The notes under the pieces are model-generated. The model had not been told where the DNA came from, did not search any database, and saw nothing but the letters and a program-made list of their open reading frames with translations. From positions 2,384,709-2,448,708 of the forward strand of contig CP043547.1 in assembly GCA_009664345.1 (NCBI GenBank): 64,000 bases of DNA, written 5' to 3'. This stretch comes from Planctomycetales bacterium 10988. Its GTDB lineage: Bacteria; Planctomycetota; Planctomycetia; Pirellulales; Pb10988. The position numbers were made by a program, and so were the translations under genes. This document shows positions 1-64,000 of the stretch, piece by piece (the stretch's first letter is position 1; every line of letters begins with the position of its first letter).

Positions 1-210
1 TAATCCGCCAACCAATTCGCGAATCTTCCCGTAGAAACGATTGGAAGTTTATTTTCCCCAAGAAGGCTCTTCCCTTGGTGAAGAAGACCTTCTTTACTTA
101 TACCACATGATTTTCTATTTCTTGCACTCTTTTTCCTAGGGATTCCGGCTCCGATATCTTTTCCCTAAAGAGATTCTCTCCCAGCAAAACCACTCCAGGA
201 TGGAACACGC

Positions 211-1278
211 GTGAAATTCAAGCAGACTCAACGCCCCCGAAATTACTTCAGTCGCAAAGAACAATGGCGTCTCCTGTTGTTGGTGATGACGCTCGGATTG
301 ATTTTGATACTCGCCGAACAAGCCGCCAATCCCGATTCGTGGAACTGGCTCTGGGGAGTAGCTTCTCAAGAAAATCAAGAACCTGAATCGGTTGACAATC
401 GCCTCCGTCCGGAACCGGAACCAGAGGACGAAGGGTTGATCGCAGTCGAATTGGCGATGGTTGGTCAAGAGGACGAGCCTCAAGACCCACGTTATTTTCC
501 CGGCATCCAGCCAGAGGATTTGAAATCGATCCGCGACCGGACGCCGCATCGCTCAGCGAGTTGGGAGGCTTATGTGCAAATGCTGGGGATTTTGCAGGAG
601 CATCCCGACCAAGACTTTCGCGATTGGCTCCAGCAACGGGATTTGAATTACCCGATCACTTTCAGCCAACTTTATGATCAGCCGGAAAGCTATCGCGGGC
701 AACTCGTCAAAGTCAAAGGATCGCTACGCCGGGCATTTAAAATCCCCGCCCCGGAAAACGAGTTCGGCATCGAGGAATACTATCAACTTTGGATTACTCC
801 CGATCCCAACAACGTGATCGTGGTCTATGCCCTCTCGATTCCTCAAGAAATTCCTTTGAATAACGATCAAGAAGAAATCGTCAATCAGGATGAAGCGGTC
901 GAGTTGGTGGGCTTTTTCTTCAAGCTTTGGGCACATCCCGCCGCCCAGGGGATTTCGATCACCCCGATGGTGTTGGCCAAGACGATGACTTGGGAACCGA
1001 AGCCCGAGGCTGCCCCAGAAGAGAGTGAACCTCCTTCGCTTGGAACCATGATCGGCATTATCTGTGCTGTTTTATCGGGGAGTTTAATCATTGCGGCCCT
1101 CGCCTTTATGCAAGGCAATTGGCGATCCAAGACCGTACGACGGCAGCGCGAGGCCATTGTGCCCGAGGATGCCATCGATTCCTTGGCCAATGTGGAACCG
1201 GAACCGGATGTTGAGGAACAGCTTCGCCGACTTTCTGAGCAAGCCGCTTTAGCGGAGTCCGAGGAAGAGACCCTTTAG
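211..1278 (+). CDS. Membrane protein with OB-like domain, paralogue of next gene
   Basis: Function not recognised. The 355-residue product begins at a GTG preceded by an AGGATGG purine stretch. It has an N-terminal membrane anchor at about residues 20-36, an acidic Glu/Pro-rich stretch, a globular region at about residues 150-265, a second membrane segment at about residues 275-300 and a charged cytoplasm-like tail. The globular part contains a 'YRGQLVKVKGSLRRAFKI' strand followed by 'EYYQLWI', suggestive of a small beta-barrel (OB-like) fold. The same block occurs in the next gene ('GRLFRIRGDARRAVKIF', 'HYYELLVF', 'FFLKIW'), so the two are tandem paralogues, probably in one operon 88 bp apart. 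The role is unknown. Confidence 0.8.
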   Translation: MKFKQTQRPRNYFSRKEQWRLLLLVMTLGLILILAEQAANPDSWNWLWGVASQENQEPESVDNRLRPEPEPEDEGLIAVELAMVGQEDEPQDPRYFPGIQPEDLKSIRDRTPHRSASWEAYVQMLGILQEHPDQDFRDWLQQRDLNYPITFSQLYDQPESYRGQLVKVKGSLRRAFKIPAPENEFGIEEYYQLWITPDPNNVIVVYALSIPQEIPLNNDQEEIVNQDEAVELVGFFFKLWAHPAAQGISITPMVLAKTMTWEPKPEAAPEESEPPSLGTMIGIICAVLSGSLIIAALAFMQGNWRSKTVRRQREAIVPEDAIDSLANVEPEPDVEEQLRRLSEQAALAESEEETL

Positions 1279-1366
1279 CGTTTCTACCCGTTTCCTTGAA
1301 ATAAGACCTCTCAACTCCTAACCCCCATTGCGACTATTTATCTCACAAATTCCCAGGAGTTTTCGC

Positions 1367-3439
1367 GTGCCCCCAACGCCCTTCACACCTTCGTCCCTTC
1401 GAATCCCCCTAAAACCAAAAAGCATTTTTTGGATTCTTTTTGCCTGTTGCTTCCTTGGTTGGGGAAGTTCTTCACTGCTGGCTCAGCCGGAAGAAACCGC
1501 CGCGGAAACCGAGCAAGCCCCTGATGAAAAAGAGGAACAGACGGAAACTCCCGAAGAGACAGACGGTGAAGCGTCTTCCGAAACTACTGCCGAAGTGGAA
1601 TCGCCTAGCGAGCCGGAACCAACCACCGGGCCGCGTGAATTGTTCGAACTGATGGGGATCGACGACTCGGTTTGGGAGACGTTTGAAGATGGCCAGGCGA
1701 TCGACGCCCGCGAGCAGGAGGCTTTCTTGAGAACACTCTATGCGGTGCGGCGTTTTAAAGAAAAGCAAATCGAAGCGTGGACGCCGGAGATTTTCGATGC
1801 CGAAGCACTTGCGGAGAATCCGACAGAACAACGTGGAACGCTGTGGCCGCTAGTCGGTCGGGTTTCGCAAACGGCCGCGACCGATATTCCCCCGGAGTTC
1901 GCCGATCGTTTCAGCATCTCGAAGGTCTTCACTTCGCAAATGGAACTTGCCAACGGTCAGACGGCATTGATCTATAGCCTCGCGATTCCCAAAGCGTGGC
2001 GAACGCAAACCCCGGTTCCGCCTGTGGAGTGGCAAGCGAAAACTACCGGGTTTTACCTGAAACAGAATTCACAAGGTGCCCCGGTGTTTCTCGCCCGGGA
2101 GTTTGCCTGGTATCCGTCGGGAATGCTCAGCTTTCTCAGCATCGACTCGGCGGTCTTCGATCAAGTTCGCATCGGTGGACAACTTTCGCATCGAGATGCC
2201 GACGCTTTTTACGCTTTGTTGCAGGCTTCCAGCCGCGCCCGGCAAGGATACTTGGAGCGGATGAGCGAAGTGGTCGAAGATGGCCCCGACTTTCAATTGC
2301 CGCACATTCGCGACTGGATCACCTTGCTGTGGAAAATTCAACGGGCTTCGAAACTTGAAACGCCTTCTCCGGCCCGCCAGATTTGGAATCACCTTGATGA
2401 GCCGATGCAGGCGATGATCGGAGGATGGGAGTTCGGCGTTGTTCCACCAGATGAGAATCGCGAAGCCTTTTTAACCGCACTCAACGAGATGCTGGCAGCC
2501 GAAGACCTTTATCAGCCAGAAGCCTGGAAAAGTGTTCTTTATGCCAATATCGAAAAGCCGCAACTTGCCTTGCCGATGGAAGATCATGCCTTGCTTCGCA
2601 AGTGGCCCGACAAGCTTTCGCCACAAGAAATGCGTCAATTCAATCGGGCTATGTTGGAAGAGGCTTTCCCCAATCAGATCGCCCGCAGCCGGGAACATTC
2701 GGTCTTTCCGCTCTTTTTCAATCCGCCGCAACAACAAGGCCGACTCTTTCGCATTCGTGGCGATGCCCGCCGCGCGGTCAAGATTTTCATCGACGATCCC
2801 GAACTCGAAGCAAAGCTAGGATTCGATCATTATTATGAACTCTTGGTCTTTACGGATGATAGCCAAGGCCGGCCGATCGCGGTGTGCGTCCGAGAGATTC
2901 CCGAGAAGATGCCCCAAGGCGAAGAGCTGCATGAGCAGGTCGACATTCCGGCGTTTTTCTTGAAGATTTGGCAATACCGGATCAATGCCCCGGCCGATTC
3001 GAAAGTGGCTGAAGGGAAAAACTCGCAAGGCCGCGATCTCTACAATGCCCCGCTCCTGATCGGCAAAGAGGTGATATGGACCCCGCGACCCTCTCCGGCA
3101 GCCAATCCGCTTTATGGGTATCTTGCCGCCGGGGCGTTTATTCTCACATTGATTGCCATTTGTCTGGGCTTGGCGAGATCGGCTCGGCAAGATGAGGCCT
3201 TCGAGCGACAAACCTTAAGCCGACAATTTGAACTGGAAGAAGGGGTTTCCCTCAACGAGGTCGTTACTGAAACGGTGGATGGCCCCGATTTTTCTCATCT
3301 AGAGGAAGCCGACCGCTTGGCCGAAGAAGGGGCCGAGCCACCGGCACCCAACACCGAAGAACCGGAGAAAAACTCAACCGAGGAGACGCCTGAAGGTGAG
3401 AGTTCCAAAGAGGAATCGAAGAACGAAAGCAACTCTTAA
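1367..3439 (+). CDS. Secreted/membrane protein with two OB-like domains
   Basis: Function not recognised. The frame is open from a TTG at 1328, but the GTG at 1367 has AGGAG 7 nt upstream and gives a cleaner signal peptide ('SIFWILFACCFLGWGSSSLLAQ'), so I chose it (690 residues). An acidic Glu/Thr-rich linker follows. The repeated domain appears twice: a divergent copy ('RGTLWPLVGRVSQT') and a close match to the upstream gene ('GRLFRIRGDARRAVKIF ... FFLKIW'). A single C-terminal membrane helix ('YLAAGAFILTLIAICLGLA') and an acidic Glu/Ser tail complete it. The topology is a large extracytoplasmic part with a cytoplasmic tail. It is probably co-transcribed and functionally paired with the upstream paralogue. 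Confidence 0.8.
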   Translation: MPPTPFTPSSLRIPLKPKSIFWILFACCFLGWGSSSLLAQPEETAAETEQAPDEKEEQTETPEETDGEASSETTAEVESPSEPEPTTGPRELFELMGIDDSVWETFEDGQAIDAREQEAFLRTLYAVRRFKEKQIEAWTPEIFDAEALAENPTEQRGTLWPLVGRVSQTAATDIPPEFADRFSISKVFTSQMELANGQTALIYSLAIPKAWRTQTPVPPVEWQAKTTGFYLKQNSQGAPVFLAREFAWYPSGMLSFLSIDSAVFDQVRIGGQLSHRDADAFYALLQASSRARQGYLERMSEVVEDGPDFQLPHIRDWITLLWKIQRASKLETPSPARQIWNHLDEPMQAMIGGWEFGVVPPDENREAFLTALNEMLAAEDLYQPEAWKSVLYANIEKPQLALPMEDHALLRKWPDKLSPQEMRQFNRAMLEEAFPNQIARSREHSVFPLFFNPPQQQGRLFRIRGDARRAVKIFIDDPELEAKLGFDHYYELLVFTDDSQGRPIAVCVREIPEKMPQGEELHEQVDIPAFFLKIWQYRINAPADSKVAEGKNSQGRDLYNAPLLIGKEVIWTPRPSPAANPLYGYLAAGAFILTLIAICLGLARSARQDEAFERQTLSRQFELEEGVSLNEVVTETVDGPDFSHLEEADRLAEEGAEPPAPNTEEPEKNSTEETPEGESSKEESKNESNS

Positions 3440-3452
3440 AAACTACTTTTTA
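3437..3452. repeat. A/T-tract near-palindrome at a convergent junction
   Basis: TAAAAACTACTTTTTA contains the TAA stop of the plus-strand gene and the reverse-complement TAG stop of the facing minus-strand gene. It belongs to the AAAAAG-N2-CTTTTT-like family seen at other convergent junctions in the window. It may serve as a compact bidirectional transcription stop. Confidence 0.5.
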
Positions 3453-5164
3453 TAAAGAACCTCATTTTCGCTGAACTCGATTTTTAATCTTTGCATCAAC
3501 TTCACGATCGGCAAGAAGGCAGCCATCGGGCTATTGCCAGCAAGATCACTCTCTGCCAGTTTTATATGGGCCGCTCCGATCTCTCCCTGTCCAATCGTAG
3601 CATCGAAAGGAATCCAACGTCCATCAAGCCAAATTTCCGTCCACATGTGATAGGCCATCACCGGGCGATTTTTGTGTTCGGTGTATACCAGCCCTGCCGC
3701 GACTCGGGCAGGGAAGCCACTTGCTCGAGCGAGGGCCGCCAACAAAACGGCATGTTCCGTGCAATCGCCGGTTCGACTGTTGGCCGCTTCCACGGCAGAG
3801 GCAAATCCTTGCGAATAGTTCCGCGTTGTCATCCAGCGATAGACCTGCTTCTCCAGCGCCACCGCTAGTTGAGCATCCTCGGTGAGTTCGCTCTCTGGAG
3901 AAATTAGTTTCTTGGCCGCTTCCGCCAATTCGCGGATCTTCGGGTCTTTCGACTGGAGCCAATCGTTGGGCTGAGAATCTGCCGGGCTTGGCTCCCCTTC
4001 CTCACCGGCAGAGATACTTTCCCTCTCTTTACTATTAATAGGAAGCGAGACGGCTCGAACCGTCAACTTCGCTTTTTGTGGGTTGTCGGCAGAAGGTTCG
4101 AGGGTCTGGTTCCCGCCTATTGCGAAAAAATCCGCTGGCTTTCCGTCTTTGAGTTCAATCGCATAGACCATGCTTTGCGTCTGAAAAGGGCGATCAAGCC
4201 GGGCGTTCAACCGAATGAGGGTCGCTTGAAGAAGATCAAAGCTGGGTGGTTTTGTGGTATCATTCGCTTCTTCCAAAGAGTCCACCAGATACGAAGTCAT
4301 CCCCATGGTGGCATCGACGGTCTTGAGAATTTCCCCTTCTTTGTCGATCCAGAACTCTGCTCGGAACACACCGCCATCCTTATTTCCCGGCTCTAGCAAG
4401 TTGGAGGAATGCCTCATTTTCACCCGAAGGAGCCGCTTCTCCCCTTTTAGCAGCTTGGTTGTTTCCCACGATTGGGCATCGAGATAGACAAAGACCCAAT
4501 GCAGCAGAACCGGATCAAAGACCCGCAGGACCCGCTGTTCCCCTGGCTTGAGTGGCTGATCTCGGCAACTTCGATCTACCCCCAACAGCCCGTCTTCTCC
4601 ACGATCCGCTATGTTCGTTGTCTTCGTAACTTGCCCACTCCTAAGGATTTGGAGCTGAAGCGTTTCTTCTTTTTCGAGCCACTTTCCTTGATAGACCAGA
4701 TCAACTCCGCTCATTTTTGTCGAAGTCACAAAGGATACTAACTGTCCATTTGCATCGAGGAGTTCCTCGACCTTGGCCTCAATTGAGAAGGGTTGTCCAT
4801 CCCGAAGTAGTTGGAGCTTCGAGGTTTGAGTCGTTAGGAGCTGTTTTTCTTTTCCTGACGATTGTTCGATCTGAGTCTCATGATCGTAGCCGACCTGTTG
4901 ACCATTGATATAATGAGCCAACCACTTCTCAGAAACGACCTCTTGATTCCCGGTCGGAACTTGATTGTTTTCTTTTTCCGACGCTCGATCGACTTGTGCT
5001 TGATCCGCTTCCGCAGTTTCTAAAGAGTCATGTTTGCGAAATTCTTCAGAAGAGCAACCATTGAACGTTAGAAGCAATAGTAGGAGTATTCCCATACTTG
5101 GGTGGCTCCTCATGAACTGCTGAAGCACGATTTGGCAAAAAATGCGGGACAATTTCGACTCCAT
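3443..5164 (-). CDS. Transglutaminase-like lipoprotein
   Basis: A 573-residue probable lipoprotein with a C-terminal transglutaminase-like domain. The N-terminus has 'MGILLLLLLTFNGCSS', a hydrophobic stretch ending in a Cys that fits a lipobox loosely. A start at residue 18 (5113) is also plausible. The transglutaminase core shows the Cys-His-Asp triad: C468 in 'RTGDCTEHAVLLAALAR', H506 in 'AYHMWTEIWL' and D521 in 'WIPFDAT'. The preceding 300 residues form a beta-rich module common in bacterial transglutaminase-like proteins. Such proteins act as envelope peptidases or cross-linkers; the substrate is unknown. It converges on the OB-like pair with 3 bp between stops. Confidence 0.85.
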   Translation of the reverse strand: MESKLSRIFCQIVLQQFMRSHPSMGILLLLLLTFNGCSSEEFRKHDSLETAEADQAQVDRASEKENNQVPTGNQEVVSEKWLAHYINGQQVGYDHETQIEQSSGKEKQLLTTQTSKLQLLRDGQPFSIEAKVEELLDANGQLVSFVTSTKMSGVDLVYQGKWLEKEETLQLQILRSGQVTKTTNIADRGEDGLLGVDRSCRDQPLKPGEQRVLRVFDPVLLHWVFVYLDAQSWETTKLLKGEKRLLRVKMRHSSNLLEPGNKDGGVFRAEFWIDKEGEILKTVDATMGMTSYLVDSLEEANDTTKPPSFDLLQATLIRLNARLDRPFQTQSMVYAIELKDGKPADFFAIGGNQTLEPSADNPQKAKLTVRAVSLPINSKERESISAGEEGEPSPADSQPNDWLQSKDPKIRELAEAAKKLISPESELTEDAQLAVALEKQVYRWMTTRNYSQGFASAVEAANSRTGDCTEHAVLLAALARASGFPARVAAGLVYTEHKNRPVMAYHMWTEIWLDGRWIPFDATIGQGEIGAAHIKLAESDLAGNSPMAAFLPIVKLMQRLKIEFSENEVLYKK

Positions 5165-5231
5165 TCATACAGTATTAAAGAATCAAGGAAAGAATTGGCT
5201 TGGGCAGATTTCCAGTTTCAAAAACACCTAA

Positions 5232-5373
5232 TCGCCAACACATCCTCGTTTCGTTACAATCGTTTGGTTCCTTTTTGTTGGAACGCTAACCACGAAGGAG
5301 AGCGATTCGCAACCGACTTCCTGCTAGCATGGCTGGTTTTCCCGAATTACGATAGTCCCCAGTTGGGGTTTTT
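5232..5373 (+). ncRNA. Possible small RNA with promoter and terminator
   Basis: The divergent gap 5165-5709 has no convincing gene but holds an orphan plus-strand terminator-like hairpin (CCCC-AGTT-GGGG followed by TTTTT, 5357-5373). Upstream is a promoter-like pair, TCGCCA (5232-5237), 17 nt, TACAAT (5255-5260). A transcript of about 105 nt would run from about 5267 to 5373 and contains a GTTCC/GGAAC hairpin near its 5' end. It matches no RNA family I recognise. The 4-bp terminator stem is short, so this is only a candidate. Confidence 0.25.
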
Positions 5374-5483
5374 CGCATAGGTGAAAACTTCAGTCAATTT
5401 TTGCTGGAAAACCTATTCGGTATAACCTGGAAGGCTTCTCTTTTCCAAGAAAGTTTCAAGCAGGATCTGGCCAGGTTTTCCCG

Positions 5484-5510
5484 TTGTTCCCACAGAGGGA
5501 ATGCTAGACT
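5484..5510 (+). promoter_or_regulatory. Possible extended -10 promoter
   Basis: TTGTTC (5484-5489) and TGCTAGACT (-10 hexamer 5505-5510, with the extended TG) lie 200 bp upstream of the start at 5710. The 15-nt spacer is short, so this is a weak candidate. I see nothing else convincing between 5374 and 5700. Confidence 0.2.
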
Positions 5511-5709
5511 ATCAATAATCGCGACGAACTTGTACTGAATTCGTAGTTCGCTGCATTGAAGATACGACGGTGGTAGTGGAAGTTGCCGTTTGTGAAATAG
5601 TTCTCGTCGGGCAAGGTAAAGGATTGCTAACCCGTCGTCGTAAAGAAGAGATAGGTTGCGGGCTGCAACGATCTCTCGACGCCTGATTTCCATAAGGAAT
5701 GAGCAATCC

Positions 5710-6462
5710 ATGGGCTTCTTGAAGCGGTTTTTGCATAATGTCTTTCGGGAAGAGGCTTCCCCTGCGATCGGTAGCAGTTTTGAGCATCTCAGCGAAGAAG
5801 AACTCGAATCGCACCTGGAGATCCGCCAATATGGGGATTTCCGGCTTTCCGATGCGGTGCGGCCTTCCTTTGATTTACAAATCGTCCCCCAACAAGGCTT
5901 CCGGCACGATGTCTATTTAGACGACGATGCCCATCGCGAAGTTCCCGTCTTGATGGCATCGTTGTCACAAGAACGAATCTTCGAAGTCTTCATGGAAATG
6001 CTTGATCCGCTTGGGGATGTCGTCGATGTGGTCTTGGAAACCAGCCATCAAAAGCATGGCACTGGCCACGAAGACCTTTATCGTGAACGAATGGATCTGC
6101 CTGTTCTTAAGAGTATGTTGTGGGATTATGAGGAGTTACTCACCCACGATGGCTTCACGGGCTTGGCGGTTTTGAATCCGCATACGCCGCAAGAAGTTCA
6201 ACTTGATGAACATAAACTGCTGATTGTCTATGCCGATCAGTTGGAAGCTTTTGAAAATGTTCTCAAACGCAATTCGGTTCGCTGCAATGAAAAGATCAAA
6301 TTCATTACCGAAGCCGAACACGTTCACTCTTCGCACGAAGATTTCTTGAAACAATTCGAAGAGTTGAAAATGCGACTCGGGATGGATGAATCCGACGACT
6401 GGGATTGGCCCATGCCCGAAGAAGACGCCGACTTCTACGATGGCTACGAAGGTGCCTTCTAA
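5710..6462 (+). CDS. Conserved hypothetical acidic protein
   Basis: Not recognised. The frame opens at 5656, but the ATG at 5710 ('MGFLKRFLHNVF') has AAGGAA 10 nt upstream and is the better start (250 residues). There is no signal peptide or membrane helix, so it is probably cytoplasmic. The middle is alpha/beta-like and the last 25 residues are very acidic and aromatic (rich in Asp, Glu, Trp and Tyr). The gene stands alone, is followed by a strong terminator, and has codon use like its neighbours. Confidence 0.7.
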   Translation: MGFLKRFLHNVFREEASPAIGSSFEHLSEEELESHLEIRQYGDFRLSDAVRPSFDLQIVPQQGFRHDVYLDDDAHREVPVLMASLSQERIFEVFMEMLDPLGDVVDVVLETSHQKHGTGHEDLYRERMDLPVLKSMLWDYEELLTHDGFTGLAVLNPHTPQEVQLDEHKLLIVYADQLEAFENVLKRNSVRCNEKIKFITEAEHVHSSHEDFLKQFEELKMRLGMDESDDWDWPMPEEDADFYDGYEGAF

Positions 6463-6506
6463 TCGCTTCTTGCGATCTAAAATAAAAGCGACTTTGCTTC
6501 CCCCTG

Positions 6507-6546
6507 AACTTCCCCGGTTCCCGTTGAACCGCGGGAAGTTTTTTTG
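6507..6546 (+). terminator. Rho-independent terminator
   Basis: AACTTCCC pairs with GGGAAGTT and an inner GGTTC pairs with GAACC, followed directly by a run of T. It closes the transcript of the gene ending at 6462. Confidence 0.75.
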
Positions 6547-6606
6547 TTGAGGGTCCGGGTTTCGGGTCTTCCGTTTTATCGCCTATCAATAAAGTTTCGG
6601 AATCAA

Positions 6607-6796
6607 CTCTCGCCCCTCGCCCCTTCTCTCTCACCCCTCCCTTAACTGCTCTTGTTGCTTTTCTCCATCTCAGGCAAAATTCGGACTAGGTTTCGGGGTG
6701 CAGATCTCGGGTGTTGGTAATGTAACCATTGAATGATCACCCGCCATTCTCTCACCCCTTGCCCCTCATCTCTCGCCCCTCCTAACCGAAAGTAGA
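6607..6796 (+). other. Gap with two C/T-rich tracts before the VanZ-like gene
   Basis: The gap after the terminator holds two pyrimidine tracts, 6607-6641 and 6747-6782, built from CTCACCCCTT, GCCCCTC and similar blocks. The second ends 14 nt before the ATG at 6797, which has no SD. Closely similar C/T-rich leaders precede the starts at 42709 and 61100 on the minus strand. I see no gene here. Confidence 0.5.
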
Positions 6797-7807
6797 ATGC
6801 AGATGCCGGAACGAATCCTGAATCCCCCAATGGCTCCATCGACAGCCATTTTATTGCCGGGGCTTTTTTTGTTTTGCCTCTTGGTCGCCTTGGCGGGGAT
6901 GTTGCTGGTTCCATTGCCGGAAGTGGGGCGAGTCGGTGGGGCGTTGCTCGATCTTTGCCATGCTCCGGCGAGTGCGATCGCCACCTGTGCCGTTTTCTAC
7001 TTTTTGCATTCACTGGGGATTCGGCCTTGGATTCTTGGTGCAATCGCGAGTGGGTTCCTGGTGATCTGCTTCACGGGTTTTGCCGAAGCCGTTCAACCAT
7101 TGATGGGACGCACGGCCAGCTTGGCGGACCTTATCGCCAATGGGGTGGGGGTCGCCGTGGCCATGCTTTGGATTTATGCCAGCCAGTGGAATCGATCAAG
7201 TTTCTTGGGAAGTCTCATCAAGTGGTCGTCGATCGGAATGCTATCGCTTGGATTGCTGATGCTCCCTTCCTGGCGACCGATGGAGATCTTGGCCGACACG
7301 CATTATCAACAGCATCAACTTCCCGAGATCGCTTCCTTTGAACATTCGTTTGAACTCACCCGGTGGCGAGGGCATCACAGCCAACTTTCCCAAGTTCCCA
7401 TGCACGCGACTTCCGGAGATTGGGCCTTGGAAGTGAAGCTCGGCAAGGGAAAGTATCCCGGTGTGAAACTGACCGAACCGCCGGAGGATTGGTCGCAGTA
7501 CCAAGCATTGGTCTTCGATCTGGTTTGGGAAAAAGGCCCGTCGATGGACAACTCTCAAAAAGTACGTTTTGAATTACAATTGCAAGACGCCGAACATCAG
7601 CGATCCGGTTACGATCCGGAAGATCGCTATCGCCGGGTGATCGAACTTCAGCCAGGGCCCCAGGAAATCCGCGTCGAACTCGGTGAAGTGCTTTATTCTC
7701 CCGCTGGACGCCTCTTTGATTTGAGCGAAGTGCGACTGTTGAGCCTGTTTGCCTTACGCCCTTTTCCGGAAGGGACTCTCTATCTCGATTCGGTTCGATT
7801 AGAATAG
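6797..7807 (+). CDS. VanZ-like membrane protein with C-terminal extracytoplasmic domain
   Basis: The N-terminal half (about residues 1-165) has four to five membrane helices with the VanZ-like pattern: 'DLCHAPASA' after the first helix, then 'GFAEAVQPLMGRTASLADLIANGVGV', the characteristic E-x2-Q ... GR ... D ... N-x2-G series. VanZ proteins are small membrane proteins linked to glycopeptide resistance or cell-surface lipids in some species; function here is unknown. After a last helix ('SIGMLSLGLLMLPSW'), about 150 residues resemble a beta-sandwich carbohydrate-binding-like module ('WALEVKLGKGKYPGVKLTEPPEDWSQYQALVFDLVWE', quoted here only to mark the region's start and end as W-A-L-E and L-V-W-E). 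The gene is 336 codons; later ATGs at 6803 and 6830 are alternative starts. Confidence 0.75.
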   Translation: MQMPERILNPPMAPSTAILLPGLFLFCLLVALAGMLLVPLPEVGRVGGALLDLCHAPASAIATCAVFYFLHSLGIRPWILGAIASGFLVICFTGFAEAVQPLMGRTASLADLIANGVGVAVAMLWIYASQWNRSSFLGSLIKWSSIGMLSLGLLMLPSWRPMEILADTHYQQHQLPEIASFEHSFELTRWRGHHSQLSQVPMHATSGDWALEVKLGKGKYPGVKLTEPPEDWSQYQALVFDLVWEKGPSMDNSQKVRFELQLQDAEHQRSGYDPEDRYRRVIELQPGPQEIRVELGEVLYSPAGRLFDLSEVRLLSLFALRPFPEGTLYLDSVRLE

Positions 7808-7831
7808 AAGCGGTAGAGTTTCCTTATCGAA

Positions 7832-8440
7832 GTGAAAAACGAACGGAATCGAGGGGCGATGGATTGGCAAGAGGCATTGGCATTAGCCCGACAGCAAGTG
7901 ATCGAAGCATGCGAACGCTGCCAGACCGGCAAACTCGCGGAACAGATCACGATCAAATTCAACCCTCGCTTCACCTCGCGGGCAGGCGATGCGAACTATC
8001 GTTCGTTGACGATCCGTCTTTCGCAACCGTTGTGGCAGCGGATGGCCCCCGCTGAGCGCCGCGAAACGGTCATTCATGAAGCATGTCACCTAATTGCCTA
8101 TTTTCATCACGGTTCGCAAATTGCCCCTCACGGTCCGGAGTGGCAGTCGATGATGATTCGTTGTGGGCTGGAACCGAAGCGATGCCATCAAATCGAACGG
8201 AGTGATCTTCGCCGCCAAGTCCGCCGCCGAGAAGTTTATTGCGGCTGCGGCAAAAGAGAAATCACCCAGCATCGTTATACGCGGATGAAAAAAGGCCACC
8301 GTTATATGTGCCGCGTTTGTCAAGAGATGCTCACGCTGGTCTCTCCGCAAGAAACCAAAAAGAACGCCAAGTCTTCCAAATCCCCAACTCCCCCTTCTTC
8401 CCGCAGGTTTGCATTTTTCCGCAAACGACGCAAAAATTAG
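7832..8440 (+). CDS. SprT-like zinc metalloprotein
   Basis: A 202-residue SprT-family protein. The zinc-binding HExxH-type motif is 'HEACH', with a downstream 'HGPEWQSMM' typical of SprT. A C-terminal zinc ribbon follows ('YCGCGKREITQHRYTRMKKG', then 'YMCRVC'), and then a basic Ser/Lys/Arg-rich tail. Related SPRTN proteins cleave DNA-protein cross-links, but most bacterial SprT-like proteins are uncharacterised. The GTG at 7832 is 25 nt after the VanZ-like stop. The ATG at 7859 ('MDWQEALALARQ') is an equally good start. It is probably co-transcribed with the VanZ-like gene. Confidence 0.85.
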   Translation: MKNERNRGAMDWQEALALARQQVIEACERCQTGKLAEQITIKFNPRFTSRAGDANYRSLTIRLSQPLWQRMAPAERRETVIHEACHLIAYFHHGSQIAPHGPEWQSMMIRCGLEPKRCHQIERSDLRRQVRRREVYCGCGKREITQHRYTRMKKGHRYMCRVCQEMLTLVSPQETKKNAKSSKSPTPPSSRRFAFFRKRRKN

Positions 8441-8512
8441 TTTTTGCCTTTTTTCTGCGTTTGCTTTTTGTCCGCAAACTTCGCTCCCCCACTTACTTTA
8501 AGGAACCGCAGC

Positions 8513-9202
8513 ATGGTCAGTTCTGCTTGGGAAGATTTTCTGCAAAAGAGTATGGAAGACCACCGTCTCTCTCGGAATGAGAAAAAGGTTTTGCATAACG
8601 CCTTCGAATCGCTCGGCGATGATATGCATCAGAAGAACGTCTTACAAAGTCTGATCTTTGATATGGCTCGCAAGGAGACGATCGATCCGGAGACCGGCTG
8701 GGTTCTCGATTGGGTGGAAGGGGTAATGCAAGCCTTGCACAATACCGCTCCGGAAAATCATGCCACGCGTACCGAAGCCCTCTTTAGTCCGCATGATGAC
8801 TGTGCCGGCAGAATTGTTCGGCTGCTGGAAGCGGCAACCGAGCGGATTGATATTTGTGTCTTCACAATCACTGACAATCGGATCAGCCACGCGATCGTGA
8901 ATGCCCACTATCGCGGCGTTCCACTCCGCATCATGACCGACAATGAAAAGAGTCACGATCTCGGTTCCGATATTTCCCGTTTCCGCAGCGAAGGAATCGA
9001 GGTGCGTCAAGATCACAGCGAATATCATATGCATCACAAATTCGCCATCTTCGACAATCAGCATCTACTTACCGGCAGCTATAACTGGACGCATAGCGCG
9101 GCGGAGTACAATCAAGAGAACCTCCTCATCACCAATGAGGAGAAGCTTTGCCAACAATATTCACGAGCGTTCGATAAGCTCTGGCACCTCTGGCCCGAGT
9201 GA
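8513..9202 (+). CDS. Phospholipase D-like nuclease, single HKD motif
   Basis: The frame opens at 8444, but the ATG at 8513 has AAGGAA 7 nt upstream, giving 229 residues. The C-terminal 130 residues are a PLD-like domain with one HxKx4D motif ('HMHHKFAIFD', His174, Lys176 and Asp181 in this numbering) followed by 'LLTGSYNWT'. Single-HKD proteins of this kind act as homodimers; relatives include Nuc-type endonucleases and mitochondrial PLD6/Zucchini. The N-terminal 80 residues are a helical extension ('RLSRNEKKVLHNAFE', 'LIFDMARKE') that I cannot assign. There is no signal peptide, which favours an intracellular nuclease over a secreted lipase. Confidence 0.85.
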   Translation: MVSSAWEDFLQKSMEDHRLSRNEKKVLHNAFESLGDDMHQKNVLQSLIFDMARKETIDPETGWVLDWVEGVMQALHNTAPENHATRTEALFSPHDDCAGRIVRLLEAATERIDICVFTITDNRISHAIVNAHYRGVPLRIMTDNEKSHDLGSDISRFRSEGIEVRQDHSEYHMHHKFAIFDNQHLLTGSYNWTHSAAEYNQENLLITNEEKLCQQYSRAFDKLWHLWPE

Positions 9203-9702
9203 TCCAACTCAAAGTTCTCTCTTTTCTCTATTTTGAAATTTCCGGTAAAACAGGTAAAAGTTTAGCGATTCCCAACCCGGTGCTCACAATCTTCGCATCG
9301 GAAATGATGAATTGATCAAAAAATATTCCTGTTGGTGTGCTGCTTTTGCCGAATACCACAACATCGACTCGCATTCGGGTTACAGCAGATTGCGCGATGG
9401 GATGGTTCCTTCCGAATTAACCTCCTATCTTCACTTGCCTGCCTACTTCCCGAACCTTGCCGATCAGCGGGCTCGACCCGTGACGACGATACGACCGAAC
9501 GGTGAGAAATCCCGGTTGGGTTGCTCGTTGGTCGATCGGGCTGAATGCGAAGACGATTGTCAACATTACCGGTTATCCCTGCTGAAAGAAACTACTCAGC
9601 AGGTCCATCCTGAGGCGGAGTTGAGAGAAGGCGGGCTGAAGCCAAGATTCCTCTCCGCAGGCGATCCGGACATGGATTGTTCCGAACCCCTGGAGGGCTA
9701 AC
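9203..9702 (+). other. 500-bp gap and probable 5' leader
   Basis: A frame is open at 9312-9701, but its translation has unusual composition, matches no family and ends at the next gene's SD, so I do not call it. The stretch holds an inverted repeat near 9581 (CTGCTGA ... TCAGCAG) and a GGAGGG SD just before the ATG at 9703. It may be a long structured 5' leader of the BON-domain gene. Confidence 0.35.
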
Positions 9703-10998
9703 ATGAGAATTTATCTCCTGAGTTTGGCGATGACTTTCGCCACTCTGGGACCAGGCCTGGCGACTGCACAGGTCGGCAACCAGGAGGCGAACCTTGCCAT
9801 AGCGAATGCTGTAGCCTCTCGGTTAGAAGCTGCCAAGGATAGTCTTGAAGATTACGACATCGACATTCGTTTTAAAGACGGAGTCTGCTGGCTCCGTGGA
9901 CAAGTTGGGACTCGCGAACAACTTTTCCAAGCGATTGCGATTGCGAAAAACACCGAAGGCGTCCGTCAAGTGATCAACGAGTTGGAAGTCGTTCCGCACC
10001 TGGAACAACCGACCGCTGCTCCTTCGCAAGTGAGCAAACTTCCGCCCGTTGCGACCACCCAATCGATGCCGACTCAACCGCAACCGGTTGCACGCCCGGC
10101 CCGACCGATGGCCCCGCTGGCTCCTCCCGTGCAAACGGCGAGCTTGCCTGCCTCGATGCCGAGCCACGTTCAGCAAAAGCCCATGCAACCCATGGTGCAA
10201 ATGCCGAAAGTTCAACCGGTTCAACAAGTGCCTACAGGTGAGTTGCCCACGGTTCGTCACCTAACGCAAGCCGGTCCTGCGGTTCGACCTTCGGCCATGC
10301 CTGAAGCCACGATGCCGCAACATCAAGAGCAACCGGTAACGCCGACTCGTTACCAACCGCAACCGACTCAAAAGACTCCGGCTCAAACCGTGGCCCAAAC
10401 CACGCAAAAGCCGGCCCAAACCGAATCGCAACCCCGCGTACCGCAACGGCCGATTCCGGTTCAACACGCTACGCATCCAAGCCAAGGGACGCAATTCCAC
10501 CAAATTGCTTCGCCTCAAGCTCCACCGGTTATGTACCCGACCCACGCGCAACCCATGCCTGGTGCTCCGGTGCATAGCCAACAGGTTTCCGGTCCGCAAA
10601 TGATGCCGCCGCAACAAATGCAGCACATGCAACAGATGCCACCACAACAAATGCAAATGGCCTCCTATCCTGGAGCCGCCATGCATGCTGGTGGATATCC
10701 GATGCCGATGCACGGACCTTCCGCGATTCCGGTTGGTTACTCGCATGGAGCCGCTGGCCACCCGGTCCCCGGCTGCTACGATCAACCGCACATGCCGAAC
10801 TACGCATGGCCTTCTTATGCCCCGTATCCCAACTATGCGGCCGTCGGCTATCCGCAAACGTACTCGGCAGCCGCCTGGCCTTACATCGGACCGTTCTACC
10901 CCTACCCACAAGTTCCGCTGGGATGGCGAAAAGTCAGCCTGGAATGGGACGACGGCTGGTGGTGGCTCGATTTCGACGACCATGGCTGGAAGCACTAA
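9703..10998 (+). CDS. Secreted BON-domain protein with Pro/Gln/Met-rich region
   Basis: The 431-residue product starts at an ATG with GGAGGG close upstream. It has a signal peptide ('MRIYLLSLAMTFATLGPGLA') and then a single BON domain at about residues 28-105 ('DYDIDIRFKDGVCWLRGQVG ... IAKNTEGVRQVINELEVV'). BON domains bind membranes or periplasmic surfaces and are typical of envelope maintenance proteins. The rest is low complexity: Pro/Gln/Thr-rich, then Met/Gln/His/Pro-rich with repeated 'QQMQHMQQMPPQQM', then Tyr/Pro-rich. It ends in a Trp/Asp-rich motif ('SLEWDDGWWWLDFDDHGW'). The Met/His content could bind metal, but that is speculation. The role is unknown. Confidence 0.8.
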   Translation: MRIYLLSLAMTFATLGPGLATAQVGNQEANLAIANAVASRLEAAKDSLEDYDIDIRFKDGVCWLRGQVGTREQLFQAIAIAKNTEGVRQVINELEVVPHLEQPTAAPSQVSKLPPVATTQSMPTQPQPVARPARPMAPLAPPVQTASLPASMPSHVQQKPMQPMVQMPKVQPVQQVPTGELPTVRHLTQAGPAVRPSAMPEATMPQHQEQPVTPTRYQPQPTQKTPAQTVAQTTQKPAQTESQPRVPQRPIPVQHATHPSQGTQFHQIASPQAPPVMYPTHAQPMPGAPVHSQQVSGPQMMPPQQMQHMQQMPPQQMQMASYPGAAMHAGGYPMPMHGPSAIPVGYSHGAAGHPVPGCYDQPHMPNYAWPSYAPYPNYAAVGYPQTYSAAAWPYIGPFYPYPQVPLGWRKVSLEWDDGWWWLDFDDHGWKH

Positions 10999-11079
10999 AC
11001 GCCTGACTATTTGAGAGGCACTCCGGGCAGTTCCTCGGATTTGGCCTGCCCAAGAACCGTCAGCCCGCCGACTGTGATA

Positions 11080-11118
11080 AACCTCTGTTTGGCCACTTGG
11101 TCAGACAGAGGTTCTTTT
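11080..11118 (+). terminator. Rho-independent terminator
   Basis: AACCTCTGTTTG pairs with CAGACAGAGGTT (12 bp, one G-T pair), loop of 10, then TCTTTT. It ends the BON-domain transcript. Confidence 0.7.
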
Positions 11119-11130
11119 CATTGAACGAAC

Positions 11131-11172
11131 TTAAAAAGTGTTTTTAGGATTCATTCCCAAAAGCACTTTTTA
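11131..11172. repeat. Two A/T-tract near-palindromes at a convergent junction
   Basis: TTAAAAAGTGTTTTTA (11131-11146) and AAAAGCACTTTTTA (11159-11172) have centres about 27 bp apart. The second includes the stop codon of the minus-strand gene. They are members of the dispersed family seen at 3437, 32447 and 41907. Confidence 0.5.
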
Positions 11173-12597
11173 TTTCCATTGAGTTGCAGCACGATCAGCC
11201 ATCCGTCGCACGGGAGCAACCGACGGTTCCGGGAGTGTATGAATCTTCCCGTAGCGGACGTGTTCTTGGAAAGATTCTTGTGGGGCCAAGGTAGGAAAAT
11301 ATTGCGGGGTGGCTCGATCATTCTGTAAGGCAAGTTCCAAAGGTTGCTTCCATTGATAAGACCTCGCATTCTCTAAAACCAACCACGTTCCCTGCTCTTC
11401 CAAGCAATTCGCGGAAATCTTGAGCCGATCGTTGATGAGCTGAAAAGCGAAGCCCATCTGCTGGAAAGGAACTTTTTCAATCGGAAACGGCTCACTCTGT
11501 TCGAAATAAAGTCGATCCGGAGTCGGAGATTGCTGCAACGCTTCGGCCTCAATCCAACCTGAGTTCGCGAGGAGTTTTCCTTCCAGCCACTTCACCTTCG
11601 CTTGAGCCTGCTCAAATCGAGTGACTTCTAGTGTTGCCTCACCGCCGCAATTTGCTCGTTTCCATGGCAAGCCGATGGTGGCTAGGTCAAGCTGTTCGAT
11701 CACCCCGTGGAAGCGAGTTTCCGTCGCTGCCTCGGACGTGATCGCGACGAACTCCCCTTGCCAACGCGCGGAGCTATTTTCAAAAAGCACTTTTTGTGAA
11801 GAAGGCAATCCCTCTGTTGTAAGCACCTGACTTAACCACAGCGGGAGGGTTTTCCCATCAGCGGTGATTCGCAGGGTCTCCGCGTTTGCATCGTTCGACC
11901 AATCCTTGGCCCACTCGCCTAAAATCGGAGGACGGTTCGATCCCTCCGCAGTCGGGCCGATGGTCATTCCGCAGGCCGTTCGCTCCGGCAGCCACTCCAA
12001 CCAAGCAACGATCTCTTGCCAAGTCTCGGACGCATCCTCAAACTGAACCGTTAGTTCTTTCGCCCAAATCTCGCAATAACCACTTTTTGGGTCTTTTGAA
12101 TGAGCAATGAATGAGTTCGAAGATTTCATCCTCACCGATTGGCGAAGTTGTTCCAAAAGTCGCGGCAGCTTCGGGGAAGAAAGAACCAAACGAGGTTGCG
12201 AAGCGATGAACAGCCAATCGTTGCCGAGTTGCTTTCCTTCGAGCGTTCGCAATCGTGCGATCTCTTCACCCGTTTCCGGATCGGCCAGGAAAATCCCTTT
12301 CCCGACCCAAATTCCCGGCGCGGGATAGCTGACGGAGTCGATCTTTACCTCGACTTGTAGTCGTTGCGACCAATGTTGTGCCCAATCTCTCGCGGCACCT
12401 GGGCGATGCGTCCAGAGCAAAAAGCCGAGCGTGCCGACCAGTGGACAAACCGCCAGCAGCAGCCAAAGCGTTCGACATCCTGTCCGACGCCAACTCGACA
12501 AGGGAAAAACCTCGCAACGACTATGTGATGTTTGCCAATGATGTGAAGGGGAGTCACTTGGGAAAGATAGGAAAACCCAAATGGCCCGTTTTGGCAA
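11170..12597 (-). CDS. AsmA-like inner-membrane protein
   Basis: A product of up to 475 residues with one N-terminal membrane helix ('LWLLLAVCPLVGTLGFLLW') followed by a beta-rich extracytoplasmic domain. The segment after the helix ('RLQVEVKIDSVSYPAPGIWV ... LEGKQLGNDWLFIA') resembles the start of AsmA/DUF748-type proteins, bridge-like envelope proteins thought to help lipid transport to the outer membrane. The similarity is by pattern only. The start at 12597 is a TTG; an internal TTG about 33 codons in is also possible. It sits downstream of aroC on the same strand. A further AAAAAGCACTTTTT motif lies inside the gene at 11781-11796. Confidence 0.65.
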   Translation of the reverse strand: MPKRAIWVFLSFPSDSPSHHWQTSHSRCEVFPLSSWRRTGCRTLWLLLAVCPLVGTLGFLLWTHRPGAARDWAQHWSQRLQVEVKIDSVSYPAPGIWVGKGIFLADPETGEEIARLRTLEGKQLGNDWLFIASQPRLVLSSPKLPRLLEQLRQSVRMKSSNSFIAHSKDPKSGYCEIWAKELTVQFEDASETWQEIVAWLEWLPERTACGMTIGPTAEGSNRPPILGEWAKDWSNDANAETLRITADGKTLPLWLSQVLTTEGLPSSQKVLFENSSARWQGEFVAITSEAATETRFHGVIEQLDLATIGLPWKRANCGGEATLEVTRFEQAQAKVKWLEGKLLANSGWIEAEALQQSPTPDRLYFEQSEPFPIEKVPFQQMGFAFQLINDRLKISANCLEEQGTWLVLENARSYQWKQPLELALQNDRATPQYFPTLAPQESFQEHVRYGKIHTLPEPSVAPVRRMADRAATQWK

Positions 12598-12700
12598 TGA
12601 TCGATTGATTGAATGATTAGATCGGGACGTGTTCGCCTTACTATATCGCTTCGGGCGATGGAGGTAAACTTCGATCTGATCAATCTTTGCAGAAGGGAGG

Positions 12701-13840
12701 CTAGCGTTTTTTGGCCATTTCGTGGAAGAGGTCCCAGCGGGCTCTCATCTCTTGGATACTGTCGCCGCCGAATTTATCAACCAAGGCCGTCGCGACTTCG
12801 AAGGCAACGACGTTTTCTAAGATGACACTCGCTGCGGAAACCGCACAGACATCACTCCGCTCGTAGTTCGCACGTTGCGGCTCTTTCGTATCGAGGTTGA
12901 TCGAATCGAGGGCCTTTCGCAAAGTACTGATCGGCTTTTTGGCGGCACGAATGACGAGCGGCTGGCCGTTGGTCATCCCTGCTTCAAGCCCGCCGGCGTT
13001 GTTGGTCGGACGCTGATAGCCGAGGGTAGGATTGTCTTGTTGCTCCGATTCATAGTTGATCGCGTCATGAACTTGCGAACCAGGGCGGCGAGCGGCTTCG
13101 AAGCCAAGCCCGATTTCCACCCCTTTGATCGCCTGCACCGCCATCACGGCTTGTGCCAAACGCCCGTCAAGCTTGCGATCCCATTGGGCATGCGTGCCGA
13201 GACCGAAAGGCAAGCCTTCTACGCGAATTTCCAAAATCCCGCCCAAGGTATCGCCATCTTTGCCGCATTGGTCGATCATCTCTTTGATCGGTTCGTCTTG
13301 ATCGGGATTGAGCGAATAGATCGCGGATTGATCCCGCAAGGCCCGTTGTTCTTCGAGGGTTCCCGGCTTTGGTTCAATGGCCACGCCGCCAAGTTCCGCC
13401 ACATACCCGAAGGCTTCGATCCCGAACACCCGCAAGAGTTGCTTAGCCAAGGCTCCGGCCGCCACGCGAACTGCCGTCTCTCGGGCGCTGGCTCGTTCAA
13501 GAATACCGCGAATCGAACCGAGATATTTGACCGCTCCGGCCAAGTCACCATGTCCCGGACGGGGGCGTTCGAGGTCTTTAAGTCGTTCCAGCTTGTAGTC
13601 TTTGTTAATCACTTGGAGAGCAATCGGGCTGCCGAGGGTGACATTTTTCCAAACCCCGGTCATGACCTCGACGCGATCCTTTTCGATATTTTGCCGCCCA
13701 CCGCGACCGTAACCTCCTTGTCGACGCCGCAATTCCAGGTCGATCGAATCCGTTTCAATTTCCAATCCTGCCGGAAAGCCATCGACCAATGCGAGCAAGG
13801 TCTTGCCATGCGATTCGCCTGCGGTCCAGTATCGCAACAT
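12701..13840 (-). CDS. aroC: Chorismate synthase
   Basis: Converts 5-enolpyruvylshikimate-3-phosphate to chorismate, the last shared step of aromatic amino acid and quinone synthesis, using reduced FMN. The family signature opens the protein ('MLRYWTAGESHGKTLLALVDG'), with 'RRQGGYGRGGRQNIEKDRVE', 'RPRPGHGDLAGAVKY', 'RASARETAVRVAAGALAKQLL' and 'NNAGGLEAGMTNGQPLVIR' in the expected order. The frame extends to 13894, but the conserved N-terminus fixes the ATG at 13840 (379 residues, normal length). It appears to stand alone, with no other shikimate gene in the window. Confidence 0.97.
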   Translation of the reverse strand: MLRYWTAGESHGKTLLALVDGFPAGLEIETDSIDLELRRRQGGYGRGGRQNIEKDRVEVMTGVWKNVTLGSPIALQVINKDYKLERLKDLERPRPGHGDLAGAVKYLGSIRGILERASARETAVRVAAGALAKQLLRVFGIEAFGYVAELGGVAIEPKPGTLEEQRALRDQSAIYSLNPDQDEPIKEMIDQCGKDGDTLGGILEIRVEGLPFGLGTHAQWDRKLDGRLAQAVMAVQAIKGVEIGLGFEAARRPGSQVHDAINYESEQQDNPTLGYQRPTNNAGGLEAGMTNGQPLVIRAAKKPISTLRKALDSINLDTKEPQRANYERSDVCAVSAASVILENVVAFEVATALVDKFGGDSIQEMRARWDLFHEMAKKR

Positions 13841-13988
13841 CGAACTACTCAACTTGAAAGAGCTAAAGAACAAAGACGACCATCCATAGGCCACCCGTTT
13901 TGTGTTTAGAAGAAGCCTATTTTACCTTTTTTACTTGGTTTTCGATAGGGCAAGGAAAGCAGCTATTCGGCGAAATCTCGGAGGCTTT

Positions 13989-14029
13989 CAAAAGAAAAAC
14001 CTCCTTCACCGTAACGGCCAAGGAGGTTT
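13989..14029 (-). terminator. Rho-independent terminator of the transporter gene
   Basis: Read on the minus strand, AAACCTCCTT pairs with AAGGAGGTTT (10 bp, loop 13), followed by TTCTTTTG. It lies 24 bp after the transporter stop. Confidence 0.75.
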
Positions 14030-14052
14030 GAAAAGTTCAACGGATTAAGGAA

Positions 14053-15789
14053 TTAAAGTTTTCTCGGCGGTTTGACGGTGGCATGAGGCCGAGGAGGTCG
14101 GACGAAGTGAACGATCACAGCCAAGGCCAAGAAGCCCAAGGCTCCGGCAATTCCCGGCCAGCCGCCTTTCGTCCAGACGCTGTAAAGACTGGCAAACAGG
14201 GCCACGATGGTCGCAATCCCCATGCAGACATTCCAAGCAATGCGATAAATGCCTTTAGGGAGATGTTCCCCGAGTAACGTCTTTTGATTCATGACAGCAA
14301 AGAAGGTGATATAGGCCACCGGGAGCAAAATCATTCCGAAGACCGAAGTCGGCACCGCGAGATAGAAACGGGCTTCGCCATCCCAGAGGAACGGCCCCAG
14401 AACCCCGGTCGCAGCGGCCAAGGTTCCCAAGCGGTGCGGCCATCCCTCGCTGGGAAGATTCAGTATTTCGCAAACCACGAATCCTGAAATCAACATCAAG
14501 ATCGTGATCGTGGAGAGCGTCATTCCCAAAACTCCGAGGCCGAAGATAATATTGGCGAAGAATGAGCCAGTCAGCGGAGTCAAAGAACCAGCGAGATCAA
14601 AAGCATCCCGGCGTTTCAGATAACCGGCGAGTTCGGCTTCAGCGGTATTGAAGGTAGGAAGTTTCGCTTCAAGTTCTTCGGGCTTTTGGGCCAGTTGGTT
14701 ATAGGCATCCGCGCCGATCTCGGCTTTGAGTTGGCTTTCCATCATGCCGCGGGTCCAGCTATCGGCCTCTGTCGGGGTGACCTGTGTGCTCGAATCGTTC
14801 ACAATTTCCAAATCAGCGGGTGGATGAAAACGATTCGCCGCGGAAATCACCACGCAACTGGTTGCCAGCAAAAATGGAATCAGCATCCCAGTGGCGAGGT
14901 CGAATTTCGTCAAGCCACGGAACTCCGCCGTCCAGCCTTTGGCCAACAGCGAGTAAGGAAAGAGGAACGTCATATTAATCCCGACCGCGGTGGCCGCGGC
15001 TCCGATCATCACATCACGTTGCTCGCTGATGATAAAGTCTCGCCAGAAGGCCAGATTTTCGGAAGGCACCGCATCCAATAATGGTTGGAACGTGGGTGCA
15101 GGCTCGAAGATTCGATTCAAATTGGGAATGAACCCGGCAAAGATTGCCCCCCAGTCGAGGTTTTCCGCCATACTGACGCGAACGACCACGCCGACAAAAC
15201 AGACCACCACGGCGGCGACCATGATCTTGAGAACAAGCTCATAAATCGCAATCCCCCAGCTTCCACTATCGTAACACCAGGTAATCGCGGTGGTGATGAC
15301 AAAAATGGCGATCGTAATTGCGAGCTTCGCCCCATAATCCCCGCCGAAGACGGTTGATTCAGGGCCTAACAAGTCTGGGAAAAGATTTTGTTGAAGAACG
15401 CTCGACGCGAGGGCATATTGCGGCAAGCACCACACCATATTCGCTAGCAAGGTCGCAATCGCCCAACCCCAACCCAAAACCGGATTCACATGAAGGTTAA
15501 TCGCTTTGAAAGGACGTTCGCCGGTGCTAAGGGTGACATAAGCAATCGCGCTGAGCATGACGATGCCTAAGATCATCGCCAGCGGTTGCAGCCACATCAT
15601 GCCATAACCGGCCAGCACCCCGAGGTAAAGGCTACTTGCCAGCGATCCCCCGCCGAGCGTGATGGCACTTTGCAACCAGCCGGGTCCTGAAAGACGGGTA
15701 TAGGCTGCCAGCTTCGCCCCGAAGCCGGACTTTTCGGCCTCAATCAATAACTGGCGATCTCGTTCAACTTTGGAAAGTTCTTCACTCAT
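14053..15789 (-). CDS. Nramp-fold transporter lacking the usual metal motifs
   Basis: A 578-residue polytopic membrane protein of about 11-12 helices with the Nramp (SLC11, LeuT-fold) layout. 'SGPGWLQSAITLGGGSLASS' corresponds to helix 1, where metal-transporting Nramps carry DPGN; here the position reads GGGS. Helix 6, normally MPHN, reads 'GINMTFLFPYSLL'. The residues that bind Mn/Fe are therefore absent, so the substrate is probably different (a Mg-type NRMT, a non-metal solute, or unknown). A hydrophilic insertion at about residues 325-385 follows the helix-7 area. It is flanked by aroC and a sulfatase, which gives no substrate clue. Confidence 0.75.
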   Translation of the reverse strand: MSEELSKVERDRQLLIEAEKSGFGAKLAAYTRLSGPGWLQSAITLGGGSLASSLYLGVLAGYGMMWLQPLAMILGIVMLSAIAYVTLSTGERPFKAINLHVNPVLGWGWAIATLLANMVWCLPQYALASSVLQQNLFPDLLGPESTVFGGDYGAKLAITIAIFVITTAITWCYDSGSWGIAIYELVLKIMVAAVVVCFVGVVVRVSMAENLDWGAIFAGFIPNLNRIFEPAPTFQPLLDAVPSENLAFWRDFIISEQRDVMIGAAATAVGINMTFLFPYSLLAKGWTAEFRGLTKFDLATGMLIPFLLATSCVVISAANRFHPPADLEIVNDSSTQVTPTEADSWTRGMMESQLKAEIGADAYNQLAQKPEELEAKLPTFNTAEAELAGYLKRRDAFDLAGSLTPLTGSFFANIIFGLGVLGMTLSTITILMLISGFVVCEILNLPSEGWPHRLGTLAAATGVLGPFLWDGEARFYLAVPTSVFGMILLPVAYITFFAVMNQKTLLGEHLPKGIYRIAWNVCMGIATIVALFASLYSVWTKGGWPGIAGALGFLALAVIVHFVRPPRPHATVKPPRKL

Positions 15790-15955
15790 CGGTACGGGAG
15801 CTTCTGTGGGAGCAATAAAAGGGGTGGGGGTACAACAACGCTGCCTTGCTGGGATTTTCTTTATTTCGCTTTAGAGCTTTCTTGCAGTTCCGTCGACATC
15901 CCTGCAAGCGATCAAATCCTTCGAGCTAATGTGATGAATTGTCGCGGATAAATCA

Positions 15956-15998
15956 ATCACCTTGGATTGGTTCTTTCAAAAAACGAATCCAAGGTGAT
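15956..15998 (-). terminator. Stem-loop after the sulfatase gene
   Basis: A perfect 13-bp inverted repeat, ATCACCTTGGATT (15956-15968) and AATCCAAGGTGAT (15986-15998), with a 17-nt loop. On the minus strand it lies about 70 nt after the sulfatase stop and upstream of the transporter start. The following T content is modest (TGATTTATCC), so termination is likely but not certain. Confidence 0.55.
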
Positions 15999-16069
15999 CC
16001 AGAAAATCGACAAGAGAAGGACATTCCGCAAGAATTTTTGCAACAACAAAGCGTCAACCAGGCGATCGG

Positions 16070-17785
16070 TTACTTCATCGCGGTTTTCTTTTTGTTGCTG
16101 TTTTTCTTCGGATTGCTGTTCTTTCGTGGCCATTCGCTTTTGGGAATGACATGGGCTCGCTTCGCCCAAGCTTCGTACATCGCTTCCAGCTCTTTCGCTT
16201 TTTCTGGTTGCTCTTCCACTAAGTTGTTCGTCTCCGAGCGATCCGCCTTGATGTCGTACAGTTCCCAAGGTCCGGGGTTGCGACTGACCAATTTCCATTT
16301 TCCTTGGCGAACGGCCCGGTTGCCTTCGTGTTCAAAGTAGATGGCCTCTCGCTCAAGCGGCTGAGCTTCGAAAGCCGGGGCAAGACTTACGCCTTCGAGT
16401 GGAGTAATCTTTTTCCCTTTGACTTCGCTGGGATAGTCGGCATCCGCAACGTCTACACAAGTTGCCATCAGGTCAATCAAGTGACCCGGCTCGGAACGCA
16501 ACTCCCCTTTGGCCGAAAATCCCGCTGGCCAATGCACGATCAGTGGAGTAGAAATCCCGCCTTCATGGACATAATGTTTATAGAGTCGGAACGGGGTATT
16601 GCTGGAGTTGGCCCAACCGATGCCATAGCTTTGATAGGTGGTTGCCGGACCAGGCATGATGCTGGGGTCATTGCCATAGCTGACCGCTTCGCCGGATCGG
16701 GTCTTCGTCGGAACATGCAAAGGAAGCGACTTGTTGGGATTTGATTTGAGAACTTCCGCACATCCTCCGTTGTCAGCCAGAAAGAAGATCAGCGTATTTT
16801 CCAGCAGATCGTTCTTTTTCAAGGTGTTCACTATCTTGCCAATGCCGCGATCCATGACTTCAATTTGAGCGGCATACACTTCCATGCAGCGGATGAACCA
16901 AGCTTTTTCTTCGCTGGAAACTTCTTCCCAAGTCGGCACATTCTTGTCGCGTTCGGTCAAATTCCACTCGGGATGGACGATCCCCATTTCGATCATCCGT
17001 TGATAGCGTTCCGCTCGGAGGGCATCCCAACCTTGGTCATAGCGACCTTTCACTTTCTCGATATCTTCCGACATCGCATGCAGGGGCCAATGCGGAGAAG
17101 TGTAAGCAACATAAAGGAAGAACGGTTCGTCTTCGGCCTGACGAGTATGCTGTTGAATGAACCGCGAAGCCTCTCGGCTGATGGCATCGGTATAAAAATA
17201 GTCTTCGCCGCTCGGCTCAATGGGGCGATTCCCACGGCTTAACGTGGCGGGATCATAAAAACTCCCCGCTCCGTGGATCGTTCCATAAAACTTATCGAAA
17301 CCGCGTTGCAGAGGGAAATTATGTTTCGATTGTTTCTCTTCTTCCCCAGTCCAATGGCCGACTTGTTTGGTGACATGCCATTTTCCTGACATGTAAGTAT
17401 GATAGCCGGCCGGCTTCAAAACTTCGGCAATGGTCTGACAGTTTCGATTGAGATCGCCGCGATAACCAGGCACACCAAAGTCGGACATCATATGCCCAAT
17501 TCCCGCTTGATGAGGATAAAGCCCGGTCAAAAGAGAAGCACGTGTCGGGCAGCAGCGACCGGTGTTATAAAACTGCGTAAAACGCAAGCCGCCATCGGCC
17601 AAGCGATTGAGATTCGGGGTCTTGATTTCCCCTCCATAACAACCGATATCGGAGAACCCCATATCGTCGGCCATCATGATAATGATATTCGGCGGAGAAG
17701 TTTTTTCCTTCGCCCGAGCAACTTCCTGCGGAAGCAGGAGCAGAGTACAAGCCAAGAAACAAATACCGATCGAAAACTTTCGCAT
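16070..17785 (-). CDS. Secreted arylsulfatase
   Basis: Type I sulfatase that would hydrolyse sulfate esters in the periplasm or outside the cell. From the ATG at 17785 (the frame is open to 17872) there is a signal peptide ('MRKFSIGICFLACTLLLLPQ'). The catalytic core has 'NIIIMMADDMGFSDIGCYGG' with the metal-binding Asp pair (D40, D41) and the formylglycine motif CxPxR as 'RCCPTRASLLTG', where Cys78 would be converted by a formylglycine-generating enzyme. 'SGKWHVTKQVGHW' and 'DNGGC' are further family motifs. The C-terminus is a Lys/Asn-rich tail. The substrate is unknown; planctomycetes carry many such enzymes for algal sulfated polysaccharides. Confidence 0.93.
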   Translation of the reverse strand: MRKFSIGICFLACTLLLLPQEVARAKEKTSPPNIIIMMADDMGFSDIGCYGGEIKTPNLNRLADGGLRFTQFYNTGRCCPTRASLLTGLYPHQAGIGHMMSDFGVPGYRGDLNRNCQTIAEVLKPAGYHTYMSGKWHVTKQVGHWTGEEEKQSKHNFPLQRGFDKFYGTIHGAGSFYDPATLSRGNRPIEPSGEDYFYTDAISREASRFIQQHTRQAEDEPFFLYVAYTSPHWPLHAMSEDIEKVKGRYDQGWDALRAERYQRMIEMGIVHPEWNLTERDKNVPTWEEVSSEEKAWFIRCMEVYAAQIEVMDRGIGKIVNTLKKNDLLENTLIFFLADNGGCAEVLKSNPNKSLPLHVPTKTRSGEAVSYGNDPSIMPGPATTYQSYGIGWANSSNTPFRLYKHYVHEGGISTPLIVHWPAGFSAKGELRSEPGHLIDLMATCVDVADADYPSEVKGKKITPLEGVSLAPAFEAQPLEREAIYFEHEGNRAVRQGKWKLVSRNPGPWELYDIKADRSETNNLVEEQPEKAKELEAMYEAWAKRAHVIPKSEWPRKNSNPKKNSNKKKTAMK

Positions 17786-17880
17786 GGAATGATAGCCTTC
17801 GGTTGAGTGGAAAAAGTTTGAATTCAATAGCAAACGGCTATCATAGTCCAAACTCTCCCCTCCTTCCATCATCCAAACGT

Positions 17881-18822
17881 TTAATCGCGGTAATCCGAAT
17901 GGCAGGAGATACAGCCATCTTCAATTTTATAGAAAAGTTGTGTCGCTTTTTGTAATTGCTTGGCTTTGAGGGCTTCCTCAAGTTCTCCGCAAAGCTGTTC
18001 CGATTCCTTGACCAAATGGCGATATTCCACGTCTGGTTTCAGCAAACGGTGGCCTTCGCGAAAGGCTTCTTTCAGCAAGAGGGCATACTGAGCACTAGTG
18101 AGTTTTTCCTCTGGATTGGTGCGTTTCCAATCCGCGGCCCGATCTTTATCAAGTTGCAAAAAGAAACGATCGATGATCGCCATGCTGTGCGCGAACCCCG
18201 GTTCGGAAGCATCCGCCACCAGCTCGTCGGCAGAAACTGGTTTCAATTGATCCGGAGAAAAATTACTCACATCCCGCCAGAGACCTTGGTATTCCTTGGA
18301 AGTTCCAACGGTTTCCAAGATTTTCAAGGCATCTTCGTGGCTTCCCTTCCGCATGATTTGCCAGAAGATCGCCGCAGCTGCTGGCCCGCGATGTTTCCCA
18401 TGATGGCAATGCACAAAGATCGGCTTCTTTTGCGATTCGAGGACCGCCTTGAATTTCGACTTGGAATCCTCGGTGATTTCGGCATAGGTCAAAGGAATGT
18501 GAATCACCTTGATCCCATATTTTTCGGCGATCGCTTGCGAAGGGGGCAAGCTATCGACACACACAATCGTGCGAATCCCGAGCTTGGCCAAGGTCGCGAT
18601 GCCGGTTTCGCCTTCCGGTTCTGCTCCGGAAAAAAGTTGCGGATCAATTTGATGGAGATGGTGAACCCCTTCACGATCCCCCAGCGGGCAAAGATTCAAT
18701 TCGCCAGGTTTTGGAAGGGGCTCAGATTGACGAGGTTCTTCGGCAAGAAGATTAACAGAGATACATAGCAGGCAGCCAACAAACATCCAATCGCGGCGGT
18801 TCTTCATTCTCAAGAGCCTCAA
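17881..18822 (-). CDS. Secreted DSP-type phosphatase fused to a c-type cytochrome
   Basis: Unusual two-domain protein of 313 residues. A signal peptide ('MFVGCLLCISVNLLAEE') is followed by a Cys-dependent dual-specificity phosphatase-like domain at about residues 40-185. The active-site loop C-x5-R is intact, 'VHCHHGKHRG' (Cys139, Arg145), and the upstream 'IVCVDSLPPS' fits the family layout. The C-terminal 100 residues are helical and end in a haem-attachment motif CxxCH ('CISCHSDYRD', residues 304-308) right at the C-terminus, as in cytochrome c'-like four-helix bundles. It should be exported and haem-loaded. The pairing suggests a redox-linked phosphatase, but I cannot name a substrate. 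It is next to a sulfatase on the same strand. Confidence 0.85.
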   Translation of the reverse strand: MRLLRMKNRRDWMFVGCLLCISVNLLAEEPRQSEPLPKPGELNLCPLGDREGVHHLHQIDPQLFSGAEPEGETGIATLAKLGIRTIVCVDSLPPSQAIAEKYGIKVIHIPLTYAEITEDSKSKFKAVLESQKKPIFVHCHHGKHRGPAAAAIFWQIMRKGSHEDALKILETVGTSKEYQGLWRDVSNFSPDQLKPVSADELVADASEPGFAHSMAIIDRFFLQLDKDRAADWKRTNPEEKLTSAQYALLLKEAFREGHRLLKPDVEYRHLVKESEQLCGELEEALKAKQLQKATQLFYKIEDGCISCHSDYRD

Positions 18823-18912
18823 CCTAGAAAGGGAAACGGAGTGTTCAACAATTTAATCATCATTGAATACATTAAACCGTTTCAATACAAGTAGGTCCAG
18901 GTTTTTGCTTGA

Positions 18913-19143
18913 TTATGTTCTGGGAACGCGATGAAAGGCCGATTTTCCGACAAGAATCAAAAGAATCGCTTGTAAACCAGCATGAAAAATCAATACGCTA
19001 AAAGCAATATAAAGCAGAAGCACCAGAAAACGGATCGAATTGCCCGCGTAAAGTTGGCACCACACAAATCCCCAAGTCGCCAGGAAAAACAAAGCCGTGG
19101 AGAGAAGCAATACTCCGGCGGTTTTCAATCCGATCAACCCCAT
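18913..19143 (-). CDS. Small two-helix membrane protein
   Basis: Not recognised. It encodes 76 residues with two long hydrophobic segments (about residues 8-28 and 38-65) and a short basic tail ending 'GKSAFHRVPRT'. No motif is visible. It sits between two minus-strand genes with the same orientation. It could be a real small membrane protein; the short length keeps confidence moderate. Confidence 0.5.
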   Translation of the reverse strand: MGLIGLKTAGVLLLSTALFFLATWGFVWCQLYAGNSIRFLVLLLYIAFSVLIFHAGLQAILLILVGKSAFHRVPRT

Positions 19144-19184
19144 ACGGTTGGCTTTCTGAGAGGGTTTCTGTTGAAAGGAACTAC

Positions 19185-19469
19185 CTAAGCGGCAGCATTG
19201 ACTCCAGGATATTCGGCAGGAATTTTCCCCCGCACTTGGAGGATTTCATCAAAAATGTCTTCAATCAAAATGAGTGCGGAGAGTGGATTGGCCAAGTGGT
19301 GTTGATAGGTAAAAGGGCCGTCTGGTTCAACGCCGACGGCTTTATTTTTGAGAACATCCGCCAAGGCGATCAGCTCTTCCAAAGCCTCGGCATCTCCTTC
19401 GAGATAACCATCCGTCCAAGTAATATGTACGCGGCGTTCTTCAATTTTTCCGTAAACAGTATAGGCCAT
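19185..19469 (-). CDS. Small conserved-looking hypothetical protein
   Basis: Not recognised. A 94-residue soluble, acidic protein beginning 'MAYTVYGKIEERRVHITWTD', with a helical middle ('AEALEELIALADVLKN'). There is no signal peptide, membrane segment or known motif. The stop is 42 bp before the 76-residue membrane protein, so the two may be co-transcribed. Balanced composition and a clean ATG favour a real gene. Confidence 0.6.
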   Translation of the reverse strand: MAYTVYGKIEERRVHITWTDGYLEGDAEALEELIALADVLKNKAVGVEPDGPFTYQHHLANPLSALILIEDIFDEILQVRGKIPAEYPGVNAAA

Positions 19470-19866
19470 GCGTGAAATCCTTTTCTAAGCTGGCTGTCAA
19501 CGTTTTGTATGAAGAAAGTCGCCGAATCACTTCATGGTAGAGGAAGTGTTCGGTAATCATCCCTCCGGCAGTGACATTGTGAAGAAAGGACTGGGACACG
19601 TAAAGAGGAAAAAGACGAAAATCCATGGAATTCTCGCCTTCTCCCTTAAACGCTTTATCCTATCACAACCACGAATAACAAGTAAAAACAAGCATCTAAA
19701 CAGGGAAGACGTCTCACTTGCTACCCGCTTTCTTACTGTCGGGTCTGGTTGATGTCTTACAGACTCATTCATGGTATCTTCAATACAATCTACATCGTGT
19801 AGTTTGCCCCACCGGTATGTTACAGAAAGAGACGAAATTCAGCCAAATCCCCCACTTTTTCAACAC
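19470..19866. other. Intergenic region, no gene seen
   Basis: About 400 bp upstream of the 94-residue gene and downstream of the receiver-like gene. Short open frames on both strands look spurious (Lys/Ser/Phe-rich, no motif). No hairpin terminator or clear promoter is visible. Confidence 0.4.
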
Positions 19867-20226
19867 TTAAGAAAGTGTATTCAGCGGTGAGAAATCAAAA
19901 GCTGGAAATTCCGTCAGCGAATCCGGACGGGAACTAGGCGGATGCTGCAACCACATCGCCTTTCCCCTTCTGGATTCTTTCCGACAGACCACACGACTCG
20001 TTGGCGAGTAAGAAGAAATCAATTCCAGGTAAGCTGCCCCTTCCGCTTGAAGGATCGTCTGCCCTACTAAAATCAAGTCCGGTCGTAAATCACGGACAAG
20101 ATGACAAGCCAGTTCCGGCTCTTTCGTAGTGGCAACAATTCGGTAACCCGCTCGATAAAGCTTCCATTGCCACTCTACCGAGGCACTCATGCCCCGTTCT
20201 ACGATCAATACGTTGAAACAACGCAT
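19867..20226 (-). CDS. Degenerate response-regulator receiver domain
   Basis: From the ATG at 20226 (preceded by an AGGGGGG purine tract; the frame is open to 20283) the 119-residue product starts 'MRCFNVLIVERGMSASVEWQ' and has the alternating pattern of a CheY-like receiver. The usual acidic pair after strand 1 is Glu/Arg, and the phospho-accepting Asp after strand 3 is replaced ('RPDLILVGQTIL', Gly where Asp is expected). It is therefore probably a pseudo-receiver that cannot be phosphorylated. A short Pro/Ser-rich tail replaces any output domain. No kinase is nearby. Confidence 0.6.
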   Translation of the reverse strand: MRCFNVLIVERGMSASVEWQWKLYRAGYRIVATTKEPELACHLVRDLRPDLILVGQTILQAEGAAYLELISSYSPTSRVVCRKESRRGKAMWLQHPPSSRPDSLTEFPAFDFSPLNTLS

Positions 20227-20444
20227 TCTATCCCCCCTGCAAAAATAGGCGCAAGGGTTCACCCCACAACTAAGATATTCCAAACCGAAGTTCCGGACAA
20301 TTGCGGTAAAATTTAGTTCACTAAACTACTTATGATCACTGGAAATTTCACTGAACTTCGATACATTAACTCCAAGTTACTTGGACGTAGTAAATAACCA
20401 ATCTATTACCAGGAAGGCTCGAATTTTTCCCGTAAAAAATAGGA

Positions 20445-21008
20445 TTAGTTAAGATGTGGATCTTGGGGAAGATGGCGAATCCGATTTGAGGAGAAGACGG
20501 CGGCTTCTCCAATTCGCTGCGCGATCGCTTTCCAAAGGTCTTCTTTTTCTGCAAAAACATGATCGGAATTGGCTGGAAAGGTGAGCCAAGACCCAGTGTC
20601 CATCTCCGTTTCGATCTGCTGAGGGGCCCAGCCTGAATATCCAATGAAGCAACGGAAAGGCACAAAGTTCTCCGCCAGCAACGTTTGCAGCTTCGGGGCA
20701 TCCGTGGTGAAATAGACGCCAGGGAGGATCTCCAGGTCCGCCAAAGAGGCTTGTTGATGCAACGCCATCAAAGGGCCACCCACCGGACCGCCTCGAAAAA
20801 GTGGCTCCTTCGTCGGACATTCCCGTTCCAAAGAACCGTCAATCTCCGACCAGATATCAGCGATCGTATGATCGAGAACTTGATTCAAGACTAATCCGAA
20901 GGCTCCTTCTTCGTTGTGTTGAATCATCAACACGACACTCCGGTTGAAGTTCGGATCAGGGAGCTGCGGGGCGGCGACTAACAGATGACCTTGTAAGGAT
21001 TGCTCCAT
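20445..21008 (-). CDS. YqgE/AlgH family protein
   Basis: From the ATG at 21008 (preceded by GTGGGGGTGA) the product is 187 residues and starts 'MEQSLQGHLLVAAPQLPDPN', the family hallmark, followed by 'FNRSVVLMIQHNEEGAFGLVLNQ', 'FRGGPVGG' and 'RCFIGYSGWAPQQIETEM'. AlgH/YqgE (UPF0301) proteins are widespread; AlgH was linked to alginate regulation in Pseudomonas, but the molecular role is unclear. The frame extends to 21101 into the upstream gene's end, but the motif fixes the start. It is 50 bp after the HEAT-like gene and probably in one operon with it. Confidence 0.93.
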   Translation of the reverse strand: MEQSLQGHLLVAAPQLPDPNFNRSVVLMIQHNEEGAFGLVLNQVLDHTIADIWSEIDGSLERECPTKEPLFRGGPVGGPLMALHQQASLADLEILPGVYFTTDAPKLQTLLAENFVPFRCFIGYSGWAPQQIETEMDTGSWLTFPANSDHVFAEKEDLWKAIAQRIGEAAVFSSNRIRHLPQDPHLN

Positions 21009-21058
21009 TTTTTCACCCCCACAAGAGATCGAAGAGCACGAAGAGAAGAATGGGATAA

Positions 21059-22261
21059 TTAATTCGTTGTCGAAGCCTGAACGGAGTTCTTTTCGTTCCA
21101 AGCTTGCCAGCGTTTGAAGGTTGCCTCTCGTTCCTCACTCTTTGCAAATCCTAAAGTATACGGACTGAAAAGGGTTTGCGAACTGGGGCGAACTCGTTCA
21201 AAGCCAAAATCTTTCAAATCAGCGTCCTGTCGATGTAACAAGACCGCCAAGGCGACATCGCGAATTTGCGTGCTGATCGCCTGATTATTAATACGGTAGC
21301 TGGCACAGACCGAAACGTCACTGAGCAACGTCTCCAAAATGGACAAATCTTCCTCGGTCCCCAATTTCCCAATCGCCAAAATCGCATACTGTCGCTGGCT
21401 AGGAGGTTGGCTGTTCTCTTTCAACATGGTCTTCGCGGTGAGGAGGCCTTCCTTCAAATCATAACGCATCGCCAGCATCAAGTTCTGATAACCGGCACTC
21501 CAATCATCGGCCTGAGCAATCCAAGCCCCGAGCAGCTTTCGCAAACGCGGGCCATCCGTCAAATCATTCACCGCACTATGGAAACAGGGCTGATACAGCA
21601 AATTATAAAAAGGATACAAGGCACTTTGCGGAATCGTCAATTCAGGATTGGAACCGACAAAAACCAGTGCGGAAATCGCCCCCAAGGTCACTTCCGAACG
21701 GTTCGAACGAGAGCGGGCCGCTTGCTGCAAATACTTGGTTCGTTCCACAAAGGCATCGGCTCGATCCCCCAAACTCTGGGCATTTTCTTCCACCAACTGC
21801 AAAAGATCGGATTCCGCCCGTTGCATGCGAACAAACAAATCACGATCGCTCGGGTCTCCACCGACCATCGCTTGATAGCGTTCCCAACCGGGAAGTCCAT
21901 AATCCCCTTCACCTTCGGTATCCGAAGCAAAGGCTTCCAATCGCGATTGAAAGTCAAGAGCCCGAATTTCTTCCCAAATCCGCCGACATCGCAACCGGAC
22001 TTCCGGATCGGAATGGTTCAAACCAACCAGCAAGGCATCCTTTGCTTCAAGCCCAGCTTGCTCCAATCTCCAAGATGCCCATTCTCGCATTTGAAAAGAA
22101 TCCGCACCAAGGGCCTCAATCAAAGCAGGAATATCATAACCTTGCTCTTCTCCAAAAGGGTTGACCGGCTGACCTGCCCAACTGTAAGTGGAAATGGAGC
22201 AAAGAAGAACTCCCAAAATTCGCATCGACATGCAGGCTGAAGTGTCCGCCACTGATTGCAT
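21059..22261 (-). CDS. Secreted helical (HEAT-like) repeat protein
   Basis: From the ATG at 22261, preceded by AGGGGGAG, the product is 400 residues with a signal peptide ('MRILGVLLCSISTYSWAGQP'). The next region has HEAT-type helical pairs ('ALIEALGADSFQMREWASWRLEQ', abbreviated here, then 'ALLVGLNHSDPEVRLRCRRIWEEI') and a further HEAT-like stretch ('AILAIGKLGTEEDLSILETLL'). Such proteins act as scaffolds. No catalytic motif is visible. It lies upstream of yqgE/algH on the same strand. Confidence 0.7.
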   Translation of the reverse strand: MQSVADTSACMSMRILGVLLCSISTYSWAGQPVNPFGEEQGYDIPALIEALGADSFQMREWASWRLEQAGLEAKDALLVGLNHSDPEVRLRCRRIWEEIRALDFQSRLEAFASDTEGEGDYGLPGWERYQAMVGGDPSDRDLFVRMQRAESDLLQLVEENAQSLGDRADAFVERTKYLQQAARSRSNRSEVTLGAISALVFVGSNPELTIPQSALYPFYNLLYQPCFHSAVNDLTDGPRLRKLLGAWIAQADDWSAGYQNLMLAMRYDLKEGLLTAKTMLKENSQPPSQRQYAILAIGKLGTEEDLSILETLLSDVSVCASYRINNQAISTQIRDVALAVLLHRQDADLKDFGFERVRPSSQTLFSPYTLGFAKSEEREATFKRWQAWNEKNSVQASTTN

Positions 22262-22288
22262 AGGGCTCCCCCTGAAGTTACTTGGCAA

Positions 22289-22668
22289 AATAGGACCGCT
22301 TCTCCCATCGAATCGATGCCGAGAACAGACGACGCCAAGTTGAGAGAATAATTGTTGCGAAATTTCAAGTACTAGGTTTCATTTCCCTAATGAAGCAGGT
22401 GATCGCTACCGGAAATGTCTATAATTAATCACAACCATAGAGAACAGACCTAGATACCGATTATCTTAATGTTAGACCGAATGACTAAGCTTTGTCTACA
22501 CTTGAGTTTTTTTCTTGCCAGAAATTCGAAAACAGTCTCAAGCACAATCAATGGGTTTGAGTCATCCCAATCGACCCGCATAACACGAGTAACCGCTGTT
22601 CTTTCCGCAAAATCCTTCCCTCGAACTTTGAAACGAATCGCTTCAAGAATCGCAAAACTCTCTTTACT
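22289..22668. other. Intergenic region, no gene seen
   Basis: A 380-bp, A/T-richer gap between two minus-strand genes. A short plus-strand open frame at 22469-22774 is Ser/Lys-rich and runs into the peptidase gene on the other strand; I reject it. No hairpin was found. Confidence 0.4.
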
Positions 22669-24450
22669 TTACTTTTCGCCCAAGTTGGACACTTCTGTTA
22701 TATCCGAACCACCTTTCTTCGATTCAAGTCGGATCGTAAGCGGCCCCTTCCCGGTCAGCAACCATCGTGCATAGCGAACACTGTTTCCAGGAATATTCGA
22801 AATTCGCAATTTCTCCGGATGGCGATCCTGCACGTCCGGTCGTTCAAAGAACGGTTCATCCGCACTCATGGCCGTCAAAACTTCAATCTCTTTTCCTTCT
22901 AAAACCAATAAGTCCGGTGGAGTGATCTTGTTCTTTAAATCCGTCGCCGAATGAGTGGGAATCAATTTTTCATTTTTGACAATGACTGTTAATTGATAAA
23001 GACCTTCAGACAAGGTTTCCACTTCCGAAGAAACAATCCTTACCTGCGGCATTTGGTCGGCATGATACAAAGTAAAAGCCATATTTCGATGACATTCTTC
23101 TTCCAATAAAAAAGAAGGCGGCTGCCGACCCCAACTTTTCTTCATTCCGCCGACTTCAACTTTTCCATACGTTGGATGATCCACTTCTTTCCAAGGAATA
23201 AACCCTTTTCCAAAAAGTAAATATTTATCAACCTCCGCATGGGTTTCTTGATCCCCAAAGAAGCCCCCTCCTTGATCTTCTCGAAAGTAATTAAATGGAG
23301 TGAACAACTCATTGGTAAAACTAAAAATCCCACGCATGGAATGGAACCAGTCGAATTCTCCTCCAAAGACAGTATATAGCCCTTCGGCAACATTTAAATA
23401 TTTATAACCGGGCAGTATCCGTTCTCCCTGCTTTCCTAATTTATCGTAAACAGCGATATCACTTCGAGCATAACTATCTCCTTCGGCTCCTGGTCCTCTC
23501 AAAATCATTCCGGCCGTATTGTGATAACTTTGCGCTCCAGCAATATTGGGATGTTCACTGACAAAATCTGCAACGTAACGATTTTCTAAAATAGAAAAAG
23601 GATAATGCCCGGCACCACGTTGAATATAACTCGGTTGCCACTGCCAAGCCCAATCACGGTTCGGATCATAATAGCCATCGCCATCTTCATTGACTTTTCC
23701 ATCGCCATCGTTGTCAATTCCTTCATAACCTAACAGTCTATATTCCCCTTCCTCTTCCGGTTTCTTCCGTATGAGAATTTGGGGATAGTCAGGATGTGTT
23801 TTATAATTTCCATGGGGGTCTTTCACACGCATTTGAGTGATATGCCCATCGTTATTTAAATCATCGTAGCCATCTTCATCGACGAGCCCATCTCGATCAT
23901 CATCAACAGGTCGTTGACCGGTCCGAGGGCCATGGGTGGTGTTTGGTTGATTGAAATGTTCCGCCCGCGAATCGGGACTCATCATGGGAACGCAATAGAA
24001 GGTTCGTTCCTTCAGCAAGGTTTGCAGAAAGGGACTATCTTCCTCCGCTTCACACAAATACCAAATAGTATAGAGAACCACCTCGACCGTTTGAATTTCA
24101 TTGGCATGGATTCCACCATCTATATAAAAGGCGGGCTTTTGATCAGCCTTTCCTTCCTGAAAGTTGGTGACCGTCGCCAACCACATTTCACGTTCGCCGT
24201 AAGACTTTCCCAAAGTTGTCAACTTCATTCGCTCAGGGTGAGCTTCCGCAAGTTTTTTTAATATTTGAGTCGCCTCTTCATAATTATAAAAGTGGTTCCA
24301 ACTCACCTCGACCTTGGGATTCATGGGTGCCCCAATCGGTCGATAGGCCGGAGTTTCCTCCGCAGATAACTTTTGTTGAGCGGTAAAACCTGACATTCCC
24401 AGCAGGCATCCGACCGCTATCAAAGTCCACATTTTATTTTGAAAGAACAT
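22669..24450 (-). CDS. Secreted M14 zinc carboxypeptidase
   Basis: A 593-residue exported M14-family metallopeptidase; the start has an AGGAAACGAG purine run upstream. The signal peptide is 'MWTLIAVGCLLGMSGFTA'. Zinc ligands are visible: H115 and E118 in 'DGGIHANEIQ' (HxxE) and H310 in 'AGAQSYHNTAG'. The catalytic Glu probably lies in 'FSFTNELFTPF'. The domain is interrupted by Asp-rich loops ('DDDRDGLVDEDGYDDLNNDG', 'GIDNDGDGKVNEDGDG') resembling calcium-binding DxDxDG repeats. It would trim C-terminal residues from peptides or peptidoglycan outside the cytoplasm. It is followed on the same strand by a non-catalytic paralogue at 24515. Confidence 0.9.
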   Translation of the reverse strand: MFFQNKMWTLIAVGCLLGMSGFTAQQKLSAEETPAYRPIGAPMNPKVEVSWNHFYNYEEATQILKKLAEAHPERMKLTTLGKSYGEREMWLATVTNFQEGKADQKPAFYIDGGIHANEIQTVEVVLYTIWYLCEAEEDSPFLQTLLKERTFYCVPMMSPDSRAEHFNQPNTTHGPRTGQRPVDDDRDGLVDEDGYDDLNNDGHITQMRVKDPHGNYKTHPDYPQILIRKKPEEEGEYRLLGYEGIDNDGDGKVNEDGDGYYDPNRDWAWQWQPSYIQRGAGHYPFSILENRYVADFVSEHPNIAGAQSYHNTAGMILRGPGAEGDSYARSDIAVYDKLGKQGERILPGYKYLNVAEGLYTVFGGEFDWFHSMRGIFSFTNELFTPFNYFREDQGGGFFGDQETHAEVDKYLLFGKGFIPWKEVDHPTYGKVEVGGMKKSWGRQPPSFLLEEECHRNMAFTLYHADQMPQVRIVSSEVETLSEGLYQLTVIVKNEKLIPTHSATDLKNKITPPDLLVLEGKEIEVLTAMSADEPFFERPDVQDRHPEKLRISNIPGNSVRYARWLLTGKGPLTIRLESKKGGSDITEVSNLGEK

Positions 24451-24514
24451 TCTCTCGTTTCCTAGCTATAAAGTGTCTTGCGCTTTTGAATCCCTACGAT
24501 TGTTGTTTCGCCTA

Positions 24515-26338
24515 CTATTTCTTTTCCGAATTCAACTTTTGTGTTTTAGAAACAGGATGTATTGAAGGACCAAACACCTTGACGGTGATTTCTTCAGGAC
24601 TCTGATCAGGAAAACGGACCAGCCAAGTCAAAGTGCGCGATCCCCCCTTCCCTTTTAAAACTCGAAGTTCTTGTCGGCGATGCCCCGTAATCCAAAGCGT
24701 ATCTTTCGGCAAATCAAGTTCAATTTGAAGAGGATAGGGAATGCCATTGATGCGCCCCATCTCACTCATGGTTGGTAAATAACCTTGGTTCAAAACTTCC
24801 ACTTCAATTTTAGTGACGCCTTTTCCCAACGAATCGATTTTTATTTGATTCACTTTCATGTCAGGAAAAAGTTGAAGGAGTTCCTTTAAAAAATTGACAT
24901 GAGGGACAACGAGTTCTTCCAGTTGATCGATGGGCGGGTTTTCGATGAGAAAAGTTTTAAAGCCTCCCACTTCTACTTTTTGACCAGGGAAGTCGGGATG
25001 CTGAATCGCCTCCCAACTAACAAAACCATCAATTCCATTTTCTTTTAACCATTTTAAACGATCACGATCTTCCTTCCCTCGCTTTTCTAAGGAAGGGTCT
25101 TTCCTTTCCTCCTTCTTTGAATCCTCACTCTCTGACTCTTCTACTTTCTTTTCTTTCTCTTCATGAGAGTTTTTATCCTCCTGCTCCTGTTCCTCTTCGG
25201 AAGCGTCTTCTTTCTTCTCTTCTTTTACTTCTGAAAGAGTGATCCACCAAGCGGGTGAAGCGAAACTCCAGCGACCAAAATGAAAGTAAGCCCATCTCAC
25301 AAAGGAACCTTCGCCAGAGCTTGCCGAGGGAGCTTTCTTTAAAGGTTGAACCTTTTGATATTTTTTTGCAATCCAATCAAAGTAATCGACATCTGCGGTC
25401 AACAGAGTCTTTTTAATCCGATTTTTCTCGGCGTTACGATCAGCTTTCCAAGGGTGCATCAAATTGTCTTCGGGAGCAAAACTAAAACAAGCGACGACTT
25501 CAGGATGTTTATAGAGAAAATCAATGATCGCTCTAGTCTCCGGTTCAGAAACTTGATGAGGACCGGCGTATTGATCAAAGTAGGGATATGCAAAAGTAAA
25601 GTTTTGATTGAAGTTGGTTCCACCTGATCCATCTTCATTCCAGGCTTCATCCTGATCATTATCTTTTCCTTCTATGTAAAGCGTAAACTTTCCCTCTTCG
25701 TCTTTTCCCGGATTCGCTTTAATTAACACTCTGACATCATCCGGGTGGGACATCCACTCGCCACTTGCCTCGCTTACCCGCATTTGTGTAATCCACCCGT
25801 CTTGATTTAAATCTTCTGCCGGGTCTTCATCGATTGCTCCATCGCGATCGGTGTCTGAAGGCCGGGTGTTTTCTACCTTTGCTTGATATGGTTTTTGAAA
25901 GAAGGCTTCGCTTGCATCCGGGCTGGGACAAGGCACGAAATAAATAGTGTGATCTGTCAATAATTGTTGAATCGACTTCTCTTCTTCAACTTGATTTAAC
26001 AATTCATCCGCAACCATGAAACATAACTCCCGGCCTACTAAGCTAGAAGCTTTTACATTCCCTAACACAAACAAAGCCGGTTTGGTTGCTTCTTCGTCCT
26101 TTGACAAAGTAAGTAACCAAATATCCCGTCCTTCTCTTGTTTTTCCCAGGGATTTCATAGTCGCCCAAGGAGACATTGTCAGTTTTTCTAGGCGTGTTTC
26201 GTATTGTGAAAAATCACGATAACCGGCAACGGCTTCCAGTTGTGCAGAGACCGGAGATGCTTGATAGCTAAAGAAAAGTAAACAGATAAATAAATAAGAA
26301 TAGATGATCCAACTTGGTTTGATCGTTCGATATTTCAT
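24515..26338 (-). CDS. M14 carboxypeptidase homologue without zinc ligands
   Basis: A 607-residue secreted paralogue of the next gene (signal peptide 'WIIYSYLFICLLFFSYQASP'; start preceded by GAGAGGAAG). The order of blocks matches, including the Asp-rich loops ('DTDRDGAIDEDPAEDLNQDG'). The HxxE motif is gone: the aligned segment reads 'LGNVKASSLVG', so His becomes Lys and Glu becomes Ser. The third ligand is also lost ('ACFSFAPEDNL' in place of 'SYHNTAG'). An acidic, Lys/Glu-rich insertion ('KEEKKEDASEEEQEQEDK') interrupts the C-terminal part. It is probably a pseudo-enzyme that binds substrate or partners the active paralogue. It is upstream of the active copy, 64 bp apart. Confidence 0.85.
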   Translation of the reverse strand: MKYRTIKPSWIIYSYLFICLLFFSYQASPVSAQLEAVAGYRDFSQYETRLEKLTMSPWATMKSLGKTREGRDIWLLTLSKDEEATKPALFVLGNVKASSLVGRELCFMVADELLNQVEEEKSIQQLLTDHTIYFVPCPSPDASEAFFQKPYQAKVENTRPSDTDRDGAIDEDPAEDLNQDGWITQMRVSEASGEWMSHPDDVRVLIKANPGKDEEGKFTLYIEGKDNDQDEAWNEDGSGGTNFNQNFTFAYPYFDQYAGPHQVSEPETRAIIDFLYKHPEVVACFSFAPEDNLMHPWKADRNAEKNRIKKTLLTADVDYFDWIAKKYQKVQPLKKAPSASSGEGSFVRWAYFHFGRWSFASPAWWITLSEVKEEKKEDASEEEQEQEDKNSHEEKEKKVEESESEDSKKEERKDPSLEKRGKEDRDRLKWLKENGIDGFVSWEAIQHPDFPGQKVEVGGFKTFLIENPPIDQLEELVVPHVNFLKELLQLFPDMKVNQIKIDSLGKGVTKIEVEVLNQGYLPTMSEMGRINGIPYPLQIELDLPKDTLWITGHRRQELRVLKGKGGSRTLTWLVRFPDQSPEEITVKVFGPSIHPVSKTQKLNSEKK

Positions 26339-26978
26339 TCAGTGCTTCCTCTCGAACTCTTGGCGTGTGGTGATTCTGTAAAATTCGCTTCAAGCTATTT
26401 CATCAAAGTTTCCATGTTCCCAAAACTTTGGCTATTCCCAATATACATAAGCACTTCTCAAAGTCATCAAGTTTAACTTTCCATCTCGATCATCAATCGA
26501 TCCTCTTTGATGCGTTTTCCTTCACTTTGTTAACATTGGAAATTCGGGCAAGCCTCTACTTCTTTATCACCCCTAGATTTCCACGAAAGAAAACGATCAG
26601 TCAAGAGATAACGTCCAGGCGATTGAGGGTTTCATGGGGAAGATATCTAGATGGTGAATTGCCGTAAATCAGTTTCTCTTGGGGAGTAAAATCATTTGCT
26701 TCGAGTAAAGGAATAGCAACACAAAGGCGAAAAACGTATCTCCGGCAAGCCTTAGCATACCTAAAAAAAATCAACAAGGTCTGTGAATGGAATTCCGATT
26801 TCTAGGAGTAGCAAACGGTTTGCTTTGAACCAAAGAGGAAAAGTTCAATCCCGGAACAACTTGCTCAAGCTCGGAGTGAGTTAAAAATAGCCTCGATTGC
26901 TTTCCTTATTTAATATTAACCTGCAACCATCCAACGCTCTGAATTACCTTGTTTAGGGTCGCAGACAAAGGCACCCCC
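26339..26978. other. Divergent intergenic region, no gene seen
   Basis: 640 bp between the start of the M14 pair and a plus-strand gene. It is A/T-rich with no convincing coding frame (the one at 26428-26667 is a Phe/Ser-rich artefact). It must hold the promoters of both units, but I could not pick a confident pair of hexamers. Confidence 0.4.
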
Positions 26979-27803
26979 ATGAAATCCAACCAGAACCCCT
27001 TTCATGCTTATATTCTCTTTCCGCAGCGTATGGATACTGTTTACGCGCGGCTGCAAGCAGTGCGGTTTCGCCAGAAGAACTCTCCCGAAGGCAGGCTCCT
27101 TTGGAACAGTTGCCATCGGTGGACCGAACAGCTTTCGGCGACTTACCATCATGGCAGTTGGAAGTGGAAGTTGCAATTAGCCGGGCGAGGGCTTTCGGTG
27201 GCTCAATCCGAGCAAGTGATCTGGCCGGACCTTTCCGATGAGGTGTTACAGGCCGTTTGTGAGCATAGCTCTTGTTTGGAACTACAATTGGAAACGGCTC
27301 CTGAGAATTGTAGCCCACTCGCTCAAATGCAAGCTGGTTGTGATTTGGTGTGGCAACTGTTGGAGTTGGGAGCGACCTTGGTTGCTTGGCCGGCGGGGCG
27401 AACGGCTTGGCATTGTCAGGAATTACTCAATCTCGATGCCTCGGAAATTCGTGCGGAACATTTCGATCTGTTTGTTTCTACCGGGTTTGCTGGAGATCAA
27501 GATGGCGATCGACAATGGATTCGCACCTGGGGCATGGGGCAGTTTCATCTTCCCGATCTGGCAGGAACCATTTCGATAAGTGAACCACAACGTTCCGTTG
27601 ATTTGGATTTTGCCAGAACCATGTTTGGTTCGCTGCCGCCTTATTTAATCGAACGGGGTTCGGCCCTGCCGGAAGGCGATAAAGTTGCGTTGCAAGATTC
27701 CATTTGTAAAGTTGCTCCAAAGCCGGATTTACATCAACGTCCTTTTCTCAATAGCCCGCTAGGTATTCAATGGTTAGTCCGAGAACCAAGTGAAAAGGTT
27801 TAA
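26979..27803 (+). CDS. Hypothetical protein, possible DUF4261
   Basis: The frame opens at 26949; the ATG at 26979 ('MKSNQNPFHAYILFPQRMDT') is the likelier start (274 residues). There is no signal peptide or membrane helix. The second half has 'LELGATLVAWPAGRTAWHCQ', 'FDLFVSTGFAGDQDG', 'RTWGMGQFHLPDL' and 'LPEGDKV', an order like DUF4261 proteins (a domain of unknown function), but I judge this by memory of the pattern only. It is a single gene closed by a strong hairpin. Confidence 0.65.
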   Translation: MKSNQNPFHAYILFPQRMDTVYARLQAVRFRQKNSPEGRLLWNSCHRWTEQLSATYHHGSWKWKLQLAGRGLSVAQSEQVIWPDLSDEVLQAVCEHSSCLELQLETAPENCSPLAQMQAGCDLVWQLLELGATLVAWPAGRTAWHCQELLNLDASEIRAEHFDLFVSTGFAGDQDGDRQWIRTWGMGQFHLPDLAGTISISEPQRSVDLDFARTMFGSLPPYLIERGSALPEGDKVALQDSICKVAPKPDLHQRPFLNSPLGIQWLVREPSEKV

Positions 27804-27842
27804 AATAAAAGTAACCTTTATATTTAACATCAATACAAATGT

Positions 27843-27879
27843 GCAAGAAAGCGTGAACTTTCCCTTCACGCTTTCTTGC
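27843..27879. terminator. Perfect 15-bp hairpin between convergent genes
   Basis: GCAAGAAAGCGTGAA (27843-27857), loop CTTTCCC, TTCACGCTTTCTTGC (27865-27879). It sits midway between convergent genes ending at 27803 and 27917 and probably stops transcription from both sides, although T-runs are weak. Confidence 0.65.
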
Positions 27880-27916
27880 GTTCGTGAGAGTGTGTTTTAG
27901 ATTGCAACTTTAATAT

Positions 27917-28735
27917 TTAAAAAAAGCCTCCGCCGCCGTTTCCTTGAAAGAGTCCTTCCGTTATTTCTCCTGGACCAAATCCCATTGATTGATCTTGATT
28001 GAGTTTCAAGAGCGTTTGAAAGAGTCTTTCAATCTGATCATGGGTTCTCGGAGAAGCTTTGATAATGAGGGTCTCTCGCCAAACGGTCAAACTTCCAGGT
28101 CCTCCCACGGTCGACCAGCTATCCGGGTTAATTGTCCCCGTTATGGTAAGGATAACTTGTCGGGCGAGAGCTGCCATCTCGTCATGATTCTCTGCTTGAA
28201 TCAACGGAGAGATTTTGTAGACTTTCGTTTTTAAATTATATTCTTCTTCGGTTTTTGTTGAAACAATCAGGACTCCGTTTTCAACATACCAAGTGGCATC
28301 AAATTCATTCAAAATGAGATTGAGTGCATGTTCGAAAGAAATTTCTCTTGGTTGCAAAGTAATGCTAGAATCTCTTGGCGAACTCCCCTCTTCTTCAAAT
28401 GCTTTGTGCTTCACGACGATCGGAATGGACATTTCCGCCATTAAATAATCCAAAACGTCACTAATCGGTGTATCGACAAATTGAATGTTTGTTTTCTCTT
28501 TCAACTGGGCATAAATTTTAGCTCTTGCTTCTTCATTTTCTTCATCAAGAGACATTCCGCGAATTTGTTGAACTTTCTCTTGCTGATGAGGTTTCTCAGC
28601 TTGCTTTGTTTCTTTTGTTTCCTCTGCTTGCGTAGCCTCTTGGGACTGAGCGAAGACAGTGGTTTGAGGTAGTAGTATCCAACTACAGAATAGAATCAAT
28701 GCTAGCCAGTGTATTTTAGAAAATTGTTGAATCAT
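27917..28735 (-). CDS. Secreted STN-domain (secretin/TonB N-terminal) protein
   Basis: From the ATG at 28735 (AGGGAA upstream) the product has 272 residues with signal peptide 'WLALILFCSWILLPQTTVFA'. After a Gln/Glu-rich linker comes a domain of the short secretin/TonB N-terminal (STN) type: 'NIQFVDTPISDVLDYLMAEM ... ISFEHALNLILNEFDATWYVENGVLIV'. A second region ('TKVYKISPLIQ ... WSTVGGPGSLTVWRETLIIKA ... HDQIERLFQTL') resembles a secretin N-domain. There is no secretin beta-barrel. It ends in a Gly-rich tail. It is a paralogue of the next gene upstream, likely in one operon. Confidence 0.8.
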   Translation of the reverse strand: MIQQFSKIHWLALILFCSWILLPQTTVFAQSQEATQAEETKETKQAEKPHQQEKVQQIRGMSLDEENEEARAKIYAQLKEKTNIQFVDTPISDVLDYLMAEMSIPIVVKHKAFEEEGSSPRDSSITLQPREISFEHALNLILNEFDATWYVENGVLIVSTKTEEEYNLKTKVYKISPLIQAENHDEMAALARQVILTITGTINPDSWSTVGGPGSLTVWRETLIIKASPRTHDQIERLFQTLLKLNQDQSMGFGPGEITEGLFQGNGGGGFF

Positions 28736-28839
28736 TGTTGGTTCCCTAGTAGTTTTTTTACATGATGTAAACAAAACAAGATGGAATTAAATTTTCCAAG
28801 TATCCTCTTTGGTTTTGTAGAACTTTGAACGCTTTCGAT

Positions 28840-29829
28840 TTATTTATCTTTCTCCTCTTGAGAGATCTCATATAGCGTATTGAGTAGTGTTTGAACTCTT
28901 TCGTGGGTCTTTGGTGAGGCATTCATCACAAAAGTATTTTTCCAACTCATCAAGGAAGAATTTCCACCCACTTCTATCCACCGGTCTGGATGGATCGTTT
29001 GTTTGATAATATTCCCCAGTTGTTCATGGTAATGGATTCGTTCTTCAAGAGAGGCTTGTTTATCAAGCAAAGGAGAGATGTCGTAAATCCGCACAAATTG
29101 AGTAGTTTCCTCAACCGTTAGCGTCGTGATCATCAACAATCCCCGATGAACATACCAAGTACAGTCTAGCGGTGATAAAATTAGTTCCAAGGCGGATTCC
29201 AAGCTAATTCCTGACACTTGAAGAGTCACCGGTACATCGATACTGATCCCTTCTTCTTCAAAAGCTTTCGCATCGATAATCATATTCATTCCGGCATGAT
29301 CACGGAGTACCTCAATAACATCCATTAACGGGGTGTCATAGAATTCAAGTTTGACTTGCTTTGCCAATTGAGCGACAACCGCTTCGCTGGCTACGCTATT
29401 CTCTTTTTCGATCGACTTGACTGTAATTCGCTGAGGTTTTGATACTTGCTTGCCTTGTTCTTCGCTATCTACGTAAGGAGCTTTAGCATCAGCATTAGGG
29501 TCTTTTTGTAGTTTCTCCTTTGGATGCATGAATCCATACTCTTTTAAATAAGCCTTTGCCTTTTCTTTTAAAGCTTCTTCCTCAGAGTAATCTTCGAATA
29601 ATTCCTCCTCTCCGTAAAATTCTTCAGAATCATAGCCATCTTCACTGTCGGGAGCATCGAACTTCGTTTTCTCATCTAAAAAATCTTCATAAGCATCTCC
29701 CAAACCAAAACCATCACTGCCTTCCTGAGCCTGGAGTGTCGATACAAAGACGAAAGCACCTATCCAACAGCAAACAACTACCATCGATCGTGCGAGGGAT
29801 CGCTTCGTAAAATAATGTAGAGCGTACAT
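28840..29829 (-). CDS. Secreted STN-domain protein, paralogue
   Basis: From the ATG at 29829, preceded by AGGGGA, the product has 329 residues with signal peptide 'SMVVVCCWIGAFVFVSTLQA'. A very acidic Asp/Glu/Tyr segment (about residues 40-120) precedes the same two modules as its neighbour: 'LEFYDTPLMDVIEVLRDHAG', 'ISLESALELILSPLDCTWYV', then 'WIEVGGNSSLMSWKNTFVMNA' and 'HERVQTLLNTL'. It lacks an outer-membrane secretin barrel. The two paralogues may form a periplasmic complex. The role is unknown. Confidence 0.8.
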   Translation of the reverse strand: MYALHYFTKRSLARSMVVVCCWIGAFVFVSTLQAQEGSDGFGLGDAYEDFLDEKTKFDAPDSEDGYDSEEFYGEEELFEDYSEEEALKEKAKAYLKEYGFMHPKEKLQKDPNADAKAPYVDSEEQGKQVSKPQRITVKSIEKENSVASEAVVAQLAKQVKLEFYDTPLMDVIEVLRDHAGMNMIIDAKAFEEEGISIDVPVTLQVSGISLESALELILSPLDCTWYVHRGLLMITTLTVEETTQFVRIYDISPLLDKQASLEERIHYHEQLGNIIKQTIHPDRWIEVGGNSSLMSWKNTFVMNASPKTHERVQTLLNTLYEISQEEKDK

Positions 29830-30025
29830 GATTTCCCCTTTCATGCAGTTTATTAAACGACGGTTAAAAAACACCGTAACCCTTTAGTGATGGGAAATCT
29901 GGACTCACTTGTCAAGATTTTTTTACCAATTCCACGAAAAACAAGCTTTACATCAAACAATCTACATACAACGATTTAACAGCAGGCATTTGCAGTTTTC
30001 TGTAAGCTTGGCACAATGAAAGAAG

Positions 30026-32443
30026 TTGAAGTTGCTCTCCCTTTCTTTTTCTCCTCTGCTTTCGCTGACTGTTTCTCTTCTTTCGAGCCTGGGAGTCGTG
30101 GTGATCGGACTTCTTTCACAACGTTGGACCCGCAGGGTTCTCGTTCTCCTGCTGTTGGGGTCGATGCCTCTCGCCGAGGGAAATGCGGAGATTTCCGCCC
30201 TTGAGGCCCGTCGAGCGATTGCCTTGGGGATTCGTTATCTGAAGGATGCTCAGCTATCCAATGGCTCTTGGCCGAATGGTTTTGGATTTGATGGCGGAGT
30301 GACCGCGATTTGCACCTTGTCCCTTCTCAATGCCGGCGTTTCTCAGCAAGACCCTGCCATCAAGAGAGCCATGGGGTATCTGCGAAAGTTTCCCCCCCGT
30401 CGCACGTATGTGGTTGCTTTGCAAACAATGGTCTTTTGCTATGTGAAGGATGAAGAAGATACGGAGCGGATCAAGCAGAACGTCGATTGGTTGGTACAGA
30501 CCCAACTGAAAGATGGAACTTGGTCGTATATGGATAATCAGGCCGAGCGAGGGGATCATTCCAATAGCCAATTCGCCCTATTGGCATTGCATGAAGCGGA
30601 ACGCTATTCGCCGGAATTCAATATTCCCGACGAGGTCTTTGTTCGTGCCCAAGAAGCTTGGCAGGCCGTCCAAAATTCCGACGGTTCCTGGGGATATCAT
30701 CGCCAAGACCGAACCGCGAGCGGCAGCATGACGGCGGCGGGCATCAGCTCGCTCTTGATTTCTGATACCGAACGGCAAATCCGCTCGCTGCTCACAAAAG
30801 GGGGCCTTTCCTGTTGTGAGCCTTCTCGACCCAATCCTTCGCTGGAACGAGGCCTCCAATGGCTCGAAAAGCGCTTTTCGGTTTCGAAAAACCCTGGCTC
30901 CAATTCGCCTTTGTATTTGTGGTATTACTATTATCTCTATGGTCTTGAGCGGGCCGCGCGGCTGACCGGGAAGCGATTTCTCGACGATCATGACTGGTAT
31001 CGCGAAGGGACCGAAGCCTTGGTGAATCTGCAACGCAAGCCGGGGGATTGGAAGATCTCTTCGACCGAATCGCGGCTAAGCTGGACCGGATCACGCGAAG
31101 TTTGTGCGGCCTTGGCTTTATTGTTTCTAGCGAAAGGTCGAAGGCCGGTCCTTATGGCAAAGCTGCAACATAGCCAGGGCGATGATTGGAATCGGCATCC
31201 AACCGCCGTCGCTGAGATCACCTACACCATCGAATCCGCTTGGAAACGGCAACTGACTTGGCAAACGATCGAGCTTCGCAGTACCGCCTTGCCGGTCGTG
31301 AAGGATATCCCTATTCTCTTTCTCAGCGGTCGCGATGCCCCGCAACTTACCAACGACGAAGTGGAACTCTTGCGGAAGTATCTCGAACAAGGCGGTTTTC
31401 TCTTCGCCGAACGCAACTGCGAAAGTACCCTCTTCGAGGCAGGCATTCACCGACTTGTCCGTCGGATGTTTCCCAATAGTAGCGTCGAGTTGGAACCGCT
31501 CCCGCCGGAACACCCTGTTTGGAGGCAAGAAAAACTTATTAACGCCCGCTATTTTGGAACCCTTCATGGTCTGAATGTCGGGTGCCGCACTGCGATGATT
31601 TACTCTGATTGGGACCTTACCTGCCGTTGGCAATACGGACATCCACGGTTGTTCAAACGTCTAAATCCTGTCTTGCAGCAAGAGGTCGAAAATGCCCAGG
31701 CGATCGGGCAAAACATCTTTTCGTATGTCACGGATCGTGAGCTGAAATACAAATACGAATTTTTCCAGGAAGAACAGCCCCCGCTGGAGGTTGATCGGGC
31801 GGTCTTTCGCATCGCGATGATCGAACAGCGAGGTTCACTCAATTCGACCCCGGCGGCGATCCCCAATCTTCAGCGGATGCTCAACCGCTTCAAAGGGATG
31901 GAAGTCGGCTTCGCTCCTCGGCAATTCAGCCTGGCGAACGAGGGGATCTTTGATTTTCCCGTCCTCTATATGCATGGCCGTGAGTCCTTCTCGCTGACCT
32001 CTCGGGACCGGCAACAACTCAAGCTCTATCTGGAACGCGGTGGGGTACTCGTGGCCGATAGCATCTGTGGCAGTCAAGAGTTTGCCGAGGCCTTTCGCTC
32101 CGAGATCAATCAACTCTTCCCCGAGAAAGTCCTGGAACCAATCCCGGTCGGGCACGAGTTGTTCACGCGAAAGTTCGGGGGCTACGAGCTACAACACGTT
32201 AAATTGCGGACGCGAAGGCCGACAGCGAACGGTTCGCTTGCCACTCTCGAAGAAGAGCGAACTTCTCCGAAAATGGAAGGGCTGCCTCTTGGCAATCGTT
32301 ATGCGGTAATCTTTTCCCCGTTCGATATTAGCTGCGCGCTACAAGATACGAACGCAAATGACTGCGAAGGTTACGACCGAGACGATGCTTTGCGTCTGGG
32401 GATGAATGCGATTCTTTATGCCTTGCAACAACCAGGGCCTTAA
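30026..32443 (+). CDS. Alpha-toroid repeat protein with two DUF4159 domains
   Basis: An 805-residue product from a TTG at 30026; GTG at 30098 or 30101 would give a shorter leader, so the start is uncertain. After an N-terminal hydrophobic region there are prenyltransferase/squalene-oxidase-type repeats (about residues 60-370; 'YLKDAQLSNGSWPNGFGFDG', 'VQNSDGSWGYH'). Then two DUF4159 domains follow: 'IPILFLSGRDAPQLTNDEVE', 'LLRKYLEQGGFLFAE', 'RRMFPNSSVELEPLP', and again 'FPVLYMHGRESFSLTSRDRQ', 'LKLYLERGGVLVAD', 'INQLFPEKVLEPIP'. No enzyme motif of triterpene cyclases is apparent, so it is likely a binding or structural protein. Confidence 0.85.
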   Translation: MKLLSLSFSPLLSLTVSLLSSLGVVVIGLLSQRWTRRVLVLLLLGSMPLAEGNAEISALEARRAIALGIRYLKDAQLSNGSWPNGFGFDGGVTAICTLSLLNAGVSQQDPAIKRAMGYLRKFPPRRTYVVALQTMVFCYVKDEEDTERIKQNVDWLVQTQLKDGTWSYMDNQAERGDHSNSQFALLALHEAERYSPEFNIPDEVFVRAQEAWQAVQNSDGSWGYHRQDRTASGSMTAAGISSLLISDTERQIRSLLTKGGLSCCEPSRPNPSLERGLQWLEKRFSVSKNPGSNSPLYLWYYYYLYGLERAARLTGKRFLDDHDWYREGTEALVNLQRKPGDWKISSTESRLSWTGSREVCAALALLFLAKGRRPVLMAKLQHSQGDDWNRHPTAVAEITYTIESAWKRQLTWQTIELRSTALPVVKDIPILFLSGRDAPQLTNDEVELLRKYLEQGGFLFAERNCESTLFEAGIHRLVRRMFPNSSVELEPLPPEHPVWRQEKLINARYFGTLHGLNVGCRTAMIYSDWDLTCRWQYGHPRLFKRLNPVLQQEVENAQAIGQNIFSYVTDRELKYKYEFFQEEQPPLEVDRAVFRIAMIEQRGSLNSTPAAIPNLQRMLNRFKGMEVGFAPRQFSLANEGIFDFPVLYMHGRESFSLTSRDRQQLKLYLERGGVLVADSICGSQEFAEAFRSEINQLFPEKVLEPIPVGHELFTRKFGGYELQHVKLRTRRPTANGSLATLEEERTSPKMEGLPLGNRYAVIFSPFDISCALQDTNANDCEGYDRDDALRLGMNAILYALQQPGP

Positions 32444-32446
32444 TCT

Positions 32447-32513
32447 CCAAAAAGCGTTTTTCGTATTCAATCCAAAAACTATTTTTTAGATAAAATGCAA
32501 AACCTACTTTTTG
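32447..32513. repeat. Three A/T-tract near-palindromes at 25-bp spacing
   Basis: CCAAAAAGCGTTTTTCG (32447-32463), CCAAAAACTATTTTTTAG (32472-32489) and CAAAACCTACTTTTTG (32498-32513) have centres about 25 bp apart. They fill the gap between the convergent stops at 32443 and 32521. Confidence 0.55.
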
Positions 32514-32520
32514 TATTGTT

Positions 32521-32946
32521 TCAAGCAAGAAGCTCAAGAAGACGGTTGCCGAACATCAAGAGTCCCACACAGGCAGCACCTACGGCGACAATCAAGACCG
32601 CCCCACTGGCACAATCCAAGGCATCGCGAAGTTGTTCGTTATATTCTTTGTCCACCGCTTGGGCCAAATATTCCAAGGCAGAGTTGAACAGTTCCGCGGC
32701 GAGCACACTGATAATACAAAGAATCAGCAGCGACCACTCCACCAGGGACATCTGCAGACAGGCGGCAAGGAGCACGACCGCTACTCCCATGATGCCATGT
32801 ACGAAGAAGCTCGCCTGTCCTTGCATTCCCCGTAACCAACCGCGTCCGGCACAGGAAAACTTTCGCCTCCAATAGGTCCACGTTCTGACAGGGTGTGGCG
32901 TTTGCCAATCGTGCGGTGGTAGAGACGGTTGAGAAGATTCCATCAC
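32521..32946 (-). CDS. dgkA: Diacylglycerol/undecaprenol kinase
   Basis: A 141-residue DgkA-type integral membrane kinase that phosphorylates a lipid alcohol (diacylglycerol or undecaprenol) from ATP. The family core is complete: 'SVLAAELFNSALEYLAQAVD' (E-x2-N-x2-E), then 'LRDALDCASGAVLI' (corresponding to K-x-AKD-x-ASAAV). Three to four membrane helices are present. A cytoplasmic N-terminus has about 25 extra polar residues. It is the downstream gene of the LptD-like unit on the minus strand, 47 bp apart, which fits an envelope role. Confidence 0.9.
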   Translation of the reverse strand: MMESSQPSLPPHDWQTPHPVRTWTYWRRKFSCAGRGWLRGMQGQASFFVHGIMGVAVVLLAACLQMSLVEWSLLILCIISVLAAELFNSALEYLAQAVDKEYNEQLRDALDCASGAVLIVAVGAACVGLLMFGNRLLELLA

Positions 32947-32993
32947 GATTTCCCAAAAGTGGTTTTCGAGAGTGGAATAAAAAGACCCAGGGA

Positions 32994-35900
32994 CTATTCG
33001 ATGGTCGAGGTACTACGAAGTGGATTGGATTTCGGCGGAACCAAGCTACTGAGATTCGATCTCTTCGAGAACCTCGGTTCAACCAGCAATGTAACTCCGC
33101 TGGTATCCTTACTGTTATTGAAGTTATATCCGAGGCTGACGATGAACGATTCGCCGATGCGAACCAGGCCGACCGTGTGGGTGACAAGCCCGTCGTTCCC
33201 GAAGTCAATCTGTAAGCTATACGACGACGCCCACTTCTCCGTCATCCGATAACTATACGCCCCGGTGAGGATTTCCCGATTGAACGGCCCGCCGAGCGAA
33301 CTAAATTCCAACAACAAATTCCCATCGCCGATGCGATCCAAGTTCATCCCGACCGAAACAACCTCTTGCCCGGTGTCGAAGAAATCGAAGGCCCCATCGG
33401 AAAAGAGCGTCAGCCGATCCCCGACATGCCAGCGGAAGTCATACGTCAACAAGCCGAAAGATTCACCGAAGTTATCTCGGTCGGCTTCCGGGAAAAAGAC
33501 CCCATCGATATCGAACACAATCCAATCGATGATTCGTTTTTGCCCAGGATAACCGCGTTTGGTTTGCCATCGTTGATGCAGGCCCATCCTCACTGCGGTG
33601 AGGTCTTCGGCGATTTCGAGGGCCGACGAAGAGACCGAACTTGCCAGCCCCGATCGCACTCCGTAGAAACGTTCGTCAAACTGAATCGGGGTCATCCCGC
33701 CAAAGGTCGAAACCGCGAAGCGACGGCGGAACCGCTCGGTCGCGTCGTCATCGAGATTGTCGTAAAGCGGTAAATTGTTGAGGTCTTCATTCGCCTCGGC
33801 AAAGTAGGCATCGGTCTCCAGGCTGATCTTGTGGGCAACGCCATCGACATTGAAGAGATCGCTTTGAATCTCAGGGAAGGTTGCCCAAATCGGCAAACTC
33901 GCCCGGACGCCAGCCTGATAGTAGAGCCGATCGAGCGAACCGCCGGTTAGGTCTTCGTCCCAATGTGCGGCTTCTCCCAAAACATAGGGGACCATCTTCA
34001 CCGGACCGGCTTGCAACGGATAATCAAGTTCGCTCCGCAAAATATAACGCCCACCTTCGGCATCGGCCTCCCAGGGCAGGGCCGTCTCGGCAGCGGCTTG
34101 CACCGGGTCTTGCGGAAAAGTCGCCGGACTGAGATCGGCATAGCCGACACTCAACCGCGAATGGGCCGTGAAGGTATCATTGAACAACGATTCGCCTAGC
34201 CAGAAATAATCGAACCGCGGCAACCACTGCGTTTGCGTATAAAAGTCATTGACCTGCACATTGGCCGACAAACTCCAGGCCCGATTCTCGGTCGCCTTCC
34301 AAAGCTCCAGTCCGGTCTCTTGATCCTTGTTGTTATCAAATTCCGGCTCGAAATATTGTTCCAAAAAGTTGCGATCGCTTTGCAGTCCGACCTCGGTGGT
34401 GAAGCGATATTCGTTGTTGAGATACTGCCGGGACTGCTCAAAGATGCGATAGCGATACTCTTCCTCCGGGGCGATCATCTGCCGACCGAGGCCCAAATTA
34501 TCAAAGCCCGTATCGCGAATCGCCCAGGCATCAAGGAACAATCCCCCCGGTGCCGGCATGCCGAACAGTTGCGTCGTCGGCATCGTTAGTTCGGTCCCCA
34601 CCGCAGGTCCGCGATCTGAAAGATAATCCAAATTCAGCAGCCACCTCGAACCGGCAGGCGGTTCCTGCACGCCAAGAAGTTCGTACATATTGAAGGTCGT
34701 TAGCACCTGGGTGCCGAAGAGATCATCGTTGCGGATTGCGATTTTTTCCAAGATTAAACCGGGGTCTTCCAAGCGAGCGGAGATCACCGGCCAGTAGAAG
34801 ATCGGAACTTCGCTCAAGAAAAGGAAGTTGTTCCGCATCGTAATCCGCCGATTGGACTCCACGACAGGCTGCCCGGATTCCGGATCAACCACCGGAAGTC
34901 CGGTTACGGGATCAAAGACATTTTGCTGCTGATCGACCAGTTCAATCTCACCTGCTTGCCAACGATACTTAGGTCGCGAAAGGAGGCTGGTCGTGAACCA
35001 AGCCCGTTTTGCCAAAAAGCGGTTTTGGCTTACTTGTTGAATGACATCCGCTTTGATTCGTACTAAGCCGTTGACATCGGTTGCCGGCGAAAGCAGTTCC
35101 GCATCGAGGATAATGCCGCTACGATTGGTGATGTCGTAATACATTCGCTTGGCATACACGACCCTCGGGCCTTGGCGGAAAACGATATTCCCTTCCAGAT
35201 AGACTTCAAAAGATTGATTCGGATTGCGGCCGGTTTGTCCACTGAGGTCGAGTCCCCCCTGCGTCCAGATGACCATTCGATCGGCCAACAGGTCCAACGT
35301 TCCGAGGTCGCCAAACTCATCGACCTGCACGCCATCAATCAAAAGATTGACCCCTTGCGTGATGATGGTCGCTTGCTCGGTTCCTCGCCCGGTGGGACGA
35401 GATTCGATTTGATAAGGCAAATCGCCGCGAGGAAACGCCCGCACGCGAATCACGCCCGGTGGCAACGCGGCTCCCGGTGGCGGAACGGTGACAGGTTGAT
35501 AAAGCGTTTGTTGAATGGCTTGCTGATCCGGCCCGCTAGCCATTTGTTGCGGCGGCAAAAATCTTGCCAAGGCTCGACTATATAAGGAGGAACCGGCAGC
35601 CGAGTTTTCGTTGAGTTGCTTAAAGCTGGGGCGAAGGGGTTGGGTAGTATAATAACGCCCAAACCAAGTTTCATCGGTGAGGACCTGCCCCCCGGAATCG
35701 ATCTTCACATCGCCTTCCAAATAAACAATCAAGCGGCTTTCGAGATTGGGTTGTTTCCCTTTCTCATACCAAATCACCGCTTGATTGCAGGTAGCCTTCC
35801 GATCCGCTTGGTCGAGAGAGCAATTCCCCTGCAAACACCAAACTTGATAAGCCCCTTCTTCCCAATGCTGAGCCTGATTTGCTTTCATCAAAATAGGCTG

Positions 35901-36038
35901 TTCGGCATCGACGGGAGCTAAATACACCTGCGATTCTACACCCCAAGCGGTTGAAATCAAGACGCACCATCCCCAGCAGAAGCCAAGCCAAGGCTTCCAG
36001 CGGCAAGAGCGAAGTCGATCTTTCAATCGAGACTTCAA
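32994..36038 (-). CDS. LptD-like (OstA) outer-membrane assembly protein
   Basis: A 1014-residue secreted protein with an N-terminal signal ('WLGFCWGWCVLISTAWG'), an OstA/LptA-like region ('KATCNQAVIWYEKGKQPNLE', 'VYLEGDVKI', 'YLEGNIVFRQGPRVVYAKRM'), then 'NNFLFLSEVPIFYWPVISAR', which matches the LptD block before the barrel ('PvfYlP'). It ends in a beta-rich region of alternating aromatic residues closing with 'SLQIDFGNDGLVTHTVGLVR'. LptD is the outer-membrane translocon for LPS. Length and order fit, but the sequence is divergent and the partner LptE is not seen here. An A/T-tract motif (35011-35029) lies within the gene. Confidence 0.75.
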   Translation of the reverse strand: MKSRLKDRLRSCRWKPWLGFCWGWCVLISTAWGVESQVYLAPVDAEQPILMKANQAQHWEEGAYQVWCLQGNCSLDQADRKATCNQAVIWYEKGKQPNLESRLIVYLEGDVKIDSGGQVLTDETWFGRYYTTQPLRPSFKQLNENSAAGSSLYSRALARFLPPQQMASGPDQQAIQQTLYQPVTVPPPGAALPPGVIRVRAFPRGDLPYQIESRPTGRGTEQATIITQGVNLLIDGVQVDEFGDLGTLDLLADRMVIWTQGGLDLSGQTGRNPNQSFEVYLEGNIVFRQGPRVVYAKRMYYDITNRSGIILDAELLSPATDVNGLVRIKADVIQQVSQNRFLAKRAWFTTSLLSRPKYRWQAGEIELVDQQQNVFDPVTGLPVVDPESGQPVVESNRRITMRNNFLFLSEVPIFYWPVISARLEDPGLILEKIAIRNDDLFGTQVLTTFNMYELLGVQEPPAGSRWLLNLDYLSDRGPAVGTELTMPTTQLFGMPAPGGLFLDAWAIRDTGFDNLGLGRQMIAPEEEYRYRIFEQSRQYLNNEYRFTTEVGLQSDRNFLEQYFEPEFDNNKDQETGLELWKATENRAWSLSANVQVNDFYTQTQWLPRFDYFWLGESLFNDTFTAHSRLSVGYADLSPATFPQDPVQAAAETALPWEADAEGGRYILRSELDYPLQAGPVKMVPYVLGEAAHWDEDLTGGSLDRLYYQAGVRASLPIWATFPEIQSDLFNVDGVAHKISLETDAYFAEANEDLNNLPLYDNLDDDATERFRRRFAVSTFGGMTPIQFDERFYGVRSGLASSVSSSALEIAEDLTAVRMGLHQRWQTKRGYPGQKRIIDWIVFDIDGVFFPEADRDNFGESFGLLTYDFRWHVGDRLTLFSDGAFDFFDTGQEVVSVGMNLDRIGDGNLLLEFSSLGGPFNREILTGAYSYRMTEKWASSYSLQIDFGNDGLVTHTVGLVRIGESFIVSLGYNFNNSKDTSGVTLLVEPRFSKRSNLSSLVPPKSNPLRSTSTIE

Positions 36039-36456
36039 AACGTCCTAGCTCCAGATTGGGGAAATGGTCAAAGCAGCCTCCTTCTCCGTACAGAGCGGGG
36101 GCCTAACTTTGGTTGATTGTTGAAATGGGGTCTTTGGTCGAAATAGAAAGAGGTCCACTTTTCCTATTTCCACTGTTTTGTAGTAGCCCTACAAAATAGA
36201 AAAGCTTGTGAAGTTAGATATGTGTTCGAAATGTGATTGAAGTGAAACCCTTCTTGGCAGATCCATTGCCTTCCGAAGAGGTGCAGCGAAAAACTACCGC
36301 ATCGCTAGGAAAAGATCAAGAAGACTTTTTTGTTCAAAGTTGCGTTGTATTTATAAGATTTGGAAAATGGAGAAGATAGACTGCTCTCTATTTATTGTAT
36401 TTAGCATTAAATAATTCCTTCGCCTATAATCTTCAAAGTTCGTTACTTCTTCTCTT
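36039..36456. promoter_or_regulatory. Gap holding a TTTTGTAG inverted repeat
   Basis: The 418-bp gap between ftr (ends 36457) and the LptD-like gene (starts 36038) contains TTTTGTAG-N5-CTACAAAA (36176-36196), flanked outside by CTTTTC ... GAAAAG. It lies about 140 bp upstream of the LptD-like start. Without a T-run it looks more like an operator or leader hairpin than a terminator. Nothing else stands out. Confidence 0.35.
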
Positions 36457-37377
36457 TTACTCTTTTTCGGTTTTCCAAAGCTCGTGCAAATGAAAATGGT
36501 GGGGGCCGAGTTTTCCACCGTAGTTACCGGCGCTGATGGCGATGAGATCGGTTTGACAAGCGGCTTCGATGCCGATTTTCATTGCATGCGAAATGGCCTC
36601 CGGCGAAAGTCCATCGAGGACGATTTCATAAACACAATGCACCTCGGAGGGAAGCTTGCTTTCGACGAGACCTCGCAAGGTGGGGCAGTAAGCTTCATTC
36701 GTGCTGGCAAATAGTTGAGGGTATTTGCTACCAACTTTGCTTCCCGAACCGACAATCCCGCCAGGGAACGGAAGAATCACCTCCGGCAGTTCCGCGATGG
36801 CCGCAACCGCCCGTTCGGCAGCATGCAACGTTTCCGCTTGATTCTTACCAAGAAGCAGAAAGTTACCCCCGCCGACTCCTTTTAAAGTTCCTAAAGAATC
36901 TTCGCAGGTGAATTCCCCTTCCATGATCGGGATTCGCCAAAAGCGGCGATCGGCGAGCTTCTTAGAAGTTTGGAAAGAGTCGCCAAAATAGCGAAGCTGC
37001 GAACCGACTTGAATGCGTTTTTTGGGATCAATGCCTGGCGTATCGCGGGGAAGGCCATCGTAACAAGCCGTGGTGGGACAAGTTAAAAGGGTTTGCCCAA
37101 CGCGATTGATCAAGGCTTTTTCCAGCTTCTCGCGAGCCATCCCAAAGAATAAGAGGCTCACTCCCGGTCGGCCGTCCGGGGAATGCTCAGCGGGAATCGT
37201 CTGTTCGATGCCTGCTTCGCAATCGCAACCGATCACACTCGTTGCATAGCCGGTCGCCACCTGAGCCGCGACCTTGGCCCAATGTTCATTCAGGGCCGTC
37301 ACGATCACCCTGGCGGCGGTCATCGGAAAGGCTTCCGCAAACGTATCTTCAATCGTCGTTCCGTTAATCTGCTTCAT
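36457..37377 (-). CDS. ftr: Formylmethanofuran:tetrahydromethanopterin formyltransferase
   Basis: A 306-residue Ftr/FhcD protein. It transfers the formyl group between (formyl)methanofuran and tetrahydromethanopterin, a step of archaeal methanogenesis and of bacterial H4MPT-linked formaldehyde oxidation. Recognisable blocks are 'INGTTIEDTFAEAFPMTAAR', 'ATSVIGCDCEAGIEQ', 'PDGRPGVSLLFF', 'RVGQTLLTCPTTACYDGLP' and the C-terminal 'ISAGNYGGKLGPHHFHLHEL'. The length fits the family. Planctomycetes are known to carry these C1 genes. No other gene of the pathway is in the window, so the operon partners must lie elsewhere. Confidence 0.93.
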   Translation of the reverse strand: MKQINGTTIEDTFAEAFPMTAARVIVTALNEHWAKVAAQVATGYATSVIGCDCEAGIEQTIPAEHSPDGRPGVSLLFFGMAREKLEKALINRVGQTLLTCPTTACYDGLPRDTPGIDPKKRIQVGSQLRYFGDSFQTSKKLADRRFWRIPIMEGEFTCEDSLGTLKGVGGGNFLLLGKNQAETLHAAERAVAAIAELPEVILPFPGGIVGSGSKVGSKYPQLFASTNEAYCPTLRGLVESKLPSEVHCVYEIVLDGLSPEAISHAMKIGIEAACQTDLIAISAGNYGGKLGPHHFHLHELWKTEKE

Positions 37378-37430
37378 ACAATCTTAGATAATGTTAAATC
37401 GTTCAATGGTTTAATGGACTGACTATCAAT

Positions 37431-37467
37431 AAAAAATCGCCAGCCGTTTTAAATATTGACTGGCGAT
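37431..37467 (-). terminator. Rho-independent terminator after the second sulfatase
   Basis: Read on the minus strand, ATCGCCAG pairs with CTGGCGAT followed by TTTTTTATTG. It lies just after the sulfatase stop at 37486 and before ftr. Confidence 0.75.
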
Positions 37468-37485
37468 CGAATTAAACATTAGGCA

Positions 37486-39225
37486 TTAATCATTTTCTCT
37501 ATCTGTAGGCGGATTGTCTTCATCCTTCGGCGGAAGGTAGCCAACATGATAGTCTTCCGGGAAAGGCAAAACATTACTTGCCACCGCCCATTCTTCCCAT
37601 TTTGCGGCCATGCGTTCCACGACGTCGGGATGTTGAGCCGCGAGGTTATTCAGCTCGGTCCGGTCTCGCTCGACATCATAAAGTTCCCAAGGCCGCTTGC
37701 GAACCGCGACCAGCTTCCAACGTCCTTCGTGAATCGCGCGATTGCCTTGATGTTCGAAGTACAGCGTCCGCGGCTCTTGCTTCTCTCCCTCAAAGATCGG
37801 AAGTAGGCTTTGCCCCGGATAGTTTTTCATGGAGGTAGGATCGAGCCCGGCTACTTTGCAAAAAGTCGGCATCAGATCGATGAGGTGAGCCGGTTGGTTA
37901 TCGATCTCGCCGGCGCGATCCAAGCCTTGCGGCCAATGAACGATGAATGGCGAGTTGATTCCCCCTTCATGATTAAAGTGTTTGTAAAGTCGCCAAGGCG
38001 TGTTCGAGGCATTCGCCCAACCGGAGCCGACACTGTGATGCGTGCCAGGCATGCCCATATTTTCCAGGGCTTCGCCACGATGGAGAATGTTGTCGGGACC
38101 GGAAACATTGTCGAAGCCGAACGGGTCCCATTCAGCACAGGCCCCGTTGTCGGAAAGGAAAACAATCAAGGTATTTTCAAGTTCATCCGCCTTCTTGAGG
38201 CTTTTGAGAACGCGACCGATGCTCTCATCCATGCAATCAACCATGGCCGCAAAGATCGCCATCCGCCGGGCAAGGTCGGCACGCCGGTCTTCACTGAGCG
38301 TTTCCCAAGCCGGGTTGCGGCTCGGCTCGGCGACTTCCCAATCCCAGAACTGCGAACGCGGCGTCAATTTGGTATCTTGCGGAATGATGCCTAGCTCTTT
38401 CATTTTGAGAATCCGCGAATCTCGCAAGGCATCCCAACCTTGATGATAGATGTCCTTATACTTGGCGATGTATTCCTTGGGGGCTTGCAAAGGAAAGTGC
38501 GGAGCATTGTAAGCCAGATAGAGGAACCAAGGTTTTTCCGGGGTTTCACGGGCGAGGTCCAGGAAATCCAAGGCATGATCGGTCACCGCGACGGTGCCAT
38601 AAAACTCGCCTTCGGGATATTCGCGGCGTTTGTGATCTTCGGGGAAACGAACGAAATGATCGGGGTCCCAGAAGCGTTTCGCACTGACGGTCGTTCCGTA
38701 AAACTCTTCGAAGCCATGTTGCGTGGGGTCCTCCGTGCCGAGGTGCCACTTGCCGGCGATGAACGATCGATAGCCAGCGGGTTTGAGAACCTGAGCGATG
38801 GTCTTGGCCCCTTCTTTGAATTTGCCACGATATCCCGGCTGCCCCAAGTCAACGACCATGTGTCCTAGTTCGACTTGATGCGGATATTTCCCGGAAAGCA
38901 AACATCCCCGCGAGGGGCAACAGCGACCGGTATTATAGAACCGCGTCATCCGCAAACCATTGGCCGCCAGTCGATCCAAGTTCGGGGTTTTGATCTCTCC
39001 GCCGAAGCAGCCGAGATCACTGTAGCCAAGATCATCCGCCAGAATCACCAGGATATTCGGTTTCTGTGACTTCGTTTCTTTCGCTTCTTGGGCAAAGATC
39101 GGCGTTGCCGGCATCGCCCAAACGAGCCCGGCCAGCATTGCAACATAACAGCCGAGTCTGCATTTCATCCTGAGCTTCTTATCCATTCTCGTGTTCATCT
39201 TCATCTCGTTGTGAGGGCAAACCAT
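37486..39225 (-). CDS. Secreted arylsulfatase
   Basis: A type I sulfatase, up to 579 residues. Several in-frame ATGs lie near the N-terminus (residues 1, 8, 10, 14, 20); the signal peptide ('CYVAMLAGLVWAMPATPIFA') is shared by all. It has 'NILVILADDLGYSDLGCFGG' (metal-binding Asp pair) and the formylglycine motif 'RCCPSRGCLLSG' (modified Cys102 in this numbering). It is similar in layout to the sulfatase at 16070 and may be a paralogue, but the C-terminus is acidic, not Lys-rich. The substrate is unknown. Confidence 0.92.
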   Translation of the reverse strand: MVCPHNEMKMNTRMDKKLRMKCRLGCYVAMLAGLVWAMPATPIFAQEAKETKSQKPNILVILADDLGYSDLGCFGGEIKTPNLDRLAANGLRMTRFYNTGRCCPSRGCLLSGKYPHQVELGHMVVDLGQPGYRGKFKEGAKTIAQVLKPAGYRSFIAGKWHLGTEDPTQHGFEEFYGTTVSAKRFWDPDHFVRFPEDHKRREYPEGEFYGTVAVTDHALDFLDLARETPEKPWFLYLAYNAPHFPLQAPKEYIAKYKDIYHQGWDALRDSRILKMKELGIIPQDTKLTPRSQFWDWEVAEPSRNPAWETLSEDRRADLARRMAIFAAMVDCMDESIGRVLKSLKKADELENTLIVFLSDNGACAEWDPFGFDNVSGPDNILHRGEALENMGMPGTHHSVGSGWANASNTPWRLYKHFNHEGGINSPFIVHWPQGLDRAGEIDNQPAHLIDLMPTFCKVAGLDPTSMKNYPGQSLLPIFEGEKQEPRTLYFEHQGNRAIHEGRWKLVAVRKRPWELYDVERDRTELNNLAAQHPDVVERMAAKWEEWAVASNVLPFPEDYHVGYLPPKDEDNPPTDREND

Positions 39226-39702
39226 TCAAAGAATCGTGATCGTTCAAACGGTCCAGCCTAAGCGGTGCATCGCCGGAAATCCAGAGTAAGCCCCGGTGAT
39301 TTCGCATTTTCTCTCTCTAGAAAAGCTGAACCTTCTTCAAAGGGTCACTGTCCTGAGCAGTAACAATCCCGAGGAGAAATCGACGTTTACCCAACGAAGT
39401 TTCCCCGGTTGGATAAGTGATGTGTGAAGATCATGAGCAACGAATGAGAAGTTGATCAGGAATCCAAGAAAACAAACTTCTTCGCTTGACTTCTGCACAC
39501 CGCGAGATTTTCAATTACAATACCATTATCCTGGAATAAGAAAAACTTGTTAACCAAGGAATCATTTTCTTTGCAAGTCGCATCCCGAAATGCTTATCTT
39601 GCTTATTTACTTGCGAATGTTTTTGAGTTGGTGATCAAAAAGTATTTGAGGTTTTGACCACCGGCTCTAACTTCTGGCTCTAAGATGAAAAGGAGGCCGT
39701 GA
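39226..39702. other. Divergent intergenic region, no gene seen
   Basis: 477 bp between the sulfatase and HNH starts. It is A/T-rich toward the HNH gene. TTGACT at 39486-39491 could be a -35, but the only good -10 (TACAAT) is 24 nt on, so I do not call a promoter. It also contains CAAAAAGTATTTGAG, a weak relative of the A/T-tract motif. Confidence 0.35.
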
Positions 39703-40299
39703 ATGACTTCAGCGGTTCTAGAACGACCGACCTTGGTCCTTAACCGGAATTGGCAACCCGTCGGCGTCGCGACGGTCGTCCGTTCTCTTGTCAAGGTATG
39801 GAATGGTACCGCCCACGTTGTCGATCCGCATGACTTCCAACTCTATGACTGGACCGACTGGAGTCAGTTGAAGCCTTCGCAAGAAGAACCCGTGATTCGC
39901 ACCGGTCGCTTGGCGTTGCGGGTGCCGGAAGTGGTGGTCTTGAAGCGATACGATCGTATGCCGATTCGCGTTGTTTCTTTCAGCCGGAGAAATGTCTTCA
40001 AGCGGGATCGTTATACTTGCCAGTATTGCGGTTGCCGACCCGGCAGCGAAGAACTGACGGTCGATCACGTCATCCCGAAGGCTCAAGGTGGCAAGACAAC
40101 ATGGGAAAACTGCGTCTTGGCTTGTGTTGCTTGCAATAATCGCAAGGGTGGCCGCACGCCGGCTCAGGCACATATGCCTTTGAGGAAAACTCCGACGCAA
40201 CCACGTTGGTCACCGCTTTTTGCCGCGGCGAAGGTGCGGATCGATAGCTGGTCGCGATTCCTGAGCGAGGCTTACTGGAATACCGAACTGCAAGATTAG
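39703..40299 (+). CDS. HNH endonuclease-family protein
   Basis: A 198-residue protein with a strong SD (AAGGAGG, 39690-39696). The HNH zinc module is complete: 'CQYCGCRPGSEELTVDHVIP' (first Cys pair and the catalytic His), 'KAQGGKTTWENCVLACVACN' and 'NRKGGRTP'. The N-terminal 90 residues ('TLVLNRNWQPVGVATVVRSL') are typical of this stand-alone HNH family, which is widely conserved in planctomycetes and other phyla. The cellular role is unsettled. No methylase or mobile element sits beside it, so it is not obviously a restriction or homing enzyme. Confidence 0.93.
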   Translation: MTSAVLERPTLVLNRNWQPVGVATVVRSLVKVWNGTAHVVDPHDFQLYDWTDWSQLKPSQEEPVIRTGRLALRVPEVVVLKRYDRMPIRVVSFSRRNVFKRDRYTCQYCGCRPGSEELTVDHVIPKAQGGKTTWENCVLACVACNNRKGGRTPAQAHMPLRKTPTQPRWSPLFAAAKVRIDSWSRFLSEAYWNTELQD

Positions 40300-40339
40300 T
40301 CGCATCAGGTATAAAAATCTGATTATTAAGACTGAGAAG

Positions 40340-40375
40340 CTCGGGGGTTTCGAGAAGAGACCGCCGAGTTTTTTT
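40340..40375 (+). terminator. Rho-independent terminator after the HNH gene
   Basis: CTCGGGGG pairs with CCGCCGAG (one bulge), followed by seven T residues. Confidence 0.7.
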
Positions 40376-40742
40376 ATTGTATCTGGACGAAGAGGGATTT
40401 TTTCCTAATTGGTCCAGGAAAGATTCGACTCGGTTTGCCACTTTGGGCGATATAGAACTTGAGAAGGTCGCGTTTCAGCCCAGGTTACGCGCCCCATCTG
40501 AAGGAAGGCGATTGCGAAAGCCGACTTTCAGATTGACCCTCCCTGCACCGATCGTTAGATTTCACCACAATCTTGTGTCAATGATGGACCTGCTGGTGAA
40601 ATAAGATCGGATTCGATCAAACCAAATAACCTCTGATACCGAGAACGCGACGATTCATCGCATCCAACCGGGGAAGTGTTGTTCAAAAACCTTCTCCATG
40701 TGAAGTTGTCGAATGCATGAAAGTCAAGGAGTTTTCAGACCC
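40376..40742 (+). other. Intergenic region and leader
   Basis: After the HNH terminator I see no gene and no strong hairpin. Near the end is AAGGAG (40726-40731), 11 nt before the ATG at 40743. Confidence 0.35.
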
Positions 40743-41909
40743 ATGAGCATACGATTGCAATCTCTAAGCCGCACCGCGATGAAGCTCACTCTAGCGGCCG
40801 CAATGTTCTCGGGGTCTAGTTTTGCGATGGGGGAAGATTCGACCACGCAATCGAGCCGCTATTCTTCCCGCTCGGTTCACGCCACCCAACGTGGTCCGGA
40901 AGTGGTCGCTTCCAAGGAATCCATTGACCTGCATCATACCAACCCGATGGTCTACGAAGCCCCGGTCGCCCAACCAAGCGAAATTAGCGAAGAAGAGAAA
41001 GAGCAATTTCTCTCGACTTCGTTAGGCTATGGCGATGAGTACTCGACCGCCGTTTCGGCTCCGCCGCAAACTTCCTATGCTCCGCGTCAGGGATATGCCC
41101 CTGCACACCGCTCTTCTTGCACAAAGTCAAAGCGTACCCCGATCGATACGGACCTGCACATGGGAGGTGCCTTCCGAATTGTGCCGGATTATGGAGATGA
41201 AGGCTTTGGCTTGCAAGAAATTGATGGCTATGCCAAGAAGATGGTCTTTATTGGGGACTTCCCGGTGATTGTGAAAGTCGGCGGCGGAATTAGTCTGCTC
41301 GATTCACCGGCTCCTTTGATGCTGCCACAAGAAGTCTATGAACTTTCGCTCGGCGGAACGGTTCCCTTCCCTGTTTCCGATGATTTTATGGTGCTCGTCG
41401 GGGCCGGAGTTAGCTTGCCGGGGGATTTTCAACAGTTCGAATCCGATCAAATTCAGCTCACCGGACAGGTCATTGGAACCTATCAATGGACCGAACATTG
41501 GAGCTTGATGGGCGGGGTCTTCTACTTTGGGGAAGATGCCCCGTTCCCGATCTTGCCATTCGGGGGAGCCACTTACACGCCCTACGATGGCCTTCGTTAT
41601 GATCTCTTCTTGCCACGCCCGAGGGTCGCCAAGCGATTTTATCAATGCGGCAAGTGTTCGTGGTGGGGTTACGTGGGCGGTGGATTCGGCGGCGGAAGTT
41701 GGTACATCGAACGGCCCGATGGTGAAAGCCGCTTCTTGGAATACGAAGAATATCAATTCCTCTTTGGCCTCGAACGCCGCATCGGAGACCTGGTCACCGC
41801 CGATATTGAGTTCGGTTATCTAATGGGTCGCGAACTCAACATCGATGATGAAAATCTTTCCTATGAACTCGACAATGCCCTTTCTGTCCGCTTTAGCACG
41901 AACTTCTAA
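40743..41909 (+). CDS. Secreted protein, probable outer-membrane beta-barrel
   Basis: The ATG at 40743 follows AAGGAG; an upstream ATG at 40713 is open but less likely. The product has 388 residues with signal peptide 'TAMKLTLAAAMFSGSSFAMG'. A low-complexity region with Ser, Pro and Tyr follows, then about 250 residues of alternating aromatic/hydrophobic strands with Gly ('VKVGGGISLL', 'MVLVGAGVSLPG', 'GYVGGGFGGGSWYIE') ending in 'DNALSVRFSTNF', a C-terminal Phe as in outer-membrane barrels. The function is unknown. It converges on the lutC unit with an A/T-tract motif between. Confidence 0.75.
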   Translation: MSIRLQSLSRTAMKLTLAAAMFSGSSFAMGEDSTTQSSRYSSRSVHATQRGPEVVASKESIDLHHTNPMVYEAPVAQPSEISEEEKEQFLSTSLGYGDEYSTAVSAPPQTSYAPRQGYAPAHRSSCTKSKRTPIDTDLHMGGAFRIVPDYGDEGFGLQEIDGYAKKMVFIGDFPVIVKVGGGISLLDSPAPLMLPQEVYELSLGGTVPFPVSDDFMVLVGAGVSLPGDFQQFESDQIQLTGQVIGTYQWTEHWSLMGGVFYFGEDAPFPILPFGGATYTPYDGLRYDLFLPRPRVAKRFYQCGKCSWWGYVGGGFGGGSWYIERPDGESRFLEYEEYQFLFGLERRIGDLVTADIEFGYLMGRELNIDDENLSYELDNALSVRFSTNF

Positions 41910-41922
41910 AAAGTGCTTTTTA
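41907..41922. repeat. A/T-tract near-palindrome at a convergent junction
   Basis: TAAAAAGTGCTTTTTA begins with the stop codon of the barrel gene and lies 14 bp before the end of lutC on the other strand. Same family as 3437, 11131 and 32447. Confidence 0.55.
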
Positions 41923-41935
41923 TGAACGAAGAAGG

Positions 41936-42709
41936 TTAGCGCTGCCAATCTTCAGGCGGTTCGGTTGCCGATTCATCAAGCAACACGGTAAGCTTTCGCG
42001 GACCATGAGCCCCAAGAACCAAAATACGTTCAATATCCCCGGTTCGACTTGGTCCGGTAATAAAGGAAATGAGACTAGGATAATTTCCGCCGTAGCGTTT
42101 CTTTAAGAGTTCATATCCTGCCGCTAAATCGGGGAGCATTTGCCACCGTTCCGCGATGACCACATGATGCGGAGGCAGAATCGAAAGGACGCGGCCGCCG
42201 GAACTTTGACTGGTAATCAATACACTTCCGGTTTGTGCAATCAAGGCTTCGCATTCGGTGATCCCGACGTCGCAAGTCTCTAATTCTTGCGGATCATACC
42301 CCGGCTCGGTCCAACAGGTCGGCATATCGAGATGTTCGCAGGCGATCTCCGACAAGCGAGCACGGTGCCCGCCGATCTTGCCCCATTCTTCCTCTTCCTT
42401 GATTTTGCCCAGGGTTTCCAACACCGCCTCGCGGTTGGGAAGCGGAATGAATCGCGTTTTCAAGGTTTCGGAATTGGTCGCGAAGAGCTCACGTTGAGCT
42501 TCGTAATCTTCGCCGACAGCGGGAAGCCACGCCCGGAAGGTGCTCGAACGTTCCGCTGAGGGATCGGTCGGAAGAATCGGCAAGGCATTCGGATTGGGCT
42601 CTTGGGAGGCCGCTTCGATTGCCGGTTCCGGCTGCTTGCGTACATGGTGATCGGTAGAAAGTTGCAGGGCTTCACGCACTCTGCCAAGGATCGCATCTCG
42701 TCCGTTCAT
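41936..42709 (-). CDS. lutC: LUD-domain protein, LutC-like
   Basis: From the ATG at 42709 ('MNGRDAILGRVREALQ', the LutC-type N-terminus) the product is 257 residues. The LUD domain shows 'DVGITECEALIAQTGSVLIT', 'HHVVIAERWQMLPD' and 'FITGPSRTGDIERILVLGAH'. LutC is the third subunit of the LutABC iron-sulfur lactate-oxidation complex. LutA and LutB are not adjacent, so the pathway role here is inferred. The frame extends to 42826, but that part overlaps a C/T-rich leader. It follows the pentapeptide/MORN gene on the same strand. Confidence 0.88.
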   Translation of the reverse strand: MNGRDAILGRVREALQLSTDHHVRKQPEPAIEAASQEPNPNALPILPTDPSAERSSTFRAWLPAVGEDYEAQRELFATNSETLKTRFIPLPNREAVLETLGKIKEEEEWGKIGGHRARLSEIACEHLDMPTCWTEPGYDPQELETCDVGITECEALIAQTGSVLITSQSSGGRVLSILPPHHVVIAERWQMLPDLAAGYELLKKRYGGNYPSLISFITGPSRTGDIERILVLGAHGPRKLTVLLDESATEPPEDWQR

Positions 42710-42755
42710 GGGATTTTTGGAGGGGTTAGGGGCTGGGGGCAAGGGTCGAGAGCAG
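42710..42755 (-). promoter_or_regulatory. C/T-rich leader before lutC
   Basis: On the coding strand, pyrimidine blocks (ACCCTTGCCCCCAGCCCCTA and CCCCTCC) lie within 50 nt of the lutC ATG, which has no SD. It matches the leaders before 6797 and 61100. Confidence 0.4.
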
Positions 42756-42822
42756 GAAGTTTTCATCAAGGGAATGGGGAAACCGAGGAACATCCGGCTC
42801 CTTACCCCGAATCTCTCGGACC

Positions 42823-43884
42823 TCAAAAAATATTCGTATCTTCCCCACTATCCTCTAAGAGGGCTTCATTGGAAAGAGGCGAGCTGAAATCTTCTTGGGC
42901 GACCTCTGCTCCGTTCTCATCCCATTTTTTCCAGAGACCTTCCTTGATGCCGTAGGCGTAATCACCTTCGGACTGTTTCACCCCGGAAGGATACCAAGTC
43001 GTCCACTTTCCGTGACGCTGGGCTCGGTGATAACTCCCCACGGCGGATAGCTGGCCATTATCGTACCACGACGACCATTTGCCGTGAACGACCCCGTCCA
43101 GGTAATCGCCTTCCATTCGCTTCTCGCCGTTGTCGTACCAAAATTCCCAATAGCCATGACGATGGCCGGAATCGAAGTCGCCTTCACTGACCTTTTTGCC
43201 TTGCTGATTCCAATGGGTCCAATGGCCGTGCTTCTGACCGTTTTGATATTCGCCGGCCATTTCTCGACGACCGTTGGTGTACCACGAAATCCATTCGCCC
43301 TGTTTTTTGCCATCGCGATAGGCCCCCCGCATGGCGACTTGGCCATTTTCGTACCATCGGGTCCAGATTCCGACTTTCTTGCCGTGCAGATATTCGCCTT
43401 CGATCGCTTTTTGATCTTCATTGAACCAACTGGTCCAGAGGCCATGTTTGGAACCGTTGAGATAGCCGATTGGCCATTGCGTTGCTTCATCGGAATTGAC
43501 TTCGACCAAAGTCACATTGGTCAACGTCGCCATGCCGAGATTGGCCCCCCGGAGATCGGCCCCGGTGAGGTCAGCTCCAGAGAGATTGGCCTTGGTAAGA
43601 TTGGCATCACGCAGGTCCGCAAAACGCAGATCGGAACCGACTAAATTTGTCGAAGTCAAATCGGCTCCAGGGAGACAAGCCTCGATCAGGTGGGCTTTTT
43701 CACAATTCGCTTCGCAGAGGTCCGCACCATCGAGATGGGTACGTACAAGGTAGGCTTCGCGGAGATCGCATTGCGATAAGTCCGCGTGTCGAAGGTCCGA
43801 GCCGGTAAAATTCGCTTTCTTCAAGTCAGCTTGATCCAGCTCCGCGACGACCTCTCCGGTCTGTTTATTCTTAATCGTCACCAT
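42823..43884 (-). CDS. Pentapeptide-repeat plus MORN-like repeat protein
   Basis: A 353-residue protein with no signal peptide. Residues about 20-130 are pentapeptide repeats (A(D/N)Lxx): 'ADLSQCDLREAYLVRTHLDG', 'ADLTGADLRGANLGMATLTN'. Residues about 140-330 are eight MORN/YwqK-like repeats of about 23 residues ('HGLWTSWFNEDQKAIEGEYL', 'HGYWEFWYDNGEKRMEGDYL', 'HGKWSSWYDNGQLSAVGSYH'). Both are right-handed or beta-hairpin repeat scaffolds. I know of no enzyme activity. The combination is unusual. It may be an antitoxin-like or structural binder. Confidence 0.88.
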   Translation of the reverse strand: MVTIKNKQTGEVVAELDQADLKKANFTGSDLRHADLSQCDLREAYLVRTHLDGADLCEANCEKAHLIEACLPGADLTSTNLVGSDLRFADLRDANLTKANLSGADLTGADLRGANLGMATLTNVTLVEVNSDEATQWPIGYLNGSKHGLWTSWFNEDQKAIEGEYLHGKKVGIWTRWYENGQVAMRGAYRDGKKQGEWISWYTNGRREMAGEYQNGQKHGHWTHWNQQGKKVSEGDFDSGHRHGYWEFWYDNGEKRMEGDYLDGVVHGKWSSWYDNGQLSAVGSYHRAQRHGKWTTWYPSGVKQSEGDYAYGIKEGLWKKWDENGAEVAQEDFSSPLSNEALLEDSGEDTNIF

Positions 43885-44288
43885 GGTGCGAAGGGTCCCA
43901 GTTCCTCTACATCTCGAAGTGATAAAGAGAATCTAGAGTTGAGGTTGTTGGGCAAAACGGATGTCGTTCGAGGCTCCGAAAAAGCAGCCCTTCCGAGTAG
44001 AAAGTCCGCGTTCTCGCAGCATGTTCGGCGAAGACCAAACCTCAGGCAGACGGATTGGATCGACACAAGCTCCTTGAATCAAAACAAATGCAGCCCTTGT
44101 TTCGTGCTTCAACGCCCTGCCAATATCATAATCGTTTCTTTACGATAGTCTACTCGGTAAACCGAACGTTTTGCTATCAGCGATCTTAGAGTAGGTGCAA
44201 GAATTTGCAAAAAACAGATTGTTCTTGTTATTTAGATTTTAAGATACAGAATGCCCCTCGACAATAACCACCTTTTACGGGCTAAAGC
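43885..44288. other. Intergenic region, no gene seen
   Basis: 404 bp between the end of the NTPase cluster and the start of the pentapeptide/MORN gene, both minus strand. Open frames here are short and lack motifs. No hairpin with a T-run was found. Confidence 0.4.
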
Positions 44289-45074
44289 TTAAGCAGAAAG
44301 TTCGCGTGATTTCGGTACAGAACCCCAGGAGGTTTTAGGTTCCTCCTTTGTGAGTAACCCTAACCTTTCCGCCAGAGCCACATAAGCAGAAGCCGCCGGA
44401 CTATAGCGATTGAGCTGAACGACCGGCTGACTCATCATCAGGGCCTTGGCAACTTCTGGATCAAACGGAACGCTCTCGGGCAGGATTTGATCCCCGCTCG
44501 TCTCTCGCATTTGTTGTTCTTGCGTGCCGCCAGGGGATTGCCCACAAGGGAGAGTCAAGAGAATATGCCAACCTAAATCACTGGCGGTCGAGGCTCGACG
44601 TTGCATGAATTGCCAAAAGCGGGGCAAGGTTTGTCGGCCCATCGCTTCGGCTCGCATAACTAAAACGATCTCGTCGGCGATTTGCAAAATTTGATCGGGA
44701 AAGTTCCCCAAGACCGGTGGCGAATCGATAATCGTCAGGTCGAAACGTTCTCGCATCAGCTTCTTTTTGAGGCTATTGAGCAACTCCGCCAAGGCAATTT
44801 CAGGGCGTTCCTGTTTCCCATAGGCAGGCGAAAGGATATCGAGATTTGGCAAGGCCTGTTTGTAAAGCAGTCCAATCCGCCCTTGATGCAATTTCAACAA
44901 CTCCTGCCATCGCGAACGGTCGGAGACATCTAGGGAAGCCCCGACACCTTGGGACGGATCGGCATCCACCAGCAAAACGCGTGATCCGGCTTCCGCCGCG
45001 AGGGCAGCTAAATTCACCGCCGTGGTTGTTTTTCCAACGCCACCTTGTTGACTGGCAATTAAGAGTCTTCGCAT
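44289..45074 (-). CDS. ParA/MinD-family ATPase, divergent
   Basis: From the ATG at 45074 (the frame is open to 45293) the product is 261 residues. It has the P-loop 'IASQQGGVGKTTTAVNLA'; the signature Lys of the deviant Walker A (KGGxxK) is Gln here. Other blocks are 'RVLLVDADPSQGVGASLDVS' (switch) and 'DLTIIDSPPVLGN' (Walker B). ParA-like proteins position cargo such as plasmids, chromosomes or envelope complexes. No ParB or parS site is visible beside it. It is the last of three NTPases on the minus strand, after the ParA-like gene at 45170. Confidence 0.88.
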   Translation of the reverse strand: MRRLLIASQQGGVGKTTTAVNLAALAAEAGSRVLLVDADPSQGVGASLDVSDRSRWQELLKLHQGRIGLLYKQALPNLDILSPAYGKQERPEIALAELLNSLKKKLMRERFDLTIIDSPPVLGNFPDQILQIADEIVLVMRAEAMGRQTLPRFWQFMQRRASTASDLGWHILLTLPCGQSPGGTQEQQMRETSGDQILPESVPFDPEVAKALMMSQPVVQLNRYSPAASAYVALAERLGLLTKEEPKTSWGSVPKSRELSA

Positions 45075-45169
45075 GATAGGCTCTCTTCTCTGAACGCGTT
45101 CGTGAAGACAATTTTTATGTGAAGCGTATCTTCCTACTCGACGGAGTGGGGAAGAAATAGCAAAGGTTT

Positions 45170-45859
45170 TTAAACTTCGACCGTTTGAAAAAGTCGTTGA
45201 TGAATGTTTGTTGCTAGACTTTCGAAAGCCTCCCGAGCTGTCCCTTCCGGAAGATCGGAACCGGGCTGTTGCGGCCACTGTCCCATTTCCCACTGCTCTG
45301 GAACCGGCGGCTGAAGCACCAGTTTTCCGTATTGATCCCCCATCAGGCGAAAACTTTCCGCTTGCAAACGATCATGCTTCCGAAAGCGATTGATCATCAA
45401 ACCCAACAGCCGAAGCTGGGGATTTTTCTTACGGGCAAAATGCAAAGCACTGGCCCCGGAAGGAATCGTTTTCAACGTCAATGGGTCCGCCAAACAAGTC
45501 AGAATCACCCCGTGGGAACGCTCTAACATCGGCCGGGCTTTGTGGTCGGTCAGCATCGGGCCATCAATCAGGATGATTCCCTCCGCGTGCGAATCCTTCC
45601 AACCCGTCATCGAGTCATCGAAGAACTCCCCCAAAGCATCTTCCGGCGAATACCGGACCAAGGAAACATTCGGCCAATGGCAATAACCCGATTCATCTTC
45701 CGCCAAGAGACTCGCGGCCCCGACGGCTTCCACATCGAGCAAAATGGTGGGAATCCCCCGGCTTCCATAAAGGTAGGCCAAGGCCGCAGCAGCGGATGTC
45801 TTGCCCGTGCCTCCTTTATGACTCCCTAAAAAGAGGACACGCGGACCTGCGGACTTCAT
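45170..45859 (-). CDS. ParA/MinD-family ATPase
   Basis: From the ATG at 45859, with AGGGGAATCC close upstream, the product is 229 residues. The P-loop is 'LGSHKGGTGKTSAAAALAYL' with the deviant Lys present (KGGTGKT, residues 15-21). 'TILLDVEAVGAASLL' and 'IILIDGPMLTDHKARPMLER' follow. It is shorter than typical ParA and has a single C-terminal helical region. It lies between a membrane NTPase and a second ParA-like gene. Confidence 0.88.
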   Translation of the reverse strand: MKSAGPRVLFLGSHKGGTGKTSAAAALAYLYGSRGIPTILLDVEAVGAASLLAEDESGYCHWPNVSLVRYSPEDALGEFFDDSMTGWKDSHAEGIILIDGPMLTDHKARPMLERSHGVILTCLADPLTLKTIPSGASALHFARKKNPQLRLLGLMINRFRKHDRLQAESFRLMGDQYGKLVLQPPVPEQWEMGQWPQQPGSDLPEGTAREAFESLATNIHQRLFQTVEV

Positions 45860-46088
45860 CGGGATTCCCCTTTTGTAGTAAGTCAAATGCTCTGTCGGTT
45901 CGAAGGTCGATCACTTCTTTCTCTTCGTCATCTTCCCGCTTTCGGACGATTTCCGCCAGGGCTATTTTGTACGATTTTTCCTAAAATCCCAATTATAATC
46001 ATCAAGCAATCGGATCTGGCAAATTAGAGCATTTTTTCCCGCCTGCTCGGATGGAGAAGCCCCCATCGTTTCGGGCGTGAAAACTCTC

Positions 46089-47624
46089 TCAAAGGGGGCT
46101 GAATGCCTCTTGGTCACGCCGATAAATGGTCAAGGTCGATTCGAAACTTTCCTTGGAAATCTTCCATTCCGGTTGATCATCCGTATAAGAATTGCAATGA
46201 GCAACCAACAGTCGATACAGAAATTGGAACAAATGCCGGGGCACTCGCAAGCTGCGGAAGGCTTCCAACAGGCGTTGTTCGGTGATGCCGTCGTCGAACC
46301 AATCTCGCAAAGTGACTTCTTTACCGGGTACGGCACAGGCTTTCAAGCGGGCGTTCGCCACGTCGTACAGGGCCTCGCCTGTCCAATCCAAGGTCCGCGT
46401 GAAGTTCTGTTTGTCGAGCCGAGCCCGTTGGTGGAAGTCGCGATCTTCTCGATCAATGTAATAGACCAACTCCACCGGCAGCAGCATCTTGAAGCCTAAG
46501 TTGTCTTGCTTCAACAACTTATTATCAAGAATCGGCCAGACCAAATCACGCATTCGCTCCGCGGAACCGCCGACCAAGTTCGGTTCATCGACCCGATCCA
46601 TAAGGACGACAATGCTTTCATAATCGAGTGCTTGCAACAATCCTTTAAATTTTAGCAATAATTCGTATCGGTCGTCACTACGAAAAGTATTCGGAAAGGG
46701 TTGATTAGAGAGATCATCGCCGGAGATTTTCATCAGGATTTGAGTGAGGGGCCAAATATCGCGAAGCCCGGTTCGCACGTGCCGGACAATTCCTCGCGAG
46801 AGCCACCAACGACGAAGGAAGCGAAAGAGGAGTGGAAGGAAGCCCGCCGCGATGATGCCCAAGAACCACCATGAGGAAATCCAAGCAAAGAACGGACCCC
46901 AAGAAAGAGCCAAGATCCCCATCACCAGGGCGATCGCTCCGCCCACGGCTCGGTCCCAATAGCTCATCCAGATTGGATATTTCACCTTTTTTCGCAGACG
47001 GCCCCACCGCGTGCGGAGCGATTCCTCCATCGATTGATCGTAGATCGCAGCTAAAAGAAGTAAATCTCGCCGCTGCGGACCATCAAAAACTTCCGACAAC
47101 GATTTATTCTGAGACAGTTCCTGATAATTAGTGGAAGACTTTTCTTTACTTTCTCCGGAAGTGTCCATCGAATGAGTGGCTGCAACCGGGGCATTGAGTT
47201 TTTCTTGCTTCAAAAGCCCATCGACAAGTTGCGTGATGCCCAGTGAAAGGATGGCATCAATGTGGTCCCAAAGTTTCCATTTCTTGAAAACTCGATCCGG
47301 ACGGCCAACGCGACCCAGAAACCGATCTAGAAAAGGATTGAAGTTATCATAGGAAATGATGAAGACTTTTTCGCTTGGATGCTCTTCATTATGTCGTTGC
47401 AAAGAGCGAATGATTTGGAGTTTGAGGGCTGTTTTACCAGCCCCCTTTTCTCCAAAAACCAGCGAGGTCGAAGGGTCGCCGGGGTCTCCACAGATTTTAT
47501 CCCAACTCGGATGATGGGTGCCCAAGAGGCAATGTTTTTTGAAGACCGGATCGGTTTGGGCATCTTCTTCGACGAAAGGATTCATGTGAATCCCGTAATG
47601 ATTGAGAAAGGTTTGCACCTTCAT
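46089..47624 (-). CDS. Membrane-anchored P-loop ATPase (AAA/KAP-like)
   Basis: A 511-residue protein with a strong SD (AAGGAGG just before the ATG at 47624). The N-terminus 'HYGIHMNPFVEEDA' resembles the ExeA-type opening. The Walker A is 'VFGEKGAGKTALKLQ' (58-65) and the Walker B is 'SIVVLMDRVDEPNLVGG'. Two adjacent membrane helices (about residues 230-275: 'AIALVMGILALSWGPFFAWI', 'WFLGIIAAGFLPLLFRFL') split the ATPase domain, as in KAP-family NTPases. Its role is unknown. It is upstream of the two ParA-like genes. Confidence 0.82.
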   Translation of the reverse strand: MKVQTFLNHYGIHMNPFVEEDAQTDPVFKKHCLLGTHHPSWDKICGDPGDPSTSLVFGEKGAGKTALKLQIIRSLQRHNEEHPSEKVFIISYDNFNPFLDRFLGRVGRPDRVFKKWKLWDHIDAILSLGITQLVDGLLKQEKLNAPVAATHSMDTSGESKEKSSTNYQELSQNKSLSEVFDGPQRRDLLLLAAIYDQSMEESLRTRWGRLRKKVKYPIWMSYWDRAVGGAIALVMGILALSWGPFFAWISSWWFLGIIAAGFLPLLFRFLRRWWLSRGIVRHVRTGLRDIWPLTQILMKISGDDLSNQPFPNTFRSDDRYELLLKFKGLLQALDYESIVVLMDRVDEPNLVGGSAERMRDLVWPILDNKLLKQDNLGFKMLLPVELVYYIDREDRDFHQRARLDKQNFTRTLDWTGEALYDVANARLKACAVPGKEVTLRDWFDDGITEQRLLEAFRSLRVPRHLFQFLYRLLVAHCNSYTDDQPEWKISKESFESTLTIYRRDQEAFSPL

Positions 47625-47682
47625 CGAGACCTCCTTGAACGAATGTGCCTACGGACAAGGAAGGTCGTTGCCGCAGGCAAAA

Positions 47683-48243
47683 TTATGATTTTTTCATCCC
47701 TTCGATCATGTCCATAAAGGCTTTTTCATGATCGGAAACAGTTTTCTTGGGACCGTAAAATTTAAGATAAATTCGCATATTGGGCGAAGTATCGACGATG
47801 GCACCCATCATGCGATAACCTTCACGATTGACTTTCGGGCCGAAGAATCCGCGAGGAGTATCCACAAAAGTTCCCGAAATATCGACAATCGATACATCAT
47901 AACCAGCGGCTTTGACTTTGGTCACCTTTGCTTCGCCATCTTTCGCAGCGAATTGACCGGACCAACGATCGATATTCGCTTGGATATCCCCTCCGGCAGC
48001 CATTACAGTAAAGCGGCCATCAGCGCTATCCCCTTCGGAAGCCGGGGCAGCATATTCATAAGCGACGATGCTCGAACGCGGTTGCTTTTGCACCCAACTA
48101 TCCGGAGCGGTCACTTTCACGGCACTCAGGTCCATTTCTTCCGCGGAAACCGCCGTCGGACTAATTGCCATGGCAGAAACAACAAAAGCACTGAAAAGGA
48201 AACAAGTCAAAGCTTGTGCCGTTTTGATCGTTTGTAAGGACAT
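47683..48243 (-). CDS. Secreted hypothetical protein
   Basis: Not recognised. From the ATG at 48243 (GAGG upstream) the product is 186 residues with signal peptide 'ALTCFLFSAFVVSAMAISP'. The mature part is compact and mixed alpha/beta ('VTAPDSWVQKQPRSSIVAYE', 'ADGRFTVMAAGGDIQANIDR', 'YRMMGAIVDTSPNMRIYLKF') and ends in a helical 'HEKAFMDMIEGMKKS'. It looks like a small periplasmic domain protein. It is upstream of the ATPase cluster on the same strand, but no link is evident. Confidence 0.7.
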   Translation of the reverse strand: MSLQTIKTAQALTCFLFSAFVVSAMAISPTAVSAEEMDLSAVKVTAPDSWVQKQPRSSIVAYEYAAPASEGDSADGRFTVMAAGGDIQANIDRWSGQFAAKDGEAKVTKVKAAGYDVSIVDISGTFVDTPRGFFGPKVNREGYRMMGAIVDTSPNMRIYLKFYGPKKTVSDHEKAFMDMIEGMKKS

Positions 48244-48286
48244 TGAAAAACCTCGCAAGGGGCAAAAAATCTTTTCTTGAAATTAA

Positions 48287-48328
48287 AGCGTTTTTCCTTT
48301 GCCTGTCGCCATTCAGAAGGAAAACGCT
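48287..48328 (-). terminator. Possible stem-loop
   Basis: AGCGTTTTTCCTT and AAGGAAAACGCT form a 12-bp stem with one bulge and a 17-nt loop. On the minus strand it lies about 275 nt after the kinase stop and is followed by TTTAATTTC. Nothing else of note was seen between 48244 and 48603. Confidence 0.4.
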
Positions 48329-48603
48329 CTGGACGACTTTGCAAACGCCTTCCGCATTCGGTTTCAGTACAGGAAAAGGTCCGCAACAGTTCGTTCGAAA
48401 CCTAGCCTGTTCCCTGAAATTCCGTAAGTCATCCCGAAAGTGGAGGGTTTGAAGGCATTGTAATGATCCTAAGGACTTCAAGCCAGAAGATCCAGATCAG
48501 CAACCCCAGGAGAAACCGGAAAGAAAGATTTCTTCGCAGCAGGGAATCCTTCAAAGAAAAGAATAGGTGTGAATCAATGCCGAAGAGGGAATGAGAAGCA
48601 ACC

Positions 48604-50439
48604 TTACTTTTTGGCACGAAGAAGGCGTTTGTGAGCTTGACGATTGACCTCATAGACAGCCATGCAACCGGTCATGATCCCCTGATAGGCAGCCCCGAAT
48701 GCAGCACCAATCAAAAAGCCAATGATTACCCCTGGACCATAGTAATTCCCTTCCATCATCCGAAGAGAAAGCCACCCGACGCCGAGTCCAATCAGGGTTC
48801 CAATGAGTCCGCCGATGATTCCACCTAAGAACATTCCCAGGGCAATTTTACGGCGAATCTGGTTTCTCTCGTCGGCAACTTGGGCTTCGGTCTGAGAGAC
48901 TCGACGCATCGCTTCCAAGGAAGCGGCCGAGTTCGCAGGGGCGATAGAAACTTGGTTGCTGGCAGAAAGGCTGATGCTTTCATCTTCCGGAGTTGGGGTA
49001 GATTCCGCCTCTTTGGCTTCGAGTTCCTCATTCCGTTCTTGAATTTTAGTCGCGCCGGTGTCACCGACATCCAAGACCATGCCACTGCGGGAACCACGAA
49101 TCCGGCGAGTCGATGGAGGCGTTATCTCATTGGTGGCCGCGGCGTTGCGGCTGGAGTCCCCTTCCCTCGAACGGTAAGTTCCGCGACGGAGGGTGCTACT
49201 TTTTCGGGTGGGAGTGCCGAGTCTTCCAAGAATCTCTTCTCGCTCGCTGGCCGGCATCGCGGTTGCGGAACCTTGATTCGCTTCCCAAGCGAACGGAGCG
49301 ATGGCCTCGGCCACTTCTCCTGGCTCTTGATAACGATTTTCCGGCAAACGGGCCATCATTTTTCGCAGAACCGCATCCAATTCCTCTGGGACATCCGCTC
49401 GCAACTCCCGAATACTGCGGGCCTCACGACTGGCACGAGCCATGATCTTTTGGAGTTTCGTTTTTCCTTCATAAGGAATTTCACCGGTCAGCACTTTAAA
49501 GAGCGTGCATCCTAAGCTGAAGATATCGGAACGAGTATCCGCATTTCGTGTGCTTTCGGCCTGTTCTGGGGCAATATAATCCGGAGTTCCAAAGGTTTGA
49601 TCCGGCCGAGTCAATCGCTCCTCATCAACCTTATCATTAATCATCCGCGCGAAGCCCAGATCGAGAATCTTCGCACGCGGGCAAGATTCAAGGTCTCCTA
49701 AGATGACGATATTACTAGGCTTTACATCTCGGTGAACGAGACCCCGTTGGTGTCCATATTGCAAGGCGAGAGCGACTTGCCGAATACATTCACAGGCCCA
49801 AGAAATCGGCAGAGGGCCATGATCGCGCCACCAGTGGAACAGGTCTTTTCCATCGACCAACTCCATGACCAAGAAAGGACTATCGCCTTCCAGAGCGGCC
49901 TCGTAGGCAGTGACCATATTGGGATGATGAAGGGCAAGCGCAACCCGGGCTTCCCGCTGAAAACGGGTCAGCATATCCCCTTTACTGAGAAGTGAGGAAT
50001 CAAGGACTTTCAGTGCAACTTCACGTTGTCCTTTTTCCTCAAAGGCTTTGTAAACCGTGCCGCTGCCGCCTGCGCCAAGTCGATCGAGGAGTTTATACCG
50101 ATTTCCGCTCGCACCGGGCTTGCTATAAAAGAAGCGCGTGCGACCTGCCAAGAGTTCCTTTGCCTGCCAACCATTGAGAATTCCCCCTTCGACCAATAAT
50201 TGTGACATGGTTTCTGGGGAAATCGATTGATGGCTGACAATCCGACTTCTCAACTGCCCGACATGATTACTCGATATCAGCCGACTTGTCTCTAAGTTGG
50301 TGATGAATGTTTCCAAGTTTCCGGACTCCAAAACCGCTGCCCCCTGCCCCGCTGATCGATTTGTAGTTCCGTCCGCCCTCTGTTTACTAGGTGGTTCAAC
50401 AACTTGCTGTGAAAGTTTCATCCTAAGACTTCCATTCAT
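48604..50439 (-). CDS. Ser/Thr protein kinase with glycine-zipper membrane tail
   Basis: A 611-residue Hanks-type (PknB-like) kinase. The N-terminal 110 residues include a helical region common in planctomycetal kinases ('MSQLLVEGGILNGWQAKELL'). The kinase domain (about 115-385) is intact: 'LGAGGSGTVY' (Gly loop), K144, 'HRDVKPSNIV' (236-245), 'DLGFA' (DxG, Asp260) and 'APEQ'. After a low-complexity linker come two Gly-rich hydrophobic segments ('MFLGGIIGGLIGTLIGLGVG', 'GVIIGFLIGAAFGAAYQGIM') and a short basic tail. It is anchored, with the kinase in the cytoplasm. It is downstream of the Hsp70-kinase/J-protein pair, separated by a 650-bp gap. A start at 50421 is also possible. Confidence 0.93.
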   Translation of the reverse strand: MNGSLRMKLSQQVVEPPSKQRADGTTNRSAGQGAAVLESGNLETFITNLETSRLISSNHVGQLRSRIVSHQSISPETMSQLLVEGGILNGWQAKELLAGRTRFFYSKPGASGNRYKLLDRLGAGGSGTVYKAFEEKGQREVALKVLDSSLLSKGDMLTRFQREARVALALHHPNMVTAYEAALEGDSPFLVMELVDGKDLFHWWRDHGPLPISWACECIRQVALALQYGHQRGLVHRDVKPSNIVILGDLESCPRAKILDLGFARMINDKVDEERLTRPDQTFGTPDYIAPEQAESTRNADTRSDIFSLGCTLFKVLTGEIPYEGKTKLQKIMARASREARSIRELRADVPEELDAVLRKMMARLPENRYQEPGEVAEAIAPFAWEANQGSATAMPASEREEILGRLGTPTRKSSTLRRGTYRSREGDSSRNAAATNEITPPSTRRIRGSRSGMVLDVGDTGATKIQERNEELEAKEAESTPTPEDESISLSASNQVSIAPANSAASLEAMRRVSQTEAQVADERNQIRRKIALGMFLGGIIGGLIGTLIGLGVGWLSLRMMEGNYYGPGVIIGFLIGAAFGAAYQGIMTGCMAVYEVNRQAHKRLLRAKK

Positions 50440-51090
50440 TTGCTATTTCACGCTATGAGATAGATTTGGATAAAAAGTGAATTCTGTCAAGTCTCAGGAA
50501 TCCCAGTAACCTAAAAAGGCGAAATCCCCCCTAACAAGAAGGGGTATATTCAGTGAGACCGGAATTATAAAAAAAATAAAGTTAACCAATTGTTAAAATT
50601 ACATGAATAAATGAGCCCAGCCAGCAAACTGACCATGGGCAAAACACCAATACAAGTTTTTACTTGCTTTTTAAAACGTTGCAATCCATTTCCTGCAATC
50701 AGAAAGGCTTGAAAGAAATACCTCTTCCAATTGCTCGGATTGACTGATTTGTGCTAGCCTCAACCAATATTCTTCGCGAATCCCAACCAAAACCCACAAA
50801 GGTCACGCAAACCATCCATATTAAAATATAACAGATGGATGCTAACCTAATTTATCACCTTTTATTACCATTGCATTAGGGAGATGGATGGAACATGAAC
50901 GGGGGAATCCCCCCCTATCTGGCGGGCATTCAATAATGAATCGGGAGGATTCAAGTGCTTAAGAAGAAGTTTTCTCGATGGTTATAGTACTCAACGAATG
51001 CAAAGCACTTTTGAGGATATCAAACTGCTGAGAATCAGAAACACTGGCCTGTTTTTGAGAACACAGACCAATCGCAGTGCCGGAGGTTAG
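50440..51090. other. 650-bp intergenic region, A/T-rich
   Basis: No gene seen. It holds small inverted repeats: TTAAC-N5-GTTAA (50582-50596), GGGGGAATCCCCC (50901-50913) and a CCCC ... GGGG hairpin near 50530. GCAAAGCACTTTTGAG at 51000 is a weak A/T-tract motif. The promoter of the membrane kinase should lie here. Confidence 0.4.
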
Positions 51091-52152
51091 CTAGGAAGGA
51101 GAGTCAGAGCGAGAAGGTGAATCGACCGCATTGCGGACTCGCTCGACGAGGGTTTGAATGAGTTTATCTTCCCGTTCCTTCAAGTTGCTTTCTCGCCAAT
51201 CCAGGTGTTCTTCGCGGGAAGACTGTTCTTCGATGGCGGCTGTCATTTTCCGTTTGAGTTGGAGGGCTTCTTCGCGGAGCCGCTGCAAGTCGGATTCTCG
51301 GGCTTTAAGTTCTGCACTCGTTTTCTGCAAATCGAGCTGCTGGCGATCCACGACACCTTCGGATTTTTCTAGATTCTTTTCCCGAGTTCGCAGATCGTGT
51401 TCTTTTTCCCGAAGCTCAGAGATTTGCCGATCGAGATTCCGTTCTTTCTCTTCCAATTCGCTTGCTTTTTGGTTGAGTTCGTTGATCCGTTGGGGATTTT
51501 CAAAGATGCTACTACTGGGATCGTTGACGGCAGGGGCACCCATTTGATTGGAAACTTGGGCGGACATTCGCTTGATCTCCGCCGCCTGCGTCGCCAGCTT
51601 GGCCTCGCGGATTTGAAGCTCCGTTTCTCGACCCATGACGGCCGATTCACGATTGGCGACTTCACGCTCTCTTCGTTCAATTTCGGCTAATCGCCGCTGG
51701 AGGTCCTCGGTCTCATAATCATCCTCCGGCTCATTCCGTCGCGAGCTTCCTCGATGGTCCTGATCGTTCGCCCGATGGTTTGAACGCCGATTATTCGTCG
51801 AGCGGGAGGACGCTCCCCGGCGGGGCACACGCGGTGAGCCACCTCCTCCGAAGAGGTCCGTAAAGCTACTGCCAGAACTTACCCGCCCTGGCTTGCTGGT
51901 CGCTTGAGGAGCATCTTGAGCGGTATCGTCTTGGGCCGATCGCTGCTTGTCATAGATCGCCCGACGTTTGGAAGAGGTGAGAACCTCGTAGGCCTCGCTG
52001 AGTAGCTTGTATTGATTGGCCGCTTCCTGATCACCTGGGTTGAGATCAGGGTGAAACTCCCGCGCAAGCCGGTAAAATCGTGCTCGGATTTCGGCAACAC
52101 TTGCGTCAGGTTTCGCTCCTAGTAAGGAGTAGTAATCGGGCTTCTCGGGCAT
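51091..52152 (-). CDS. J-domain (DnaJ-type) coiled-coil protein
   Basis: A 353-residue protein. The J domain is at residues 5-68: 'DYYSLLGAKPDASVAEIRAR' and the HPD motif 'REFHPDLNPGD' (HPD 34-36), then 'YKLLSEAYEVLTSSKRRAIY'. It lacks the DnaJ Gly/Phe region, zinc fingers and C-terminal domains. A Ser/Arg/Asp-rich linker leads to a long heptad coiled coil (about 130-340; 'LEEKERNLDRQISELREKEH', 'LQRLREEALQLKRKM'). J proteins stimulate Hsp70 ATPase through HPD. It is on the same strand 286 bp downstream of the Hsp70-kinase, so it is the likely partner. Confidence 0.93.
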   Translation of the reverse strand: MPEKPDYYSLLGAKPDASVAEIRARFYRLAREFHPDLNPGDQEAANQYKLLSEAYEVLTSSKRRAIYDKQRSAQDDTAQDAPQATSKPGRVSSGSSFTDLFGGGGSPRVPRRGASSRSTNNRRSNHRANDQDHRGSSRRNEPEDDYETEDLQRRLAEIERREREVANRESAVMGRETELQIREAKLATQAAEIKRMSAQVSNQMGAPAVNDPSSSIFENPQRINELNQKASELEEKERNLDRQISELREKEHDLRTREKNLEKSEGVVDRQQLDLQKTSAELKARESDLQRLREEALQLKRKMTAAIEEQSSREEHLDWRESNLKEREDKLIQTLVERVRNAVDSPSRSDSPS

Positions 52153-52437
52153 GAAGGCTTATCGTAACAGGACAAAACAAATGAGAGTCGAACCTTTTCC
52201 AAGTAATTCCGTTTGGAGAGGTTTTGTCCCTTGGCACTAGAAACGGAAAGATCGGGCAACCGGACGAACTCACCGGAAAGTTTGCCCATTCGGATAGATT
52301 TCCTTACTGCATTGGTAGCTAGAAACGAAAGGCGTGTCAAGGAATGCGGACAACCGATCAAAGACTTCTGCCTTGCGGCTCGAACCCTTTTGCAAGATTG
52401 CTACTCATAAAACTGACCGCTTGATAAATCCGCGTCC

Positions 52438-55431
52438 TCACTCCGAGGGAATCTCTTTTGCCGACGGTACCGAGGTATCCTCTTCTTTGATGAAAGAGGC
52501 AGCAAGATCGAGCAAGGAAGATTCTCCACAGAAAGGCAGCAATGCCTCCGCGACAGCCGCAGGATTCTCAAACCGATCATCGGCTTTTTTCGCCATCATC
52601 TTCTGTAAGATTTCCTGCAATCCGTCCGGGATATCCTTTCGGTGCTCTTCAAGAGATGGTATCGGCATCTTGGCATGGGCCAGCATCTTGTTCAAGGGGG
52701 TCAAATATTCTTGGCTGCTAAAGGGCACATCTCCTACAAGCAAATGATAAAGTGTACAACCTAGGCTATAAATATCAGCACGAATATCGACCGTATGGGT
52801 ATCGTCGGCTTGCTCAGGTGCCAAATAATCGAGCGTTCCCATAATGAATTCGGATTCGGTCAATTCACCAGCCACCGGGTCCGTTTGCAGAAGGGCAAGT
52901 CCCAAGTCGAGAACCTTGACCACTCCCTCTTGCGAAACAATCAAGTTGGAAGGTTTGATATCGCGGTGAACCAACTGATGTTCGTGAGCATGTTGCAAGC
53001 CGATTGCCCCTTGACGAACGATTTCACAGGCAACCTGAGGATCAATTGGTTCTTGATTCTTCTGGGCATGGTCGAGCAGCCGGGCCAAGTCCATTCCTTC
53101 GATTAATTCCATTGCCAAGAAATAGATTCCTTGGGCGAATCCAGCATCAAAGGCCCGAACGATATTGGGATGATCCAATTTCCCAACCGCTTTCATTTCT
53201 CGTTTGAACCGGGCAACCGCGTCCGAGCGATTGAGACGATCTTGCGTCAAAACCTTGAGTGCCACATGGCGATCGAGTTGCGTGTGAAGGGCCTTATAGA
53301 CACTCCCCATTCCCCCTTCTCCGAGCTTATGAAGAAGCTGGTAATCCCGCAATTTCATCGCCTTTTCGAGTTGATCCAATTCCATCGGCGTGCCATCGCC
53401 ACTATTAGAATCATCACTGTCAGGCGTGACGGTGGAATCATGATTCTTGGTGGTGATAAAGCTTTCCGCATCGAGCACACTATCACCAGTGTAGAAACCG
53501 CCGGCGTTGCTCTCTTCGGAAATGTCATCCATATCCGACATTTCATCCAAGGCAGAAGACTTCTTGAAGCTCCCTGAATGGGTACTCATCAAGTTTCCTT
53601 GGATTCGGCTCACGACATCGTCCCGCAATGCCTCGCGAATAGCAGAGGAATAATCCTCAAGTTCCCGCAGCGCCGCTTGCAAGGAAGCAGAGTCCGGCGG
53701 GTCTTCGCGTGTTAAATAGCGGGCTTCGTCAATCGCATCTTCCACGGTTTGCAGATGTTCCGGAGCCAGGTGATGGCCGTGCAAATGCAAAAGTTTTTCC
53801 GTTTGGAAACAGGCGGCGTCTACATCGTTGCAGAGTTCCACAATCTTACGATGTTGACGATCCTTCAAAGAAAATTGATCCGCCTCGTCACGGAGGGATT
53901 CAATTTCCGAAGCGGAGAGACTGCAAGAATGTTCAATGCGAACGGTCTGTTCATTGCCCGTTTGTTTATGGACAGCGGAAACTTGCAAAATCCCATCGAC
54001 ATCCAAATCAAAAGTCACTTCGATCTGAGGAACGCCACGATCCGCCGGTGGAATCCCGGTGAAACTAAATTCACCCAACAAACGATTGTCTTTGACGAAT
54101 TCGCGTTCGCCTTGGTAAACCTTCAGCTTGACGAATTCTTGATTATCTTCGACCGTTGTAAAAAGCTGACTGCGTGAGGTCGGGATATGGGTATTGCGTT
54201 CAATGAGAACGGACATGATCCCCCCCACGGTTTCCAATCCGAGCGACAGCGGGGTCACGTCCAACAGGACAAGTTCGCCCCCCTCTCCGGAAAGAACGCC
54301 TGCTTGAATCGCGGCTCCGATCGCGACGACTTCATCGGGATGAACGCCTTTATGTGGCGGTTTCCCGAAGATTTCCTCAACCATCTTTTGCACACGAGGA
54401 ATCCGCGTCGAACCGCCGACCAGGATAATTTCGTCGATTTCTTCTGGATCGAGTTGTGCATCTTCCAGAGCCTGCATCACCGGACTGACGCACTGATCGA
54501 GAATGGGATCGATCAACTCTTCAAACAACGATCGAGTGATCGACATCTCTAAGTGAACGGGAGAACCGTCTTCCTTTTGCCCAACAAAGGGAAGGCTGAG
54601 ATTCGTTTTGGCAACCGAACTCAGTTCCCGCTTCGCTTTTTCGCAGGATTCTCGTAATCGCTGCATACTCATCGGGTCGCTGCTGAGGTCGATTCCGCTC
54701 TGTGCTTGAAATTCCGTAAGCACATACTCGACAAGGGCTTGATCGAAATCATCCCCACCTAGCCGCGTATTTCCATTGGTGCTACGAACGTCAAAGATTC
54801 CACCGCCCAGGTCAAGGATGCTGATATCAAACGTTCCTCCCCCTAGGTCGAAAACGGCAATGATTTGATCGCGTTTTTGATCCAACCCGTACGCCATGGC
54901 GGCGGCGTTCGGCTCCGTGAGAATACGCTCGATCTCAAGACCTGCCAAAAGCCCTGCGTCTTTGGTGGCTTGGCGTTGGGCATCATTGAAGTAAGCAGGA
55001 ACCGTCACGACGGCTCTAGTGACTTTTTCGCCTAAATAGTCTTCCGCGGCTTGCTTGAGAGAGCGGAGAACATATGCAGAGATTTCTTGAGGACGGAGCC
55101 ATTCATGATCACGTTTCAATCGCACATAACCATCATCCCCCCGGCCAAGCTCATAAGAAATGCGGTTTTCATCTCCCTCAGGAATTTCATCCATCCGGCG
55201 ACCGACATAACGCTTGACACTAGAGAACGTATTTTGCGGATTGGTAGCGGATTGACGGCGTGCCGCTTCCCCGACGAGGATTTCCCCGGTGGAACTCCAG
55301 GCGACAATACTCGGGGTCACACGATTTCCATCGAGCGTTGAAATGACCTTCGGGGTACTTCCTTCCATGATCGCAACCACGGAATTGGTTGTCCCTAAGT
55401 CGATGCCAATCATTTTTCCTTTGTTAGCCAT
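52438..55431 (-). CDS. Hsp70 (DnaK) fused to a Ser/Thr protein kinase
   Basis: A 997-residue two-enzyme fusion. Residues 1-390 are the Hsp70 ATPase ('IGIDLGTTNSVVAIMEG', 'VFDLGGGTFDISIL', 'LVGGSTRIPRVQ'), with the interdomain linker 'DVTPLSLGLE' (391-400). Residues 400-510 are the substrate-binding beta domain and 510-611 the lid. An acidic Ser/Asp-rich linker (612-690) leads to a complete Hanks-type kinase (698-968): Gly loop 'GEGGMGSVY', K726, 'VHRDIKPSNL', DLG at 842-844, 'APEQ'. There is no membrane helix. The start at 55431 has AGGGGAAAG upstream. No EEVD tail. Domain count and reading frame are direct; function (chaperone-regulated kinase) is inference. Confidence 0.95.
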   Translation of the reverse strand: MANKGKMIGIDLGTTNSVVAIMEGSTPKVISTLDGNRVTPSIVAWSSTGEILVGEAARRQSATNPQNTFSSVKRYVGRRMDEIPEGDENRISYELGRGDDGYVRLKRDHEWLRPQEISAYVLRSLKQAAEDYLGEKVTRAVVTVPAYFNDAQRQATKDAGLLAGLEIERILTEPNAAAMAYGLDQKRDQIIAVFDLGGGTFDISILDLGGGIFDVRSTNGNTRLGGDDFDQALVEYVLTEFQAQSGIDLSSDPMSMQRLRESCEKAKRELSSVAKTNLSLPFVGQKEDGSPVHLEMSITRSLFEELIDPILDQCVSPVMQALEDAQLDPEEIDEIILVGGSTRIPRVQKMVEEIFGKPPHKGVHPDEVVAIGAAIQAGVLSGEGGELVLLDVTPLSLGLETVGGIMSVLIERNTHIPTSRSQLFTTVEDNQEFVKLKVYQGEREFVKDNRLLGEFSFTGIPPADRGVPQIEVTFDLDVDGILQVSAVHKQTGNEQTVRIEHSCSLSASEIESLRDEADQFSLKDRQHRKIVELCNDVDAACFQTEKLLHLHGHHLAPEHLQTVEDAIDEARYLTREDPPDSASLQAALRELEDYSSAIREALRDDVVSRIQGNLMSTHSGSFKKSSALDEMSDMDDISEESNAGGFYTGDSVLDAESFITTKNHDSTVTPDSDDSNSGDGTPMELDQLEKAMKLRDYQLLHKLGEGGMGSVYKALHTQLDRHVALKVLTQDRLNRSDAVARFKREMKAVGKLDHPNIVRAFDAGFAQGIYFLAMELIEGMDLARLLDHAQKNQEPIDPQVACEIVRQGAIGLQHAHEHQLVHRDIKPSNLIVSQEGVVKVLDLGLALLQTDPVAGELTESEFIMGTLDYLAPEQADDTHTVDIRADIYSLGCTLYHLLVGDVPFSSQEYLTPLNKMLAHAKMPIPSLEEHRKDIPDGLQEILQKMMAKKADDRFENPAAVAEALLPFCGESSLLDLAASFIKEEDTSVPSAKEIPSE

Positions 55432-56564
55432 ACTTTCCCCTTAGGGTTTTTGACGGCAGGCCCACTGTCGAATCGTTCCCCGCATCCATTCACAGCATCG
55501 TTCCGCCCATCTCCGAACAACTACGCTTCTTTTCTTTCCCTTCGCGAAATCCAAAGCAATGCTCAGGAAAAAACACGCCCTCAAAGTTCAATCGAATTCT
55601 CAAGCGTAAACGAACAACGAAAACGCTTCTGTTATTCAACTTGCTTGCAAACCGAAGGCTTCTCTGTCACTCTAGCCAAACGACTCTCGCGTGAAATACA
55701 GCAAAACCCCCATCTTCTTGAGGGGATTTCCAGGATATTTCGTTGACATAGGCAAGGATTCACCGAGAAGCATCCAAGACAAGCAACCCTACTAGAGTAT
55801 CGCACTTCTCCGTGCCTTACGCATGAGATTCAGGAAAGTCATGGAAAAAGCGAGATTCTCTATCAGGAAATAGTCACTTTAATGAGTCGAGATAAGAAAA
55901 CGTTGAAAGCCTGATTAGCATAACGTGCTGAAACCGTAAGTAGATTACTCTTATTTTGAATTTGGTGGATATTGTTCAAACCCTGCCCCGATTCGGGGAC
56001 CAAAAACCTGCCTAACAAGAAGGCATTGGCAGAAATGACGCCATTCAATGCCCATTGTATCGGTGGATAGGGTCAAGCGGACGAAACAAGTGATCTACAA
56101 ACACCAATTGGTAAATAATTAACACAATACATAAAGATTGTGATTGAACGCCTATTAAATGAAAAGTTCCTATAGCCTAGGCAGAGAACGAAGTGCTGTC
56201 AAGCAACTAACCCCTTGGAATATAAGTAGATGCTGTGTCGCTCTTTCGAAAGGATCATGGCGGAAAAGCTAGCTACCTTCTTTCTTCTGCTCACTAACCC
56301 CACTTCACGAAAGGGAGCCCTTTCCGAATCTTACCGAATCCCGTGTCAGAAAAAACAGGACTAAATTTTTATACCACTAGGTTCACTTTCCGTCTATCAA
56401 AAACACCAAGAATCTTTTTGACCTTTCAAGATCAGATTTATTCCTTCTCCGGACACTTCATTGCAGGAATCTTTCTCGCACTGCTAGCAAGCCCTCCAAA
56501 CATGGATTATGGTGGTCAGAGGCTTTTCCCAAAAACACATTAGATGTCTCCGAAGGATCTTCCG
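55432..56564. other. 1.1-kb divergent gap
   Basis: Between the Hsp70-kinase and cupin starts. No heat-shock CIRCE repeat is apparent. It contains TTGACA (55743-55748) without a matching -10, and the palindrome ACCAATTGGT near 56103. A possible 35-codon plus-strand frame at 56257-56364 starts 'MAEKLATFFLLLTNPTSRKG' with AAAGGA just upstream; it is too short to call. Confidence 0.35.
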
Positions 56565-56942
56565 ATGTCGAAACAGGCTCCTCCTTATCAGATCGTCAAG
56601 TTCTCGGACCTGCCGAGTGTGGCCTGCCCTTGCGGTTCAGCAAAACGGGCCTTTGCGGACCTGCCGGATGCCCCTGCTTCGGTCCATGTTACGGAAATCT
56701 CCCTCGATGCCAAAAGACATTACCATCGGGAGCATACGGAAATTTACTATATTTTGACGTGTCAGGAGGAGGCTCGGATGGAATTGGATGACGAAATCAT
56801 TCCCTTACAACCTGGCATGGCAGTCTATATTCCTCCTGGAGTACGGCATCGAGCCTTGGGAACGATGACAATTCTTAACCTCGTGACGCCTCCTTTTGAT
56901 CCGGAAGATGAATATTTTGATGAGGCAGATTCCGCTTCCTGA
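56565..56942 (+). CDS. Cupin-domain protein
   Basis: From the ATG at 56565 ('MSKQAPPYQIVKFSDLPSVA', AAGGAT upstream; a start at 56544 is possible) the product is 125 residues. It has the two cupin motifs: 'HYHREHTEIYYILTCQEEAR' (metal His, Glu) and 'PGMAVYIPPGVRHRAL'. The first motif is a G(X)5HXH(X)3,4E relative; the second has the P-x-H-type. It is a single-domain cupin, metal-binding or sugar/small-molecule-binding. The function is unknown. It stands alone. Confidence 0.85.
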   Translation: MSKQAPPYQIVKFSDLPSVACPCGSAKRAFADLPDAPASVHVTEISLDAKRHYHREHTEIYYILTCQEEARMELDDEIIPLQPGMAVYIPPGVRHRALGTMTILNLVTPPFDPEDEYFDEADSAS

Positions 56943-57106
56943 GCCAAAAATCGAGTCCACTTCCCTAGCTGTCCAGTAAAGAATTGCGTAAAAAAAGAGG
57001 AAGAAAATGCCCTGCCGGAGCGACTTTCCCCGCCTATAATGAACCTAACCTCTGTTCAAACAAATAGTTACTGCCGAGGCACTTCCCAGGAAGCGTTTGA
57101 GGTCCG

Positions 57107-57134
57107 TTGACAGTCCTCCCGGCAAAGCTAATAA
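57107..57134 (+). promoter_or_regulatory. Sigma-70-type promoter upstream of trxA
   Basis: TTGACA (57107-57112), 16-nt spacer, TAATAA (57129-57134), 124 bp upstream of the trxA ATG. It is the best-matching promoter in the window. A separate TATAAT (57035-57040) upstream lacks a -35. The gap 56943-57258 holds nothing else I can call. Confidence 0.55.
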
Positions 57135-57258
57135 AGATAGCGGACAGAAATGTTTTTGAACGAGTTACGAACCTCAGGTGAATTTCCTGGTCTTCCTTAT
57201 GTGGAGCCTCACTTGAGACCTTCGCAACTGATATTTTTAAGATTTAAGGAGTAATCCC

Positions 57259-57588
57259 ATGGCCGAAAATTTGGTCACTTTTTCTGATGACAACTTCGAT
57301 TCGGAAGTTTTACAATCTGATAAACCGGTCTTGGTCGATTTTTGGGCTCCCTGGTGCGCCCCTTGCCGTCAATTGATGCCATTGGTCGAAGAATTGGCTG
57401 ATGACTACAGCGGCTCGGCAAAGATCGGAAAAGTCAATATCGACGAAAATCCCGCCACCGCTCAAAAGTATGGCGTGATGAGCATCCCGACCGTTTTGGT
57501 CTTTAAAAATGGCGAAGTTCAACAAACCTTCGTCGGCGTCCAAGCCAAAGGCCGCTATTCGGAAGCCCTCGATAGCTCCGCATCGTAG
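57259..57588 (+). CDS. trxA: Thioredoxin
   Basis: A 109-residue thioredoxin that reduces disulfides in the cytoplasm. The active site is 'DFWAPWCAPCRQLMPLVEEL' with Cys33 and Cys36 (WCxPC, here WCAPC rather than WCGPC). The cis-Pro is in 'SIPTVLVFKNGE'. Length and strand order match the family. The start follows AAGGAG. It is flanked by a good promoter and terminator, so it is probably monocistronic, upstream of prfB. Confidence 0.95.
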   Translation: MAENLVTFSDDNFDSEVLQSDKPVLVDFWAPWCAPCRQLMPLVEELADDYSGSAKIGKVNIDENPATAQKYGVMSIPTVLVFKNGEVQQTFVGVQAKGRYSEALDSSAS

Positions 57589-57639
57589 GCCGCCTGCGGA
57601 AGCCCTGCTTCCGTTTGGACCGAAATCGAGTATTCTGAA

Positions 57640-57672
57640 GGGAGCGTAGTCCTCGGGATTACGTTCCCTTTT
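57640..57672 (+). terminator. Rho-independent terminator after trxA
   Basis: A 13-bp stem (GGGAGCGTAGTCC with GGATTACGTTCCC, two G-T pairs), loop TCG, then TTTT. A smaller hairpin (CGGAAGC-CCT-GCTTCCG) precedes it near 57597-57613. Confidence 0.8.
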
Positions 57673-57709
57673 CCTATTTCTACCCTCTTCAACATAATGA
57701 GACCCGACG

Positions 57710-58817
57710 ATGGACAAAGAGTTGCAGGATCGCACCGAATCGGTACTTCAGCGAATTACTCAGTTAAAGGACTCTCTTTGACTACGCTGCCAAGAAATCA
57801 CAACTGGAAGCGATCGAACTCAAGATGGGCGAGCCGACCTTCTGGGACAATCCCGAAGCCGCTCAGCGTACCGTTGGGGAAGTCAAAAAGTTGCAGGCAG
57901 TCCTCAAACCTTTGGACCAACTCCATCAACAATCCGAAGACCTGAACGCCGCCGTTGAACTTGCTGAAGAAGACCCCAGCTTCGAAGAAACCGTCGCGAG
58001 CGAATTGGAAGCGATTGAGCCGACGCTCGATGAAGCGGAGTTCCAAGCACTCTTTACCGGGTCCCATGATTCGTGCGATGCCATCATGACCATCAATGCC
58101 CGCGATGGCGGAACGGATGCGAATGACTGGGCTGAGATGATGTTGCGGATGTACATTCGCTGGGCGGAGCTGCATGAATACAGTGTCGAACTGCTCGACC
58201 GTTCTGATAATGAAGAAGCCGGTATCAACTCCGCGTCGCTCTTGATTCGCGGCCCGATGGCGTATGGATTTCTTAAAGGGGAAACCGGCCAGCACCGTTT
58301 GGTCCGCATCAGCCCGTTCAATTCAGAAGGGAAACGCCAAACGAGTTTCGCCGCCGTCGATGTCTCGCCGGAGATCGCCGATGATTCCGATGAAATCGAA
58401 GTTACCAAAGAGGACGTTGAGGAACAGACCTTTCGTGCTTCCGGGGCTGGTGGTCAGCATGTGAACAAGACGTCCAGTGCCATCCGCCTCATTCACAAAG
58501 AGACCGGCCTCGTCGTGCAGTGTCAAAATGAACGCAGCCAACACAAGAACCGAGCAACGGCCTATAAAATGATGCGTTCGCTGCTAGCTCGCCAGGAAGA
58601 GGCAAAACGAGAGGCCGAGCAGGTCGACAAGTACAACAAACAAGCAAAAACCGGTTTTGGCTCTCAAATCCGGAATTACTTTTTGCATCCAGACCAACGC
58701 GTGAAGGACGCTCGCACCGGCCACTTGGTCGGAAATTTTCATGCAGTCCTCGATGGCCAGATTCAAGAATTTTTAGAAGCCTATCTGCGATGGCTCGTCG
58801 CGGAGGATGATGTGTAA
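57710..58817 (+). CDS. prfB: Peptide chain release factor 2, programmed +1 frameshift
   Basis: RF2 reads UGA and UAA stop codons. Translation starts at the ATG at 57710, reads 23 codons to CTT and meets an in-frame TGA at 57779-57781; a +1 shift (skipping T57779) continues to 58817. The join is 57710-57778 plus 57780-58817, giving 368 residues, close to E. coli RF2 (365). The shifted frame resumes 'LDYAAKKSQLEAIELKMGEP', as in RF2. The GGQ catalytic motif ('RASGAGGQHVNKTSSAIRLI') and the 'SPF' stop-recognition tripeptide ('RISPFNSEGKRQ') are both present. The stop overlaps the ATG of the next gene (TAATG). Confidence 0.96.
57766..57782 (+). promoter_or_regulatory. RF2 frameshift site
   Basis: AAAGGACTCTCTTTGAC: an SD-like AAAGGA, a 4-nt gap, then CTT TGA C. 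This is the classic autoregulatory +1 slip site: low RF2 makes the ribosome pause at TGA and slip from CTT to TTT, restoring RF2. Confidence 0.93.
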
Positions 58818-59467
58818 TGGATGTCCCTCAAGAAGATTCCGTCGAAGCCTGGCTGTATAGCGGCAAGCTGGCATTGAAATTCGGTTGGCGGCAAGACCGT
58901 TTCTTTCACACGGTTCACTACCTCCAAGATGGCAACTGGCAAGCTTGGTTGGAAAGTGTCGAAGGGGGGGCTTCCGCATCGTCAACGAATGAGGAAGAGG
59001 AAAGTTGGCCGACAAGTCCACCCTTTCAATATCTCTCTTTCGAAACGCAAGAGTTACCGCAAGAGACAGCCACCGGCGAGAAGAAGTCCGAACCCAAGAA
59101 GATCGCCCTCTTGGTCGGCATGGCCGGGGTTTCGCACTGGTCAGCGAGTATCGTGCCGGTGGTAGGCGGCTTTGCGTTTGATGTTGCCTGCCGAGTGAAG
59201 GAAGAGCCACAACTTCTAAAAAGTACTTATCGAATGTTATTGCCGTCCGGCCGAGTCATCGCCGAGAGTTCTCAGAAGGCCGAGTGCATCGCGCGAGGGC
59301 GTGACTCACTTCAAATGAGCCTCGTCGGAGCGAAGGAACTTCCCGCAACATTGACCGTTAAGGATGGCGTCACGTCCACCTTGGAAGTGGAGCCGGCGAT
59401 TCCTGAAAAGTTGGAACTGCCCATCACGATCCGCTGGCGATATTCGATTCAACTCAGCAAAGGTTGA
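58817..59467 (+). CDS. Hypothetical protein co-translated with prfB
   Basis: Not recognised. 216 residues. The ATG at 58817 overlaps the prfB stop (TAATG), implying translational coupling. There is no signal peptide or membrane helix. The first 50 residues are Trp-rich ('EAWLYSGKLALKFGWRQDRF'), with a Ser/Glu-rich linker and a beta-rich C-terminal half ('ALLVGMAGVSHWSASIVPVV', 'ITIRWRYSIQL'). The coupling to RF2 may be incidental. Confidence 0.75.
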   Translation: MDVPQEDSVEAWLYSGKLALKFGWRQDRFFHTVHYLQDGNWQAWLESVEGGASASSTNEEEESWPTSPPFQYLSFETQELPQETATGEKKSEPKKIALLVGMAGVSHWSASIVPVVGGFAFDVACRVKEEPQLLKSTYRMLLPSGRVIAESSQKAECIARGRDSLQMSLVGAKELPATLTVKDGVTSTLEVEPAIPEKLELPITIRWRYSIQLSKG

Positions 59468-59468
59468 G

Positions 59469-61100
59469 CTAGCGAACAAGCTCAGAGTAAGTGGGGCTGA
59501 GGTCGGACTGACGTTGAAAGGCCAGATGCCGGCACCAGTTCGTATCATCCGTTTCAGGGAAATCCCCGCGAAGATGAACGCCGCGGGTTTCCTCGCGGGC
59601 CAACGCGGCGGCAATGATCAACCGGGCGACGCACAGCAGATTTTGCAATTGCCAACCAGTCGGGTCATAAAAAGTTCGCGGCAATACATACCGAGACCAA
59701 TAATCGACCGTCTCCGTTGCTTCCTGTAAACGATCAGCCGTCCGCCGAATGCCGACATTTCTTCCCATCAGACTCCGCAAGGAATTGCGAATATCCGGCA
59801 AGTCGAGCGGTTCCTCATCGCGAAAAATCTCGCGATGCTCTAAAGGAAACGCTTGGAAATGATCGGGGAGTTTCAAAGCCAATTCCGAAGCGGCCTGACC
59901 GGCAACCGCCCCGTAAACGAGTGCTTCCAAGAGACTATTGGATGCCAAGCGGTTCGCTCCATGCAGCCCGGTGGACGAGACTTCTCCCGCCGCCCACAAC
60001 CCCGGCAAGGTCGTCCTTCCTTGTGTATCCACCGTAAGCCCACCGATCATATAGTGTGCCCCGGAACGAACAGGAATCCGGTCCTTGGTAATATCGAGAT
60101 TGAACTTTTCCAAAAGTTTGGCAATGCCAGGAAAACGCTTCCGCGCCAAGTTCGGATCGAGATGACTGAGATCAAGATAGACGCAAGAGTGCTGGGTCTT
60201 CTCCATCTGATTGAAAATCGCCTGGCTGACAACATCCCGCGGAGCGAGTTCCGCCCGAGAGTCGTATTCCGGCATGAAGCGGACCCCATTGCGATCCCGC
60301 AAGTAGGCCCCTTCCCCGCGAACGGCCTCGGTGATCAGGTGGCGGCTACTTCCGGCAATATAAAGGACCGTCGGATGGAACTGCACGAACTCCATATCGC
60401 GGAGTTCCGCCCCGGCTCGGTAGGCCATCGCATGCCCGTCGGCGGTCGCAATATCGGGGTTGGTCGTCTCGCGGTAAAGTTGCCCCGCTCCGCCGGTGCA
60501 GAGCAACGTCTGCTTCGCCCAAATACAGACCTCGCCGAACTTCGGATGATGCACCAACGCCCCGCGACAACTTCCTTCGTACGTCAACAGATCGAGCGTG
60601 AAGGTATGTTCCCAAATCTGAAGATTCTCGACTTGCCGAACCCGATCGACCAACGCCCGCATCATCTCACGACCCGTCGCATCGCCAAAGGCATGAGCAA
60701 TTCGTCGGTGACTATGCCCCCCTTCGCGACCTAACGCTAGCTCGCCAGCCTCGCGATCGAAATTCGTTCCCCAATCGATCAGTTGCCCAATTTGATGCGG
60801 TGCCTCTTTCACCACCAGGTCCACGACTAGCCGATCACAAAGCGTTCCGCCTGCTTTCAAAGTATCTTCGGAATGGTCTTCGAAACGGTCCTCGGGATCG
60901 AGCACCCCAGCGATGCCCCCTTGAGCATAGTTACTATTAGAACGATAAATCCCCTCTTTCGTGATCATCAACGTCGAAAGACGAGGATCGACCGCCAGCA
61001 CACTCCGCAACCCCGCCACGCCACCGCCGATGACAAGGATATCGGTGTAGTAGTGAACGACGGCTTTGGGATTGAAGGGGATGAGATATCTGGGGATCAT
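59469..61100 (-). CDS. nadB: L-aspartate oxidase
   Basis: A 543-residue FAD enzyme that oxidises L-aspartate to iminoaspartate, the first step of de novo NAD synthesis. It has the dinucleotide-binding motif 'DILVIGGGVAGLRSVLAV', 'SNSNYAQGGIAGVLDPED', the active-site block 'LALGREGGHSHRRIAHAFGD', 'EFVQFHPTVLY', 'SGAHYMIGGLTVDTQGRTTL' and 'LPGLWAAGEVSSTGLHGANR'. The start has no SD but is preceded by a C/T-rich leader. Its stop lies 2 bp from that of the convergent gene. NadA and NadC are not nearby. Confidence 0.95.
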   Translation of the reverse strand: MIPRYLIPFNPKAVVHYYTDILVIGGGVAGLRSVLAVDPRLSTLMITKEGIYRSNSNYAQGGIAGVLDPEDRFEDHSEDTLKAGGTLCDRLVVDLVVKEAPHQIGQLIDWGTNFDREAGELALGREGGHSHRRIAHAFGDATGREMMRALVDRVRQVENLQIWEHTFTLDLLTYEGSCRGALVHHPKFGEVCIWAKQTLLCTGGAGQLYRETTNPDIATADGHAMAYRAGAELRDMEFVQFHPTVLYIAGSSRHLITEAVRGEGAYLRDRNGVRFMPEYDSRAELAPRDVVSQAIFNQMEKTQHSCVYLDLSHLDPNLARKRFPGIAKLLEKFNLDITKDRIPVRSGAHYMIGGLTVDTQGRTTLPGLWAAGEVSSTGLHGANRLASNSLLEALVYGAVAGQAASELALKLPDHFQAFPLEHREIFRDEEPLDLPDIRNSLRSLMGRNVGIRRTADRLQEATETVDYWSRYVLPRTFYDPTGWQLQNLLCVARLIIAAALAREETRGVHLRGDFPETDDTNWCRHLAFQRQSDLSPTYSELVR

Positions 61101-61145
61101 GGGGTTGGGTAGGGCGAGGGATAAGGGGTGAGGGGCAAGAGGTTC
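61101..61145 (-). promoter_or_regulatory. C/T-rich leader before nadB
   Basis: On the coding strand, CTCTTGCCCCTCACCCCTTA and CCCTCGCCCTACCC lie directly before the nadB ATG. It matches the tracts before 6797 and 42709 and lacks an SD. Two A/T-tract motifs (61192-61209 and 61236-61253) follow in the same gap. Confidence 0.4.
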
Positions 61146-61293
61146 GAAGGAACGACTTACCCCAAGGGATTATACATTGCCATGTTTAAATGCAAAAAGT
61201 GGTTTTGAGAAGAAAAGGGGTGGCTTGATCACAATCAAATAGTACTTTTTGAGTTCAACTTAATTAAACACTCCACTCTTCACACCCCACCGC

Positions 61294-64000
61294 TCACTCC
61301 TCTCTCTGAAAGCGTTGAACGCCGCGGCGATAGGCATCCGCTTGCGATTGATACTTCGGCGGAGGCGGCAAGCGGAGGCGTTCGCGGAGGTTCGCGCCTT
61401 CGTCTTGTCGGTCGCTGGAGCTATTGAGGCCGCGATGACGCCCGGTCATGCCGAGACTCTTCAACTGTTTTTCCCAGGCTTTCATGGCGTTTTCATCGGC
61501 CCCTTGCCCTTGACCAGATTCTCGCATGTTCTGCCATTTTTCGTAGAACTGTTGCAACTCCTCTCGGCTCCAACCTAAACGGTCCAAGAGTTCGGGATCG
61601 ACCTCATCCTGTTGCAGCTGATCTTCCAACTCTTCGAGAACCAGGTCGGTTGTCTTCTTGGCATATTCAAGTTCGGCCTCATCTCCGCCGAATTCCGCGG
61701 AGCCATCTTGCCCCATCTCACCGGAGCTGCCGCGACCGTTCCGTTCCCCGGAGCTTGGTCCCGACTGATTATTGGATTTCGGATCGCCCTTGTTCTCGGC
61801 AGGCGGTTGCTGCTGATTGTTGGGCTGTTGCGATTCGGAGGGCGTTCCCTGCTGCGGGTTTTCCCCTTGAGGTCGGCCTTGTTGATCGCTTCCTTCCCCT
61901 TCATTATCCGAAGGAGTGCCATCGGGGGCATCGGAGGGCGAAGCGGATTCGGAGTTCGGGTCTTCTGCCGGACGCTCGCGGGAGCCGGGGCCTTGCTCTT
62001 CGCTGGAAGAACCGTCTTGGGTGGGCTTGTCCGACTTGGCATTGTCACCACCTTCGGAGCCGGTTTCGCCATCGCCTTCCTCCGGCGCGGCGTTGGCTCC
62101 TTCTTGCGAAGAGGTGTTGGTTCCGGCAGTGCCCGTACCTTGATTGTTCGCGGCCTGGCCGCCGCCTTTGCCACCTCCGCCGGCGCGGTCGCCTTCTTGT
62201 TCTCCTTCGGAATCCGATTCGCTTTCGCTAATGCTGGAAGAACTGCCTTCCTGCGAATCCTTTTGTTCGCTGTCACTGCCATCGCCAGGTTTTTTCTCAC
62301 GGTCGCGGTTCTTGCCTTGGCCTTCGGAGGTCGGCGTGCTTTCCTCTTCGCCGTCGCTAGAGCCTTCGCCGGCGTTCCCTTTGGTATCCGCGGCGTCGCC
62401 CCCTTCGGCTTCAGTCGATTCAGATTCGTTCGACTTGCCCGGCTTTTGCGAAGAGGAGCCTTCGGCCTGATCCCCTTTGCCGGAACCTGACTCGGTTTTG
62501 TTTTGGGAAGCTTCTTGCCCCGGAGATTGGCCTTGCGGAGTTTGCGATGGCGAAGCACTTTCCGAAGACGGGTCCCCTTCCGATTCGGAATCAGGTTCGC
62601 CTTCCGGGTTACTTTGGCTCTCGCCGGATTCGGTCTTTCCTTTTTGATCCGAATTTTGCGAGGCCCCTTCTTGCGATTCGCCTTCGGAATCCCCTTCGGC
62701 GGAGCCTTCCATTCCTTCACTCGAAGACTCTTGGCCTTCGCCGGAGGGCTTTTCTTGAGAACCTTCTTGACCTTCTGTTCCCTCCTGTCCCTCGCCTCCT
62801 TCTTGGCCTTCCATCCCCTCTTGTTCGGAGGATTCGCCGGAATTTTGTTGCTGCGAAGATTCCCCTTGTTGTTGCTCGCTCGCTTCGGTCCCTTCTTGTG
62901 ACTCTGTTCCTTCTTGCGAAGATTCACCTGGTTCGGTGCCGGGTTCCTGCTGTTGCATGGCATCTTGTCCCGGCTCTTGGGAAGGCTCGCCCTGCTCGGA
63001 AGGCTGCGTTTGCGAGTCGCCTGACTCGGTTCCTTCTTCTCCTTCTTTCGAATTTTCTCCGGGCATTTGACCAGGCTCTTGTTGCTCTTGGCTGGAGTTC
63101 TCATCCGGCTCGCTGCTGGGTTCCTTTTGATCAGGATTGGAACGCGACTGATCTTGCGTTCCTTCGCCGGATTGCTCTTGGGAACCTTCCGAACCCTCGG
63201 AGCCTTCGTCCATCGAGTTCTCCCCGGGCTGATTTTCACCGGCGTTTTCTTGATTCTCTTGGTTTTCCTGCGATTGATTCTCTTGTTGTTTTTTCTTTTG
63301 CTCTTCTAGATATTCCTGCAACTCTTCAAAGGCCCGACCGGGATCGAGTTCAGGGTCGATAGGCTCTTCCTCTTCTTGGCTTTCGGGAGGATTCTCGCCC
63401 AGCTTCGCCGCACCTTCTTCCGACGGATCACGGTTCGGTTCCATCGATTCGACAGGTTCGCCATTTTCGGGGTCTTCCGTCAGCTCTTCGCCAGGAACGT
63501 CACCCTCTTCGGTTGATTCCTGATTGGGATCGCCGGGCTGCCGCGGTTCGCGGGTCATGCCCTCACGCGGTTCGTTTTGGGCGAGCCGATCTTGTTCGCC
63601 TTCGGAAGTCTTCACCGGATCGATCACTTCGGCCTGCCATTCGATCGAGCGAACGGTCTGCCCTTCCGGCGTTTTGTTGTCAGTCGCTTCCACCCAATAC
63701 GTCAGAATATCCCCCGGCACTGCACTGATGGTTCGCGGTCGCAAGGTGTAACTTTTTTCCACTGGATCAAAACTCGGAGCCTCCAACAATTCCCCACTAG
63801 CGGAATCAAGCAAGTCCCGACCATTGCGTTGAATCACCAGCTTTAATTGCGAAAGGCCATAATCATCGCTCGCTTCGACCGTGAGCGGCATGGCTCCGTT
63901 GAAGGGAATCTTGCGAAACTCGGCCGGTTCGGTGAATTGCACGCTGGGGAGTTCATCGGGGATGACGCGGATTTGATAGCGGATCGGGTCGGGGTTTTCG
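61294..64000 (-). CDS. Very long low-complexity protein, C-terminal part
   Basis: Partial: the frame stays open to the right edge, so the N-terminus lies beyond. An internal GTG at 63942 is not the true start. The visible N-terminal end ('IRYQIRVIPDELPSVQF', 'LTVEASDDYGLSQLKLVIQR', 'GDILTYWVEATDNKTPEGQT') is a beta-sandwich-like extracytoplasmic domain. Next come some 650 residues of Gln/Glu/Ser/Gly/Pro low complexity ('EQQEPGQMPGENSKEGEEG' and the like), then a helical C-terminus ('KKTTDLVLEELEDQLQQDEV') ending in a basic, Pro-rich tail. Comparable proteins in planctomycetes are membrane-anchored at the N-terminus; function unknown. Confidence 0.8.
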   Translation of the reverse strand, partial: ENPDPIRYQIRVIPDELPSVQFTEPAEFRKIPFNGAMPLTVEASDDYGLSQLKLVIQRNGRDLLDSASGELLEAPSFDPVEKSYTLRPRTISAVPGDILTYWVEATDNKTPEGQTVRSIEWQAEVIDPVKTSEGEQDRLAQNEPREGMTREPRQPGDPNQESTEEGDVPGEELTEDPENGEPVESMEPNRDPSEEGAAKLGENPPESQEEEEPIDPELDPGRAFEELQEYLEEQKKKQQENQSQENQENQENAGENQPGENSMDEGSEGSEGSQEQSGEGTQDQSRSNPDQKEPSSEPDENSSQEQQEPGQMPGENSKEGEEGTESGDSQTQPSEQGEPSQEPGQDAMQQQEPGTEPGESSQEGTESQEGTEASEQQQGESSQQQNSGESSEQEGMEGQEGGEGQEGTEGQEGSQEKPSGEGQESSSEGMEGSAEGDSEGESQEGASQNSDQKGKTESGESQSNPEGEPDSESEGDPSSESASPSQTPQGQSPGQEASQNKTESGSGKGDQAEGSSSQKPGKSNESESTEAEGGDAADTKGNAGEGSSDGEEESTPTSEGQGKNRDREKKPGDGSDSEQKDSQEGSSSSISESESDSEGEQEGDRAGGGGKGGGQAANNQGTGTAGTNTSSQEGANAAPEEGDGETGSEGGDNAKSDKPTQDGSSSEEQGPGSRERPAEDPNSESASPSDAPDGTPSDNEGEGSDQQGRPQGENPQQGTPSESQQPNNQQQPPAENKGDPKSNNQSGPSSGERNGRGSSGEMGQDGSAEFGGDEAELEYAKKTTDLVLEELEDQLQQDEVDPELLDRLGWSREELQQFYEKWQNMRESGQGQGADENAMKAWEKQLKSLGMTGRHRGLNSSSDRQDEGANLRERLRLPPPPKYQSQADAYRRGVQRFQREE

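Follow-up and report, generated by a model that had tools for sequence, protein, structure and literature searches.

A probably exported planctomycete protein that joins a cysteine-phosphatase fold to a C-terminal haem c domain, and the family to which it belongs

The window, by which we mean the whole stretch of 64,000 nucleotides of Planctomycetales bacterium 10988 that was analysed, carries on its minus strand a gene whose product combines a phosphatase loop with a haem c motif close to its C-terminus (Table 1). The ATG is likely a better start for this gene than the TTG. The N-terminus of the protein is hydrophobic, continues into LLAEEP and by eye resembles a Sec signal peptide, and in the AF2 model the pLDDT of residues 1-20 is about 50. 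A crude text scan, which is not a signal-peptide prediction, found a hydrophobic 12-mer in the N-terminal part of 121, and a lipobox-like pattern in that of 84, of the 133 full-length family members described below; these counts are in line with export of the family, and the protein itself is probably exported. The search of its own genome returned a single full match; at E <=1 it gave one further match, of 45 residues (E 0.4). Downstream on the same strand lies a gene which by eye is of sulfatase type (16070-17785, minus) and which begins 95 bases past the stop codon if the ATG at 17785 is its start; sulfatases are abundant in such genomes, and this one carries no inference. Two tandem large proteins encoded at 22669-26338 (minus) resemble M14-type carboxypeptidases by eye and have Asp-rich inserts that look like calcium loops.

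Table 1. Features of the phosphatase-cytochrome gene and its product (positions in the window; residues numbered from the ATG start)
Feature	Position	Strand	Remark or basis
Open reading frame	17881-18822	minus	TTG start at 18822, 313 aa
Same gene, likelier start	17881..18807	minus	ATG at 18807, 308 aa; basis of residue numbering
Stop codon TAA	17881-17883	minus	
Putative Sec signal peptide, residues 1 to about 25 (MKNRRDWMFVGCLLCISVNLLA-EEP)	18733..18807	minus	by eye
PTP/DSP-fold domain, residues 40-193	18229..18690	minus	PF22741 and PF22784 over cut-off; fold matches
Asp85, aligned with PRL-1 residue 49, beside the pocket	18553..18555	minus	alignment to 9mex
Acid-loop segment T107-Y108-A109-E110	18478..18489	minus	profile alignment; 109 opposite TpbA Asp105
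PTP loop H133-C134-H-H-G-K-H-R140, then G141-P142	18388..18411	minus	read codon by codon
Class II cytochrome c domain, residues 203-308, four helices	17884..18201	minus	model, fold and profile matches
Met209, predicted sixth (axial) haem ligand, first helix of haem domain	18181..18183	minus	invariance and register
Haem c motif C299-I-S-C302-H303, five residues from C-terminus	17899..17913	minus	read codon by codon

Structure prediction, which an earlier note on this DNA had proposed as a check, gave a whole-protein AF2 model with a PTP-fold domain and a four-helix haem domain (mean pLDDT 88.6, pTM 0.82, from a 17-row alignment). In comparison by VIA-align, residues 40-193 matched VHZ 2img with Z 17.4 (rmsd 2.1, 140 aligned) and TpbA 4r0s with Z 16.7 (rmsd 3.1, 153 aligned). 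TpbA 4r0s was also the top Foldseek match of the phosphatase part (E 4.8e-7), TpbA 2m3v was its top profile match (E 7e-8), and PRL 9mex was also matched by profile (E 2.8e-5). Two Pfam models, PTP-NADK (30.0 bits) and PTP-SAK (29.9 bits), exceeded their common cut-off of 27. The PTP fold and the HC-x5-R loop, which together mark the cysteine-based phosphatases of the PTP/DSP superfamily, were thus both found, with a pLDDT of 96 for the loop region 131-140. Two narrower assignments were rejected, namely PFA-DSP or PF03162 (21.8 bits against a Pfam cut-off of 27) and the sulfur-transferase model TIGR01244 (25.4 bits against an NCBIfam cut-off of 85.85); NCBIfam gave no model over its cut-off for the protein, and none of the models of Pfam or NCBIfam matched it over both domains. 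TpbA, the periplasmic dual-specificity phosphatase of Pseudomonas aeruginosa, is likewise exported, as the present protein probably is, and shares the PTP fold and the HCx5R loop, but its entries hold no haem domain and its acid-loop Asp105, named in the excerpt of PMC4409338, is Ala here.

The predicted four-helix bundle with a CxxCH near its C-terminus has the features by which class II cytochromes c are recognised. The Pfam model of that class, Cytochrom_C_2 (PF01322), gave the protein 18.9 bits, where 26.5 would be needed, while two relatives (L145 and L146) scored 30.2 and 30.0 bits. Modelled alone, with an alignment that took 48 of the 97 available rows, the haem domain reached a pLDDT of 91.6. 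Its best structural match was NaxLS, the Kusta0087/Kusta0088 complex of the anammox planctomycete Kuenenia, with Z 14.5 for residues 202-308 of the whole-protein model (rmsd 2.4, 104 aligned) and Z 14.7, 14.5 and 14.4 for the lone domain (best 6r6o, rmsd 2.3, 104 aligned), in comparison to Z 12.5-13.3 for the cytochrome c' rows and 12.5-13.0 for the b562/cb562 rows. Because the best Z of a helical model is typically about 14, such values say little by themselves, and the match to NaxLS draws its weight from the sequence profile and the CxxCH motif: the profile matches were cytochrome c' 8rkp (E 1e-5), cb562 5awi (E 1.4e-5) and NaxLS 6r6n (E 7.7e-4), and the position of the CxxCH agrees between the domain and the matched cytochromes. 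GPCR and other chains also appeared among the structure matches; one of these, 8hii, is a BRIL (b562) fusion by its title, and the further chains presumably are as well, at least in part. The comparison with NaxLS concerns the fold alone, since NaxLS is a stand-alone heterodimer without a phosphatase and has Cys at residue 32 where Met209 stands here. Cytochrome c' (PF01322) and cytochrome b562 resemble the domain in being four-helix bundles, in the placing of the haem motif close to the C-terminus and in a conserved Arg at the fourth residue past the His; cytochrome c' is without a sixth protein ligand, and the haem of natural b562 is non-covalent. Elsewhere in the window's own genome (L256:431-2520, minus, on G000:C1 at about 5.927 Mb), two adjoining open reading frames of 336 and 340 aa have the class II-like C-termini CDTCHGSYR and CDSCHGTYR, and no HCx5R loop was seen in them by eye.

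The relatives search matched 25 of 57 genomes at E <=1e-3, the genome of origin included, and besides its own copy 16 matches ran nearly full length to the haem motif. In a phylum sample of 392 genomes, 140 matched at E <=1e-20, giving 141 places; when these were re-scored with a two-domain profile, 133, with the window's own copy (L048) among them, were full length in the sense that they reached position 276 of the 282 in the profile, where the haem motif lies. The eight remaining rows were inspected singly: three are cut by contig ends (L154, L155 and, judged by contig position, L248) and five are phosphatase-only (L148, L149, L151, L152 and L153). One of the latter (L151:2554-3507, minus) is 318 aa long and has the loop HCHHGKHR; a signal peptide is not obvious in it, and by eye it contains a second stretch that is phosphatase-like but degenerate. 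Among the 133 full-length members Cys134, Arg140, Cys299, Cys302, His303, Met209 and Tyr108 are invariant, His133 is kept in 132, Asp85 in 131, His139 in 130 and His135 in 92 (Phe in 37); even L147, with the degenerate loop TCETGRDR, retains the Cys, the Arg and the haem motif. An invariant His pair, which had been considered, was dropped on the count for His135 in this HMM-drawn set; the 97-sequence table is biased on this point, as HCHHG stood in one scan pattern and frames were chosen by that loop.

With conserved motifs in 133 full-length members at 141 matched places, the two-domain architecture is not a product of chance and can be regarded as firm. The same conservation rules out a chance CxxCH or a chance juxtaposition, and the occurrence of this architecture in many separate genomes rules out a frameshift or an assembly chimera. 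The earlier note had described a C-x5-R loop and a CxxCH motif in one signal-peptide-bearing protein and had asked for a domain-architecture search; the codon-by-codon reading and the phylum sample bear out that both motifs stand in one frame, and the Pfam matches, AF2 fold matches and family conservation support the presence of both a phosphatase-fold domain and a haem c domain in a single, probably exported chain. Across 84,980 species genomes, a scan matched at least 590 stretches, of which at least 523 encode a relative. By the taxon labels in the records, the best 80 of these at least 523, which were retained, include 56 Planctomycetota, 14 Verrucomicrobiota, 2 Hydrogenedentota and 1 each of Lentisphaerales, Bacteroidales, Abditibacteriales and Sumerlaeota. 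All of the best 80 have a CxxCH beginning 9-22 residues before the frame end; this motif was absent from the scan patterns, but taking the best 80 favours full-length members, and the HCHHG loop in the set is partly there by construction of the scan and of the frame choice.

The likely ligation of the haem was read from the register of the structural alignments. The NaxLS rows start at model residue 202/203, or at domain residue 7/8 of the lone model, against chain residue 25/26, and both offsets place Met209 on NaxLS residue 32, which is mutated in 6r6o (C32G) and 6r6n (C32M/C101M) and whose Cys we take, going only by these mutant names, to be a haem ligand (His/Cys ligation). The b562 rows (domain residue 8 against 1) place Met209 on b562 residue 7, presumably the axial Met ligand of that haem. 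The register was taken from the end residues of the aligned ranges only, so that a gap inside the helix is possible, and the register of the HMM alignment to b562 differs from it by three residues; in the excerpt of PMC8388095 no haem ligand is stated for NaxLS. With Met209 invariant in every full-length member at the register of a sixth ligand, an open site of the cytochrome c' type, the type that the earlier note had named for this domain, is improbable, and a six-coordinate His303/Met209 haem is our best prediction from sequence and model. The same residue makes it very unlikely that the protein is a sensor of NO or CO, in which ligand binding at an open or opening c'-like site would switch the phosphatase; such a sensor would suit the fold matches to cytochrome c' and to NaxLS, which the excerpt of PMC11897245 terms a nitric oxide-binding complex, and NO could still displace the Met. 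The genome holds ResB-type and CcsA-type matches about 2 kb apart, a pair which corresponds to the needs of haem c attachment by system II, and the protein may be loaded with haem.

Ordinary dual-specificity phosphatases use an acid-loop Asp and a Ser/Thr after the loop Arg for turnover. Here residue 109 is Ala, with Glu110 adjacent, and residue 141 is Gly, so that the suggestion of an intact phosphatase holds for the loop, but not for these two aids. Within the family, Asp109 is present in 73 and absent in 60 of the 133 members, 21 of the 60 having some acidic residue within 106-112, and residue 141 is Gly in 105, Ser in 25 and Ala in 3, so that 108 members have the non-Ser/Thr residue after the loop Arg that is typical of PRL (PTP4A) phosphatases. 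Asp109 and Ser/Thr141 occur together in 19 members, Asp109 only in 54, Ser/Thr141 only in 6 and neither in 54. In a quick, midpoint-rooted tree of 141 rows, in which the window replaces L048 and the phosphatase-only and cut rows are included, the Asp109 label requires 18 changes, at least 9 of them forced by starred branches; the position of the window row is unsure because its branch is long (1.62). It is a safe statement from these alignments that the Cys and the Arg are strictly constrained in the family and that the usual turnover aids are not. Another acid may serve, because in the HMM alignment Asp72 of PRL-1 lies opposite the invariant Tyr108, and not opposite residue 109, while its residue 49 aligns with Asp85; Glu110, Asp85 or Tyr108 might thus be the substitute.

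The published kinetics give an indication of what such a loop would do. In TpbA, Asp105 is the likely general acid, and D105A cuts catalytic efficiency by 53%, according to the excerpt of PMC4409338. The PRLs, whose R-x-P following the loop likewise holds a residue other than Ser/Thr (Ala in comparison to Gly here), have a phosphocysteine lifetime of more than 1 h, and one stable for weeks when the Asp is also removed (excerpt of PMC12192612), and their turnover is less than 1 per hour (excerpt of PMC10040874). With its PRL-like residue after the loop Arg, the present protein would be expected to turn its phosphocysteine over slowly, and as the acid-loop Asp is also missing, this intermediate is probably long-lived, as in PRLs. 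The likeness has its bounds, since PRLs are described in the same excerpt of PMC10040874 as animal-type, prenylated and membrane-bound; they have no haem, and their redox-active Cys49 corresponds to Asp85 here. The PRLs can, in that source, also act as pseudo-phosphatases, which raises the question whether the pocket of the present protein binds a phosphorylated or acidic partner while the haem reports the redox state, with no useful catalysis. This fits a protein that, like 54 of the 133 members, has neither Asp109 nor Ser/Thr141, but we consider it improbable in view of the complete conservation of Cys134, Arg140 and Tyr108 and the near-complete conservation of Asp85.

The neighbourhood gave little to name a substrate. 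Clustering of the neighbours of 80 loci and the window found no conserved operon, the largest neighbour clusters covering 8 of 80 loci, and no recurrent neighbour among the 80 loci that points to a substrate; since many contigs are short and the central gene fell outside its own cluster in 13 of 80 loci, a modest degree of linkage may have escaped this clustering. One of the 8-locus clusters is ABC-ATPase-like by eye and lies at scattered distances; another is an esterase adjoining the alkaline-phosphatase cases. Alkaline phosphatase is associated in 7 of 80 loci by the same clustering: it is a separate upstream gene in L071, L075 and L092, partial in L073, and joined N-terminally to the phosphatase-haem module in L077 (8195-10813, plus), L083 and L087, the Pfam score being 140.1 bits in L077 and 150.2 bits in L071, and L083 and L087 being assigned by similarity cluster. 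In two related genomes a glutathione-peroxidase domain (PF00255) is fused upstream, at L157:2338-3825 (plus, 134.0 bits) and L158:2287-3822 (plus, 138.4 bits), its Cys being present by eye in both. Single fusions are NPCBM in L009, a nucleoside transporter in L143, and a 3-keto-disaccharide hydrolase with GDSL in L086 (counted once together with L006, whose contig is equally long), and L147 has by eye an exchanger-like N-terminus; L141, L142, L144, L145, L146, L150 and L159, whose long upstream part has no Pfam domain, were not counted as fusions. The alkaline phosphatase and glutathione-peroxidase fusions associate the module with phosphoester and thiol-redox chemistry, but the N-terminal partners are diverse, which would suit a plain tether too.

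The wide variation of these partners, and the finding that alkaline phosphatase is separate in L071, L075 and L092 but fused in L077, would suit two independent functions, in which a domain that acts as a phosphatase or binds phosphate outside the cytoplasm and a cytochrome that shuttles electrons in the ordinary way are joined for co-location only. Bacteria of the PVC group do couple c-type haem domains to other domains, as in the PSCyt proteins of planctomycetes and verrucomicrobia described in the excerpt of PMC5615132, so that haem c fusions as such are already known there and both domains of the present protein are of known kinds; no PSCyt model of Pfam matched it, however, and its haem domain has the class II fold. 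Retention of both domains at 133 of 141 matched places, with phosphatase-only rows at five, speaks against independence, which we hold to be rather unlikely, though it is the likeliest of the alternatives. The five phosphatase-only rows cluster apart from the haem-bearing rows, but because the tree is midpoint-rooted, with support 90 and long branches, this grouping says little about loss.

A somewhat less likely alternative is that Cys134, in a PTP-like anion pocket, binds sulfur species and passes electrons to the haem c, by analogy with the chemistry of SoxAX and TsdA, which would make the protein a thiol or persulfide oxidoreductase. The weak likeness to TIGR01244, the dispensability of the acid-loop Asp in the family, the suitability of a His/Met haem for electron transfer and the glutathione-peroxidase-type fusion all agree with it; the TIGR01244 score is nevertheless far under the cut-off, the loop and fold are nearest to phosphatases, and the alkaline phosphatase fusion points to phosphate.

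We therefore return to a haem-coupled, slow, PRL-like exported cysteine phosphatase, a reading that we favour tentatively and as quite possible. In this reading the PTP-fold domain would take phosphate from an extracytoplasmic phosphoester onto Cys134, where the phosphocysteine would probably be long-lived, like that of the PRLs. The haem domain would carry a covalent, probably six-coordinate His303/Met209 haem which swaps electrons with the periplasmic pool, and the haem would set the state of Cys134 (usable thiolate or oxidised), so that phosphatase output would track the redox state. Tuning of the phosphatase by the haem domain, or relay of electrons, had been raised in the earlier note, and we too can only infer it. 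Read as a switch, the phosphate captured by Cys134 and the redox state of the adjacent His/Met haem c might control each other, and extracytoplasmic phosphate chemistry might be read out or gated by electron flow. That such haem-coupled phosphocysteine switches are widespread in PVC and neighbouring bacteria is a more doubtful proposition, possible but on balance unlikely.

A description of a phosphatase-haem c fusion was not found in the open-licence literature, which agrees with the remark that no characterised example was known. If the two sites are coupled, this would to our knowledge be the first enzyme whose single chain ties a cysteine phosphatase to a redox centre of haem c. Work on PRLs shows that a phosphocysteine which turns over slowly can in itself have a regulatory role, and here a built-in haem would read or set that turnover. 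The recurrence of the design in many Planctomycetota and in some other bacteria hints that phosphate chemistry and electron transfer are connected in a way that has received little study.
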